In this document: positions 1 through 64,000 of the stretch, in pieces | Position numbering within the stretch: position 1 is the first letter of the stretch | Layout: each line of letters begins with the position of its first letter | Assembly (NCBI GenBank): GCA_900291925.1 | Contig: UWYS01000005.1 | Coordinates: forward strand, 372,001-436,000 | DNA length: 64,000 bases | Direction of reading: 5' to 3' | DNA from: Thecaphora thlaspeos | Taxonomy: Eukaryota > Basidiomycota > Ustilaginomycetes > Urocystidales > Glomosporiaceae | Made by a program: the position numbers and the translations under genes | Notes under the pieces: model-generated | Database searches by the model: none | What the model saw: the letters and a program-made list of their open reading frames with translations, nothing else | What the model was told of the DNA's origin: nothing

Positions 1-2
1 CG

Positions 3-377
3 CTCACGCAGCCACACACACCTCAGGCGCCCGGTTCCGACTTTTCCTATGCCGACTTTGTCAACGTCAGTCCTAGCCCGAAGCCTCGCTCCGTCCGACG
101 CACGCCCGGTACGAGCGGACGAGCATGGACGGACGCATATGGTCTTCACAGAGCGCCGACATCCGGTAGCGGTGCGGATGGGACGCCCAGTCGCGGGACG
201 ACGTCGAGGTCCAAGTTCCTCGACTACGACGTCGACAACGAGCACTGGAGCAGTGAAGAGTGGAACACCACGCTCACGCCCGGTCCGCGTCCGGCGCGAT
301 CCAGGACGTCGTCGACCGCTTCGTCCATCAAGGATGCCGCTGACGGTGCGTCGGCTCGAGGACTTGGCTTCGAGTGA
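3..377 (+). CDS. 3' end of an unidentified protein (partial)
   Basis: An open frame enters from the left edge of the window and ends in TGA at 375-377. It gives 124 C-terminal residues rich in Ser, Thr, Pro and Arg, with one acidic/aromatic island containing FLDYDVDNEHWSSEEWN. The tail reads like a disordered C-terminus. This frame was preferred over the overlapping ATG-initiated frame at 49-459 because its composition is that of real low-complexity fungal protein, while the other is Arg-rich, typical of a shadow frame. No family is recognisable, and the start and most of the gene lie outside the window. It converges on the next gene. Confidence 0.5.
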   Translation, partial: LTQPHTPQAPGSDFSYADFVNVSPSPKPRSVRRTPGTSGRAWTDAYGLHRAPTSGSGADGTPSRGTTSRSKFLDYDVDNEHWSSEEWNTTLTPGPRPARSRTSSTASSIKDAADGASARGLGFE

Positions 378-767
378 AGATGCCCGCCGCCGCGCCCACG
401 TCCGTCCCCGTCCCCGCCTCGATTTTATCGCCGTTCCATTCGATTTCGATCCTCTGTAATCTTGTACCGATCGGCTTCACTGTATTTCTGCCCTACTGCC
501 CCAATACCCAGCTTAAAGACAACTGAACCAGCTTTGCTCGCCCTGTTGTACTGACGTGAATGTCTACGATGGCGACCCTCTCTGTCGCCCTCTCGCACCT
601 GTCGATGCTGTACGCCGACGCTTCGAGAAAGGTGTGCTGATCTGTTGCCGTCTCTCACACTCGCCTCTTCACCGTCTGAAGCGCCGTGAAAGATATGAGC
701 AATGCGAGGTATCTAAGTACGGCAAAAGCGAACAATGCATTGGGCGACGACGGCTTCCGGCACGGCC
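378..767. other. Convergent 3' intergenic region
   Basis: About 390 bases between the stop of the partial plus-strand gene and the stop of the minus-strand CAB2 gene. It should hold both 3' untranslated regions. I see no repeat, RNA gene or conserved-looking frame in it. Confidence 0.6.
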
Positions 768-1892
768 TCATTGGTTTTTGATCCAGGCGTCGTGCCTCCG
801 ACACAGCTCTCTTACGATATCCTCCTCCAGCTCCCTCTCACCGCCCTTGCCTCCGCCATTGGGCACCGCGTTCATGCCGTTCGACGAGTCGCCGTCGAGT
901 GCGCCCAGCTTCATCCACGTCGCTGTGAACTCGTCCTCTTCGGACCCTCCTGCCTCCTCTGACCCTTTCCTGGCCTGGTGAGTCTTGCGCTCGACAAGGA
1001 CGACCTCGGTCTTGCGTGTGTGGAGATCGTTGCCGATGACGAGCTGGTGTCCGTAGCGTTCCAGGGCGGTCTTGGCCTTGGGGATCAGCAGTTCCGGGTC
1101 AGTCTCTAGCTTGAAGCTGACGACGAAGCCTTCTGGCGCCCACTTTTCCACCATAGGCCCAAGCACCTTGGGGACCTGGTCCATCTCGATGACGAGCGAG
1201 CCTTTGCCGGACTGGATCTTGTGCTCGGAGACGCTGGTCGAAGGGATGAAGAAGTCGCTGACGGCCGCGGCGAGGTAGTAGGTCCCCTTGCGCCCTAGAG
1301 GCTGCATCAGCTTGCTCAGCTCACGGAGCAGCCAGAGGTACTCGTTGACCGTGACAAAGGGCACCGTGTGGAGAAGGCCGGACTGCCGCGTCTTGAGGTA
1401 GGCCTGCAGTACGGGCCGAAGGTGGGCGACGTGTTTGGGCAACACCTTAATACTATCTTCCTCACCGTCGTTGTTGTCGTGGTGTTGTGTCACTTCTGAT
1501 TCGGACGGAGCGGAGGGCCGCTCGTGCGTGGCGGGATCGGCGAGGAGGTCAAAGAAAGGGTTCGTGGTGTGACTGTAGTGGCGGGTGTAGGGTGCGAGGC
1601 TGTGCTGGCGGGTCATGAAGATGACGGCGTAGCCTGCCGAGAGGAAATACTCTGCCGATGCGGCGCCGCGTGTCCCGGCAGAGAAGTTGTCGAGGAAGCG
1701 GACGACGTTCTTCTCCATGGGCACCGTGGTCCCTCCGCTAGTGATGAGGACGACCTTGCGGCCTTCGTCTACATGGTGTTGGATGAACTCGGAGGTGGAC
1801 TTGGAGATCTGTTTGAGGTTTGGGGGCGGTGGTTGGGTCTGAAAGAAGCGGTCCGAAGACCATTTGGCCGAGTCATCGGACGACGAGGGCAT
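768..1892 (-). CDS. CAB2: Phosphopantothenate-cysteine ligase
   Basis: Encodes 374 residues in one exon, starting at the ATG at 1892. The eukaryotic phosphopantothenoylcysteine synthetase joins 4'-phosphopantothenate to cysteine in the second step of coenzyme A synthesis, in the cytosol. Seen directly: near residue 45 the nucleotide-binding signature VLITSGGTTVPMEKNVVRF, followed by DNFSAGTRGAASAEYFL; then the central YYLAAAVSDFF, and IQSGKGSLVIEMDQVPKVL with FVVSFKLETD, all typical of this family. A polar acidic insertion (residues ~125-150, SESEVTQHHDNNDGEED) lengthens it beyond the ~311-residue human enzyme. The C-terminal tail is low complexity. It is divergent from the zinc-finger gene across a 1.1 kb intergenic region. 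Confidence 0.95.
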   Translation of the reverse strand: MPSSSDDSAKWSSDRFFQTQPPPPNLKQISKSTSEFIQHHVDEGRKVVLITSGGTTVPMEKNVVRFLDNFSAGTRGAASAEYFLSAGYAVIFMTRQHSLAPYTRHYSHTTNPFFDLLADPATHERPSAPSESEVTQHHDNNDGEEDSIKVLPKHVAHLRPVLQAYLKTRQSGLLHTVPFVTVNEYLWLLRELSKLMQPLGRKGTYYLAAAVSDFFIPSTSVSEHKIQSGKGSLVIEMDQVPKVLGPMVEKWAPEGFVVSFKLETDPELLIPKAKTALERYGHQLVIGNDLHTRKTEVVLVERKTHQARKGSEEAGGSEEDEFTATWMKLGALDGDSSNGMNAVPNGGGKGGERELEEDIVRELCRRHDAWIKNQ

Positions 1893-3003
1893 GTCGGCGG
1901 GCCGGAGGGGGCGGGCGTTGGAGTGGGAGGCGATAGCGAGGGTGATGGTCCGGCAGCAGCTTCGAAAGGAGATGGGAGGCGGCGGGGAAAGTCCTTGTAC
2001 TGTATAGGTACGTGGCAGGGCACGACGTTCAGCCAGGAACGGCCGTCGAGCGGACTCCGTCGCAGAGGGTCCAAGCCGTGAGAAGGACGAAAGGAGCGGA
2101 ACGTTCCGCTAGATCAGATCCGGCGACGTTGTTTTCCGAGTTCGTCAAGCTGGTCGTCAAGCTGCAGATGGGGCAAGAGATGAAGCTCAAGATCGCGTAT
2201 GAGGGGGACGATAACGACGCGCGGCAGTCGGCGGAATGGTGCGGTGCGATGCTGTGGCATGGTAAGGCAGGTAGAGGTGGAGCCGAGAGCATATTAAGCC
2301 AAAGAGGATCGAGGGAGCGAGCTTAACTTCTTTGGGCAGCAGGCGAGGAGCCCCGGTCGGGGGGGTGGCCCGTCCTCGCCCTCCTCGCCCTCCTCGCCCG
2401 TCCTCCTCCTTCCCCCTTGGGAAAATGCGGAGGCGAGCCGAAAGGGACCCCCTTTTTCCGGTACCTCCGAGCCAAGCCAGCAGCGGCCTGTCTCTGTCTG
2501 TGTCTCGGCGTCGCCCTCCCCGGCCTCTTTTGGATGGGGCTCGATGGTTAGGAGGGGCCGGGTTCTTGTTGGCGGGGCCGTCCGAAGGTCAAGGGAAGCG
2601 TGCGGAGCCGACAACGCGCATGGCGGGTCGCATACATATATAGCAATTCGGGTTGCGGGTTGGAGAGGGCAGCGCACCGCACCTGCTTCACGCTCTTACT
2701 TCACTTCGGGCTCCAAGCTCCAAGTCGCGACCGCATACACCCCCATCCGCATCCTCGTTACCACCACCACAGCCACCCAAAGGCACCCCTCGTCCTGGCA
2801 GAGCATCCAGCCTACCTCTCACCACACACCCGCTCGACTTCGTCTCGCCCGACACTGCCGGCACAGCTCTCGACCCTCGCGCGCACGGATTCTAGCTAGC
2901 TGTTTGGCCCGACTACCTTGACAAGCCGCCCGTCCCCGTTAGCTTCCTGCATTCGAGCAACTCCTCGCTTTTCAAGTCTCCTGCCTAACTTTCAGACGCC
3001 AGC
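1893..3003. promoter_or_regulatory. Divergent promoter region CAB2 / zinc-finger gene
   Basis: 1.1 kb between two divergent start codons. On the plus strand it contains a short CCTCGCCCT tandem repeat (2371-2400), a TATA-like TATATAG at 2637-2643, and a C/T-rich stretch from about 2690 to the ATG at 3004 that looks like the zinc-finger gene leader. The short frames here are Arg/Pro/Ser-rich and show no family features. TATA function is inferred only from sequence. Confidence 0.4.
2371..2400. repeat. Short tandem repeat, CCTCGCCCT unit
   Basis: Three to four near-exact copies of a 9-base pyrimidine-rich unit in the CAB2/zinc-finger intergenic region. Confidence 0.7.
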
Positions 3004-5055
3004 ATGCCGCGACGCAAGCACCCTCCCGCCGCCAGAGGGGGGGCAACGGCGGCGGCCCCACCTCCGCCGCCTGCAGAGACTCCTACAAAGAGACGGCTGC
3101 CACAGTCTCCCTCTCCAGCTCCGACATCAGGCCGACGATTCTCGAACCCACCCTTGTCTCCTCACAAGTCCAACAGGAGGGGTCATCGCACCCCCGCCCA
3201 GCCATCCAGCATTGCAGTAGCAACGCCAGCCGCCACATCAGCCTCCGCTGCAGCCGTTCCCTCCCTTGCCAACCCAAGGCCGCCGTCGCCCGCTCTGTCC
3301 GACATATCGACGTCTGCCTCTGAAGACGAAGGGTCCGGTCCTTTGGTCCCGCGCATGAAGTCGGGCAGCCCGGTCCCTGTAGCGGTGACGAGGGAAGAGG
3401 AGGATGAAGACGGCGGAAAGCAAACGAAGACCGAGCCCGAAGCAGTCTGCCAGTGGAACGAATGTGGCGAGACCTTCAACAGCCTACAACCTTTCATCGA
3501 ACACCTTCATCACAGTGAGCAGAGCAGAACCGGATCGGACTATCATGGGGCCGCATTGCTTGGTGGCGGGACGATATTGATGCCTCGAAATGAGTCCAGC
3601 GACTGACCGAGTAAGCTTAACTACACTCCTCTCCGAATCCTCTAACTCGGTGAACCTCACAGCCCACATTGGAATCCATAAGTCCAAGTATATATGCGAA
3701 TGGGACGGCTGCATTCGCAAGGGCAAGCCGCAGACATCAAGGTTCGCACTGCTCAGCCACCTTCGAAGCCACACCGGCGAAAAGCCTTTCACCTGCCCAA
3801 GACCTGGTGAGTCAGTGGTGGCCATCGACCGAGGGTGTGTAGACTTGAAGTTGACGCCAACCCTTTCCCTTGTCTCACCCCATTCTTGCCTCTCGGGCCT
3901 CCAATAGAGTGCGACAAGTCTTTCACCCGATCCGATGCCCTATCAAAGCACATGCGGATACAGCACAACATCGTCACGCCAGGCTCGAGGCGAGCGGCAG
4001 CATCGACGCTCGCGCAGCCAGACGATGAGGATGCAAACATGCTGGGCGAAGCTGGCGATGTCAGTGTAGCCGGGGCTCCTGGCGGGGCTGCCGACTCGCT
4101 TGGCGACGAGCTGCTCGAGCTGGCCGGGGGACGAGAGGACATCGAGCTCAACTCCAAGGCAGGGACCGAAGGGAGCCTTGAGACGATGACAGCCGAAGAG
4201 CTCGGCATCCGCGACCGGCTGGCCATCGACTCGGATGAAGAGGAGGCCAAGATGGCCGACGTTGTGTTGGCGCACGCGAGGCGCGAGTGGGCCAAGGAGG
4301 CGCGCGAAAGGGAGAGAATCCGAGCGCAGAGGGACAAGGACGCGGCACAACGTGGAGGCGATATCCTCACTGGCAATGGCAACGGCGCCGGTGGCGCGGG
4401 ACTCGGTGGCGTCGAAGCGGCGGCAGGGACGGATGGCACCAACGGCGCCAAGCGCCCGGTCCGCCGAACGAATGACTACGATTCGGACAGCGACAGCGAC
4501 GATGGCGGCTTGGCGGCGCAGCACAGGGATGCCGCGACTGCGCCAGCGCCGGCGGCTCCGGCCTCTGCCTTGAAACGCCAGCGGACCGCCCCATCCTTGA
4601 CGTCGTCTACGCCAGGAGCCGACAGGGAGCAGAACGGAGCCGCCTCAGAGGCAGACAGGGAAAGGGAGAAGGAGGAGGCGGCCAGAAGGACGGCGAGGAA
4701 CCGCTACCTCGTCGAAAAGGCCAAGGTGCGCTTCCTGCGCGAGGAGAACAAGAGGATGTGGGACGAGCTTGACATGCTGCAGGCGGAGGAAAGAGACATC
4801 AGGCGCCAGAGCCGCAAGGCGCTAGAGAAGGCTCTGGTCTTCGAACTTGGGTGCGTTGCTCCGATCCCTTGTCGACCATCTGCTCCCGATTCCAGGGAAC
4901 ATTGTGCTGACCCATGCCGACCTTCTCTCGCTCATCGCAGCCCGGACGTCGACGCGATCTTCTCGCCCGTCTCGTCGCCTGGGCTCGAAGCCGGTGTCGG
5001 CGATTCTCAAGCCTACCCCCCGCCCTACGCTCTCGACGAGTCCATGGCCGCCTAG
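3004..5055 (+). CDS. Three-finger C2H2 zinc-finger protein with C-terminal coiled coil
   Basis: Four exons are proposed: 3004-3514, 3663-3806, 3908-4850 and 4941-5055 (570 residues). Donors are GTGAGC, GTGAGT and GTGCGT; acceptors are CACAG, ATAG and CGCAG; CTAAC and CTGAC branch-like motifs precede the first and last acceptors. Splicing restores three fingers: CQWNEC...H-x4-H spanning intron 1, CEWDGC...HLRSH followed by the classical TGEKPF linker, and CPRPECDKSFTRSDALSKH spanning intron 2. An acidic, Ser-rich middle contains a DYDSDSDSDDGG tract. Near the C-terminus is a helical segment (RYLVEKAKVRFLREENKRMW). A nuclear DNA-binding or chromatin role is inferred. The finger arrangement plus C-terminal helix resembles fission-yeast Iec1-type INO80 subunits, but that link is tentative. 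The last intron is a stop-free multiple of three. Confidence 0.85.
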
Positions 5056-5327
5056 TGTTGGCCCCCGGCGCGCTTGTACGCTCTGCCGTTCGCGCCCATT
5101 GCGCCTTTGCGCGTCCATCGACCAATCGTCAGTCATTCGTACACGCTCAGACGTTGTACTAATACCGCATCCTTCTCGGAATCGTCGCCATCTCTCACAG
5201 CCTTCGGGCCCGACTTGCGTTCCGGCGAGCACTTACAGATCGGCCCGTGTGACTTTTGACGTTCACCAAGGCGACACGCGCCTCGGAGCAATCAGAGAGG
5301 TACATCTAGCAATCCGGTCACCGTCCG

Positions 5328-6881
5328 CTAACGATGCACTTCAGCCACGGGCGTCTGGAGTTCGATGCTGGTCTTTGTCGCCTCGAGGCCCTGGAGCGTT
5401 TCGGCGAGCGAGTCCGTCCTGCTCTGCCAGGCAAAGTTACCGTGCCTCGTCGCCGCGGTGGCCGTCGAGGATCTGTTCCTCTTTGAGGTCATGACGGGTC
5501 TCGAGCCCGTGGGGAAGGCCAAGGCGGCCAACACTGCCGCTCCGAGCGCCAGAGTGACGATGGCGCCAATGAGACCGGCTACGACGGGCGAGACGGCGTG
5601 GTGGCCGTACGTCAACGTGACCGGTGCATAATCGGTTCCCGAGCCTGTTCCGTTGAGCCTGTAGAGGGCATCGCAGCCGCACGCATCCGTCGTCGAACAG
5701 ACGTCGCACCACTCTGCCAGCGTATCGATGCTGTACGGCCTCAACCTGTCCTCAAACTCTGCCACCTTGATGGTACCGCCGCCGCTCGTTCCAAGGATGG
5801 GGTAGGGTTGGAAGTCGGACGTCGAGCCGTTGCGGAAGAGGACTTGGATGGTCTGGTCGTTGTACACTTCAAAGACGAACGTGCTCGCATAGTCGATCAG
5901 GTTGGCTTCTAGCTGCGGGATCTCGAGCATGCGGAAGAGCGAGAGGGTAGGCTTGTACGATGCCGCCAGAACGGTGACTTTGAGCGGATCCATCGTGTTG
6001 GCCGCGCTATGGATGCCGTCCAGGAGGAGCGAGAGCATCCCCTGCCCAGCAACGTTGCCTATATCCTTGGGGTTCGAGGCGGTGAAGCCGCCGGTCTCGT
6101 GGTAGTTAGCCCACGCTCCAGCCTGCGTGAGGATGTCGTCGGTGATCAAGGGCGAGAGTGTGGGGTTGTGGATGTGTTCGACGTTGAGGAAGTCATAGAT
6201 GTTCCAAGCGTTCTCCAACGTTGCCGCTCTCGCTCCGAGCAGCGAAGAGATGGACTTGTAAAAAGTCGCAGCGACGTCGGCGTTGGCCTTGAAGTCGTCC
6301 GAGGCGTACCAGTCGTTGAGGCGCGACGTCCAGGACTTGCAGCTGGTCCAGGGTTCCAGAACGACCGACTGTTCCGGCTCGACGGTCTCGACGGGGATCA
6401 GCTGGACGCGGTTGGACCAGTCGACCGTGGTGCCGTTGGCAAGCAGCAGCGATTCGTTGTAGGGCGGGTAGAAGCCTTGCAGAAGCGCGAGCGCGCTCTC
6501 CACAATCACACCCCCTTCGCCGCCTGCATCCGCCAGCACTTGGAGCTGTGCGTTCTCGGCAATGTTGCTGTCGATCCCGTCGATACGGCTGGTGGACGTG
6601 GTAGGGTCCAGGTAGCGGGCGCGCAGGTCCTGGCCGTTGGCAAGCTGCTGGCGGTAGCCTGGAGTGACACGATGGGGGCGGGGCGGGCGAGCATTCGGTC
6701 AGATTCAATTGAATGACTCTCGACCTGTCTCTCGATTCCATCTGGCCTCGAAGGGAAGCCGACACTCACCGAGCACGGTCAGGTTGGTCTGGGACGCGGC
6801 GTACGTCTTGGGCGACTGGTAGAATCCCATACGGTCGCCATGCCGCGTCAGGACGACAATACCGGCAAGCGTGTTCGACAT
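5328..6881 (-). CDS. Histidine acid phosphatase-fold membrane protein lacking the HD motif
   Basis: Two exons: 6770-6881 and 5328-6658, joined across a GTGAGT...CCAG intron of 111 nt (480 residues). The ATG at 6881 is the first in frame. A longer reading would need a GTG codon at 6995. The N-terminus has the phosphohistidine motif LTRHGDR (His14), and just after the splice come YRQQLANGQDLRARYLD, typical of branch-2 histidine phosphatases. Several N-x-T/S sites and a CDVCSTTDACGC cluster suggest an extracytosolic domain. A hydrophobic segment at about residues 393-417 is a single C-terminal membrane anchor, with a short Ser/Thr tail after it. Where active enzymes carry the proton-donor HD, this protein has AASYKPTLSLF (about residue 270), so catalytic competence is doubtful. 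I see no clear cleavable signal peptide with this start. Substrate unknown. Confidence 0.82.
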
Positions 6882-7549
6882 CCTTGCTTGCTGTTCTCTC
6901 GTGTGGTTGTGAAGATGTAGGTACGACCGTAACTGTTGCGGGAGTGGCGTCGACAGAAGAAAAATGGCGAGTTGGGTAGAGCAGAGGGCGAACACAGGAT
7001 CAATAGAGGCACACGGCCGTGGGCCAGGGTTCGTGGTGGCGGCCTCCTTTTGTACCGGTATCCGTCTCCCGCCGCAGGGAACAGGGCGGTTCTCTGATCT
7101 TCTCTAGGCTCTTCCCGCAGAAAGCCGCCGGTCGATTTACTGTAGAGCCCCAACTTTAAGTGGCCGCTTCGTCTGCCGCGCTGCCGTTCCTCGGCCTTAT
7201 CCGACATCGGGCGGCCGACGCGACCTCGCCCTTCTCCGGATCAGCGCCGCAACCCGTCCTCTCTTATCTCTTTATCGCATCACCAGATTTCCTCGTCACA
7301 ATCTCGTCCGCAAAAATCGGCGATCGCACACGCACCACTACCGCAACCACCAACAGCATTCAATCAAGCTCGTCGTAGTGTCCGAGAGCGGCTCGCAGTG
7401 TCCATTCGTGTTGCGTGAATAAGAAACGTCCGTGTGCAGAGACAGGGTACAGAGGTAGCAGTGGCCATCGTCAGTCTCGCAGTTGCGCAGCCCACTTGTG
7501 GTATAGAAAATCAGCAGAAATGGCTCTCAAGATCACCAAACGGCGTCCC
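6882..7549. other. Intergenic region between tandem minus-strand genes
   Basis: Holds the upstream region of the histidine-phosphatase gene (right of 6881) and the 3' region of the dual-specificity phosphatase gene (left of 7550). No repeat, RNA or convincing coding frame seen. Confidence 0.5.
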
Positions 7550-10500
7550 TCACAGCTGATAACTACCTCTCAGCAGCATCTCGTTAATCGACGTCGAATT
7601 CGTCAGGCCACCGGCGGCACCACCACCACCACCATCCTTAGTCGCCGGAGCCTGTCCCGCTCTGCTGTTCGGAATCACCAGCTTCTCCAGCTCCAGCCCG
7701 GCTCGTAGAGCGGGCAGGTCGTTGCTAAATGTGCGCCGATGCTGCTTCCGCCGCTCTTCTTTGCTCTGCCCAACGGCACCGAACAGGCCCGAGCCACCGC
7801 CGCCCACGAACGTCGACCCGCTGCTCGCCGCCATCGATCCTGGCCTTCTCTTCCCGCTCGACGTGAAGGCGGCTGCGATGCCTCCGAAGCTGAAGCGCGA
7901 CCTCCCGCCCGATGACGACGATGACGGTGCATGTGCGGTCGACGTCGCCATCGACGCTTGGCTCAGTGCCTCCAAGTTGACGCGCGAGGCCGATGCCGGG
8001 CCCGTCATCGAACTGCGTCGGGCCGAGTGCGGCGGCGGGGACGTCAATCGGCAATCTGGCTGCGCCTGCACCGGCGTGGCGAAAGCGGGCAGCTGTGGCG
8101 TCGTTGCGCTCTCCTCGTCTGCGCGGGGACCGTCGCCAGGGGAGGCAGCGTCGTCCTCGATCGACGCAGCGACGCTGGTCGCAGCATCGACAGAGCCCAT
8201 GACAATGTCGTCGTCGCCACCCGACCCTTTGTCGCTCGCGCCGTCGCAGCGCATGTCTTCGTGCGCCCGCCATGAGTTCGTCTTGGCCGTAAGGAACGGC
8301 GTCTCGGGTGGTGGCTGATCGTCGGCCTGCGCGCTCGAGTGGCTTTTCAGGTTGAGCATCGGTGGGCGAGGCTTCGAGGGCTTGGGCACGGCCGTAGCGG
8401 TAACGCTGACACCTTTGAGCTGAAGGGCCGGCGCCGCCTTCCGCCGTCGCGCCAGCAGGGAATTGCCTCCGAGGCTTCCGCCGGTTGGCGGCGCCTTGCC
8501 TTCCAGCCTGTCGGACGTCGCCTTGCGTTCGGCGACCGCACGCTTGGCCTCGGTCAGCCTCTCGTCTCTTCTCCGCTGCTGCTCCTCCGCCTCTTTCTGT
8601 TCTTCTTGCAGCCTCATCTGGCTCCACTTTTCCTCGTCGAGGACTTCAACGGACCAGCCCGGGTTGGCGGGAGTGCCGAGACCTTCGAGCTGCGTGGCTG
8701 CTTCGCCGCTGGCCAATTCCGGGACTGCGTCAGGCATGGCACCACCGAGCGCCTCGCGCAGCTTGGACGCCACCTTGGAGAGCTGGCGCTCCCATTCGAC
8801 GAGCTGGTAGATGAGCAAAATGTTAGGCGAAATGCTCGCGCTCTTCTCCTTGACCATGTTGTAGCAGTCGTGCATGCCCATCAGCGATCGGCTCTCCTCG
8901 AACCCATAGCGGAGCGCGGCAGCCTGCATGACGAAGGCTATCACCAATGTCGCCGAACGGCTGACGCCGCACTGGCAGTGAACGAGCACTTTGCCTTTGT
9001 GCGATTCGGACTGCAGCTTATCGACGCGATCGCCCTGGAAGAGGAGCGGCAGGACACTGCTGTCGTCGGCTACCGTCAGAGGGTTCCACACCCGAGAGTC
9101 GATCCCGAGCGCCTCGGCGATAATCGCGCAGCCGTGGGTGAAACCACCGCCCGGGCTGGCCAGGTCCGTCTCGTCGTGCGTCCAGGGCAGCTTGATGTAG
9201 CGGAGGTCCACCATGCGAGACGAGATCGGGCTGGCGGGGACCTTGAGGGCGATGGCGTTCGTCGGCAACTCAACGCTCGTAATGTCACCATACTGTTCGG
9301 CCGTTGCAATGAACGCAGAGGGCGAAGCGTCGACCCCGGATTCGTTGGCCTTGCCGGCGAGCGCGCCGACGCCCGAGCTATTCGGAGCAGGCGGCGTCAG
9401 CTCGGTCGCCGAAGAGGTGCAGGTGTCTGCACGCGACGAGGGCGAGGACGCAGCGTCGTACGCTTCGTCGGACGACTCGGAGCTGCTGGGCCGCTGCCTC
9501 GAATAGCGGAGGAAGTTGCTCTCTGTGAGAGCGCCGACCTCAGCGGCCCGATCGTGACCCGCCTCATCGCCTTCTCCCGCCTCCTCTTCAAGCTCTGCAT
9601 CGGCGATGGGCGGCCCCGACGAAACTTTCTTGAAGCGACTGAGCAGGTTTGGCGTCGAAGCTGTGTTGCGCAGATATGACGCGCTGACAGGGCTTGCGGA
9701 TGCGGGGTATGCACCGCCCTTTTTCTGCGTCTTGCCGTACGCAGCTTGCTGCTGCGGCTGCGGCTGTGATCGCCGGGACGATGAGCCCTGCTCGACCGTG
9801 GCGAGATCTGAGGCCGTAGGGTAGGCGGTGGTAGGCGGCGTGAAGAAGTCGTCCAACTCCTTCCGCACTCGGATAGACGGCGGCTGCGTCTTCCCCGCCA
9901 TCGACGACTCCGACCGCTTCAACGACGGCTTCACCCGCAGCGGAGAGGTGTTGTTCTCAAGCTGGAACGGCAGGACTGTCTCCTTGGCCACGTTGAGCAC
10001 CGTTGTGATGCCGAGGTCGGAGAGCATGTCGTTGTCGCGCGCGTTGTGCTCGTCGCCGAGGAAGAGGCCCGGCAGGATCTCGACTGGGCCGTGCGAGTAG
10101 ACGCTCCGGGCGTGCTGCAGCGTGCTGCCCTTGCCGCTGAGGATGTGCTCCGACGGATCGCGGAACGCCTCTGGCGTGCGACCCTTGGAGCTCCCCGGAT
10201 CCTGGTACTCATTTTCGGGCTGCTTGGCCTGAGTCTGGAAGGGCATGCTCGGTCTCCGTCGCGGCGTGCCCCGGAGCGTGCTTGAGAGGTCCTTGGTGGT
10301 GCTGGGCGAGAGCTTATCGAGGCCACCTCGCTCTCGAAGCTGCGGTGGTGGCCGACCCACCACGGCAGGTGACGATGGCACCGATCGCGACGAGGAGCCC
10401 CCTTCGTTGATAGCAGAAGGCGTTACCAGCGTTAGTTTTGAGGGCCTTTTGCGACCAGCCTTGGCACTGGCTGGATTCGAGAGGAGTGGCGGCTGCGAAG

Positions 10501-10918
10501 GTGTGGTGAGCTTGTCGCCCGCAGCGCGTTCAACAGTGTCATCACTGCCTTGCCAGAGAAGTGATGAGGGTTGTGTTCGCGATGGCTCAACGCATCTGTC
10601 GCCGTCGGCGGGGATGAGGAGCGAAAGGCTCCTGCCGCCGGTGCTGCTGCTTGCGACAGCAGAGTTCGAACCGTATACGGCTCGTGAAGCGAATGAGCTA
10701 AGGCTCGGAGTCGGCGGTGGTGCCATCTCCGAGTCAAGGCCCTCATCGAGGTCGCGCTGTTCGGGAAGACTGGGTAGGGCCTTTCCTATCCTGTGGCTGA
10801 AGTCGGCTATCCCTCGGAGAGCCTTTGATGGGGCAACGCCTCCGCCGCTGTCCCGGGTGGGTCCGGCAGCGTCCGCGGTGTCCAGGACCATCGGCTCCTG
10901 GTGCCACTCGAGGGGCAT
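7550..10918 (-). CDS. Large dual-specificity protein phosphatase with split catalytic domain
   Basis: 1122 residues in one exon from the ATG at 10918 (MPLEWHQEP). The open frame extends further upstream but has no earlier ATG. Domains in order: a Ser/Pro-rich disordered N-terminus; the first DSP strand set VEILPGLFLGDEHNARDND...ITTVLNVAKE (~278-312); a low-complexity insertion of about 255 residues; then YIKLPWTHDETDL (~573) and the P-loop VHCQCGVSRSATLVIAFVM with catalytic Cys648; then ISPNILLIYQLVEWERQL. A Glu/Gln/Arg coiled coil (KWSQMRLQEEQKEAEEQQRR) and a long Ser-rich tail follow. The family dephosphorylates Tyr/Thr, often on MAP kinases (fission-yeast Pmp1, yeast Msg5), but the substrate here is not shown by the sequence. 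The HCxxGxxRS signature is intact, so it is probably active. Confidence 0.88.
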   Translation of the reverse strand: MPLEWHQEPMVLDTADAAGPTRDSGGGVAPSKALRGIADFSHRIGKALPSLPEQRDLDEGLDSEMAPPPTPSLSSFASRAVYGSNSAVASSSTGGRSLSLLIPADGDRCVEPSRTQPSSLLWQGSDDTVERAAGDKLTTPSQPPLLSNPASAKAGRKRPSKLTLVTPSAINEGGSSSRSVPSSPAVVGRPPPQLRERGGLDKLSPSTTKDLSSTLRGTPRRRPSMPFQTQAKQPENEYQDPGSSKGRTPEAFRDPSEHILSGKGSTLQHARSVYSHGPVEILPGLFLGDEHNARDNDMLSDLGITTVLNVAKETVLPFQLENNTSPLRVKPSLKRSESSMAGKTQPPSIRVRKELDDFFTPPTTAYPTASDLATVEQGSSSRRSQPQPQQQAAYGKTQKKGGAYPASASPVSASYLRNTASTPNLLSRFKKVSSGPPIADAELEEEAGEGDEAGHDRAAEVGALTESNFLRYSRQRPSSSESSDEAYDAASSPSSRADTCTSSATELTPPAPNSSGVGALAGKANESGVDASPSAFIATAEQYGDITSVELPTNAIALKVPASPISSRMVDLRYIKLPWTHDETDLASPGGGFTHGCAIIAEALGIDSRVWNPLTVADDSSVLPLLFQGDRVDKLQSESHKGKVLVHCQCGVSRSATLVIAFVMQAAALRYGFEESRSLMGMHDCYNMVKEKSASISPNILLIYQLVEWERQLSKVASKLREALGGAMPDAVPELASGEAATQLEGLGTPANPGWSVEVLDEEKWSQMRLQEEQKEAEEQQRRRDERLTEAKRAVAERKATSDRLEGKAPPTGGSLGGNSLLARRRKAAPALQLKGVSVTATAVPKPSKPRPPMLNLKSHSSAQADDQPPPETPFLTAKTNSWRAHEDMRCDGASDKGSGGDDDIVMGSVDAATSVAASIEDDAASPGDGPRADEESATTPQLPAFATPVQAQPDCRLTSPPPHSARRSSMTGPASASRVNLEALSQASMATSTAHAPSSSSSGGRSRFSFGGIAAAFTSSGKRRPGSMAASSGSTFVGGGGSGLFGAVGQSKEERRKQHRRTFSNDLPALRAGLELEKLVIPNSRAGQAPATKDGGGGGAAGGLTNSTSINEMLLRGSYQL

Positions 10919-12310
10919 AGTGGGTATCAGTTGATCGTTTGCTGACCGCTGTGCTTGAGACGCGCAGTCGTCCACGAACGTGTGCGTGTTTAGAGGGGCT
11001 GTCGATGTGCTGTTCAAGTTGCAGTTGCAGCCAGCGTGCGAGGCCGAACCGCACTTAAAGGACGGCGTGCACCAGGCTATGCCGAGGCACAGATATCTCA
11101 GCAAGCGGCCTGACGGAACGACAAGGAGGGAAAGGCTCGACGGGTAGGTCAGTACATCGCCCGGAGCTGTGCCGGGATCGGACAGGAAGGGGAGGTCGGG
11201 GCGTCAGCCGCCTACAGAGGGCCGCAATGACCCTCCGCGAAACGGGTACGGCCAGGCTCTGGCTTCTGCCTGCTTCGCGGGGCACCGAGCACGGCACGTT
11301 ACGATGCCCGATTTGCGTCAACAGCTGTGGCACGGATCATCAAAGCGCTTGAGCCTGTCAGGTAGCCGCAGAAGTGACCCGAACTGACTCACGCTGGCTG
11401 TTTGCGATGCGGCAATGAAAGGGCCGTGTACGACTGGGGTCGCAGGCAGCGAGCGAGCGTCACACTGTCTCGGGAAGGCGCAGTGAGGTAGAGCTTGGTC
11501 TTACTGGAGGTACGGAAGTGCGATGCAAGCTAGGAGATGCTGAAGCCAGAGCGAGCCGTTGCTTGGGTTGTGAGGTAATCGAAGTGCAGTGGTCGGACCG
11601 CGTGTGAACGGGCGGTTGTGAGTATAGTGTGCGTGCAAGAAGGAGGGGAAGGATACGAAGGTATCGGGTCGGAACCTGTCTGCCACTCGGAGGAGCGAGG
11701 GAGGGGATCTTGCCTTCCAGAGATCTTGTGCCTGGGGCGCAGCCAAGAGACGCAGCAAGCAGGGCGAGTGGCTGAGGACGAGTAGAGCTTAGATATGAGA
11801 GGACGCCCCGGCGGTGGATGTAGTGTTATGAGCGGAAAATGGTAGGCGAACGGATAATAAAGGGGTGGAGCGGAGGACAAAGGGGACCGGAAGATAGAGG
11901 CGTCGCCGCAGAAGACGAAGGAAAGCCAAGGGCGTGGCGGTGTCCGGGTGCTGGAGATGAGGAGACGGCCCAGGGTCCGGCGGCGCAGGGCTGAGCGGGC
12001 GCAGTGATACGAGGCAACTGTCAACGAGAAGCAGCCAGGAGGTCAGGGCCGTTGACGAGAAGAATAACAATGGCTTCGGGTGGGGACGGCGATGGCAACG
12101 GCGGTGAAGCCGAAGGGGCTAGCGCGGGCCTTTGTTGGTTGTTTGTTGAGGTGGTAGCGTTGGGGTCGCTGCCTGTGCGAGATCTGGCGAGGGGATATCG
12201 TCGGACTCGTCGACCGGGTCCAGGACGATCTGGGCTTTGACAGGAGAGAGCGTGTGCAGAGAGGGAGAGGAACGCGAGATGGAATGGGAAAGGAGAGCGT
12301 TGCAACGACA

Positions 12311-12354
12311 ATGGCGATGGCGATGGCGGTGGCGATGGCGATGATGATGGCGAT
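12311..12354. repeat. Imperfect (GGCGAT)n minisatellite
   Basis: Seven to eight near copies of a 6-base unit in the gene-poor region upstream of the dual-specificity phosphatase. On the minus strand it reads (ATCGCC)n. Confidence 0.8.
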
Positions 12355-12473
12355 AGCAATGACAAGGAGGCGCCGGTGGGACGATGGATGAAGAATGAAG
12401 GAAGGGGCGTCGACAGGCTCGTGCGACTGCCGTCGAGGGATGACGGAGTGGGGGCTGGTACGCCGGTGGTGAT

Positions 12474-12497
12474 AGAGAGAGAGAGAGAGAGAGAGAG
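12474..12497. repeat. (AG)12 microsatellite
   Basis: A pure dinucleotide run. It reads (CT)n on the minus strand, the coding orientation of the downstream phosphatase gene, as is common in fungal leaders and promoters. Confidence 0.9.
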
Positions 12498-13997
12498 TAG
12501 TACGTAGTGCACCAAGACTCTTAGGGTAGAGAGAGTAGCGGGTGCAAGACGGGCGAGTGCGTGGGGCGGACAAGGCGAGGGGGCCCAAGCAGAGGCAGAC
12601 AAGGGGACCAAGAGGCAGGGCGACTCAAAGGGCGCAAGACCGACGTGTCGGCGTACCGCGAGGAAGCACAGAGGCCGAGTGCAAGCCAGAGCCGGCCATC
12701 CCGCCCGCCTACGCCAGCAAGCCTTCCGCCGAGCGCAACCGCAAAGAAGGGCGCCAGCTGCCTTCCAACGGGGTCTCGGGTTGGCGCCGGTCGCTCGGTC
12801 GGTGCCGCGGGGTCGCACCGGTGAACAGGAGGTACGCTCGCTCGCCAGCAAAATAGGTAGAGCGGCGCAGTGGCAGTGTAGCAAGTCGAGCAATACATAC
12901 GGCGGCAGCAGAGCGGGGACCGCACACTGTATCGACCATGGCGGCGGCCAGCAGCCGGGAGGAGCGCCGGGAGGAGCGCCGGATGCTGCTATTTAATAAA
13001 GTCGACGCTTATTCCATCCAGTAACTCATGTAGTCTACCGAATCGCCTTTGGTGGACATCGGCGTAAAGGGTGGGGCGAAGTAGCAGAGTGGTCGGTTCG
13101 AGTCCAAAGGAGTCTCGCTGGCATATGATGCAAGCAACCAGCACACTCGCCACCACCGCATCGTCGTCGAGTAGAGCAAAACGGCGTCCGACGTTGTCCA
13201 TGACGCGGCCCTGAAGAGTAACTTATGTACAGCACACGACGGTGTTAGCTCTGGTGCGTCAAGTGAAGAGTGTGTTGACACTGCAAGGTTGTCAAGATCC
13301 TCTTGCTTCGCTTGTTGGCCTTTGATCTTGCTGCGACGAGGTTAGAGCGGCCGACTCTTGACCAGGCCAGTGGAGATCGGGCAACCATCGCGCGTCGCCA
13401 ACACGCTCTCTCCTCGCGGCACGCTTTCTGCGATGCGCCGTCTTGGTCTAACATCAATAAAATCAAACGAGCCGTGCATACACCACCTTATGTTCGACAG
13501 AAGAAGCCTGCAACGCCAGAGGGAACGACAGAGACACCAACGTCGCAACATGTTGCCCTCCTTTGTACGCCCGCGTTTGTTGTTGCAGCAGCATGGACGG
13601 TACGCACAATGCCCGAGGGAACTCATCATCCACCCTTCATTGTCTTCTCCTCGGCACAGGCACCACCGACAGCCTCGCCCGTCTTTCGACCTTCGTGTTG
13701 CTAAGTAGCTCATGGGCCAGTTGCTGCTCTAGAGTGACCGCCGTTCCACAGACAACTTCGCTCAAGGAGGACAGGCAATGTGCGTTCATTGATGACTCGT
13801 AATTACATAGCAGGACAGGTGGCCATCGAACACGATACGGCCTTCAGAGCGAGCATTCGAATCAGGCGTCTATCACATAGCGGGCGGCGAGGAGAGGGTA
13901 AGAGTCAAGGAATGGCATGGGATATCAAGAGCGAGTGTCATGGTGCCTTATGTGCAGTGGGTTAACGTGACATGCAAATAGGATGAGCGAAGCCAAC

Positions 13998-16900
13998 CTA
14001 CGCCGACGACACGCGGTCGTAGTGCTCGATGGCCTGGTCGGGCCCCTTGAGCGCGGCGGCCGTGGGCGTCGAGTCGTCCGAGGGGCACATGTCCTCGTAG
14101 AACATCCGGCCCGACTTGGTCGCGGCGATGATGCCGGCGCGGATGACCCAGTCGCCGAAGCTCTCGCCATCCACCTTCTCGGTGGCGTAGCGCGGTACGA
14201 GCCGGTTCATGATCTCGAGCACCTCTTCCTCGTTGACCGACTCGCGGTAGATCTTCGAGAGGCGTTCGCCCGAGTGCGAGCCGCCGAGAACCATGACGTA
14301 CTGGCCAGGCGCCTTGCCGACAAAGCCGACCTCGGCCATCCAAGCGCGGCTGCACGAGTTGGCGCAGCCGCTCATACGGAAGACGGTCTCCGAGTCGCGC
14401 AGCCCGTTGGCGATAAAGATCTTCTCGACCTTGTCCATCAGCAAGGGGAGGTAGCGCTCCGACTCGGCCATGGCAAGACCGCACGTGGGGAATGAGACGC
14501 ACGCGCTTGCGCTCTTCTTGACGCCAGAGTGCTCCCAGTTGTTCATCTTGTACTTGCGCAGGTGGGCGTCGATGGCCGCCTTGTCCTCAGGCGCAATGTC
14601 CGAGACGATGATGTGCTGGTTGGGCGTCATGCGGAAGTTGCCCTTGTGCAGGTGGCAGAGCTCGCGCAGTCCGGTGCGGAACGGGTTGCCCGGCTCGTCC
14701 TTGACGCGACCGTTCTCGAGCCACAGCGTGCAGTGCCAGTTGCCCTTGTAGTCCTGCGACCAGCCGTAGTCGTCCGTGTTGGTCTCGAACTTGTAGTCAC
14801 GCGCGGGCGCGAGAGGGTAGCCCAGCCGCCGCTCAACCTCGGCCTTGAAGTTGTCGGCGCCGCCCCAGTAGTTGTCGATGGTGTACTTAAGGCGGGCCTG
14901 CTTGCGGTTGGCACGGTTGCCCGTGTCGCGCTGGATCAGCATGACGGTGCGGCACGCGTCGTGGGTCTGCTCGGGTGTGACGAAGCCGATGACGTCGCCG
15001 ATGCGCGGGTATGTGGCCTTCATCGAGTGAGTCACGCCCATTCCACCGCCGACCGAGAGGTTGAAGCCGGCCAGACGCTTGGTCACCGGGTCGGTAATGG
15101 CGATCAGCCCGATGTCGTGAGCGAAGCAGTCGGTATCGTTGCGCGGCGGGACCGCGATGGCGATCTTGAACTTGCGCGGGAGGTAGTACGGGCCGTAGAG
15201 CGGCTCGTAGTCCTGGAGGACACCGCCAATCAGCAGCTGCTTGGAGCTGTCGGTGGTCTTGTCAAGCCAGATCTCGTGGTAGGCGTTCATGCGCGGGAGG
15301 AGATGCTCGCTGATCGACTTGGAGAACTCGTAGACGTCCTCGTGCAGCTCGCTCAGCGCCGGGTTGGGGCTGCACATGACGTTGCGGTTGACGTCGCCAC
15401 AAGCGGCGATGGTGTCGAGCATGCTCTTGTTGATCCCCTGCATGGCCGCCTTGAGGTTGCTCTTGACGACGCAGTGGTACTGGATCGTCTGGCGGGTCGT
15501 GATCTTGATCGTCTGGTTACCGTACTTCTCGGCGACGTCGTCGAGCTGGAGCCACTGCTGCGGCGAGCACACGCCTCCCGGGATGCGGGCGCGGATCATG
15601 AAGCTGTAGGCCGGCTCGAGACCGGCCGCCTTGCGCTCCTCGAGGGTGTCGCGATCGTACTGCATGTAGGTGCCATGGAACTTTGTCAGCTGGCCGTCGG
15701 TCTCGGCGATGGCGCCGGTCGACGTGTCCAGAAGACCTTCCTTGATCGTGCCGCGGAGGTAATTTGAGGCGATCTTCATGTGCTCATTGGTGATCGGCTC
15801 GGGCTCGGCCTCGGTCACCTCGACCGTGTCGACGCCGAGCGCCTTCCATAGCAGCGGCTCCCAGATCTTGTAACCGGTCTGCGCGCCGTCAGCGTCTTGG
15901 TCGTCGCCGAGGCCGATCGGCGCCATTCGTGTGGCGCCCAGCGCCTCGAGTTTGGCGTTAAAGTCCTTGGCGGGCTTGTTGTAGTAATGCGCGTCCTCGA
16001 GTCGCGGCCAGTAGTGCGAGTCGCCCATGCCGAACACGGTGAAGTTGAGCGTGTCGGGCAGCGCGCCGGCCTTCATCGCCTGAAGCGCCTTGTGGGTGAA
16101 GCGGGCGTTCTGCGGGGCCTCACCCTGTCCGGCGGTCGAGGTGAGGAAGACGACGTTCTTCTCGTCCTTGAGCTCCTCGGCGACGGGATAGTCGTCCATC
16201 GCGAGGAGACGGGCCGCGACGCCGCGGGCCTTGGCACGCACGGCCAGCTTCTTGGCTACCTTTTCGGCGTTGCCGCCGTCGGAGGCGAACAGAATCAGCA
16301 GCGGCGGGCCATCGAGCGAGCCAAGCATCTTTTCGTACGCCTGGTTAGCCTTGCGTCGCTGCGCCTCACGCAGGCCGACGCCCTGCGACGTGGCGAGGTC
16401 GTAGGACAGCGCTGGCTTGGCGTTGACGAGACTGGTAAAGAGGTTCTGCCTGTCAAGGAACTGCTGCAGCTGCTCGCGGATGCGGACGCCGTCGAGGTAG
16501 AAGACCTCGGAGCCGCGCGACTCAGCGCTCGGGTCCCAACGGAAGAGGGGCCAGTAGCCGGAGTCGACGGCGAGCTTCGTCTCGCGGAGGACCTCGAGCG
16601 CGGGGGCGTCGACGGTGCGGTAGGGGACGTAGGCGAGCACGACCGACGGTCCATCGAAGCGGTCCGCCTCCATCAAGGCGTGGAGGACCTGGGTGTAGTC
16701 GGCGTAGACGGCGGTGCTGGCGACGTAAACGTTGCCGTAGTTCATCGCGTAGAGGGCAATGTCCTTCTTGCGCTTGTGGGCCGCCTGGGCGTCGCGCTTG
16801 GTGTAGGGGACGCTGTCGAAGATGAGCATGTTGAAGTTGCGGCCCGAGGCGATAACGTGGTGAACACCACCCATGCCGGCGTCATAGGCCCAGGCGTCGC

Positions 16901-18485
16901 TGCCGACGATCCAGCGGCTTTGGAGGGCGAGGTGCGACGAGAGCGGCTTGATCTTGTCCAACGCGGCGCTCGAGGCGCTCGACTCGAGGAGCGCGGCAAG
17001 CTTGTTGCTGAGGGCAACGTTCTTCTTGGCATCGTCCTTTGCAACGAGCCACTGGGCGAGCGTCTCGTGGAGCTCCGACGAAAGACCACCAGAGCGGAGG
17101 GCCTCGTTGACCGCGGCGATCAGCTCGTCGCGCTGCTCGAGCTGAGCGAGGACCTGTCCGAAGGCGTACTCGGGGCTGCGTGCGGCCGGGTGGGCGTCGG
17201 ACTCGTCGGTCGGCGAGTTGATGACCGAGAGGCGCTCGTTGAAGATCTGCTCAAGCATCAGGTTGTAGGCCTCCTCATGCTTCGAGACCTGAACGGGGGC
17301 GGTGCTCTTGCTCGCCGCCGACGACAGCTGCGCGCGGGCGGCTAGCTTCTTTTCGTCGCCGACGACGAAGCCGTGCTTGGGCTTGGGCGCCTCGAGGGCC
17401 GAGACGACGGCCTGGGCCGCCTTTTCACCGTCGGCCGCCTCGACAAGGCCGAGGACGCCGCTGACAAAGACAGAGGGCAGGGCGCGCTCGGAGCCCTGGA
17501 AGGCGGCCGCGATGTCGACAAAGAGCGGTCCGAGGCGAGTGGTCCTTCGGATGCTCTGCTCGAGGACGGCGATGCGCTGGACGGAGGGAGGAATGTTTGC
17601 GAGCAGGCGCTGCGGCAACGAAGGGCGGACCAATCGGACGTCGAGCACGGCGAGGTCAAAGTGTGGCGAGGTGTAGTCCTGGAGCTGCTCGGAGCCGGCG
17701 CCGAGCACGACGGCAAGATTCTTGGCGTCCGAGGCACCAACCAGCTGGAACGGCTCGACCGCGTGTCCGACGAGCCCGGCGACGTCCTCGTAGGCAACGT
17801 CAATGGCCGTCTCGAGATCGCCGAACTCGGCCTCGCTGGTGGCATGTTGTGCGGCGGCAGCGTGGCCGTTGACGCCGTTGGTTGAGTGACCGTTGGCGGC
17901 TGCGTGTCCGTTAACACCGTTGGCCTTGCTGCCGCCGTCCGAGGAAGAGGTGCTGGCCGACGGGCCGACAAATGCGGCGAGGTCGGCCTCGGTCACCACC
18001 TCGACCGAGCCGCTGACGTCCTCGAAAAAGTGAAGGACGGCGCGCTTGGCCGAGGTGGCAATCTTGGTAGCAAGAAGGGCGTGGTCGTGCGCCTGGACGG
18101 CGGTGGAGGAGTGGACCATGACGAGGCCGGCCTGCCTGAGAGCCATCACGTCGCTGTGCTCGCCAGAGCTGGCGATGTGGAAAACGATGGGGCTCTGGAC
18201 GAGGGTGGAGAGGTGGGGGACGAGCCGTGTGAGCGTCTGCCGGTGGGCGAGGGAGAGGACCGAGATGAGGCCATTGCCGGCGGGCTTGAGCTGGGAGAGG
18301 ATGATGCCAATCTCGGCGTTCTGCGAGACCTGCTCGAGCTCGAGCTCGGGGTGCGACGACGCCACACGCTTGACCACCTCGAGGAAGGGCGACTGGACCT
18401 GTCTCGCCGGGTCGACCGAGACGACCGAGGCCGAGGCCAGCGCCGCGATCCTCGCGACCGTCTGGGAAGCGTTGATGTTGGACAT
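13998..18485 (-). CDS. MET5: Sulfite reductase (NADPH) beta subunit
   Basis: 1495 residues, one exon, starting at the ATG at 18485 (MSNINASQTVARIAALA); yeast Met5 is about 1440. It reduces sulfite to sulfide in cytosolic sulfur assimilation, as the hemoprotein partner of the Met10 flavoprotein. Domain order: an N-terminal pyruvate-ferredoxin-oxidoreductase-like region with a short HAAANGHSTNGVNGHA linker; a flavodoxin-like domain from about residue 724 (LLILFASDGGNAEKVAKKL, then FLTSTAGQGEAP and FGMGDSHYWPRLEDA); and two ferredoxin-like/siroheme domains with MCSPNPALSE. The 4Fe-4S/siroheme cysteines are complete: Cys1329-x5-Cys1335 (CVSFPTC) and Cys1374-x3-Cys1378 (CANSC). It is divergent from the secreted-protein gene across 3.1 kb. 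No intron is evident. Confidence 0.97.
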   Translation of the reverse strand: MSNINASQTVARIAALASASVVSVDPARQVQSPFLEVVKRVASSHPELELEQVSQNAEIGIILSQLKPAGNGLISVLSLAHRQTLTRLVPHLSTLVQSPIVFHIASSGEHSDVMALRQAGLVMVHSSTAVQAHDHALLATKIATSAKRAVLHFFEDVSGSVEVVTEADLAAFVGPSASTSSSDGGSKANGVNGHAAANGHSTNGVNGHAAAAQHATSEAEFGDLETAIDVAYEDVAGLVGHAVEPFQLVGASDAKNLAVVLGAGSEQLQDYTSPHFDLAVLDVRLVRPSLPQRLLANIPPSVQRIAVLEQSIRRTTRLGPLFVDIAAAFQGSERALPSVFVSGVLGLVEAADGEKAAQAVVSALEAPKPKHGFVVGDEKKLAARAQLSSAASKSTAPVQVSKHEEAYNLMLEQIFNERLSVINSPTDESDAHPAARSPEYAFGQVLAQLEQRDELIAAVNEALRSGGLSSELHETLAQWLVAKDDAKKNVALSNKLAALLESSASSAALDKIKPLSSHLALQSRWIVGSDAWAYDAGMGGVHHVIASGRNFNMLIFDSVPYTKRDAQAAHKRKKDIALYAMNYGNVYVASTAVYADYTQVLHALMEADRFDGPSVVLAYVPYRTVDAPALEVLRETKLAVDSGYWPLFRWDPSAESRGSEVFYLDGVRIREQLQQFLDRQNLFTSLVNAKPALSYDLATSQGVGLREAQRRKANQAYEKMLGSLDGPPLLILFASDGGNAEKVAKKLAVRAKARGVAARLLAMDDYPVAEELKDEKNVVFLTSTAGQGEAPQNARFTHKALQAMKAGALPDTLNFTVFGMGDSHYWPRLEDAHYYNKPAKDFNAKLEALGATRMAPIGLGDDQDADGAQTGYKIWEPLLWKALGVDTVEVTEAEPEPITNEHMKIASNYLRGTIKEGLLDTSTGAIAETDGQLTKFHGTYMQYDRDTLEERKAAGLEPAYSFMIRARIPGGVCSPQQWLQLDDVAEKYGNQTIKITTRQTIQYHCVVKSNLKAAMQGINKSMLDTIAACGDVNRNVMCSPNPALSELHEDVYEFSKSISEHLLPRMNAYHEIWLDKTTDSSKQLLIGGVLQDYEPLYGPYYLPRKFKIAIAVPPRNDTDCFAHDIGLIAITDPVTKRLAGFNLSVGGGMGVTHSMKATYPRIGDVIGFVTPEQTHDACRTVMLIQRDTGNRANRKQARLKYTIDNYWGGADNFKAEVERRLGYPLAPARDYKFETNTDDYGWSQDYKGNWHCTLWLENGRVKDEPGNPFRTGLRELCHLHKGNFRMTPNQHIIVSDIAPEDKAAIDAHLRKYKMNNWEHSGVKKSASACVSFPTCGLAMAESERYLPLLMDKVEKIFIANGLRDSETVFRMSGCANSCSRAWMAEVGFVGKAPGQYVMVLGGSHSGERLSKIYRESVNEEEVLEIMNRLVPRYATEKVDGESFGDWVIRAGIIAATKSGRMFYEDMCPSDDSTPTAAALKGPDQAIEHYDRVSSA

Positions 18486-18814
18486 GGTGGGTGACCCTGG
18501 TGGCGGCGGGGGGTAGGAAGAAGGAGAGAGACGAAGAATTGGCAAGAGTCCGGCAAGGTCAGCCAGGAACGGAACCACGCACGTCTCGCGGAGTGGCAGG
18601 CGCGCGCAATACACACTAACTGCTCTTTGCGCTGTGAAGTCGTCCGGCTCGACGACGAGTGCGAGAGGGGGCGGGCGTGGACGGAAGGGGCCTGTCCTTG
18701 GCTGTGGGGGATGGGCTGTGCGCTGCGACGAGTACAGTGAAGAAGCCGTCGAGAGTAGAGCGGACAAGGGGGTTGAGGCGGAGCGAAGATGGTAGTGATG
18801 GGACGAAGGGAAGG

Positions 18815-18848
18815 AAGGTGGGAAGGTGGGAAGGTGGGAAGGTGGGAA
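18815..18848. repeat. (GGTGGGAA)n tandem repeat
   Basis: Four near-exact 8-base units with regularly spaced GGG runs on the plus strand, about 330 bases upstream of the MET5 start. The spacing fits an intramolecular G-quadruplex. Confidence 0.85.
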
Positions 18849-19091
18849 GCGCCGGTGATCGGAAGCAAGCCGCGAGGGAGGGAGGCGCAAGAAGGTGGCT
18901 GCTGCTGGCCGGCGTGGCCGAGGCGAGCGGGTGGGCGGAGCGAGCTCGCCCTGTGACCCCCTTTTCCCAGGGCGCCTCGGTCGGCCAGGTCTGGTCTGGC
19001 CTCACGCCGGCACCCACGCACCACGGCCAACGGCTCGATGAGCGAGCTGGCTTTGGTCAGCCAGCGTTCGACGACGCACCCACGCACGCCG

Positions 19092-19098
19092 TGAGTCA
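19092..19098. promoter_or_regulatory. TGAGTCA bZIP (Gcn4/Cpc1-type) site
   Basis: A perfect palindromic AP-1/Gcn4 heptamer inside GTGAGTCACG, about 610 bases upstream of the MET5 start. Gcn4-type regulators control amino-acid and sulfur genes in other fungi. Binding here is inferred. Confidence 0.35.
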
Positions 19099-21479
19099 CG
19101 AGAAGTTCAGCACGCTCAACACAAGCAGCGAACTACTGTACTGCCTTACTTACGTCGAGCGCAGCCCCCGCTGCAGTCGCGTCGGCGGGGGGGAGCTGGC
19201 AGCCTGGAAGAAAACTCTGTCCCGCGGCGACAGGGTCCTCAACACCGGCCTCGACCCCAACCGTGTGCCAAGCGACGAGGAGGTCGAGGCAGGGCACCGG
19301 AGCGCGGGGCAAAAAAGAAAAAGAGCGGCTGCTGATGTCATCAAAAAAAATCAAAAGAGAAATCAGCTCTCTCTCGCCACCGCCAACGGGCTCCAGGGCT
19401 GCTGCTAGCCCGGCCTGCCGCTGCCTTTCCCGACGCCGTGGACCCTTTGCGTGGACGCCGGTCGGGATGTTGCTCCCTCTCGCCATATCTCTCACCCCTT
19501 TTGTCGCCCTCGCCGCCGCCGCCATCTAGCCGCCGCCGATTCAGCCCGACCTCAGCCTCAGCCACTGTATGGGCAGGCAAGCTGCAACGAGCTTCTGCTG
19601 CTGCTGCTGCTGACGATGCTGCTGCTTACGATGGCTTTGCGGGCGTCCTTAGCTCAGAAGGACCAGGGAGGCCAAGGGTTCGGACGTCTCTGATGATTTG
19701 CTCGGGATGGTGCAAGCTCGACGACGTGCTCGTGCTCGTGCTCGCGAGCACGCCATTCCCGCGCCCCCGTGCGACATCCACCGGCATTAAGTGCGGCCCA
19801 CGGTGCGGGGTCGGCAGCGGCCGTCGATTTCAAATCGTATTCTCTCGGCTCCGGGCCAGCGCGTTTCGAAATCACACGTGCGAGAGAACCCCACCAGCGC
19901 TGAAGCTGTCCAACTCTGCACGAGTCCCCCACGTCCTCCCGGCCCCTCCGTTCCACCCCTTCGGCCGCCCGCAAGAGTGAAAACTGAGAGTAGAATTTTC
20001 GGTGACCACGACAAGATCATCGACAGATACTCTACGGCAGCAATCTGGTTCTCGGGTCAGACTTTCCTTTGGACATCTCAGAGCTGATGGGGCCCTCGTT
20101 GGCGCGAGAAAGGCCAAGCCGGGGAGGCAGCGCCTCGTGCCACCCTATACGAGGGCTGGGCCGTAGCATCCGCCTGCAATCGTTGACCGAGGAACGGTGG
20201 CGACCAGGCTTCGACGTCACCCTCCGTCGGCCCACCACCTCGGAAGCGTAACGTTCACCGAGTAGTCACCCAATGCTGTGAATAACGCTGGGAGGCTGGA
20301 CCCCTATTCGTATTTTTAGCTCATTATATAAGCTCGGTGCCGTCCTGCGCTACCGCCACTGCGGTCGGCCAGTAAAGCCTGCCGATGCAGTCAGCACAGC
20401 ATGTACGTAACTTGGACCAGACTCCGGTCCTCGATGCACTGTGCCGAGTGGCTTCCGTACAGTATGTAGCATTGGGTCGGTCGGCGATTCTTGCAGACTG
20501 TATCAATGGGGACCAGCGGCGGTCGAGTCGTCGCGCAGGGGGACTCGCGGGATGTTTTGTACAGCTGCGCGCGCCATGTCACCAAACAGCAGCCGTCCCG
20601 TCCGCGTCAGACCGCACCACCTTTCCTCCACCCGTCATGGGGCCATCAGGCGAGCAGTGTTGACGCGTTGACGGATACAAGGCAAGCATCAGTGTCTCCA
20701 CACCTACTCTTACAGTGACTACTGTAAGTCACAGGGGCCTCTGACTGACCTTCGAGATGATCGTCGGGTTGCGAAACAAGCGACCAGCTACCCGAGGGAT
20801 CTACTGTGCATGCACATAGCAACAGAGTATGTAACTACCGTACCCTTTTGACGCCGTAGCCGCCGCCGATCAGGGGTAAAGGATGCACCATACAAGCGTC
20901 AGATGAGCGCTGCAACGACGTCCCACAGAAGCAATTGAAAAGTTTGGTCGGAACGAGAGGCGCTCAACGACGATGGGCGAGGTCAAGGAGACACCTCCCC
21001 CGCGCACTCGTCGAGATGCACTGTCCGATAGCGCACAGCAGCAATATCAGCGACTACATACGTATCCCACAGGCGCGGCGACTTAGGCTCCTCCTGCCTG
21101 CAGAAGCAGATGCAACGCCTTGCCAATGCAGACTCAGCACTGGTCTTGCTTGCACCGTCCGACGAGGTCGTGGCTGTCTGATGTACACTAACTACTTCAA
21201 TATTTGTTGCCTCGCCAAGGTTACTTAGCCACACCTCGTCGTGCAAACGCCTCGAAGTCGGCTGCGGCCCTTCATGCTGTCTCCTGTCAAATCACGCAGA
21301 TCATGCGCTAGTTACTGCAATATTCCGAGCCCAGGTCGAGGGTGCCCCGCCATGCTTGGCGGTACTCTCACTGTAAGGCCTTCGCCGTCGAGGGTGCTTT
21401 CTCGACGTGAACGCAAAGCTCTAGGCCGGGGGGGGGATGGGAGGTTGATATTCATGGGCAGAGCTTGCCCGTCGTCTTT

Positions 21480-21485
21480 TATAAA
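21480..21485 (+). promoter_or_regulatory. TATA box of secreted-protein gene
   Basis: TATAAA within CTTTTATAAAGACC, 121 bases before the ATG at 21606 and followed by a C/T-rich repeat leader. This is a typical strong-promoter layout. Inferred from sequence only. Confidence 0.5.
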
Positions 21486-21511
21486 GACCTTCGCCCAGTA
21501 GGACTCTATCC

Positions 21512-21549
21512 TCATCCCTTCCATCCCTTCCATCCCTTCCATCCCTCCC
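21512..21549. repeat. CCATCCCTTC tandem repeat in leader
   Basis: Almost four copies of a 10-base pyrimidine-rich unit between the TATA box and the start codon of the secreted-protein gene, probably within its 5' untranslated region. Confidence 0.8.
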
Positions 21550-21605
21550 AACCCTCCCCGTCCCCCTCCTCCCCCTTCCCCCCCCCGTCGGACTCTTCAG
21601 CAACA

Positions 21606-22652
21606 ATGGTCGCCATCAAGATCCCCACCCTCCTGGTCGTGGCCGCTGCGTTCGTTTCGACTGCTGAAGCGCAAAAGAAGCCGACGTTCAAGGTCAACGC
21701 TCTCCCGGACAAGTGGGAGGCTGGCCAGGTCGGTTCGAACTCGTGCAAGCAGTGGGGCGACTCGTCGCCCAAGTCGATGTGCCAGAACGCCTTTGTCAAC
21801 AGCGCCGAGGACTTTTGCCTCTTCGCCCCCTCGAAGCCCAACGCCACCATCGGCAATGAGGAGAAGAGGACCATCGCCTACTGCACAAAGTCCGGATACG
21901 GCACCAGGGTCTTTCCCAAGGGTACCATCAAGGGCGCACAGTTCCTAAAGACGCCCGATTACATTCAAGTCACCGGTTAGCAGCGCTTCAGGGAGGACGC
22001 GCAGCGATATCGACGCGTTGGCGACGGACGCCACACTCGCACCACCACCGCGCAGCCTACAGACAAACCGAAGCTGACTCTTCCATTTCTCTCGTTGCTT
22101 GTCCCTGTCCACTCGACTTATTTGCTCGACGCGTTCCCTTTCTGCTCAGGTTACGGCGACTTTACGAAGATCGGTATTCGGGCGGGCGACGAAGGCGGCG
22201 AGCTGGACCCGCACGGCGCGTCGGGCGCGGGCAACCCGGCGGGCGGCCTGGTCTACACGCGCAATGCTCCCGGAAGGGAAGGTCAGTGGGTACAGATCAA
22301 GGAGTGGAACAACTTCCAATCCGCGACGATCTTCAGCATCCGGATCGCCTACGGTCCCAACCGGACCAAATACGCTCCGCACATCTACAACGTCATGGGA
22401 TCCGAGTGGAACTCACCGGGACGCTACTACTCGAACGGTCGCTTTGAGAACTGCGACGGAGACAGCGGTGCCTGGCCCGGAGTGTACAACGGTTCGACCT
22501 TCTATCAGGGACAGCCGAAGACGCCCGCCGCTCAGGCTAGACCCGCCAGCTCGAACTGCCAGGCTCGTCCGTCGCCCGACGCCGGACCCGCCGAGAAGAG
22601 GCCGTACAGGAAGCGTGCAGCTTTCCCCACTGGCCACATCGAGCAAGTCTGA
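21606..22652 (+). CDS. Secreted macrophage-activating-glycoprotein-like protein
   Basis: Two exons, 21606-21975 and 22150-22652, joined across an intron with a GTTAGC donor and a CTCAG acceptor (290 residues). A clear signal peptide opens it (MVAIKIPTLLVVAAAFVSTAEA). The mature part carries the family pattern: SCKQWGDSSPKSMCQNAFVNS, EDFCLFAPSKPN, YCTKSGYGTRVFPKGTIKGA, TPDYIQVTGYGDFTKIGI, GGELDPHGASGAGNPAGGLV, then HIYNVMGSEWN and FENCDGDSGAWPGVY, with paired cysteines. I know this as a conserved basidiomycete secreted family annotated as macrophage-activating glycoprotein; its biochemical role is not established. The C-terminus is basic, with KR and RKR dibasic sites. It is probably well expressed, judging from its TATA box and codon bias. 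Confidence 0.85.
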
Positions 22653-23225
22653 TCTGCCGACAGCCGCACTACGTTCCCCAACCTTGGCGCTCTTCATCCT
22701 TTCACCTCGATACCCGCGCGAACCCGTCGGAAACCTCGCGCTTTCTCCACGCGTCTCCTCCTCCTCCTCCTCTCTCCTCCCAAGAATCGCCTGAATCTTC
22801 TCTCGACCAAGCCTCGATACCAATTCTCACTCGCCTTGCCATAGCCATCTCCAGCCTCGACATCATAACTCCACCTCGCACCTCCTCCGCTTCCCCGACC
22901 GATAACCTTTCTCCTTCTTCGCCCGAGGTTCGATCTGTATCGACACCGTTCCATCCCACCGCTCGCAACTTCGTCGTTTTACGACGCCCGTTGCTAGAAG
23001 CCTAAGCCTGGACCTCTACACACCGAGGACATCCTCCTCACACACACGCACACACACACACGCTCTCTCTCTCTCTCTCTCTCGCTCACTCGCTCTCTAG
23101 CGCATCGTCCATTATAATCCATGCCACTACGTCACATAAGTAACATCGATCGTTTTATTACGATCGACACACATGCTCCCCCCTACACGTAAGCGGTCTA
23201 GGCAAATAGCAAATTCTCTCTTGAT
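22653..23225. other. Intergenic region with CA/CT microsatellite
   Basis: 3' sequence of the secreted-protein gene, C/T-rich on the plus strand, with a (CA)n(CT)n tract at 23039-23098, then an A/T-richer stretch. No supported gene. Confidence 0.5.
23039..23098. repeat. Compound (CA)n-(CT)n microsatellite
   Basis: An interrupted CA run followed by a CT run of about 10 units and further CTC-rich sequence, downstream of the secreted-protein gene. Confidence 0.9.
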
Positions 23226-23862
23226 TTATAGTTGGCTGGACATTCCTGGGTCAACGACTGTGGCATCTGTGCGTTTTGAGGGGGAAGATAAGACGTACGC
23301 TTCTTCCGTACTGATCGCGACTCGCACTCTTTCCTTCTCGATACACACGACATTTCCCAGACATCTCTCCATGCTGCCAAGCTGTTGCGACTGGATGGCG
23401 AGCGCTTCAACAATGTCGACCGCACGGTGTACGGTGGTGATCCTGACGATCTCGCCAATGATAATGTCGATATCTCGAGAGTAAAGAGAGCCCCTGGGCA
23501 GCACGCGGCGCCCTGACCGCCGAGAACAGGACTTGCGCAGGAGACGTGGGTATCGAGCAAACGCCAAATCTGTGCGCTCACCGGTGGAAATCGAGAGCGG
23601 GCATGGTGCTCCTTGTACAGCCAGCATGAAGAAGGGTAGAGTCCACCAGACTGGTTCCCTTGGGTTTGCGCAGTTCCGTGGCCCTCATGAAAGAGGGCGG
23701 CAATGTCCTCGAGATCGGGCGGCACGGTAGGAGCAGGGAAGTGGCCGACAATTGTGCTTGTAGCTGCGCTAGCAGTGAGAGGATCAAGTCCGTCTAATCG
23801 CGCAACTAGTAGTGGGAGGTGTCGAGGGCTGGTGTTGGCGTGTGGGTGGCGTCGTATTTAGG
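23226..23862 (-). CDS. Tentative multi-exon gene, unknown product (5' end unresolved)
   Basis: Two minus-strand frames read like real protein and can be joined. The first, about 23582-23862, encodes LPLLVARLDGLDPLTAS..., IVGHFPAPTVPPDLEDIAAL and SGGLYPSSCWLYKEHHARSR. It is followed by a GTGAGC donor and a 50-nt intron ending CAAG (23532-23581). The second, 23226-23531, encodes RVLPRGSLYSRDIDIIIGEI, VRITTVHRAVDIVEAL and a short polar tail. The second part has the alternating hydrophobic pattern of an OB/S1-like beta barrel, but I cannot assign a family. No in-frame ATG is present. A candidate first exon begins at the ATG at 23940 (MTTVVHTSSGDYATCMPHLS), but I see no good donor connecting it. 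It may be spurious or a poorly conserved gene. Confidence 0.35.
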
Positions 23863-24316
23863 ATTGAGGCTATGCTTGTTCAGAGAGGTGCGGCATGCAG
23901 GTGGCGTAGTCGCCAGACGAGGTGTGGACCACAGTGGTCATGGACCCGTCACGCTCCGCCTGCTCCGCCCCATGCCACTTGCCTTTGGCCGGCCCGTCTC
24001 ACCCGTCCCGTCGCGCCAGACCGACTACGCCAGACCGAACAAGTGGCGGAGAGGCTGCTGGCGCGGAGAGCAGCGTCCAGCGCTGTGCCGTCGTCTCGGC
24101 GTCGCATGCCATAGTGTCGACCTTGCAGCTCCGCGTACCGTCTCTTGCGCCTGCTACACTGCTTCACCTCCCTCGTCAGAGTCTAGCGGTAGACGGCGTA
24201 GGCCTGGGTGGTGCTCCAGTGTTCTATTACGATGGTAACATAATGTACGGGATGGCGAGGGGTGCAGAGGGCGAGGGTATCTTGGGACAGGTCGTCTAGA
24301 CGGGGCGAGCAGATGG
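23863..24316. other. Intergenic / possible 5' end of the preceding tentative gene
   Basis: Contains the possible first exon (ATG at 23940, minus strand) of the tentative gene and the 3' region of the Tfc7-like gene. Nothing else is supported. Confidence 0.35.
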
Positions 24317-25144
24317 CTATAGCTTGTTGAGCGGGGTTGACGTCGACGAGCCGTTCGTGCTTGACTTTGTATCGGTGGAGGGAAGCTCTTCATCGATCCA
24401 GCCGCTTCCCATGCCCGGTTCGGTGACGTTGTCAGGCACGTGAGAAAACTCCCAGTTGCGCTCTTCGCCGTGCTTGAGGAAGCCGCCCTCGCCGTTGAGT
24501 TGCTGCTTCCACGCGTCGGCCGGTCCGTTCTGTACGCGGGTGTACTTGCTGAGGGTTGCGGTGCCCACGTTGATGTCGAGGGTCCTCTGGCCGTCTCTGT
24601 CGTCGTCGAGCAGCACTCTACCCATCGCGATGAGCGTGGCGGCGTGGCTGCAGAGGAGGACGCGCTCGATGCCCAGCTCCTGGCAGCGTTGCTGTATCAG
24701 CTCGAGGATCGACCTGGCTCGAGCGTGTAGCTGAGGTATGGTCTCGCCGTGGTTCGAGGGATATAGGAGAGACGTCCAGCTAAGGGAGAGGGTGGGGACG
24801 AACTGCTTCATGGTTAGGGCGCTTGCGGGTGTGGGATGGAGGCCGGTGCCGTCGGGTGCGGGTGGAAACCATTCGGCGAGACCGGGTTCGGCGACGAGGT
24901 TGATGGCGAGAAGCTCTGCGGTGGGTACGGTGGTCTGTAGGCAGCGGTAGTAGGGCGAGCTGATGATGAGCTGGGGTTGTTGGTCTGCAGGCAGGGCGGC
25001 AAGGTATGCGGCGAGATCGCGGGCCTGGTTGAGACCGTGCGCGGTGAGGACGGGGTCGCGAGGACGTCCGGTTGGGAGGAAGAGTTCTGCACCCTGCCAG
25101 TTCATGCGGAAGCCGTGACGGCAGGTGTATATGGTGTTGAGCAT
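24317..25144 (-). CDS. Histidine phosphatase family protein, Tfc7 (TFIIIC tau55)-like
   Basis: 275 residues in one exon; the start is the ATG at 25144 (MLNTIYTCRHGFRMNWQGAE). Catalytic-site elements of the phosphoglycerate-mutase fold are all visible: RHG near residue 9, GLNQARDLAAYLAAL, IISSPYYRCLQT, GLAEWFPP, HGETIPQLHARA, and the second histidine in LLCSHAATLIAMGRVLLDD. The C-terminal part (TLSKYTRVQN, GEGGFLKHGEERNWEFSHV, PGMGSGWIDEELPS) matches what I recall of proteins related to yeast Tfc7, whose N-terminal half is this fold and which belongs to the RNA polymerase III factor TFIIIC. Whether this one is a TFIIIC subunit or a free phosphatase cannot be told from sequence. It lies head-to-head with the Dus2 fusion gene. 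Confidence 0.85.
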   Translation of the reverse strand: MLNTIYTCRHGFRMNWQGAELFLPTGRPRDPVLTAHGLNQARDLAAYLAALPADQQPQLIISSPYYRCLQTTVPTAELLAINLVAEPGLAEWFPPAPDGTGLHPTPASALTMKQFVPTLSLSWTSLLYPSNHGETIPQLHARARSILELIQQRCQELGIERVLLCSHAATLIAMGRVLLDDDRDGQRTLDINVGTATLSKYTRVQNGPADAWKQQLNGEGGFLKHGEERNWEFSHVPDNVTEPGMGSGWIDEELPSTDTKSSTNGSSTSTPLNKL

Positions 25145-25876
25145 GGTGGTGACGCGACGGTGGGAGTGGTGGTGGTGGTGATGGAGGAAGACTGGATGAG
25201 GCGAAGCAGTGAAGCGGCAGGGTGCACCGGCTACAGCGAGCCGGCCGAAGCCGGGCAGCGGGAGTCGGGAAGCGGGAGTCGGGCAGCGGGGAGGGCGCGC
25301 AAGCAACGGCCGAGAGAGGAGAAAAGGCAGCGGCAGCGTGCGCTCGCAAATCTTGCGAGTAGTTTTCTCTGAGATTAAAGGGGGATTTGTGACTTTGCCA
25401 GGCTTTCGTTTGGCGGCAGGACATTCAAACAAGACCTGGCCTCGCCGACGGCCCTCCACACGCCAGCGCCGCGCCAGCGAGCATCGGCTTGCCTAAGGCG
25501 GCGCCCTCACTCCCCACACCGCTTCCTTCCGCTTTCCTCGCTCTCTTCGACCTCTTTGCTCTCCTCTCCCCTTTCCTTTCCCCCTGCTCCCCTCCACCAT
25601 CCCCTCACCGCCTGCCTATACATAATTCCCCTTTCCCTCCGCCTTATTAGCAGGCCCATGCTCCTGTGTCCAGCTCACCTCCGCCCCCTCTTGTCCACAA
25701 CTTATCTCCACGCCATTCCACTTGCACCCCGCCCCTCTATCGCATACCGTCTCCTCACTGTCACCGCCCCCGCCCCCGCACCTCATCACCATCGACACCA
25801 AAGACGCAGCATCGTTTCCGTCGCCAGCATCTCCCCGAACAACCCCACATCTCCGCCTCTCCGCCGCCACATTGCA
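25145..25876. promoter_or_regulatory. Divergent promoter, Tfc7-like / Dus2-fusion
   Basis: About 0.5-0.7 kb, depending on which ATG starts the Dus2 fusion. The right half is strongly C/T-rich on the plus strand, as expected for the leader of the rightward gene. An in-frame ATG at 25658 would extend that protein N-terminally. Confidence 0.45.
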
Positions 25877-28213
25877 ATGCCATCCATCGCTCAGATCAAC
25901 CAGCCCCTCATGGTGGTGCCTCCGGCCAAACGCGCAAAGTACGACAACATCGCCTACGCTCACACCATGCATCACCCCACCACTGCACCCACGCCCCCTA
26001 CCGAGGACGCAGAGATGGCCCCCCTCGACCAGCCCGCCGTAGCGACCACCCACAACGAGGCCGCCACCGCCGCTGCCGACGACAGCCCCCTGCCCGCTTG
26101 CACCTCGCCCCTCCAGTACCAGAACGGCATCTTCCTCGGCCCCATGGTCCGCATCGGCACCCTCCCCACCCGCCTTCTCTCGCTCGAGTACGGCGCAGAC
26201 CTCGTCTGGGGTCCCGAGATCGTCGACCGCGCCATCATGGGCACCCAGCGCCGCGTCGATCCGCGCACCGGCGTCGTCGAGTGGCTCAAGGACGACAAGC
26301 AGGTCTTCTCCTGCCACCCCATCGAGCGACCCTACCTCGTCTTCCAGGTCGGCAGCTCCAACCCGGAGCAGGCCGCACAGGCCGTCAGCATCGTCACCGA
26401 GCACGACGACGTCGCCGCCGTCGACCTCAACTGCGGCTGCCCCAAGCCCTTTTCCACCCACGCCAGCATGGGCGCCAACCTTCTCTCGACGCCCGACCTC
26501 CTCTGCAGCATCCTCCGCGCCATGCGCAGGGCCGCCCCGCCCCACGTCGCTGTCACCTGCAAGATCCGCTTGCTGCCCACCCAGGAGGCCACCCTCGCCC
26601 TCGTCGATCAGATCGTCAAGACGGGCGCCATCGAATGCCTCACCGTCCACTGCAGGACCAAGGACATGCGTCCGCGTGAGCCCGCCCTTCTCGACCGCCT
26701 GCGCGAGATTGTCGACCACGTCGACGCCACCGCCAAGCGCCTCGGACGTACCATCCCTGTCGTCTGCAACGGCGACTGCTGGGACGCCAACGAGGCGCCC
26801 CGGATCAAGGAGCTGACCGGCGTCACGTCGACCATGATTGCGCGCGGCGCCGAGGCTAACCCGTCCTGCTTCCGCCCCGAGGGCAGTCTCAGCGTCCCCG
26901 AGACAGTTGCGCCAAAGTGGGTGCGCTACTCGCTCGCGCTAAACAACCCGGTTGGTAACACAAAGTACTGCCTCGGTCAGCTGTCCTTCAAGCCGAACGA
27001 ATCGATCCCCACCGAGGTGCAGCGGGCCCAGGGCAAGGCCAAGCAGATGTCCAAGAAGCAGCTCTCCGTCTACCGTACCGGCATCTCGCAGGCCAAGACG
27101 CAGGAGGACCTGGCCAAGGTGTTCAACATCGACCCGGCCTTTGTCCGCTCGCAGGACTTTGACTCGGTCATCCTCAAGGACCTCAAGGAGGTGCTGTCGA
27201 AGCGCGTCCGCACCGCAGCGAGCGGGTTTGACGGCCAGCGCGTCAGCACAGTCGTCAGCAACGCCAACGAGAGCAGAAGTGGCAACGACTCGACGAGCGG
27301 CGGCCAGGGCGCCGAGGACGGCCACCCCTCAGGAGACGACCTGAAGCGCGCCACCGACAAATCGCCCCAGCCCGAGTGGAAGGAGCAGCTGGCCTCGAGC
27401 ATCGGCAAGTACATCAAGGACGAAAAGTCGCTCCTCTACTACGCGCTTTCGACGGTCGAGGCGCAGACATCGGTCCACGACGCTGCCAAGCCGCACGTTC
27501 GCTACATCGTCCACCGCGGCTTTGTCAACGAGAAGCGAGACGGCGACGCATCGGGCGGCGTAGCTCCGCAGAACCCCGAGTTTGGCTCCAGTCCCTGCCT
27601 CATGACGACGACCGACGTGCGTACGCCCAAAGTGCAGCAACTGACCTCGCAGAGCGGCGTCAGGGCGCAGGGCGCGGACGGCAGCCACGGTGGCGAGGGT
27701 GAGATTGCATGGTGGATCGAGAGCGCTCAGCTGCAATTCCGTATCTCGGGCACGCTCCACGTCCTGCCCACTCAGGGTCACCCGCTGCGAAGCTCGTTCC
27801 CCTACGCACGCCTCTCACCGCCGCGCGCACCCGATTCTAGCTCGAGCGACGCCTTTGACTGGGACGGCGAACGCACTCGCATCTTCAACAAGCTCAATGC
27901 CGGGCTACTGGCGAGTTTCTGTCGACCTACACCCGGTTCGTCTCACCCGAACTTCGGACGTCTGGACGGTGCCGAACCAAAGGGCGACGTGAGCTCTCCG
28001 TGGCCATTGGAACTGCCTCAGCCCGGTAAAGAGGAGACGCAGCACCAAAAGGAGCAACTGCGCGAGAGCGAAAAGAACTTTGCTCTGCTCGTCATCGAGC
28101 CGCGTTCGGTGGATGTCGTCAACCTCGCGGACGATACGAGGACAATGTACGAACTCAAACAAGGTCACAGTGCAGCCACGGGAGAGTGGACAAAGAGGAG
28201 GGTCGTACCGTAG
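25877..28213 (+). CDS. DUS2: tRNA-dihydrouridine synthase 2 fused to a pyridoxamine-phosphate-oxidase-like FMN domain
   Basis: 778 residues from the ATG at 25877; an in-frame ATG at 25658 would add 73 residues with no acidic residue, possibly a mitochondrial presequence or simply translated C/T-rich leader. The N-terminal half is Dus2 (yeast Smm1): GIFLGPMVRIGTLPTRLLSL, VDLNCGCPKPFSTHASMGAN with the catalytic Cys of GCP, VTCKIRLLP, TVHCRTKDMRPREPA and MIARGAEANPSCF. It would reduce a uridine in the tRNA D-loop using FMN and NADPH. After a Ser/Gly-rich linker, a second module starts at PQPEWKEQLASSIGKYIKDE, with HVRYIVHRGFV, TTDVRTPKVQQLTS, IAWWIESAQLQFRISGTLHV and GEWTKRRVVP, the pattern of Alr4036-type pyridoxamine 5'-phosphate oxidase-like FMN proteins. 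The frame is uninterrupted. Yeast and human Dus2 lack this module; the human protein has a dsRBD instead. Confidence 0.9.
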   Translation: MPSIAQINQPLMVVPPAKRAKYDNIAYAHTMHHPTTAPTPPTEDAEMAPLDQPAVATTHNEAATAAADDSPLPACTSPLQYQNGIFLGPMVRIGTLPTRLLSLEYGADLVWGPEIVDRAIMGTQRRVDPRTGVVEWLKDDKQVFSCHPIERPYLVFQVGSSNPEQAAQAVSIVTEHDDVAAVDLNCGCPKPFSTHASMGANLLSTPDLLCSILRAMRRAAPPHVAVTCKIRLLPTQEATLALVDQIVKTGAIECLTVHCRTKDMRPREPALLDRLREIVDHVDATAKRLGRTIPVVCNGDCWDANEAPRIKELTGVTSTMIARGAEANPSCFRPEGSLSVPETVAPKWVRYSLALNNPVGNTKYCLGQLSFKPNESIPTEVQRAQGKAKQMSKKQLSVYRTGISQAKTQEDLAKVFNIDPAFVRSQDFDSVILKDLKEVLSKRVRTAASGFDGQRVSTVVSNANESRSGNDSTSGGQGAEDGHPSGDDLKRATDKSPQPEWKEQLASSIGKYIKDEKSLLYYALSTVEAQTSVHDAAKPHVRYIVHRGFVNEKRDGDASGGVAPQNPEFGSSPCLMTTTDVRTPKVQQLTSQSGVRAQGADGSHGGEGEIAWWIESAQLQFRISGTLHVLPTQGHPLRSSFPYARLSPPRAPDSSSSDAFDWDGERTRIFNKLNAGLLASFCRPTPGSSHPNFGRLDGAEPKGDVSSPWPLELPQPGKEETQHQKEQLRESEKNFALLVIEPRSVDVVNLADDTRTMYELKQGHSAATGEWTKRRVVP

Positions 28214-28460
28214 CTGGCCACTGTCGTGTCCCAATTTTTTTTTGTCTATATTGAGAGAGAGAGAACGGCATATTGTTCAAAGTGTGTTGACTGGTCCAAG
28301 GGCCCTCTTAGGTTCACGGCCGCGCATAAAGCACACACACAGGCACGATGAGAGTTTGATCGTGACCGAGCAGTATCGCGTTGGATAGCATAGGGCAGAC
28401 ACGGGCCAAAAGACGATCCAGGATCTAAAAATACAAAGTGTTCGAGACGGGAGGAAGTGG

Positions 28461-31400
28461 CTAACTTGACGTCTTAGCGGCCGCAGCGACGTCAGCGAAG
28501 CTCGGCGTAGGTGGCGAATCCGCTCCCTTGGATTCGGACGCAGCGACGATGGCGACAGCTTCGTCCGCGTCGTTGACGTCAACGTCTCCCTCGACGTCGG
28601 TTCGGGCCTGCTCGGCCGTCAGGGCCTTGGCGATCTCGGCGAGGATCTCGACGTCAGAACTCTCGCCGATGCTGCCGCTTCGATTGTCGCCCTGTTGCTC
28701 GAGGTAGGAAGGTGGCAACGCAGCAGTCAGATGCTCTGGACGGTGCGGACTCGTCGGGCTGACGGGAGCCGACATGTTCATCAGCCTGCTCCCGCCGCCG
28801 CCGCCGAGGAATCCGCTGCCGCCGGCCAGAAAGCTGCTTGAGCTGGCTCCCGGTCCAAAATCGGGGCCGATCTCGTGTGACATGCCGATGGGTCGCAGTG
28901 CCAAGCGTTGGCCAAAATCGCCGAGCGAAAACTTGGTGCGAAGCGATGACGGCGCTACCGTGCCGGGCAGCGAGGGTGGCGACCAGATGTCTCCGGCACC
29001 GCCAGGCATGCTGAGCCCGCCGCCGAGGGGAGGCGACGGGGCCGACCACAACGACGGAGCGTTGACGAACGAGGCAGGCGCAAAGCGTGGGCTGTTGGAT
29101 CCATACATCAACGGGTTGTTGCCTGAAGCCGTGGTTGCGGGACCGGCCAGCAGCGGCGAGCCCCGTGAAAAGGCACCAAAGGCACCAGCACCGGGCGGGA
29201 ACAGCTGAGAGCTCGTCGAGATCGTATGCGACGCAGACCCTTTTCCGGCCGAAAGGGGGAGGCGGTCCGAGCCGATCGGAGACGGTGCGGCACTAGTCGA
29301 GGCCAGTTTGGATATCACGCCGGCGCCCCCATGGCGAGCAAGTGGGAAGGCGAAGCGCGACGACGACGTCGGCGAGTGCTCCATCGAGGCGCCGACGGGA
29401 GGCGTCGGGTTGAAAGTGTGCTGCGGCTGCGGCTGCGATGTGACCGCAGACGCCGGCTTGCCGCCATGCAGCTCACTGATGGTTTCCCTGACCATGACCG
29501 GCGAGACATTGGCGGACGAGGCGGATGGGACAAACTCCTGGTTGTTGGGGTTCAAGACGGACCCGGACGTGCCCTTGCCAAACAGCTGGGGAAGTGGAAG
29601 GCTGGAGCGTCGCTCGGAACCGGAAGGCGACGGCTCTGCGCTGTAGTCATGGCCATCGGCGTTGGCGTCAGGAATGTAGCCCCATCCGTAGATCCCACCG
29701 CCGCCCATTGAGCCGAAACCGGCCGACTGTAGACCTCCATAGGATCTTTCTTGCGAGTGCATGTGCGAGAAGCCGCTAGGATACGGTGGCTCCGTCGCGG
29801 TCGGGTTAAACGGTGCATGTATGGAGATCGACCCGGCCCCTCCGTCGGGCCTCAGGTTGTTAGACGAGCGGTAGGCTCGCGCGATGTTCCCCTGAGCTCC
29901 GCCCGAGACGGAAGTCTTGAAGCCCTGGAACGGCCCAGTTGGATAGCCGCCCTGTGCAGCTGGTCCGGAAGCGGCGCGAGCATTGTGTCCATGAAGCGCT
30001 TTGCCCCCTCGACCTCCCCCCGGGCCGGAGGGGTAACCCAGACCCTGCTGCAACCCCTTTCCGCCGCCTCGGGGCAATGCTTGCGAGGGTATCATGTGGT
30101 TGGAGCTGCTGCTGCTGCTGCCGCTGCCGCGGCCACCGCCTCGGACCGCCGAGGCATGGCCACCCCTCCGTGCGTGGAGCGGCTTCGAGAGGACTTTGAT
30201 CTGCGATTGAAGTTTTGAGATCTCGGCTTCGAGAGCGGGGAGCTTTTCGTTTTGAAGGCCATCCCTATCCGCCTCCTTGCTCCGTAGGGCGGCCTCAGCG
30301 GCCTTGAGCTCTTTTTCCACCGCCGCAATCTCGGCCTCGTCGCCCTGCAGCTGAGCTTCCACCTCTGCGTCCTCGGCGTCGACCTCCCGGCTGAGCTCCT
30401 CGAGCTCCTTGGTGACAGTCGCCTCCTGCTTCTCCCAGTCGTCCAGCTCGCCCTCGATCTCCTCGACCTCGTCATGGATCGCTTTGACGTGCGCCGTCGT
30501 CTGTTTGATGGCCTCCTGCAACGCGAGGACCTTCTGCTTGCTGCGATGATCGGTCGAGCTCATCCGGTCGATATGGCGCTTGATGCTCTCGATGTCGTTC
30601 CTCAGTGCCGACTCCGCCTTGGACGTCTCCTTGCGAGCCTTGCGCAGTTCCGCAAGCACGTCGGACTTCATGCCCTCAGATGCCTCGAGCTCCGCCTGCA
30701 GGAGGGCCTTCTTCTGAACGTTGATGACTTCTGAGTCGCCGTCTGCGCTGACGGCCGTCTTGCCAAGCGGCGACGGCGAATTCGGACGCACGGCAGCTGT
30801 CGTCGACCCAATGACTGTCGAGACAACGCCCCGGCTGCTGGGTGGGAGGTCGGCGTTTCGATCTGATGGCGAGACACAAGGGGGAAGCGGGAGCGTGGTC
30901 AGCACCGCGCGTGACGGCGGAAGCGGGCGAGTGGGTCTGTCTTGCTCACCTCGGTCTGCTTTCGTCAACACCGGCAGCCTGATGTTTTCTGGCGTCCCAT
31001 CCAAGCCAGCCTTGACCTCGAATTGGACGTCGTAGTCTGACTCGGTCTGGAGGCCAAAGATGACGACGATTGCCTCGTGGCTGCCCCGCTCTCCCATCAG
31101 GACGTGTGGCCAGTCGCTGCCGTTGACGGTGACGCTCACCCTCTTCTCGAAGACGCTGACCATGTTGGAGGCCTTTGAGTCGCCCTCAAAGCCAGAGTCG
31201 GAGCCCTCGGAGCCGGAGGCGCCATCGTCGTCGATCCCGGTCGTGGCGTCGTCCGATCCGAGCCCACCGTCCTCAATTGCTCTTATTCGACCCTCGAGCG
31301 TCGCAGAGCCGTTGGACGCACGCCTGCCGGACGCTGCCGGTACCGAGGCCGGTCCCCTCAAGCGGATCTTTGTGACCTTTCGGTTGAGGCTGCGCGTCGC

Positions 31401-31889
31401 GATGAGACCCTCTGCAAGCCTGTGCATTGGCGCATCTTGCGAAGAGCCTGGTGTCGGCGAGGCGCGGGCGCTGCCGGCGCTGGACGAAGCCTCCGACGAA
31501 AGCGGCTGATGTCTCGTGTGGGGCAGCTTGGAGGGCTTGACGTTGCCGCTTGACGAGGTTGGCGGGGCGAACACTGCGGATGCCGTGGCGGATGATGGCG
31601 GAGGCGATGCAGTGCCGTTCGAAAGGGAGCGGGTCTGGAAGCGCTGCCTGAGGGGCGTCGTGGCGATGCCCGAAGGGATGGCGCTTAGCGGTGACGGATG
31701 GGTCGACCAAAGGACAGAGACCGAGACTGGAGTGAGGTCGAGCAACTCGATGCGGTAAGGGTGATGCTGGTTCATCTGCTTCAGCCTCTGCCCTGTTGCG
31801 AGAGCCAGCTTGCGCCGCGACGGTGAGTCCCGGCCGTCCCGTGAACCCTCCGCCAGCGCCTCGGACGTTGACGGCGCTGGAGAGGACAT
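28461..31889 (-). CDS. acrB: AcrB-like coiled-coil protein (ubiquitination network type)
   Basis: Start at the ATG at 31889. I propose two exons, 30950-31889 and 28461-30862 (1113 residues), around an 87-nt in-frame intron with GTGAGC donor, CTGAC branch motif and ATCAG acceptor; the unspliced frame is also open. N-terminal: YRIELLDLTPVSVSVLW, a Ser-rich stretch, then VSVTVNGSDWPHVLM with AIVVIFGLQTESDYDVQF. A coiled coil follows at about 360-538, including SKQKVLALQEAIKQTTAHVK, and then a 570-residue Gly/Ser/Pro-rich tail. The NG-x-W-x-HV strand with the KVLALQE helix is what I recall of Aspergillus AcrB, linked genetically to acriflavine resistance and ubiquitin-dependent regulation. The AcrB membrane segments are not visible here. 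Function is inferred from that resemblance. Confidence 0.75.
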   Translation of the reverse strand: MSSPAPSTSEALAEGSRDGRDSPSRRKLALATGQRLKQMNQHHPYRIELLDLTPVSVSVLWSTHPSPLSAIPSGIATTPLRQRFQTRSLSNGTASPPPSSATASAVFAPPTSSSGNVKPSKLPHTRHQPLSSEASSSAGSARASPTPGSSQDAPMHRLAEGLIATRSLNRKVTKIRLRGPASVPAASGRRASNGSATLEGRIRAIEDGGLGSDDATTGIDDDGASGSEGSDSGFEGDSKASNMVSVFEKRVSVTVNGSDWPHVLMGERGSHEAIVVIFGLQTESDYDVQFEVKAGLDGTPENIRLPVLTKADRGEQDRPTRPLPPSRAVLTTLPLPPCVSPSDRNADLPPSSRGVVSTVIGSTTAAVRPNSPSPLGKTAVSADGDSEVINVQKKALLQAELEASEGMKSDVLAELRKARKETSKAESALRNDIESIKRHIDRMSSTDHRSKQKVLALQEAIKQTTAHVKAIHDEVEEIEGELDDWEKQEATVTKELEELSREVDAEDAEVEAQLQGDEAEIAAVEKELKAAEAALRSKEADRDGLQNEKLPALEAEISKLQSQIKVLSKPLHARRGGHASAVRGGGRGSGSSSSSSNHMIPSQALPRGGGKGLQQGLGYPSGPGGGRGGKALHGHNARAASGPAAQGGYPTGPFQGFKTSVSGGAQGNIARAYRSSNNLRPDGGAGSISIHAPFNPTATEPPYPSGFSHMHSQERSYGGLQSAGFGSMGGGGIYGWGYIPDANADGHDYSAEPSPSGSERRSSLPLPQLFGKGTSGSVLNPNNQEFVPSASSANVSPVMVRETISELHGGKPASAVTSQPQPQHTFNPTPPVGASMEHSPTSSSRFAFPLARHGGAGVISKLASTSAAPSPIGSDRLPLSAGKGSASHTISTSSQLFPPGAGAFGAFSRGSPLLAGPATTASGNNPLMYGSNSPRFAPASFVNAPSLWSAPSPPLGGGLSMPGGAGDIWSPPSLPGTVAPSSLRTKFSLGDFGQRLALRPIGMSHEIGPDFGPGASSSSFLAGGSGFLGGGGGSRLMNMSAPVSPTSPHRPEHLTAALPPSYLEQQGDNRSGSIGESSDVEILAEIAKALTAEQARTDVEGDVDVNDADEAVAIVAASESKGADSPPTPSFADVAAAAKTSS

Positions 31890-33162
31890 CAGAGACGTGC
31901 AGCGAGCAGAATCGGATCGACCGACGTCTTTGTTGCTATGTCAAAGGATGAGGCAGATGAATCCGGCAGATTTCCGGCAGCGGGCGAATGGCTGAAGCCA
32001 ATGACACCCGAGGTCAGCGGCAGTAGGAGGCGAGGATGTCGACTCAATCGATAGGCGAAGGGAGACCAGAGAGGTCGCCGCGGCTAGGCCGATCCGAAGG
32101 CAGCAGAAAGCTGACCCAAGCTGCCGGGCGAGCGACTGGAGCCTTCTTGAGTTTGCTCGGAACTTGCCGAGTGAGCGAATGGAAACGAGGCTGTGCGGGA
32201 GTGCTGATGTCGGATTGGGTCGAGTCTGCACGAGGCCGAGGCGGATCGAGCCTAACCACGGCTCGTGGAGCCTTCCGGGGCAAGGAATCGGCGCTGTTGT
32301 TGGAAAGGACCCTTACCGTAGGAGTAGGCCTTGTATGTTGAAGGGAGGGAACAGTAGAGAGCGACAGCTGAAGAGATGGTGCGTAGAGAAAGAAGGAAGG
32401 TGTTGGACTGTCGTGGCGGGTCGAGCCACGTCGGGGGACAAGCCTTCCAAAGAATACAGAATTCAAAGGCAGCTGCGCCTGCAGCTTGCCGCCCCTTCGC
32501 AGCTCTCTCACGAGCTGGGCAACCCCGCTTTTTCCCGATCTGGACTTCGCTCGCAGGCTCCCCCGATGCTCGGCCATCTCCCCCTTGGTGGCAAGAGATC
32601 GTGGGCCTGGCAGCGGCAGGCGAGAATGCAGCGTCAGAGCGACAGAGTGGGCTCCTATTCAGTGATGGAGCAGGATGGTGAAAGCACTCTAGCTTCTCAA
32701 GGCAGAGAAACCGACGGTTCAGGATGATTGACTGCTGTGACCGGCGGCAGGGGGGGCAACCCGGATCCGTCCCACAAGAGAGGCTTAGTCAGTGTAGGAA
32801 GGCGCGTTCCATGTGATCGAGGTGAGGGGGCGCGACCAGGTGGAGCAGTTGCCTGAGCGCAAGGCCACGCAGGCTTGACCCTCGAGGCGTTGCAGCGAGT
32901 CCAACAGAGTCCTCGAGCTTTTCTCCTCGTCCGCTCCATCCTGCCCTGCCCTGACGAACCGCGTTTTCAGCCACAGACCACCACCACCACCAACACCTCA
33001 CCACCAACCGAACTTACGCACCCCAGCACACGCAGCCTTTGCTCTCCGCTCGACTATCGCCGTTTCCCTCCGCAGTCACCGTACTGCCCTCGCGCACAAG
33101 GCCACAGCCCCACTCCACTTGTCAACTTTCTCCCTCCACCTTTTCTTCGCACTCGGCTCACG
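31890..33162. promoter_or_regulatory. Divergent promoter region AcrB-like / RPN1
   Basis: 1.27 kb between two divergent starts. It is C/T-rich toward each start codon in the direction of that gene. Candidate frames on both strands lack family features. No TATA box stands out. Confidence 0.45.
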
Positions 33163-36100
33163 ATGGCGCGCGGCGACGGCCAAGAGCTCGGCCTCACCGT
33201 CCCGTCTGAGGACCCCGTCCAGACAGAGGAGCAGAAGGCCAAGGCCAAGAAGAGAGAGGAGGCCGCCCAGAAGGGCACCGCCGCCTCCGATGGCAAGGAG
33301 AACGGCAAGCCAGAGAAGGCCGAGGACGAGCTGAGCGAGGAGGACCTGCAGCTCAAGAACGAGCTAGAGATGCTCGTAGAGAGGCTAAAGGTGAGTCGTC
33401 CGTCCGCGCGATCGAAACAAGTTCTCACGACCGATTCGAGCTGTGGAGCTGACCACGTCGCACCATCCCCCCTGCACCGGTGTCACTGCTCTCGAATTAC
33501 CGCTCCCACAGGAGGACGAGACCGAACTGCACAGGCCAGCGCTTGAGTCCCTACGCACTCTGATCCGAACCAGCACCTCCAGCATGACCTCCGTACCCAA
33601 GCCCCTCAAGTTTCTACGACCCCACTACCCCGAGCTCAAGACCATCTTCGAGTCGTGGACCGTCAACAACTCCGACAAGTCGCTGTGTGCCGAGATTCTC
33701 TCGGTCCTTGCAATGACCTACTCGGACAACGGCCTGCGCGAGACGCTCACGTTTCGCCTGCGGGCCAACGAGGTGGAAGGCGGCTCGTCAGAGGACCCCG
33801 GACTCTGGGGCCACGAGTACATGAGACATCTGGCATCGGAGCTCGGCGAAGAGTACGCCGCGCGGCAGGACGAGGACGGAGACGTGGGCGAGTTGATGGA
33901 TTTGGCGCTGCAGGTCGTGCCGTTCAGCCTCAAGCATAACGCCGAGGCAGACGCCGTCGACCTGCTGCTCGAGATCGAGGCGATCGACAAGCTCCCGCAG
34001 TTCGTCGACAAGGACACGTACGCCCGCATCTGCCTCTACATGGTCAGCTGCGTCAACCTCCTCGTCCCGCCGGACGATGACCTGTTCCTCCGCACGGCGC
34101 ATGAGATTTACCGCAAGCACGAGCGCTACACCGAGGCGCTCGCCCTCTCGCTCCGCCTCGGCGACAAGGATCTGATCCGCTCCGACTTCGAGGCGCCCAA
34201 GAATCCGGTGATGCGAAAGCAGCTCGCATTCATGCTGGGCCGGCAGCAAGTCCCCATCGAGTGGCTCCAGGACGAGGAGAACCCGATCACCGACTCTGAG
34301 CTGCTCGACTGCATCTACAACACCCATCTCTCGACGCAGTTCATCAACTTTGGCAAGGAGCTCAACGTTCACGAGCCCAAGAGTCTCGAGGACATCTACA
34401 AGAGCCACCTCGAGAACTCGCGCACGAGCCTCAGCACCACTGTCGACTCGGCCCGAGGCAACCTGGCGAGCACGTTTGTCAACGCCTTTGTTAATGCCGG
34501 CTTCGGCAACGACAAGCTGATGGTCGGCGCCGAGGAGGGCAACTCTTGGATCTACAAGAACAAGGACCGCGGCATGCTGTCTGCGGCCGCCTCGCTCGGC
34601 ATGAGCTTGCTCTGGGACACCGAGATGGGCCTCAGTCACATTGACAAGTACACCTACTCGTCCGACGAGAACATCAAGGCGGGCGCGCTGATGGCCTATG
34701 GCATCCTGCACTCTGGCGTCAAGACGGAGATGGATGCGGCGCTGGCCCTGCTGAGCGAGCACGTAGAGAGCAAGAGCGTACCGCTCAAGGTCTCGGCCAT
34801 CGTCGGCCTTGGTCTCGCATACGTGGGCTCGTGCCGCGAAGATATCATGCCCCTCCTGCTGCAGCACGTTCAGGACGAGACAGCGCCGATGGAGGTGGCC
34901 GCCATGTCCGCGCTGTCGCTCGGCTTCATCTTTGTCGGTTCTGCGCACGGCGAGATCACCCCGACGATCCTGCAGTCGATGATGGAGCGGGAGCCGGCGC
35001 AGCTCGATGACAAGTGGGCGCGATTCATGAGCCTCGGTCTGGCGCTCCTTTTCCTCGGCAGGCAGGACGAGAGCGACGCCACCATCGAGACGCTCAAGGC
35101 GATCGAGCACCCCATCTCGAAGCTGGCCCAGGTGCTAGTCGACATGTGCAGCTACACCGGTACCGGCAACGTCCTCAAGGTCCAGACGATGCTCCACCAC
35201 TGCACGGAACGCTTGGGCGGCCAGGCGGACGAGAACAAAGAGGACGGCGCCGCTGACGCCGACGCCGGCGCCAGCGGCAGCAGCGACGAGGAGGCAGACA
35301 AGGACAAGGCCGAGCCCAATGAGCTCTACCAGTCCTTTGCCGTCATCGGCATCGCGCTGGTGGCGATGGGCGAGGACGTGGGAGCGGAGATGACTCTGCG
35401 ACACATGTCGCATTTGATGCACTACGGCGAGTCGCAGATCCGACGCGCAGTACCGCTCGCCCTCGCGCTGCTCAACCCATCCAACCCGGCCATGACGATC
35501 CTCGACACGCTCTCCAAATACTCGCACGACAACGACCTCGACGTCGCGATCAATGCCATTCTCGCAATGGGTCTGGTCGGCGCCGGCACAAATAATGCCA
35601 GGCTGGCCCAGATGCTGCGCCAGCTGGCCGGCTACTACCACAAGGAGCCTGACTGCCTCTTCATGGTGCGTGTCGCGCAGGGCTTGGTCCATATGGGCAA
35701 GGGGACGATCGGCATCAACCCTTACCACACCGACCGACAGCTCATGAGTCGCACCGCCGTCTGCGGCCTGCTCGCGACACTCGTCTCGTTCACCGATGCG
35801 CGTGGCTTCGTGCTCGACAACAGCCACTGGATGCTCTACTGGCTCACGTCGGCCATGTACCCACGCTTCCTCATCACACTCGACGAGGACCTGCAGAACC
35901 TGGCAACGTCGGCGCGAGTTGGACAGGCGGTCGACGTTGTGGGACAGGCGGGCAAGCCGAGGACCATCTCGGGCTTCCAGGTGAGTGACGGACGTGGCGG
36001 TAGGAAGGCGCTGTTTCACGGTCGGTCAATCGATCGATCACCCTTGCTGACTCGTTCCTTGATCGATTTCGGCCGCATCCTCCTGCACCTCCTGCACCTC

Positions 36101-36359
36101 CTCTCGCAGACCCACACTACGCCCGTCCGCCTCGGCACGTACGAAAGGGCCGAGCTGGCCACAGAAGAGTACCTACCTTACGCTCACGGTACGTCCGGCC
36201 CCCGATCCCCTTGCTGATGTTCCCGTTGTCACGACAACGTCTCTGACCCTCCCTCCTTTGGCTCCGCTTCCCCCCCCCCCCCCCCCCCCCTCTACAGTTC
36301 TGGAAGGTTTCTCGATCCTGATGAAGAACCCAGGCTACATCAAAGAGGAAGACATCTGA
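33163..36359 (+). CDS. RPN1: 26S proteasome regulatory subunit RPN1
   Basis: Four exons: 33163-33390, 33512-35980, 36110-36188 and 36298-36359 (945 residues; human PSMD2 is 908, yeast Rpn1 993). It is a base subunit of the 19S regulator that binds ubiquitin-like shuttle factors and Ubp6/USP14. Seen: a Lys/Glu-rich N-terminus ending LQLKNELEMLVERLK, then EDETELHRPALESLRTLIR across intron 1; proteasome/cyclosome repeats such as SAAASLGMSLLWDTEMGLSH and KAGALMAYGILHSGV; an acidic insertion (NKEDGAADADAGASGSSDEE); and the conserved C-terminus THTTPVRLGTYERAELATEE...VLEGFSILMKNPGYIKEEDI, recovered only by splicing introns 2 and 3. Intron 2 (129 nt) is open in frame. Intron 3 has a GTACGT donor and a C21 run before its acceptor. 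Confidence 0.97.
36270..36290. repeat. C21 homopolymer in RPN1 intron 3
   Basis: A run of 21 C residues immediately upstream of the TCTACAG acceptor of the last RPN1 intron; it serves as its polypyrimidine tract. Its length is prone to sequencing or assembly error, but it does not affect the reading frame. Confidence 0.9.
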
Positions 36360-36586
36360 AAAGAACCCGTGCCCACGGGTCACACTGCGCCGCACCCTGT
36401 TTCTCTTATCACGCACGCACTCAGGTCCGTCAATGAAAATGTAGACCACGAAGGACATCGGCTTGCGCGCGTGATTCCTTTTCATCGGCGTAAGTGGTGA
36501 ACTATGCTTTGCGGCAGCGACAAGGCGCGAAGAGTGATGCATGCTGCATGTCGAAGAAGGCGACGTTGACGGCTAGGCGAGAATGT

Positions 36587-38624
36587 CTAGAGGAAGCTAA
36601 TGCCGACGCCGAGCTGTAGGCCTTTGCGGATCGAGTCGCTTCGACGTGCCGCTAGGGGTAGACCGGCGTTGAGTTCGACGCGGAGGGGTCCTTGGAGGTA
36701 GACGAGACCCATACCGACCGAGACGGACGGTTGCAAGAGCGGAGAGAGGGAGCTTGTCAGGTTCTGAAGTGAAGTTGCTGCGTGAAGAATACAAAGAAGA
36801 CGTGAAAGCGTGAACATGGAAGGATAAGTCAGTTCATGGCATCTTGAAAGCAAAGGTGACAAAAGCGTCGACGGGAAAAGGGATGCGGCACGCACTCTGA
36901 TCGATCTGGACCAACTGTCCAGCATTGAGAAAGGCGTGTAGCTTGACGGGCCAGTCTGGCTTTTTCGGGATGTTGAAGTTGGTCCCCATGCCGAGACTCC
37001 AATAGACATCGCCCCCCAGGCTGTCGAGCTTGTCCTTTGGCCCCAGCCCGTTCAAACGGAACATGCGGACACACGTCGGCCCACCGAGCTGGAACCGGTC
37101 CGAGTACAGAGAAGGACTGGAGGCGAGAGTGCGCAGGAAACCGCTGCGGAACGTGAAAGTCGATGTCGGTAGTGTCGGTCCGGGAGGAGGAGGGGTGAGG
37201 TCGGTCGATTCGAGGGCGGTCGGAGTCTGCTTTTCGTCGAGGAAGGGTGAGGAAATATCGTTGCCGCTGCGTGTAATCTTGGATGGGGCACGGAAACGGC
37301 TGAAGAGGTCGGTATCGGGCAACGTCCAGCGACGGCCGAACGAGACTTCCGTCTCGACCTTGTAGTGCGAAGCGTCGCCGCCGAATCCCGCCAGTTCTTG
37401 AACCAGCTTGAAGTAGGAGCCAGAGCCGGGAAGAACGGGATCGTCCCTCGTATCGCGCAGCAACGTGTGACTGAACGACGACTTGACCGTCGGCTGGGTT
37501 GCGAGCTTGCGCATGCTGATCGAGACGTCGGGCAGCAATCTCCCCAGGCCTCGTACCGAGGCCTCGTAGGCGAACTCGTGCTGGACAGTGGGAGAGATGT
37601 TGGAAGAGATGGCGGCCTTGAGGCCCTTTATGCTCTCGAATGCGCTCGAAAAGGCAGTGAGGTCGCGCTCGGACGAGAAGGCCATCAGACTGGCGGTGTG
37701 ATCTGGATTGGCGAGCAGCGGTGCGGAGAACTGAAGGTTGAAGGCCTGCTTTGTCCGTGTTCCGAACGTCACGCTGCCCTGCAGCGTCTCTGCGCCGCCA
37801 AAGACGTTGCGTATCCTTCCCTGGATCGAGGCGGATCCTTCGCCGTTGCCAACGTCGGTCGACGACTTGAGGAAGATGCGTCCCTTTGGTCGGCACGAGA
37901 GGATCACATCAACGTCCTCCTCTGTCGCATCGGGGGCGAGCGAAGGTGCGAGGGTGGCGTCGATATTGTGAAAGAGGTCAAACTTGGTCAGGTCCGATAC
38001 GATCGAGCCCGTGAGATTCATGATGGAGGGTAGAGTGATCGGCTGGGATGGGAGCGGGTGCTCGACCCGGCTGCCGTAGAGAGCGCTGTTCAAGACGGCG
38101 AAGCGGAGAGCATTCTGGGCGTTGAGCGACGGGTCGAGGTAGGGACGGCAGAGGGTGGCGAGGAAGGAAGGACGGAGAGACGTGGCACTTTCGATCCGAA
38201 TCGAATTTAGTCGGAGGATGGGAGAAGGTGTAAAGGCGGCGGCGGAGGAGGAGGGACCAGCGCCTTGAAGGATCTGGGTGGCGCGGAGGAGGTTGTGCTC
38301 CTGGATCAGCGGCTGAAGAGGCTCAAGCTGCGGTGCCTGTGCCGATGCCGATGCGCTGTGCGAAGTATTCATGGCTTCTGCCTCATCGCTGGCGCGCGAC
38401 GGCACGGGCGCAGTGGGCGGCACGGGAGCGGACTCCGGGTCAGCCTGAGGAGGATAAGCAGGTCGAGGCGGATGAGAGCTTTGAGGTGGTGGTATGCTGG
38501 AAGAGGAAGCGGTGCTTGACGATGAAGTGGCGACGGCGGCGGCTGCTTCAGCCTCGGACGACGGCGACGTCGGCTGCTGCGTCGGCTGCTGGCTCCTCTG
38601 CTCTTTGAGCGTGTTGAACTCCAT
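36587..38624 (-). CDS. SAM50: Mitochondrial outer-membrane sorting and assembly machinery subunit SAM50
   Basis: Two exons, 36896-38624 and 36587-36777, across a 118-nt intron (GTGCGT...ACGCAG), 639 residues; start ATG at 38624. Sam50 is the Omp85-type beta barrel that inserts beta-barrel proteins into the mitochondrial outer membrane. The N-terminal 150 residues are Pro/Ser/Ala-rich, longer than in yeast (484 residues). Then a POTRA-like region (TKFDLFHNIDATLAPSL...VDVILSCRPKG) and the barrel: KQAFNLQFSAPLLAN, HTLLRDTRDDPVLPGSGSYF, DRFQLGGPTCVRMFRLNGLG. Splicing adds the last strands (PSVSVGMGLVYL, VELNAGLPLAA, GLQLGVGISFL), ending in the aromatic beta-barrel terminus. One loop is enlarged by TPPPPGPTLPT. 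It converges on RPN1 and is divergent from RPC25. Confidence 0.93.
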
Positions 38625-39255
38625 ATTGAGGATAGCGTCGGTAACGATCTCCGATTACTTCTTGGCGGCGAGCGGGTGGGCGAATCTCGAGGTGTGAGGT
38701 GTGAGGTGTCGAGGGAGGGGGTCCAGGGCGTTGCGGTGGGATCGGATCTTCCTTTGACGTCCGCCGTGACATGTGAGAAAGCCAAGCTCACGGCAGTCAC
38801 GTTGGCAGCAGCTGGTGAGTGCGCTCCGTCTTCCGAGGAACAGGAAACAAGTTGCCGCACGGCGCGCGCGGGCGAGGTGGAGAAATTCCAGCAGCAGCAA
38901 GCGTGAGCGGGCACCTCCAAGCCCCCCTTTTTGTGTGTCTTTGGCGGAACATCCGGTCCTCGTCCTCGACGACCACCAACCAGCGCATCGGCACATCCTA
39001 CGTCGGACTTAGCCGGCACCGCGTGACCGCCCATCACAGTCAAAGGCATTTCGGGACACATCGCCGCTCACCCTCGCAGCCGCATAGCCTCGGCAGGGAG
39101 CTCTGACACTCAAATAATGGAGGCCTAAGGCAGGACACCGCCAAAGCCCCACACCCTCCCTTTGCTCTCGGAAGGCAGCCGCCCTCGTCCCTGCACGCCT
39201 CTCCCGCAATCTCCTGGTTAGGAGGAAGAGCATCGGGCTTGCTGCCGCCACCACC
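38625..39255. promoter_or_regulatory. Divergent promoter SAM50 / RPC25
   Basis: About 630 bases separating two divergent start codons. No TATA-like element or repeat stands out. The frames in it look like shadows. Confidence 0.45.
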
Positions 39256-40179
39256 ATGTTTGTCCTCTCCGAGATCGAGGACACGATCGCCGTGCATCCC
39301 AACCACTTCGGCATGCCCACCATCCAAGCCGTCTCGGACCAGATCAACCGCAAGTTTGCCAACAGAGTCCTCCAGGATGTCGGCCTCTGCGTTTCCCTCT
39401 TTGACATCTCCTCGTGCTCCGAGGGTAGGGTACGGTGGGGAGACGGCTTCCTCTACCACAAGGTCACCTTCCGGCTCATCGTCTTCCGGCCCTTCGTCAA
39501 CCAGGTCCTGGTGGGAAAGATCAAGAGCTCCGACGAAAACGGGATAAGGGTCACGATGGGCTTCTTCGACGACATCTACATCCCCGCACAGCTCATCCCG
39601 ACACCCTCGGCCTTCGATCACCAGGAGAGGGCCTTTTTCTGGCTCTTTGAAGCGAGGACGCCGCAGATTGCAGAGGATCCCCTACTCTCGGCGCCAGAAG
39701 AGAGGATGTACCTCGATCCGGGCGAGCTGATCAGGTTCAGCGTAGAGTCGGATCAGTTCTACGATGCAGAACCAGGCCCGCCCGCCGGCAACGAGGCCGG
39801 AGGAGGTCCTCAGGGCGCGGATCCGCACGGCAGAGAGGCGGTCAAGAAGGACTCGAGACCGCACTATTCACTCACTGTGAGTCACTCAGATCCATCAGCG
39901 GCCAAGTGCATCCCGAGATCTTCTTCTTCGTCCTCTTTCTTCTCCAGTCGACCTGACGTTCCTCCGTCCGTGCCTCTTGCCCACTTCCCAATGTGCCATT
40001 CGCAGTGCTCAATCTCCGGCCAGGGACTCGGTCTCGTCTCGTGGTGGGCAGGTGCGGAGCAGACGGACGCCGTTGCAGCCGAAGCGGACCAGCAGGGAGC
40101 AGAGGAAGCCTACGACTACGATCCCGCACAACCGGCAGAAGCCGTCGCCAACCACGTCGAAGGCGACCATCCGGCCTAG
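39256..40179 (+). CDS. RPC25: RNA polymerase III subunit RPC25 (POLR3H)
   Basis: Two exons, 39256-39876 and 40006-40179 (264 residues; yeast Rpc25 has 212). It is the Rpb7-like stalk subunit of RNA polymerase III, paired with Rpc17 and needed for initiation. The N-terminal tip domain is plain (MFVLSEIEDTIAVHPNHFG, INRKFANRVLQDVGLCVSLF), followed by the S1/OB domain (YHKVTFRLIVFRPFVNQVLV, GFFDDIYIPAQLIP, ERAFFWLFE, YLDPGELIRFSVES). Removing the 129-nt intron (GTGAGT...CGCAG) joins HYSLT to CSISGQGLGLVSWW, the expected C-terminal strand. The intron itself is open in frame, so unspliced RNA would also translate. An acidic Ala/Glu tail extends the C-terminus. The ATG sits in a good CCACCATG context. 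Confidence 0.95.
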   Translation: MFVLSEIEDTIAVHPNHFGMPTIQAVSDQINRKFANRVLQDVGLCVSLFDISSCSEGRVRWGDGFLYHKVTFRLIVFRPFVNQVLVGKIKSSDENGIRVTMGFFDDIYIPAQLIPTPSAFDHQERAFFWLFEARTPQIAEDPLLSAPEERMYLDPGELIRFSVESDQFYDAEPGPPAGNEAGGGPQGADPHGREAVKKDSRPHYSLTVSHSDPSAAKCIPRSSSSSSFFSSRPDVPPSVPLAHFPMCHSQCSISGQGLGLVSWWAGAEQTDAVAAEADQQGAEEAYDYDPAQPAEAVANHVEGDHPA

Positions 40180-40978
40180 ATCGACTACGAAGATGAGGTC
40201 TAGATGCGGATAGGCCGTCACTGCAGGTGGGAAACAGGTGGTGGGGAGCTCCGGTCCGTCGCATTTGACGCGCGATACCCGAGGGATTGTCGCAGTGCAA
40301 GTCGGCAGCTTTCCTTCACCCACGCACACATCAGATCAGCCAGGATCAATCTGTGTACAAAGCGACGCAATGCGATCGCGCATTCACTGCACAATCTCGA
40401 GCAAGGACGCCACCATGGCGCTGCAATAAGAGTGTATCATTGCGGGGAAAAGGATGACACAATGGGAAAGTCCAAACAAGAGGGACCGTCAGTCGCTCGC
40501 CTAAGGTGCACATCAACGTGTGGAATTGCTCAACAGGGGCGAAGTGACCTTGTGAACGCGGTTTCACGCCGCGCAAAAGGAGCCCGGCAGCAACCCGGCA
40601 AGACCGCATTTGCTTGGAGCACAAGGGTGATGAGGAAGAATGTGGGGAAGTCGATCCTTTGTTGTCAAAGCACATTGCGAGCGTCTCGGCGAGAAGCGAA
40701 AGAAGGGTAAGGTCTAAAGATCGAGACGCTGGTGGATTGGAAGGATGCTCTGAAGCCAGACGATGCGGACAGTTCCGTGAAGAGGTGCTGTGAAGGGAGC
40801 CGGACGGAGGGGAAGGAGGGGCTGGAGAGAGGCGCCATGAGATGGTAGGTATCGTTCACGGCGGCGCAGTTGCAGGTAAAAGGGGTATCCAGAGGGCGGC
40901 GACAGGCTAGCTTGTCGAATTCTCAGCGTCGGGAAAGGAATGGGTGTACGGGAAAGCTCTTTTCGGATGGAAGACGTC
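40180..40978. other. Convergent 3' intergenic region
   Basis: About 800 bases between the stops of RPC25 (+) and the RhoGAP gene (-). Less GC-rich than the genes. No repeat, RNA gene or convincing frame seen. Confidence 0.5.
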
Positions 40979-43025
40979 CTAGGGCGCCGGAACGGATGTG
41001 CTTGCCGCTGCCGTGCCGTTGCTGGCGTCGGACAGAATCTTGGACGATGGCGGCGTCGGCAGGCCGAGATCGTTAGCAAAGCTATCGTTGGATGACTGCG
41101 TCTGCTGCGGCTGTGTGACGGGCCCATTGAAGGTATTGCTCTTGCTCATAGCCGCCGACTGCGGTACGGAAAGCTGGCCCAGCACCAAGCCCTGTGTGTC
41201 GACGCGCGAGCTGGACGCGGCCCGGTTGAGCGGAGGCGGCGGGGGGACAAAGTCAGTCCGAAGCGTGGAGGCGGGAGGCGCATTCTTGCGTGCAGGCGAG
41301 GCCATCGAGGCGGAGGCGGCCTCGTTGATAGAGTTGCCTGCAGAAGCGCGAGGCTTCCTGGCCTTTCGAAGCGGGCTGGCGCCGTCGACCGCCTTGCGCG
41401 TCGGCGCCGTCCTGGTGCGCCTGACGCCAGTGGCGCCCTTCAGCGGGACGATGGCGGCGAGGCTCTCGACCGCCTCGCCGCTGACGTCAGGCGACGTGGT
41501 GCCGTTGGCCGAAGGCGGTTGGAAGCACGAAGCCGCCTCGTCATCGTCTATTGCCGCCGCCGCCTTTGATCCCTTGGTGAGGCCCCGACGCTTCGTCGGA
41601 GCTGGCGCCTTCTTGGACGGTCGGGCCGTTAGGCTTCGCATCAGCTTGGCTCCACCTCCCTCGTGAACCTCGAGCTCGCCCTGGTCCTCGTCCGAGTCCG
41701 AGGGCACGATGAGGTCCTCTCCCTCGAGCGGCTTCGAGACAGCGGTCAGCTCGTCCGTGTGGAAGCCGGCGATCGGCTGAGGCACCGAGCCAAGAATGAA
41801 CTGGTCCTGGTGCTGGATCAAGAACTCGAGAACCTCGACAGAGATCTTGTGCTCGATGGGCGACTGGAAGTGCGAGGGGTGCGAGATGATGCCCGGCTGA
41901 AAAATGACGGCCAGATTGCTCGCTGGCATCAGGTTCTTGTCGGCCTTTTGCGCAAAGACGGCGAGCAGGTCCAACACGTAGAGGAGGAGGTACTGATTGG
42001 CCGGGGGCATGCTAGTGATTAGTAGCCTGTAGGTCCAAATGGCGCTGTCGGCATCGAATGGCACCTTGGCCATCACGTTGCGGAACTCCGTGTAGAGATC
42101 CAGCGGGACGATCGGCTCCGGCATGTGGTTGAGGTACCGCCTCAGGACGCTCGCCGCGTCGTGAACGCTATACTTGGACCAGTCGACCGACTTGCCATAC
42201 TGTCGGAGAGGAAAGGGAGAGGGAGCGGATGGGAATGGTCGAAGAGGAGATGAGAACGAGGCGGACGTTAGTGAATTGCGTCTATCATTCGGTCGCGAAG
42301 TGGCTGCAGCCGCTCAAGTGGCCGCGATGGTCCGAAGCTGGCCGACTCACTCTTGGGGGCGAGTCGAACGTCTCTTGGAGTTCTTTCATCCTCTTTTGCG
42401 ATCCCGCGATCCTAAAGACTCCTTCCACTTCCGTTGCTGGAGTGGAGGAGGGAGAGGAGCCGGTTCAAGGCGCATAGAGAGAGTCGCGGCGTGGTGAGAG
42501 GATGGTCAGTCTATCGCTGCTGGACAACATCGGCCGCCAGGGCAAGCTGACGCCTCTCAAGCTGCGCGCCTTTGCCACCGGCAAGGCCTACCACTCACCA
42601 TTCCCCTTGAGGTAGAGCCCGACCTTGGCAACAATGATTGGCACATAACCCCAAACGTACTGCTGCCCGGCGTCGTCGGCGACGCTGATCGCGACGCTGG
42701 CGTATTTGAGGGATTGACGGAGCGGAACGCCAAAGACGCGCTGCTCCTGGACGACCTTTTTCTCCTTTTCCTTTGCCCCGGGGAGTCTGGTCTTTGTAAA
42801 GGCAGACCACCAGGCTCGGAGGCTAGCCTTGGTGTATGCCTGGTCTTCGGATGCGATTGAAGCGGCCATCCTTGTGCGTGAGTTGCTGTTGCTGTTCGTG
42901 TTGCTGTTGCCGCCAAATCTGGGCTGACCGACGCTGATAGGTGAGGCGACGTCGTCGGAGGGCTGGTTGTTGCTGTAGTTGGAGGCTTGGCCTCGAGAGA
43001 AGGACTTGCTCAGTGGGATCGGCAT
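40979..43025 (-). CDS. Rho GTPase-activating protein, Sac7/Bag7 type
   Basis: Three exons, 42599-43025, 42351-42436 and 40979-42199 (577 residues); donors GTGAGT, acceptors TCCAG and GACAG. The RhoGAP domain opens with VFGVPLRQSLKYASVAISV and YVWGYVPIIVAKVGLYLKGN. The small middle exon supplies ATEVEGVFRIAGSQKRMKEL with the arginine finger Arg151, and the next exon VDWSKYSVHDAASVLRRYL, PEPIVPLDLYTEFR and LMPASNLAVIFQPGI. This order and spacing is that of the fungal Sac7/Bag7/Rga subfamily, which turns off Rho1 in cell-wall and actin signalling. The second half (~360-577) is a basic, Ser/Ala/Pro-rich, probably disordered tail with an SDSDEDQGELE acidic patch. Target GTPase inferred from family, not shown here. 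Confidence 0.92.
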
Positions 43026-44313
43026 CGTCAGTCAGCCGCGCTGGACAAGTAGAGGCAGGTGCTTCCGGCGCGCGCACGCAGGCAGACGGGCGGACAGGAA
43101 AGGCGGCCTAACTTTTAGCTAGATCAAGTGGCGGAGGCGGCGGCGACTGCCCTCGGGTCACGGCCGAGGTGGGGAGGTCCCTTGACGCCGACAAAGGGGA
43201 GCGGCAACGTGAATTTGTAAAGTAGCCGGCGTCGTCGTGTCGGTGGGTGTAGCCAGAGATGAGACAAAGAGGGCGGGCGGCGCAATGTTTAAACCCAAAG
43301 GGAGCGCGCGGCGGATGGGCAGCGTCGGCTAGCAACCGGGACGGAGGCTGCTGGGTTGCAGGGGGCGTCGATGGAGAGACAGGCGGGCGAGCGAGCGAGA
43401 GACGGGTCTCTCACCCAGAAAGAGCGGCAAAAGTGGAGGTGCGATGGCAGCGGTGGTGGTGATGAGGAAGGGCAAGAAGGGGGGGCCAAAAAAGGGACAT
43501 AGCGGAGCAGGAGCTGGCCCGCCTCGCGTCTCACCCTGCCTGCTGCCTCCAAGTTGTCGATGGGCGAGGTGCCCGGGAAAGACATCGAGCCAAGGCGGGC
43601 AGGGCTGCCCTGCCCTGCCCTGCCCTGCCCTGGCACACCAAACACGCCGCAACCCGTGCCGATGCTCCTGCCACTTTATTATGATTAGGATTCTTGATTC
43701 CTTTATTTCACACGTTCCTTTCCCTCTGTTCCCGGCCATCCTGCGACAGAAGGTGCACAATCTTGAATGGGCAACTCTGTAGTTGACTGCAAGGCTGGTC
43801 GCTCGACGCAGACTGACACGACAGCCGCCAGCTGCGACCCTCTTTCGGCGGCGCATTGATCTTTGCCGTTCGGCAAGCACCATGAACCTGTGAGCCCCTC
43901 TTCCGAGCGGGGTCAAAGAGACGCTGCGACAACACATAGATTAATATTGCGACTGACAGAGGCGACGCGAGGCTCCTGTTGGCTCGATTATACATATAAC
44001 TACATATCGCCTTGCCTAGTAGCAAAGTCCATTTGCCCCCGGACAAGGGGAGGCGAGATCCAAGCAGAGCGCGGACTCAGACCATGAGCCGCGATCCCTG
44101 CGCACACATGGGGCTGACTGCGGAAGCCCTCGATCAATCTGTGACGCTTGGATCTAGGCGACGGGATGCGAGCGAACAAAGATCAGAGTAAGGACTGCGA
44201 ACGGCAATTAAACAAGAGACCGTATGTACAAGGTCAAGTTACAGAGACAGAGGGGGACAGAAAGAGAGCGAGAGGGAGAGAGGAGCGCAGATAGCAGTGA
44301 CAAGGCACGCTTC
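43026..44313. other. Intergenic region with CCCTG repeat
   Basis: 1.3 kb upstream of the RhoGAP gene and downstream of the small Lys-rich gene, both on the minus strand. Contains a (TGCCC)n tract at 43606-43633 and an A/T-richer stretch at 43.65-44.2 kb. No supported gene. Confidence 0.45.
43606..43633. repeat. (TGCCC)n microsatellite
   Basis: About five copies of a 5-base unit upstream of the RhoGAP gene. On the minus strand it reads (GGGCA)n. Confidence 0.85.
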
Positions 44314-45100
44314 TCACTTCTTGGCACCCCTGGTGGGCTGGGTGCGGGTACCCTTGGCGGGCTCCTTCTGTTCCTTTCTCTGCTTCTTCTCCTTTGGCTC
44401 CTTTGGCTCCCTTGCTGACGCCGACTCTTTCTTGCCGTTGGCCGCCTTCTCGCCATCATCCTTCTTCTCCTCCTTCTCGTCGGCCTCGTCATCATTTTTC
44501 TTTTTCTCTTTGTCGTCGTTGTCCTTCTTCTTCTCCTCTTGCTCCTCCTCGTCCTTCTTGTCGTCTGCCTTGCGCTTATCGCCGCCCTTGGAGGCGGGCT
44601 TCTTCTTTTCGCCTACGGGAGCGTCGGCCGCTTTGCGCTCACCCTTTTCGACGGCGTCCTTGTTAGGCTTTGGCGCGCCCTTGGAGGCCTCGTTGGGGTT
44701 GTCGCCCTGGTCCTCGTATCCGCCTCCCTTGGCCTCGTAGCGCTTCGACATCTCGGCGGCCTGTGGGGGCGGAGGTAGGACAAGAGATTTAGCATCGTGG
44801 CAGACGGAGGACGCAAAGAGACAAAAAGAAGAGGCTAATCAAGCCTAGGGGATGGAGACGGAGACAAGGTACCTTAAAAGCGGACCACTGACCCTTTCCA
44901 CCACCCTTTTCCATGTTCTTGACCTCTGTGCGATCGTCACAGAAAGGCATCGAGCGTGTGGTTAGCCAAGACGAACCTGCGGACAACGGCACGACCCCTC
45001 CGGCCGGCGAGTGGATGAAAAGCGACCAAGATCGGTACCTACCCTCCTTAGCCTCCTCCCTGAGCTTGGGATCGGTCGGCTTTCCCTTGGACGAAGGCAT
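44314..45100 (-). CDS. Small Lys/Glu-rich conserved fungal protein of unknown function
   Basis: Three exons: 45043-45100, 44873-44925 and 44314-44760 (185 residues). Introns are 117 and 112 nt with GTAGGT and GTACCT donors and CACAG acceptors. The assembled N-terminus reads MPSSKGKPTDPKLREEAKE, then EVKNMEKGGGKGQWSAFKAA and EMSKRYEAKGGGYED, then a long charged tail rich in Lys, Glu and Asp that is surely disordered. I recall small fungal proteins with the same D-PKLRE...GGGKGQWSA-x-K...YE-GGDYE layout, but no function is known to me. The conserved N-terminal 60 residues are split among three exons, so the gene is easily mis-annotated as the last exon alone. Confidence 0.8.
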
Positions 45101-45431
45101 CGTGCTTGATACCGGGCTGGGTTGGTGTATGGGTCTAGGCAGGTTAAGTTGTTCTTTGCCTTGTGTCTCCTAGCGGGAGGTTGTGAGCAAGACGCAAGAC
45201 CGAGCAGCGAGACGGCGGGGGAGGGCTCACAGGTAGGTAGAAGCGGCAGGCAAGGGTCAAAGGAGCACGGAAAGGTAAAGGAAGGGAGGAGGAAGGGAAG
45301 CAAGAACGGATGAGAGGGCAAGGGGGAGTGAACATGGCTTCCTCAAGGGACTCTTTCGTCCATCCATGCCGTCCATCTACAGTACATACCTACCTGACCC
45401 ACCTTCTCTCCGCCATTCTCGGCTCCTTGTG

Positions 45432-45463
45432 CCATCCATCCATCCATCCATCCATCCATCCAT
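45432..45463. repeat. (CCAT)8 microsatellite
   Basis: Eight perfect tetranucleotide units in the intergenic region between the small Lys-rich gene and VPS8. Confidence 0.95.
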
Positions 45464-46090
45464 GCGGTCCTCTTGGTGGCGGGACATTCGCTCAACCTTC
45501 TGACTAAGGGCAAGACCACATCATGTTCTCTCCATCGTCTCCACATTTTGCCCAGGCCGATGCTCGCACAGTGTGTGGTAGCCCGCGCCTGGCCCGCAAA
45601 TCGGCCCGCATCCTCACCTCGCCGCACGCACAGACGGGGGAAAGGTGGAGACGATTGATCAAAGGGCAGGCGGGCCTGGCTTGCTGCATCAGGGCCGGAC
45701 CCTGTCGCGCGTCCCACCTGTTTGGTGCATGTCTGCGTCTGACTTTCTTGTTTGCCCTCTGCATCGTGAGGCAGGATGGACAACTCAACATCCACCCCAC
45801 CCCCTACCCCCGAGCAAAAGCGAGGATGACCGAGACTGAGAGACCCGACGTGAAGCTCTATGTTTCTTGATTGGGCCACCCTTCTCTGATGCCTCCTGGT
45901 TGCTATTTTTTTCTCTTCTGTTCTGACCTCGTCGCAGCTGGTCGACCGGCGCTTGTCAGGCAGCCGACGCCGCAGCACTTGCCCACGCTGTGCTACTGCT
46001 AACGATCAAACACACTCCAACGGCAACGGTGTTGCGACCCGATCTTTCTCATTCAAAGATCACCGTGCAAGGAAGCAATAATGCTCAACA

Positions 46091-46109
46091 GGCCGGCCGG
46101 CCGGCCGGC
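46091..46109. repeat. (GGCC)n palindromic run
   Basis: GGCC repeated four times and more just past the VPS8 stop codon. Fully self-complementary, so it can form a hairpin in the 3' region of the VPS8 transcript. Confidence 0.85.
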
Positions 46110-46133
46110 GGTCGGAATTCGTCGCGTCGGCCT

Positions 46134-49100
46134 CTAGATTGCCATGGGCGTCTGACTCTCTCCAGCCGCCTGCGCCGCCGACGTCGCATCCAACCAGCAC
46201 GTCTCATGATACACCATCCCACTCTGCAAGACGACAATCGCATCGTACATCTTCTCCTGCGTCGTGACCGTTTCGTTAACCAGTCGCGTTCCTCCATCGT
46301 ACCCTCTACCAGTAGACGACCTCCTCTCCATCCCTTCGCCGCCGCGGTGGTATAACAAGTCGTCTGAAATTTGCCTCGTCATCGACGTCGCTGACCCTTC
46401 TGTCCCAGCCGTCGCTGAACAACTTCTAGCTCTCGCCATAGACGTCGATTGGGAGGGGAAAGCGTGTTCATCCTCCCTCTCCCTCCTACCTGTCGCTCCA
46501 TAGTCGATTCGAAGCGACATGCCAGAAGCGTAGGATGCAGAACGAAACATCAGGCTATCCGCAGAGGCCGAGAGCGACATACCGCTCGATCCCACCTGAC
46601 CATTGCCGACGAGCGACGAGGAAGGTCCAGAAAAGTATCCGTCAATGTCGTCGTCGAACCCTTGCGACGCGGTGATATTGCGCACGACGCCTTTGCCCTT
46701 GTCGATGCTGGGCGACGAGAGGAGTGCCGCTTTCTCGTCGTACGGCGTCATAGGTCGACGCCGCAGGGGAGTCTGTGGCACCGTGAGCGAGGAGATCGAG
46801 TTTTGACGAAGAACGCGTCGACGGAGGTTGCCTTCGCCGCTGCCGTTGCCCGGCGAGACGTCCAGGCCGCGATGGCGGCTCGAACGACGACTCATGCCTG
46901 TGCTGTCCGATAGACTGCTCCATACCGGTGCCGACGTTGGGTCTGAGCCGTTCGCCACCGTCGCCGCCATTGCCTTCCCTCGTTTCCGTCCCACAGCCAC
47001 GAGTCCGCAGCCAGAACATGTCGCCTGTCCGCTGGCAGGACGCCATCCCCGCTTGCGCTGGATCGTCAACCGTCGGAACTGGTTGAACGTGTCGCGCTCA
47101 AACAGCTTGTTGGTGATCTTGAGCAGGTCCGAACGCAGCTTGTACGCGCCCAGCATCCCTTCGAGTACCGCGCGGATCTCGGTGTAGTACTTGGCCAGCT
47201 GGACACCTTCGGAGCGCGCGCCGTCGTCGCCTACCAGACGCCGGAAGAGGTCGGGAAACGAGACAGCCTCGGCCGCCGTAGAGGCGATCAGCATCGAGAG
47301 CGTCTCTTGCACGATCTCACGACTCTCGGAGAGGATGCTCGAGATGCGCTGCTGCACGGTGCCGTGCTCCTCGTCGCCAGTCACACCATTTGACACCGTC
47401 ATTGCTGCCGCCGAGGTTAATGTTGACGATGACAGGCCGGCCACGTCGTGGACCAGCTTGACCAGGCTGCGCAGCAGGCGGAACCAGATCTCGTCTGCGT
47501 CAATCGGCTGCGGGCGCGCTACCGCCTTCTTCGGGCTCACCGGCGCTGTTTCCTCGTCGTCGCTGTCGTGCATTCCCGAGAAGTCGTTGGCCCGTTCAAT
47601 GCAGAGCCGCACCGCCATGCCGACGGCCTGCCTGACGCCGCCCAGCAGGCGCGAAGCCTCTGCGTTGGGCGTAAGAGCGGGGCCACCCCTCTCCTCCTCT
47701 TGCCGCGCGACGTCATCGTCCGAGGAAGAATGTACGACCTCGCCGAGACCGGCCGCTGCACCGGCCAAGATCTTGTCAAGCTCGTCAAAGGCCTCTTTGG
47801 CCCGACCCAGGCGGTCAAGGCACCAGAGGATCGCGTTGCCCGCGCCGATTGGGTCGCGCTGGCAGAATACGATGGCAGTCTCGAGGTCGAAGAAGTGGGC
47901 TCCGCGTGCGTCGAGGTTGCGAACGATGCTCCGCGGGTCCAGCCGGCTCAGCAGCTCGACAAAAAGGTCACGGCTCTCGTCGTCGAGATGGTCGGGCGAT
48001 GCAAAGGACACCAGCTCGTTGAAGCGATCGCCCTCGAAGTCGGCGGGGAGGCGTACGGCATCCTCACCTCCTTGCGATCCGGGCTCCACGTCGCCATCGA
48101 CCTGTCGCCTAGAGCTTTGCAGAACTTGCATCGGCTCAAAGAAGCAGCGCAGGAAGAGTAGGAGCCGGTTTTCGTCGCTCTGACGTAGAGTGTCGATGAC
48201 CGAAGAGTGCTGCAGGGGGTAGAAGCGATCGAACAGAGCGACCGTCTGGAGCGCGTCTGCCGCGAGCAAGTCTTCGACGGAGGCGACGAGCAGGGCGTGC
48301 AGCTTTGGCATCAACTCGGCGCGGCCCGATGACCTCAAGGCCTTTAGGACGACCTCTTCAATATGGGCGAAAGCCTGACGCTGCGGCTGTTGAAGCGACG
48401 CCGGCTCGACATTCTCCGTCGATGCCGTTGGAGAGCCGCCGCTGCCGAAGGCGTCGCGGATCAACATGGCGAGCAGGCGGTCCCAGTAGCCGCTCTGCCG
48501 AAAGGCCGACTGCAGGATGCGCACGAAGCCCGCGCGCTCGAAGTCATCGAGCCTCTGCTCAGTGTAGTCCGGTTTGTACATCGAGAGGAGGTACTCGGTG
48601 GCCAGCTGGCGGTCTTCCCGCGTCGTCGATGTCAACGAGACTTCGCGGTCGCAATTGCCGCTGCCCAACAACGACACCTCCGCATCGTCGAGGTCCGGGA
48701 GGGACAAAGCACGCAGGAGGTGGTCGACGTCGGCCGTTGCCAGCTTGATGAACTGCGGATACTTGGGCGCGTTCCTGGCAACAAAAATGTTGACAAACAT
48801 ACAGGACAGGGCCGGCAGCGCGGGCTGACTTTGGCCGGCGTCGTCACCACCCTGTCCATGAGCGTCGCCGTTCGCTGTCGTACTTTCCGGCGGCGACGCG
48901 AGTGCGCCAAGCTGTGGCGTGCCACCGGGCCGCGAGAGGTCCAAGAGGATATCGACAACGAGCTGGCGGCTGATGCGCTTCCCGAACAGATCCTCATCGT
49001 CGAGGAAGGGATCCTCGAATACCAGATCGAGAGCGTCGAGGAAGGCCTCAGCGTCAAACTCGAGAAAGAGGCGCAGATACGGATAGATGGGCTCCGAGGT

Positions 49101-52100
49101 CCGCTTTTCGCTGCGCCGGCCCGATTCGCCATGCACAAAGTAGCCACTGGCCTCTCCCTCGTCCCCATGGTCATTGTCCTCCAGACCGAAGAGCACCAGC
49201 TTGCCGCCGGGACCAGGAGGCCAAAGCATGCACCTGCCCGAGAAGACGAATGAGTAGATGGTCGTCTTGGCCAGGTTTGCCATGGCCTCGTCGGCGATCG
49301 GCTCCTGACTCGGATACTGATGGCCCGTTAGGACGACCGAAAGGTACGAAAAGATCTTGTAGGCGTCGTCAAACTCCTGCTCGTTGCCTTCCTCGGGCTC
49401 TACCACGAGGCTGAGATCCAGGGATGATGGCTGCGAAGAGGGCAGGGGCCTGCGGGAGCGCTCGACCCCTTCTACGCCGGCGAGGTGGTTCTCGTGGGGC
49501 GCTGCATCGTCGGCCGTCAGGCGGAGGGCTTCCAGCTTCGCCTGCCGAATCCTCGCCATCACGCGCCACCTCACCTGGAGGATCCTCTTCAGCGGGACCA
49601 GCAGCTCGATGATCGGCGAGACATAGTCCTCGAGGGCGGCGTTGTAGACGTAGATCATGGCGTCGTAAAGTCTCTGGTCGATGCAGAACGACAGAGCCTG
49701 GTCGAGATCGAGGCTCTTTGGGTCGACGTGCCAGATGATCGTCTCGGCCAGCTCGTACTCGCCCTGCTTCTTGCGGAAGGCCAGCAGCCTCTGCACCACG
49801 GGAATCGGCAGCGTACGCAGCTCGCCCGACACGATAAACTGCTCCATCTGGCCGACAAAGATGCCCTCGATGCCGTTGTCCTCATAGCGATCGTACAGGA
49901 CGTCGAAGAGGAAGCCGAGATCCCCGAGCGCAAGGCAGGCGCGGGCGCAGGCCCTGGCCAGGCCTTCGAAGAGCGCGGTCCGGTCGACGCCGCGTCCGTC
50001 GGCGGTGATGTGGGTGGCGTCGGTCAGGCGGTCGGGGCTGAAGGCGTAATCGGCCGACGCCGCCATCAGTTCGCGCAGCTTCTGCGCCGTGGCGACCTTG
50101 CGGTCGTTGGGGTCGGAGGGTAGCCCGACGGCCGAACCGAGCGCGCGGTCCTCGTAGAAGAGCGTCGCCAACTCGATCGCCGACAGGAAGTCGCCTCCCG
50201 AGACGTAGGCCAGCAGCCGATCGGCCCACGAGAGCAAGGTACCTACGACGAGCTCGGTCCTCGTCAGGAAGAATGTCCTGCCTTTGGACGTCCGGACGCT
50301 GTGGCTGACCGCCCAGGATCGTCGAGCTGCCGGAACTGCCGAGGTCGAGGGCGCCGGATCGACGACATCGTCCGGCCCGCTGTCCAACTCGAGGGGAGCT
50401 GCAGGGGGATCGATCCCGAGGATCGGGTTGTACCAGTCGTGTTCGACGAGCCTCTCGACGACGGCTCCGGCGCTGTCGCCCTCCATCCGTTCCGTGACCG
50501 CAGCGGTGCGGCAGTCGAAGAGAGCCAGCCCGCTCTTGGTGACGAGCATCAGCAGGTCTGGGCTGATCCACTGCAGGGTCAGGATATCGCCACCTTTCTC
50601 CTTGAGCCCGTTTTTGCCCGTCAGCTCGACCACCTCGATGTCCTCCGTCGCCTCGACGAGGCCTGCATCGGCATGGCCCTGATCCCGCACCACCGAAGCC
50701 GCCGCCTTATGCGACACGAGCCGGATCAAATGGAGCCGATCACCAAAGGAGAAGGCGAGAATCGGGTTCGTCTGGCGGCTGCGCCGACCATCGACCTCGG
50801 TCGAGGCTGGATACCAGGAGAGGCTACCGGGGACCAGAGGCTGAGGGGAAGTCTGCTGGTCGACGACATGTATCGACGCGTCGCTACCGTCTGTCCGCAT
50901 CGTAGATGCCGTCGCTGGTGCTGCCGCCGGCGACAATGCATCGCCGTTGGGCGCCCTTGCATGCTTCGGCCTCACTTTGCGGTACCACGTCCGGGCCGAT
51001 GGTTTGAGGCCGACAAGGACGAGCTTGCCGGCCGTCATGATGGCGACGAAGTGGTGAGCGTCCGCCGCATGCGGCCTCGGACCCAGAGGCAGCGGTGCCA
51101 TGCCAAACACGGTGCTGCGCTTTGATATTTTCAGGCCGAGCTCGTACTCGTGTTCATGCTGCGGATAGCGGCCGAGCAGGCGCAGGGTATCATTGGAGCT
51201 GACGCCAAGGATCTTGCCGAGCACGTGGTAGAAGCTGAGACCCTTGCTGTCGGCGCTCACGATAGCGGTATGCCGGAGGCCGACGAAGCCGAGATGGACG
51301 ATCTTGGAGCCGTTCAGGTGGCCTTCCTTTCGACCGGCCTTGACGGCGCTAAGCGGCACCGGCGGGACGTGACGTGACGGCCGCCCGGGCGCATTGAGGT
51401 CGTAGAGGAAGATGTGGCCAGTCTCATGGCCGACGGCGAGGAAAGTGTGGTCGGAAGAGAAGGCCAGAGCGCTGACCGATCCTGGCGGTCCTGCTGTGAA
51501 GTGGGAACGGAAGAACGCGGGGAGGCAGAGGCCCGTACAAAGTCAGCTGTGTCGCTAAGAAGGCCGAAGCTCGAGTCAGTCAAGCCAGGACAAGGCTACT
51601 CACTGAGGTCCCCGCTGGCGCAGGTGCACTTGATCTCCTGCAAGTAGTCGAAAACCGTCGCTTTGCCGTCCGTTGAACCGATTGCGACGAGTCCGCCTGC
51701 GACGGCCAAGACGGTGGGTCCAGCGTGGCGTCGAGCACCGTGTCCGTTGCGGTTCAAAGACGAGCCGTCCGTGCTAGGATCGGCGGCCATCTGCGTCGAG
51801 ATCTTACGCAATGCCGACCAGCGCACAAAGTCCCGCCGCATCTCACCCTCCTCCTCGACGGCCTCCTTGAGCACGCCTTTGCCCTTCCAGGCCAAGCTGG
51901 CAACGGCGCCAGCGTCGATTTCTCCACCGACGGCGTCCGACCGGAGACTCGGCGTCAGGGACCTCGAACTGTCGTTTCGGTGCCGTCTATTGGCCTGTGT
52001 TGCCTGTGCGAGCTTGTCACCCTGTGCGGTCTCGGGGGTTGGGCCGTACGGAAACGACGCCCTAGCTTTCCTCCTCCTCTTTCCGGTCAGTGGTTTGACA

Positions 52101-53158
52101 TGGAACGAGAAGGAACTGTTGCGGGATCTAGCTGACGAGATCGAGGGCGGGCTCGGTACGGCCTGGTAAGCGAGCTGCGACGCAGAGGCCGAGGGCGAGG
52201 CAGAGTTGGGCGGTAACGGTGACCCCCTGTAGCGAGAAGATGTGCTAGGTGAGTCGAGGCAGAGGTTGGTAGCACTGGACAGGCGGTATGGACGGGGCCG
52301 TCCGCCGTCCGCCGGGCCGAGCGAGGAGCGGAGCCTGGATATTGACGGGTAGGCTGCGGGCCGTTGGGGTGTAGGGAGGACTGGGACACGGAGAGAGGAC
52401 CACCCATTTGGCGCAGAGATGGAGACGGATGGAATGCTGACCGAGGTCTGGAGGCGTTGCGAAGCGTGTGCGCTCGAGGAGCTCGAGGCGACGTCGAAGC
52501 TGATGTCGTGCGGCGTTGCATCCGGGTACTGGAACGTTTCGTCGTCGTCCTGGTCCTCTTGGTGGCCGCGGTTGGTGTTGCTTCTGGCTAGACTGTCTGC
52601 TCCCTGGGTCTGTCTCAGCGATGCTGCATCTGCTGGCTCGTGATTGCCGTCGTCTTGGTCGCTGTCGCTGCCGAGGATCTCGCGCATCTTTGCGCTGTAG
52701 GAGTCCGAGTCGGCATCTGCGCTGTTGCCCGGAGCATGGTCCAAGGTGCTATCCTGCCCGGCGTAGATGAAGGACTCGTCATCGTCGCTGACATCCTCGG
52801 CTGCGGTACTGTCGCGATCGTCTGAAGGCGGCTGTAGCTGGTGCTTGACTGTGCCGACACTCTCGGCGTCGGCCTCGACGTCAGGATCCGGGTCGGTGTC
52901 ATCTGTGTCGTCGATGAAGGAGGCTAGGCTGTTTTGGTATTGGCGCGAGTTGACGGCGAGAGTGCCGGGATTTAGGGAGGAGGAGGGGGCGTTGGGCGGA
53001 AGTTGGTGGTGTATGTTGATGGTGGTGGTGGCGGTGTGGATGAGGGAAGGTGTGGACGCCCAGGCGGATGTGAATGCAATGTTGTCGTCGTAGTGGTTGT
53101 GGTGGATGCGTGTTGTGGGCGTGTGGCTGCTATGCAGCGGGGTTGTAGACGACGGCAT
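46134..53158 (-). CDS. VPS8: CORVET complex subunit VPS8
   Basis: Two exons, 51604-53158 and 46134-51493 (2304 residues; yeast Vps8 has 1274), joined across a 110-nt intron with GTGAGT donor and a CAGCAG tandem acceptor. Vps8 is the Rab5/Vps21-binding subunit of the endosomal CORVET tether. A polar, Ser/Asp-rich N-terminus of about 470 residues precedes the beta-propeller (TVLAVAGGLVAIGSTDGKAT, ALAFSSDHTFLAVGHETGHI, LQWISPDLLMLVTKSGLALF). Then comes the Vps8 core: LAYVSGGDFLSAIELATLFY, YEDNGIEGIFVGQMEQFIVS, LAETIIWHVDPKSLDLDQAL. A long alpha-solenoid follows. At the C-terminus CSGCGLVAVG (~2008) and VVLQSGMVYHETCW (~2283) look like the two halves of a RING separated by a low-complexity insertion. 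Assignment is firm from the core region. Confidence 0.93.
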
Positions 53159-53643
53159 GGGGAGTCATTGCCAGAAGGCGAAGGGGCGGAGGGAAGAAGG
53201 AACCAGGCAGGGATGGTGGTGGTGGCGGTGGTGGTGGTGTGGGTTCTCGTCGACCCGTCGAGAACAAGCCTTGACTCCGTGTTCCGTGGCCCTCCACGCG
53301 CCGCCCCCCGCCGAGCGCAACAGGCAACCACGCCGTCCAGGCTGATCCGTGCGTCGCTCGCCCCCGCGTCAACAGCCGGCCGATAGGCGGAGAAGGCTGT
53401 CCCTCAAAGGAGCCAGGGCAGAGAGAGCCACGGCAAAGGGGCACGGCAGAGAGGCAGAAGAAAAATAGGCCTCAGTCGAGTCAGCCCGCTTGGGCCACAA
53501 GGCAGCGTCGGCCGCCTTCCTGGCTCTGCCTGCTCCTTGCCCTTCCTCCATCAGCACTGCACTGCATCTGACCCTTCCACCCCCCTCCACCCCGCCTAGG
53601 CGTGCTCGAGCGGCAGCGCAGCGCCGACTCAACGCCTTCCACC
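53159..53643. promoter_or_regulatory. Divergent promoter VPS8 / BioDA
   Basis: 485 bases between divergent start codons, G/T-rich toward VPS8 and C/T-rich just before the BioDA ATG. No TATA-like element evident. Confidence 0.45.
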
Positions 53644-56631
53644 ATGGCACACCTCTACCCTCACCTCCGCATCCACCAGGTCTTTGGCTCAAACACCGAC
53701 GTCGGCAAGACAATCTTTACCACCGCTCTCTGCCTCGCCTCGGCAGCCCTCCCCCTCGACGCCGCCTCCTCCTCCTCCTCCTCCTCGTCTTCCTCCTCCT
53801 CGGCCTCTTCCTTATCCACACCCCTCGACGCAGCCAAGCGTCAGGCAGGAGAGAGCGTCTACTACCTCAAGCCCGTGTCTACCGGCAACCTCGACGACTC
53901 TGACGATGCACACATCGCCCGACATGCCCCCTCCACCTCCTACAAGACCCTCTATCGCTTCAGCGAGGCCGTCTCCCCACACCTCGCAGTACATCTAGAG
54001 AAGCGCGCCATGCTCAGCGAGAGAGAGGTAAGTGGCGCACCCGCCCCGCCCACCGATGCCCAGTTCGTCCGCGAGATTGGCAACTGGCTCAATGATGCAT
54101 CATCGTCCGCCGCCTCCCCCGGCGTCGCCTACGTCGAGACGGCCGGAGGCGTGCATTCGCCCGGCCCCAGCGGGACATCGCAGTCACTGCTCCTTCGTCC
54201 GCTCCGCCTCCCCACCATCCTTATCGGCTCGTCGGAGCTCGGAGGCATATCGACCACCCGCAGCGCTTACGAAAGCCTCATGATGCACGGCTATGACGTC
54301 GAGGCCGTCCTCCTCTTCCCCTCGCGCAGGTACGGCAACGTCGACTACCTCCGCCGCTTCTTCCAAGAGGAGCACGGCATCCCTGTCTGGGGCCTTGGCG
54401 GTCCCAACGACCCGTTGGCGTCCTCCTCGCCCACCTCGCACGCATGGGGGCCACCGCCGCTGAGGAACCTGGACTCGAACGCAGACAGGCTGGCCATGCA
54501 GGCCTTCTACCAAGGTCTCGTCCAGGGTCGCACCGCCGAAGATATCCTGGCGACGGGCGGCGAGAGCGCAAAGGAGGAGGATGCCGGCGGTGTCTACTCG
54601 GTTGTCGAGCACCTCCGCAAGCGGCACAGGGAGAGGCTGGCGCAGCTCTCCACGCTAGCGGGCCGGACGAGGGAGACGTGCTGGTGGCCTTTCACGCAGC
54701 ACAAGCTGACCAGGAGCGATGCAGACGTCAACGTCATCGACAGTGCCCACGGAGACTTTTTCAGCGCCCTCGACCAGCGTACCGCCCCGCGGCCCGACGG
54801 CAGGCCGGCCAGCGTTCTCCAGCCGCTGCTCGACGGTTCCGCGTCGTGGTGGACCCAGTGCCTCGGCCACGCGCCCAACCGCCTCGTCCAGGCGGCCGCC
54901 AAAGCCGGTGCGAGGTACGGCCACGTCCTCTTCCCCAACGGAGCCTATGAGCCCGCCCTGCTGCTGGCGGAAGCGTTGACGGGCAAGGACCAAGGGGCCA
55001 AGGGCCGGGTCGAGGGCCAGGGCGGGAATGCAGCGCCGCTCGACAAGCTTGAATCGCACCCGGGGGCCGGCTGGGCGTCGCGCGCCTTTTTCAGCGACAA
55101 CGGCAGCACGGGCATGGAGGTGACCATCAAGATGGCGATCCAGTCGTCGCTGACGCGCTACTCTGTCGATCGTGCCTCGAGCGACGCGGCGGGCGAGCGG
55201 GCGGAAAAGGGTCGGCGGCCCGGCTACATGTCCGGTCGGCCGAAGCGCGAGTGGGAGGTGCTGGGCCTCAAGGGCAGCTACCACGGCGATACGATCGGCG
55301 CCATGGACGCGTGCGAGCCGAGTGTCTACAGCAAGACCGTCGACTGGTACAAGGGTCGCGGATACTGGTTCGAGCCGCCGCTCGTCGAGGTCAAGCAAGG
55401 GCGGGTGACGATCAGCCTCGCGCCCGGCGTCGACTCGGTCGTCAAGCCCGACGGCCTGCCAGAGTCGCTGCGTCGGTCTGGACCACATGGTGGCGAGGGC
55501 GGCGGAAAGGTCTACGAGGCTACCTACGCGTCGATGCAGGAGGCGTACGATGTTGAAGCTCGGTTGCGGACCGATCCGCTCGCAGACGTCTACCGCCGCT
55601 CGATCCGCAAAGAGCTGGAACGCCTCGTGGTGGGCGAGGGACGTCGCTTTGGTGCCGTCATCCTCGAGCCACTGGTGATGGGCGCGGGCGGGATGCTGTT
55701 TGTCGACCCGCTCTTCCAACGCATGTTGATCGACGTGGTGCGCGAGTCAGAGGACCTGTTCAGCCTGAGCGACCCACCTTGCCGCTCCGCCCGTTCGCCG
55801 ACGCACCACACATCGCGTTCTGCCTCGAGCACACCTGGAGGAGGTCGGGACGCGACCGAATGGCAAGGTCTCCCGATCATCTTTGACGAAGTCTTTGCCG
55901 GTCTCTACCGACTCGGCCACGCCACGACCGCCTCGGTGCTGGGCGTTACGCCGGACATTTCATGTCTTGCCAAGATCCTGACGGGCGGCATGGTACCCAT
56001 GTCAGTGACGCTTGCGTCTCACAGCATCTTCCGAACGTTTAGCGAGAGCGAGAACAAGGTCGACGCTCTGCTGCACGGACACAGCTACACTGCGCATCCG
56101 ATCGGATGTCAAGTTGCGCTCGAGACGCTGAGAACCATTGGCGATTTGAAGGGTACCACGGAATGGAAGGACGCCAAAGGGCAGTGGACCGTCGAGTCAA
56201 GTCACGATGCGACAAAGAACGACGTGGGAAGTAAATCGGTATGGTCGTTTTGGTCGCGCGATGCGGTTGAGGTTCTTTCGCGTCTTGCCAACGTAGACCA
56301 TGCCATGGCGATGGGATGCGTCCTCAAAGTATGCCTCAAGGCGGGCGAGGATGGAGGCGGGTATACGTCGACCGCCTCGCTTGACATTCTCAAGAAACTG
56401 AGGACGCATCCGACCAGCTTGCAGGGTCACGCTACCCTCCCCACTGCCAAGGGCGGCGCGCAAGGGCAAGAGCGAGAGGGAGAGTTGCCGTTCAATGTTC
56501 ACGCCCGACCGCTGGGAAACGTGATTTACTTTATGTCGAGCCTCAACACTCCCCAAGAGGTGCTCAGGACGACGGAGGAGGTGGTCATCAGCGCTGTGAG
56601 GGCGGCCTCTTCGTCGTCGTCGTCGTCATGA
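53644..56631 (+). CDS. bioDA: Bifunctional dethiobiotin synthetase / DAPA aminotransferase (BioD-BioA)
   Basis: 995 residues in one exon from the ATG at 53644; an upstream in-frame GTG at 53602 was not used. The enzyme performs two consecutive steps of biotin synthesis: transamination of KAPA to DAPA, and ATP-dependent ring closure to dethiobiotin. The N-terminal BioD part has the P-loop FGSNTDVGKTIFTTAL (Lys22, Thr23), VYYLKPVSTG, AYVETAGGVHSPGPSGTSQS and LIGSSELGGISTT. A poly-Ser loop (residues ~40-55) is inserted early. After a linker, BioA begins at WWPFTQHK, followed by VLQPLLDGSASWWTQCLGHA, FFSDNGSTGMEVTIKMA, GSYHGDTIGAMD, IIFDEVFAGLYRLG and the PLP lysine in CLAKILTGG (Lys777). Plants and some fungi have the same fusion, often targeted to mitochondria; I see no obvious presequence here. 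Confidence 0.96.
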   Translation: MAHLYPHLRIHQVFGSNTDVGKTIFTTALCLASAALPLDAASSSSSSSSSSSSASSLSTPLDAAKRQAGESVYYLKPVSTGNLDDSDDAHIARHAPSTSYKTLYRFSEAVSPHLAVHLEKRAMLSEREVSGAPAPPTDAQFVREIGNWLNDASSSAASPGVAYVETAGGVHSPGPSGTSQSLLLRPLRLPTILIGSSELGGISTTRSAYESLMMHGYDVEAVLLFPSRRYGNVDYLRRFFQEEHGIPVWGLGGPNDPLASSSPTSHAWGPPPLRNLDSNADRLAMQAFYQGLVQGRTAEDILATGGESAKEEDAGGVYSVVEHLRKRHRERLAQLSTLAGRTRETCWWPFTQHKLTRSDADVNVIDSAHGDFFSALDQRTAPRPDGRPASVLQPLLDGSASWWTQCLGHAPNRLVQAAAKAGARYGHVLFPNGAYEPALLLAEALTGKDQGAKGRVEGQGGNAAPLDKLESHPGAGWASRAFFSDNGSTGMEVTIKMAIQSSLTRYSVDRASSDAAGERAEKGRRPGYMSGRPKREWEVLGLKGSYHGDTIGAMDACEPSVYSKTVDWYKGRGYWFEPPLVEVKQGRVTISLAPGVDSVVKPDGLPESLRRSGPHGGEGGGKVYEATYASMQEAYDVEARLRTDPLADVYRRSIRKELERLVVGEGRRFGAVILEPLVMGAGGMLFVDPLFQRMLIDVVRESEDLFSLSDPPCRSARSPTHHTSRSASSTPGGGRDATEWQGLPIIFDEVFAGLYRLGHATTASVLGVTPDISCLAKILTGGMVPMSVTLASHSIFRTFSESENKVDALLHGHSYTAHPIGCQVALETLRTIGDLKGTTEWKDAKGQWTVESSHDATKNDVGSKSVWSFWSRDAVEVLSRLANVDHAMAMGCVLKVCLKAGEDGGGYTSTASLDILKKLRTHPTSLQGHATLPTAKGGAQGQEREGELPFNVHARPLGNVIYFMSSLNTPQEVLRTTEEVVISAVRAASSSSSSS

Positions 56632-56769
56632 CGCGCTGGATAGATTGGAGGAAGTAGTAGATCTTTGCTCATCAATGCGGATCGTCTGCCATGCTCAAAG
56701 CCCTTCCAAGGCGCAACCCCATCGTCACGTGTGTATATCGCCAGCGCTCCTCTTTCCCAGCTGCGTGCG

Positions 56770-57693
56770 CTACTCTTCCAGCATCCCTTCCAAAACCTCT
56801 ACAACCTTCTTCATCGTCTTGCTCCTCGCCACATCGTCACTCTCGAAACAACACGGTACACCTAAATCCTGCAAGGCTATCTGCTGTTGCCTCACGCCCT
56901 CTTCCCACTTTTGCATCAAGTTATTGACGAACTTTTTCTCTTCATATCGTCTGGTGTTTGCGTCGAGGGAAGGACGGAGAGATTTGCGGAAACGGAGGTA
57001 GGAGGTCGAGAGGGTACGTTCTAGGTCGTGTTGAGATGTCTTGAGGGTGCGGAGGGAGGTGAGGAAGGTAGGGTCGCTGGAGAGACGACTGAGGTGAGCG
57101 AGAGACGAGGGGAAGGTGAGGTCTCGCAGCTCCTCGCGGCTGAGGGCGGTGGTGGTGGTGGCTGGTGGTGGTGGTGCGGATGAGGAGGAGGGTGAGACAG
57201 CGGGTGGACTCGTTGCGACGGCTTCAGTCGTGCCAGTCGTACCGATGAACGATGTCTTGCTCTTGACGGGTACGCTTGTGGGTGTGTATGGTTCGTGCTC
57301 TTGGGTCTGTGCATCGTATTCGTCCACCACCTGCACGCCGCTTCCATAGGGAGGTTGAACGTTGTAGTTCCTCCTTCTGCCCGATGTCGTCTCGACGGAC
57401 GGTTGAGTGGCAGTAGGAGGTGGGTAAGCGGCCCAGGAATCCGAAAGGCCTGGAATGGATGTGTGTGTCGAGGAGGGAGGTGGGGCAGAGGAGGAGGAGA
57501 GGAAGGAGGAGGAGGAAGAGGAGGCTTCTTGTTGCTGTCGTAGCCGGGCGAGGAGGGCCTGAACGCCGTGTGGATCGTCTCGTTGCTGCAGAGGGGCGGA
57601 GAGGGGGAGGAGGGGGAGGTGAAAAGTGGGTGAGGCTGACAACTGCGACGGGAGGTAGCGAGGGTCAGGAGGGCATACGTTTGTGAGGTCCAT
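56770..57693 (-). CDS. Unknown protein with conserved-looking helical C-terminus
   Basis: 307 residues in one exon, starting at the ATG at 57693 (MDLTNVCPPDPRYLPSQL). The frame stays open upstream without a better ATG. Residues ~50-190 are Ser/Pro/Thr-rich low complexity. The last ~120 residues (LSREELRDLTFPSSLAHLSR...LERTLSTSYLRFRKSL, YEEKKFVNNLMQKWEEGVRQ, SKTMKKVVEVLEGMLEE) look like an amphipathic helical bundle or coiled coil. I do not recognise the family. It is divergently transcribed from SLD5 with only 257 bases between the start codons, so shared regulation is possible. It converges on BioDA with 138 bases between stops. Confidence 0.7.
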   Translation of the reverse strand: MDLTNVCPPDPRYLPSQLSASPTFHLPLLPLSAPLQQRDDPHGVQALLARLRQQQEASSSSSSFLSSSSAPPPSSTHTSIPGLSDSWAAYPPPTATQPSVETTSGRRRNYNVQPPYGSGVQVVDEYDAQTQEHEPYTPTSVPVKSKTSFIGTTGTTEAVATSPPAVSPSSSSAPPPPATTTTALSREELRDLTFPSSLAHLSRLSSDPTFLTSLRTLKTSQHDLERTLSTSYLRFRKSLRPSLDANTRRYEEKKFVNNLMQKWEEGVRQQQIALQDLGVPCCFESDDVARSKTMKKVVEVLEGMLEE

Positions 57694-57950
57694 GGTTGCG
57701 CCTTTGTGGGTGATGCTAGAGAAGAGGTGGTGGTGCGGTGGTGGAGGAGCAGAGGGAAGGAGAAGAGCCGGCTGCGTTGGTGTGCGCCGTCCAGGCAAAA
57801 GTCAGGCCAAAGTGGAGCAAAAGTGGAGGAGGGCAAAAGGCACAGGCAACCAACCAACCAACACACACACGACGCGCCTGCCACCTCACATCTGCCCACC
57901 ACCACCACCCCGCTAATCCCCCTCCCCCCTCCCCCCTCCGCCTCGACACC
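57694..57950. promoter_or_regulatory. Short divergent promoter, unknown gene / SLD5
   Basis: 257 bases between two divergent ATGs, C/A-rich on the plus strand toward SLD5. It must contain both promoters and leaders. No TATA-like element. Confidence 0.5.
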
Positions 57951-59060
57951 ATGCCACCAGCCCGCTACTCCATCGATGCAGACCTCGACGTCGCCCCGCC
58001 CAGCGTCGCGCCCGCGTCTGCTCCCCTCCCACACCCACTCGACCGGCCCTCGACCTCGACCTCGACCTCGACCTCGACCTCGTCCTCGACCTCGACCTCC
58101 TCCGCCTCGCCACTACACACCCTCACCTCCCACTGGCTGACGCAACGCACCACGTCCGAACTCCTCCCCTTCCCCTCTTCCTGCGTCTCCACACTGCTCT
58201 CACAGATGGACCAACAACAGTCCATCCTCGATTCGCTCTCCAGTCTTGCACCCTCGGACGATGCACAAGAGATGGAAGACGAACACCTCCGTCTACAGTG
58301 TGTGCTGCTCGACCTCGAAAGGGCTAGGTGGCTCTTGAGGGGATTCCTCAGGTGTAGACTCCTACTCGTCGAGAGGTATGCTGCTTGGCTCGTCAAAGAG
58401 AGAGAGAGGGGAGAGGGGAGAGGCAGGTTGAGCAAGGTCGAGTGGCAGTATTGCACGCGGTGAGTCCCACTCGCGTCTCTACCAGCGACGCCTGAGATGA
58501 GTGCTTGCTCATCTCTCTCCTCAAGGCGATCCACCCACACGACAGGTACAACGACCTACGCACCTCGCACCTGCACAACACCGTCCTCCAATTCCTACCG
58601 GACCAGATGCGGTCCATAGACGACCAGGCGCTCAACTCGACCGCCGGCACCGGCAAGGGCGACATGGGTACGTTCCGCCATCCATCCTCCCTTGTCCTTG
58701 CTTCTCGTCTCTCTCACACCCATCTTTCATCCCTTTCCTCCCTCGCTCTGCGCACGCGCAAAAAGTTGAGAGACCAGACCTCGACATGCCCGTCTTTATC
58801 CGATGCCTGGAAGAGTGCGGAAACGTCCAATTACCAGAGTACGTCTTACCATCGTACCCTCCCTGCTCTTGCCCTTTCCTTTCCCCCATCCCTTGCTCGA
58901 TGACACTGAGCCAGCCTTCTCACACTCCATCCCCTTCTACCCGCTTTCACCGCCCTGCCGCAGCGGAGAGACTGCCACCCTATCGAGAGATTCCGTCCAC
59001 TTTCTACGGTATCGCTCCGTACGACACCTGGTAGCGCAGAATCGGGTGCAGCTTGCATAA
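57951..59060 (+). CDS. SLD5: GINS complex subunit SLD5
   Basis: Four exons: 57951-58459, 58546-58667, 58766-58838 and 58964-59060 (266 residues; yeast Sld5 294, human GINS4 223). GINS joins Cdc45 and Mcm2-7 in the CMG replicative helicase. Seen: an N-terminal (Ser-Thr) repeat from CTCGAC units; LTSHWLTQRTTSELLPFPSS; LLDLERARWLLRGFLRCRLL; then LSKVEWQYCTR joined to YNDLRTSHLHNTVLQFLPDQ by the first splice; VERPDLDMPVFIRCLEECGN; and the C-terminal beta domain LSRDSVHFLRYRSVRHLVAQ. Splice sites: GTGAGT/GACAG, GTACGT/AAAAG, GTACGT/CGCAG. The second acceptor (CAAAAAG) is weak but restores the PDLD motif in frame. It is convergent with LAG1. Confidence 0.93.
58049..58100. repeat. In-frame (CTCGAC)n repeat in SLD5 exon 1
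   Basis: About eight 6-base units encoding alternating Ser and Thr in the disordered N-terminus of SLD5. A likely length polymorphism that keeps the frame. Confidence 0.85.
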
Positions 59061-59335
59061 GCTCGAACATCATCATCGACCCGACCATCCAGCTACACCG
59101 ACGCCTTCGTGCCTGCGCGTAGGGAACCTGGCAAGGCGCAGCAACGAGCTCGAGCTCGGAAATGTCTTTTCGTCCGCAGACGGATTCCAGATTGCTATTC
59201 ACATATCGCCCGTACGCTGGGTGACAAGGTCATACGACACGGCGCTTTACTTCTTCTTGGCGTCATGATACAGTACCACTGCCTTCTTCTCCCCGACACG
59301 GATAGCTGCAGCCGCACGGAAACAGTCGCTTCCGC

Positions 59336-60821
59336 CTACTGGTCCTTTTTGGTCTCCTCTTCCTCGTCGTCTTCGCCCTTTTCTCGCTCGTCGGCCACGG
59401 TTCCACGCAGCGCCCTGTAGGATGTTTCGAGGTGTGGAGAGGGGTCAGTCAGGAAACTCGTCACAAGCAAGCTTTGAGCCGGTTGAGGCCTCTCGCAGGA
59501 TAGGCCCGAGCGCATCTCCCGCTCTGCCGCCGTGACCCACTCACCGGATCAAGACCCTCCACATGAGGTAGTACCAAAAGATGTTGAGCAAAAGCAGGAT
59601 GAAGAGCGGCGCAAAGATCTGGTATCTCATCCAGGGCGCGAGCCACCATCCCTTGTCCGGGTTCCACTCGCGCGTCCACTCTGGGATCAGGTCAAACTGG
59701 TACCAGACCGAGACAAGCGTCTTTGCGCTGAGGTAGATGCGGAAGTAGGTCCAGATGACCATAAAGATGGCAAAGACGCCCGTGGCGAGCGTGTCGAGCT
59801 CCATGTAGTTGAGCGCCTTTGCGAGACCGAGCCAGGTGTCGGGGATATCCATGCAGACAAACACGGTGGTCCCGATCATGGTGAGGTTGATGAGGTACGA
59901 CCAGCCGATGAGCCAGAGCGTGACGAGGTGGTGGGCGATGAGCCCGTAGTAGTCCTTGCGCGGCTTCTCGAGGCGGAGCAGCATGACGAACGCCTGCTGG
60001 AGCCAGTAGGCGAACTGGAGAAGGTAGTAGAGCTTGAACTCGGCGCGCATCTGCCAGTGCGGGTACTTGATCCAGAGGGGCTCGAGGTTGTACCACCAGC
60101 TCTCCTGGAATGCCATGGTGTACAACCCAAACGCGGCCGCGCTGCCCCAGTAGAGGACAGCGTAGCCCTGCTCGGTGAAGCGGTTCTGCTTCGATTCGCC
60201 CTTGACCCCCCACCACTTTGCCAGCGGCCCGAAGAAGTAGAGGGTCGTCGTCTGGCGGATGAAGCTAAAGACGATGACGTAGAAGACGAGGAACTTGAGG
60301 TCGTTGTAGCCCTTCTGGTAGCGGACCAGGTCAACGTCGGCATCGCGCCTCCACAGCGACTGGATGGCCTGCTGGATGGTCGAAGCGATGGCGGTGTTGT
60401 GTTGCGACGACGATGCGGAAGCGTCGTCGTCGATGACCACCTGGGAGGTAGGGACGCGGTGGGTGATCATGAGGAAGGGCTTGAAGGGATTCTTGTCCTC
60501 TGGGCCGATCATGCTGCAGACGAGGTAGCTGAAGACGAAGATGCTGGCCAGCTTGGCCGACGAGACGGGTGCCGTCATCCATCGGAAGGTGACGATGTCC
60601 TTGATGAGGCCGCGGCTCTGGTGGACGTCGTCACGCTCGACGCTCCAGCCGCGCTTGGCATTGGCGGCGGCATCGCACTTGTTGGCGGTGGGAGCGAGGG
60701 CGCCGGTCTCGTTGTCCTGCGAGTTTGCGTTTTGCGGGACCTGGGAGATGGCGTCGCTCAGCGAGCCGGCGCGGGCGCGGCCGGTAGCGGGGCGGACCGG
60801 TGGTGGGCCGGAGGAGGACAT
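59336..60821 (-). CDS. LAG1: Ceramide synthase LAG1/LAC1
   Basis: Two exons, 59545-60821 and 59336-59414 (451 residues), across a 130-nt intron with a GTGAGT donor whose TGA would otherwise end the frame. Start ATG at 60821 (MSSSGPPPVRP); an upstream in-frame GTG was not used. It acylates sphingoid bases with fatty-acyl-CoA in the ER membrane. The TLC/Lag1 domain is complete: YNDLKFLVFYVIVFSFIRQ, ESWWYNLEPLWIKYPHWQM, FAYWLQQAFVMLLRLEKPRK, DYYGLIAHHLVTLWLIGWSY with the catalytic HH pair, and VFVCMDIPDTWLGLAKALNY, with about six to eight hydrophobic segments. The short last exon adds RALRGTVADEREKGEDDEEE and a Lys tail, the acidic C-terminus usual in fungal Lag1. An insertion (DDDASASSSQHNTA) sits in the first loop. 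Confidence 0.95.
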
Positions 60822-62709
60822 GGTGGCGGGTACGATGGGGTAAGTGGAGGGCTGTGCGACAAGACGTGAGTGCACGGCAGCCAGCCTCGATGGTCAAGGG
60901 AGGAGAGATCGTCGAAGCAAGGTCGGACGTGAAGAAACAGACCAACAGCCGGCGAGGAATGAGCGGATGGGCCGAAACCCTTTCTACGGCCGCAGGCGCA
61001 GGCCAAAAGAAGAAGCAAACAGCCGTGCGAGCGTGCCTGCGGGCGTCCTGGCGTGAAAAAATCGCCGCGGCGCGGTGCGGTGTGTGACCCTGGCTCAGCC
61101 GACCTGCTCTTCATCTGGCTGGCTGGGCTGCCTCTTGGCCGTCCAAGAACGCCGCCGACGACGACAACGACGAGGAGGCGGGCCTCTCCACGCTTGCAAG
61201 AGGGCTGTCGCAATCTCCCGAGACCGCGGCACATCCGACCTTTGCGGGGCGGATTGAGCGCTTTCCTTGGTTGCAACAGCCGCCCTCACCTGCGGCAGCC
61301 TGGGCGCAAGATGAATGGCAAGACAAGTCACCCCTTCCCGCGCGAGGCTGCCCGGAAGGAGCCGATGACAACCTCGCCGCATGACCGACCGCCGCTTCCT
61401 TTCTCACTGCAAACCAGCGTTCGCACATCCACCCTTGTGGCGATACGATGGCGCCAAATATTGTCGCTGGACTGCATCACGGGGTCTCCACGCACGGTCA
61501 TACGTTGTCTGCTGACTACTATGCTGTTATGTATACAGGATGCTTCGTTGCACCCGGGCAGACTGCCAAGCCAGAGATGGCTCAATCGTGGCAGATACCA
61601 GCGCCAGGTGCATGAGCGGACACGCAGGACGTGTGTACGTACGTAACCCGTTCCCTTTTGACGACCCCAGACGATGATGATGATCACGCGCGAGCGTGAA
61701 GGAGGATGAGGTCCCAGCTTTCGGCGTGCATGCGCGTTGGTCACTGGCGGGTTGGCCGGGGGCGAAGCATCTCGTCGGCTCGGACGCGACGATGCCTGGT
61801 GCGTTGCTGGCGCTGCGCTCGCGCCAGGCCGTTGGTTGCTTTCGCTCGCTCCCTTGCGCCCGACGCTAGCTGCGCTCCGATAAAGGAGTCAGCGGCAAAT
61901 CAAAGCGGAGAGAGAGTTAGTTCGCTAGAGAGCGACAAAAAGGGGGCGAGGGCGTCTGGAGCGGGGCCAAAATTCAAAGGGGCAAACCCATGCGACTTGC
62001 AGACGGCTGGCTTGCATGCCAAGCGAGCAATACAAACGTTGGAGGTCACTTCGGGCGGCCTGCCCCTGCCTGTAATTCGAGGGGGCTCGTGTTGCTCAGC
62101 CTTGAAAGACCCTCGAAACCGTCACACTTTCTGGCTGGCCGAGCAGCGGGGGCGGCGCGGCGGCGGGTCGGACCCTCCCTCGGCCTCCCACCCTCACCGC
62201 GCAAATCCACCACCACCTACTACCACCTACTACCACCTACCACCGAACGACCCTTCATCACCAAGCATCCGCAAATCGTCCTCCACCAGCACCATCTCCA
62301 CCCTCCCCACACGCACCGTCGATCCCTCCGCATCCGCATCCTGGATATCCCGTAAACCCTGCGCAGCCTCTGCATTGCCATATCAGCAATACCCTTGCAG
62401 ACACAAAACGCGCGAGGTCGCCCTCTTTCGCTCAATTCTACCCTCTTTCTCACTCTCTTTCAGTCACCAGAGCTCCGTCGCTAAACGCTGCGACCTATAC
62501 CATCCGCTCGGCTCAGCCGAACCCAGACTCGTCTTCGCGCCCTCTCCCTCAGCACGCTCGCTCTCCCAGCATCTCCCGCAGCGTCCCGCCCGCAAGCCAA
62601 AGCTAGGCCTGGATCCTGATCCAGACTTCCCCATCCCGTCGGCACCCGTCTTCCTCTCTCCAGTCTCTTATCTCTGACTCCGCCTTGGCCGCTGAACACT
62701 GTCGTCAAG
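60822..62709. promoter_or_regulatory. 1.9 kb divergent intergenic region LAG1 / Mid2-like
   Basis: Between two divergent start codons. The right ~0.5 kb is C/T-rich on the plus strand (leader of the Mid2-like gene) and contains a CTACTACCAC repeat at 62214-62243. Frames on both strands are Arg/Ser/Pro-rich without family features. No RNA gene recognised. Confidence 0.45.
62214..62243. repeat. CTACTACCAC tandem repeat
   Basis: Three near copies of a 10-base unit in the probable leader or promoter of the Mid2-like gene. Confidence 0.75.
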
Positions 62710-63969
62710 ATGAAGTCGGCCCGAACGCTGGCGCTCGCCGTGCTTCTCTCCTTGGCCGCAGCCAACGCATCACATCTCTCCACGCTCAACCACAGAGATG
62801 CTCACCGCCTCGTTTCTCGACAAGGACTACTCGGCTTCGGCGACCTCAAAGACGATACTTCCAGCTCGCCTTCGTCATCCTCGTCATCCTCGTCGTCGTC
62901 GTCCGGCCTCGACTCACAGTCGTCGCTGTCACAGGAGGCCGCCTCGGCCACCTCAGCCGCCGCCGCCAGCTTATCCTCTGCTGCCTCGGCCGCCTCGGCT
63001 TCGGCTTCACGCGCCGCTGCTGCCGCCTCGTCGTCCGCCGCTGCTACCACCTCGTCGTCCGCCGCTGCAGCAGCTACGAGCTCGATCGCAGCCGCAGCGA
63101 GCGAGTCCCGGTCGGCGGCGTCTGCCTCTGCCACGCAGGCGGCCGCCTCGGCAAGCGCTAGCACCGCGAGCGCCTCCAGTGCCAGCTCGGCCAGCGCGGC
63201 CGCAACGAGCAGCGCCCCCACGTCGTCGACCGTCTACCTCACCCAAACCGTCGTCGCGCCGACCCAGGCGACCTCCACGACCGATGCTTCGGCCGCCTTG
63301 CCGAGCGCGGACGCGTCGTCGGGCAGCTCGGGAGGCGTCAGCACGGGCCTCATTATCGGCATCAGCGTCGCCGGCGGTGTCGCGATCCTCACCGCGCTCA
63401 TCTTCCTCTACATGAGATTCGGAGGCAAGCGCTTCGATGGCCTCGACGACAACGACGTCGACATCAAGTGGCCCGAGCTCAAGCAAGACCCGGACTCGGC
63501 CGCGATGCAGCCCCTCCCCGCCCGACGCACTGGCGGCGCCGGCTTCGACATGGGCGACAACTCGGACAACGGTCACGACGGCGGTTATGGCTCGAGCCTA
63601 AAAGGGCGCGACTCGTTCACCGGCAGCACCACGGCACTGGCGGCGGCCGCCCCCGGCTACCCGGTCAACGACCCGCACTATGCCGGCAGCGCCGTCGGCA
63701 CGGACAACGGTTACCCGCAGCCACCGACGATGCAGCCAGGACAGTTCTACGACATGTACCCGCAGAACGGCGGCGGCGCCGCCGCCGATGCTCAGTCCTA
63801 CTACAACGATGCGGCGATGCAGCAGCAGTACTCGGACGCCCACCACGCGCCAGCTGGATACCCCAACAATGCCGGATACCCCGATGTCACCAAACCGTAC
63901 GGCCAGGATCCGTACGCACAGGCCCACGCGCACGTCAACATGCAGCAACAGAACTCTTTCCGCATGTGA
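62710..63969 (+). CDS. Mid2/Wsc-like cell-surface stress sensor
   Basis: 419 residues, one exon, ATG at 62710. Architecture: signal peptide (MKSARTLALAVLLSLAAANA); a Ser/Ala-rich extracellular rod of about 150 residues that would be heavily O-mannosylated; a short STVYLTQTVVAPTQ segment; one membrane helix near 215-237 (GLIIGISVAGGVAILTALIF) followed by basic KR; and a cytoplasmic tail starting DGLDDNDVDIKWPELKQD, then Gly/Tyr/Pro/Gln-rich with repeated GYP motifs. This is the layout of fungal Mid2-type sensors that feed Rho1/cell-wall-integrity signalling. There is no Wsc cysteine-rich domain, so Mid2-like is the better name. The WPEL tail motif is what I recall from related basidiomycete proteins. 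Signalling role inferred from architecture. Confidence 0.78.
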   Translation: MKSARTLALAVLLSLAAANASHLSTLNHRDAHRLVSRQGLLGFGDLKDDTSSSPSSSSSSSSSSSGLDSQSSLSQEAASATSAAAASLSSAASAASASASRAAAAASSSAAATTSSSAAAAATSSIAAAASESRSAASASATQAAASASASTASASSASSASAAATSSAPTSSTVYLTQTVVAPTQATSTTDASAALPSADASSGSSGGVSTGLIIGISVAGGVAILTALIFLYMRFGGKRFDGLDDNDVDIKWPELKQDPDSAAMQPLPARRTGGAGFDMGDNSDNGHDGGYGSSLKGRDSFTGSTTALAAAAPGYPVNDPHYAGSAVGTDNGYPQPPTMQPGQFYDMYPQNGGGAAADAQSYYNDAAMQQQYSDAHHAPAGYPNNAGYPDVTKPYGQDPYAQAHAHVNMQQQNSFRM

Positions 63970-64000
63970 GAGGTATGGGGACTGGGCGACGAGGCCGGTC

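What the first reader, a model, noticed from the sequence alone, without database searches (positions are those of the whole stretch)
25877..28213. Dus2 tRNA-dihydrouridine synthase fused in one frame to a second FMN-type (Alr4036-like PNPOx) domain
Seen: a single uninterrupted frame carries all Dus2 motifs (NCGCPK, TVHCRTKD, ARGAEANPSCF) and then, after a Ser/Gly-rich linker, the pattern RYIVHRGFV ... TTDVRTPKV ... WWIESAQLQFRISG ... WTKRRVVP of pyridoxamine-phosphate-oxidase-like split-barrel proteins. Known: Dus2 in yeast and human has no such module. Inference: two flavin-binding domains in one protein could share FMN supply, add a reductase or redox-sensing activity, or signal a link between vitamin B6/FMN status and tRNA modification. 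I do not know this fusion from the literature.
Basis: partly seen in the sequence, partly recalled or inferred. Interest (0 to 1): 0.8.

Follow-up and report, generated by a model that had tools for sequence, protein, structure and literature searches.

The report
Smut-fungus tRNA enzyme with flavin domain
A smut-type fungus makes its tRNA-dihydrouridine enzyme Dus2 with a second, flavin-binding-type domain welded to its end; the fusion is real and shared by related fungi, but this architecture was already described in 2022.

The parts
25877..28213 (+). Dus2-PF12766 fusion gene, short form from ATG 25877 (778 aa)
25658..25876 (+). possible N-terminal extension from upstream ATG 25658 (73 aa, 8 Arg/Lys, no Asp/Glu); presequence-like but weakly supported
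   Evidence: against:
25919..25945 (+). basic patch PPAKRAKYD just after the second start; resembles a c-Myc-type nuclear localisation signal (recalled)
   Evidence: pattern in 18 of 24 fused proteins
26135..26920 (+). Dus catalytic TIM-barrel domain, Pfam match (P0001 residues 160-421)
26429..26446 (+). NCGCPK motif holding the catalytic cysteine (role recalled from Dus enzymes)
27224..27361 (+). Ser/Gly-rich linker, model confidence below 50 (P0001 523-568), with short motifs shared by most relatives (DGQR, DGH)
27359..28210 (+). FMN-binding-type split-barrel domain of the PF12766/COG5135 family
27500..27517 (+). RYIVHR: R615 and R620, near-invariant basic pair
27608..27631 (+). TTDVRTPK: T651, D653, R655, K658, flavin-phosphate-type motif (role recalled)
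27710..27742 (+). WW....QFR: W685, W686, Q693, R695

Best explanation
The gene makes one polypeptide with two folded modules: an ordinary Dus2 (tRNA U20 to D20, with FMN and NADPH; activity inferred from family) and, on a flexible linker, a complete split-barrel domain of the Alr4036/COG5135 family that very likely still binds FMN. Shown here: single frame, both folds, conservation across two orders of Ustilaginomycetes, one origin on the Dus2 tree. Inferred: because split-barrel flavoproteins work as homodimers with the FMN site at the interface (recalled), the fusion pairs two Dus2 subunits into one dimer carrying four flavins; the C-terminal module is a dimeriser and second redox site, not a PNP oxidase.
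Against: No transcript, protein or biochemical data. FMN binding and dimerisation are not shown; coordinates and pocket charge were not examined here. Lombard et al. argue from a model that the pocket is hydrophobic and excludes FMN. Profile comparison with the genome's true PNP oxidase is not significant (E 0.12), so residue roles carried over from PNP oxidases are uncertain. The domain tree does not recover the fused domains as one group (2 changes; 19% of bootstraps with 1). Full-length pTM is 0.54, so domain placement is undetermined.
Confidence: 0.6

Rival explanations
1. The split-barrel domain has lost flavin binding and was recruited to grip tRNA, as the dsRBD does in animal Dus2 (the hypothesis of Lombard et al. 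2022).
For: Published model of the M. pennsylvanicum protein: hydrophobic cleft, separate positively charged pocket. Other Dus2 lineages add C-terminal modules, some RNA-binding.
Against: Flavin-site-type residues are kept in fused as in unfused relatives, which is not expected after loss of the cofactor. Net charge of the 295-residue domain is -3, which gives no support but does not exclude a local basic patch. The FMN site would lie at a dimer interface, which a single-chain model lacks (recalled; inference).
Confidence: 0.2
2. The domain is a flavoenzyme with its own unrelated substrate, and the fusion only ties the expression of two independent enzymes.
For: Relatives without a Dus domain exist in other basidiomycetes with the same residues; flexible linker.
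Against: Short linker motifs are shared by most of the clade (DGQR 17 of 24, DGH 20 of 24), more than a mere tether would need. No substrate is known to me for the family.
Confidence: 0.15
3. Artefact: two adjacent genes joined by assembly error or a missed intron or stop.
For: No RNA data could be examined.
Against: Same order in 23 relatives from several genomes and metagenomes with shared linker motifs; no strong donor pattern in 27151-27500 and high GC3 through the linker.
Confidence: 0.03

Closest known systems
Dus2-PyrOx fusion of Melanopsichium pennsylvanicum (Lombard et al. 2022, PMC9775027)
   Same: Same two families in the same order; that species' protein is P0013, 77% identical over 99% of the C-terminal query.
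   Different: Another species, and its linker lacks the DGQR and DGH motifs. The paper infers no FMN binding and possible RNA binding, while residue conservation here favours FMN.
Human DUS2 (4xp7)
   Different: The human enzyme carries a dsRBD at the C-terminal side, this one a split barrel.
Npun_F5749 (2i51), FMN-binding protein of COG5135
   Same: Fold over nearly the whole chain, 26% identity, same R..R, TDxRxxK and QFR motifs.
   Different: Free-standing bacterial protein; the fused domain is below the TIGR04026 equivalog cut-off (45.8 of 220 bits).
PNP oxidase (PNPOx/Pdx3)
   Different: No PF01243 or PF10590 match, no R-x-H pattern in the last 60 residues.

Membership tests
Dus2 | Dus Pfam domain above cut-off with NCGCPK motif | tested here: met
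   148.4 bits against 20.4; motif in 24 of 24 fused proteins
Dus2 | closer to Dus2 than to other Dus types | tested here: met
   human DUS2 1.3e-54 against bacterial DusC 8.3e-18 and DusB 2.9e-15 among solved structures; eukaryotic Dus1, Dus3 and Dus4 were not compared
Dus2 | TIM barrel plus helical domain | tested here: met
Dus2 | makes D20 in tRNA | not testable with these tools
   biochemistry needed
PF12766 Alr4036/COG5135 family | profile match above gathering score | tested here: met
   75.6 bits (whole) and 77.2 bits (half) against 26
PF12766 Alr4036/COG5135 family | FMN-binding split-barrel fold | tested here: met
PF12766 Alr4036/COG5135 family | bound FMN and homodimer | not testable with these tools
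   only residue conservation
TIGR04026 (Npun_F5749 equivalog) | score above 220 bits | tested here: not met
   45.8 bits for the half, 40.2 for the whole protein
PNP oxidase (PF01243 + PF10590) | match to both profiles | tested here: not met
   neither listed at E up to 1; both match a separate gene
PNP oxidase (PF01243 + PF10590) | C-terminal R-x-H substrate motif (recalled) | tested here: not met
   none in last 60 residues; the separate gene has RLHDR

The most novel reading that the evidence does not exclude
The fusion makes a dimeric, four-flavin Dus2 in which the split-barrel FMN senses redox state or feeds electrons to the Dus flavin, tying tRNA D20 to cell redox; alternative starts send the same protein to mitochondria (long form) and nucleus (short form with the basic patch).
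Probability: 0.1. Interest if true: 0.6.

Novelty: already known. Interest (0 to 1): 0.3.

Why it matters
It is a clean, lineage-wide natural fusion that could show what PF12766 proteins do; searches for 'PF12766' with 'fungi', 'Alr4036' with 'pyridoxamine', and 'COG5135' returned no paper. It could also show whether Dus2 gains from dimerisation or a second flavin, and it puts a published inference (no FMN binding) to a simple test.

Tried and rejected
Vitamin B6 synthesis by the fused domain: rejected, see membership test. Link to the mating-type locus: PMC3248468 (one passage seen) places a dihydrouridine synthase gene beside an ASF1 gene near the a locus of smuts; in this genome that pair is on contig C8 (Dus pieces at 666-667 kb, ASF1 at 665 kb, STE3 at 360 kb), not this gene on C5.

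Mitochondrial presequence: 10 of 24 fused proteins (P0001 and 9 of 23 relatives) have an acid-poor extension before MPS(I/V)A (pooled 628 aa: 70 Arg/Lys, 5 Asp/Glu); an eleventh, P0004, has an extension with 10 acidic residues and was left out of that pool; the other 13 models start at or after the second methionine. Against it: helical amphipathicity was not above shuffles in any of the 10; this protein's extension resembles the others only weakly (7 of 200 shuffles as good) and P0003's does not (50 of 200); the other two frames of the same DNA are also acid-poor (2 and 1 Asp/Glu), so C-rich DNA explains much. The other 8 of 10 do share a common N terminus (0 of 200 shuffles each).

First Dus2 tree was discarded: a too strict motif dropped 21 of 54 rows, and P0061, from a 1685-base contig and so probably cut short, counted as unfused; it gave 3 changes, at least 2 forced. 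The repeat kept 47 of 48 chosen rows; P0062, a tandem partial Dus2, was left out. Its unfused rows were chosen by me from the 120 listed of 1567 matches.

The named ones carry the argument.

Residue-level transfer from PNP oxidase by profile alignment: not significant. Literature searches run.

Full report
Observation. The frame 25556-28213 (+) is uninterrupted and encodes 851 residues from ATG 25658 or 778 from ATG 25877. Pfam gives Dus at residues 160-421 (3.3e-43) and PF12766 at 572-703 (4.9e-21); each half alone gives the same family. The closest solved relatives are human DUS2 (1.3e-54). The window lies in a 20.6 Mb assembly of 32 contigs. Its nearest relative is a Pseudozyma flocculosa protein (87% identity in the C-terminal part; 82% in the Dus part); I did not name the species.

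Is it an artefact? A search with residues 560-851, limited by the tool to proteins of 0.55 to 1.75 times the full length, returned 23 proteins, and 23 of 23 carry both Pfam domains. By its length limits this search favours fused proteins. Thirteen of the 23 bear organism names (Pseudozyma, Thecaphora, Testicularia, Kalmanozyma, Sporisorium, Melanopsichium, Moesziomyces, Ustilago), all smut-type fungi by my knowledge; two were looked up and lie in two orders of Ustilaginomycetes, Urocystidales and Ustilaginales. Linkers cut out by pattern from 16 of 24 proteins (8 missed) run 50 to 64 residues. Between the Dus2 domain and the split barrel, DGQR occurs in 17 of 24, DGH in 20 of 24 and SPQP(E/D)WK in 23 of 24; P0013, the protein of the species modelled in print, has none of the three. 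Shared motifs argue for translated, selected sequence between the domains.

Where the domain came from. With the domain alone as query (proteins of 0.55 to 1.75 times its length), 36 proteins matched: 33 without a Dus domain, and 3 that are fragments or damaged copies of the fusion (P0025, P0044, P0045). Twelve of the 33 bear organism names, among them Tilletia, Sympodiomycopsis, Ceraceosorus, Calocera, Ceratobasidium, Tricholoma, Clavulina and Exidia; several of the rest are short metagenomic gene calls that may be exon pieces. In Sympodiomycopsis kandeliae and Ceraceosorus guamensis the unfused domain and Dus2 lie on contigs of different length, so there they are not neighbours. On the Dus2 tree (47 rows) the 24 fused proteins are one side of a branch with support 99/97, next to 15 unfused proteins; the named ones are Malassezia and, by my knowledge, Exobasidiomycetes (Ceraceosorus checked; Malassezia), apart from P0089 from a fern record. 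The domain tree (58 rows, long branches) does not resolve this: 2 changes, and 19% of bootstraps with 1. One gain in the smut lineage is the simplest reading; an earlier fusion with later splitting is not excluded by the domain tree.

Not a PNP oxidase. The domain matches neither PF01243 nor PF10590 at E up to 1. A separate gene about 450 kb away on the same contig matches both, is closest to solved PNP oxidases (1.6e-44 to 1ci0) and has the RLHDR motif. The fused copy is the only PF12766 match in the genome.

N terminus. The upstream ATG has C at -3 and the second ATG has G at -3, an arrangement that would allow leaky scanning (recalled). A basic patch follows the second start in 18 of 24; four of the six misses show close variants and two models start after it. 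Human DUS2L is reported as the writer of D in mitochondrial tRNAs (PMC12501074, passages), and a review says that the putative D20 enzyme localises to human and murine mitochondria (PMC9176250, passages), so dual targeting is reasonable, but the presequence evidence for this protein is weak, as told under tried and rejected.

Verdict. A real, conserved, lineage-specific fusion; already in print as an architecture; its mechanism is open. The added value is the clade boundary, the unfused relatives, the residue argument against the published loss of FMN, and the case against a PNP oxidase role.

Noticed in passing
P0029, P0030: Tilletia horrida proteins holding only PF12766 are named 'tRNA-dihydrouridine synthase 2' in public records, a name apparently carried over from the smut fusion.
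   Followed up: partly
P0062: A Puccinia striiformis record of 638 aa holds two tandem, partly repeated Dus2 stretches, possibly an annotation or assembly fault.
   Followed up: no
L011:1309-2163 (-): The genome's true PNP oxidase reading frame also opens with an Arg-containing, acid-free stretch followed by an internal methionine; its last exon seems to lie beyond an intron (PF10590 matched only to position 26 of 42).
   Followed up: no
window 24317-25147 (-): Histidine phosphatase (PF00300) gene placed head to head with the fusion gene.
   Followed up: partly
window 28461-31889 (-): 1142-aa open frame, tail to tail with the fusion gene; only a sub-threshold DUF1664 match.
   Followed up: partly
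P0044: A record labelled Cichorium endivia contains part of the fused domain, probably fungal contamination of a plant assembly.
   Followed up: no
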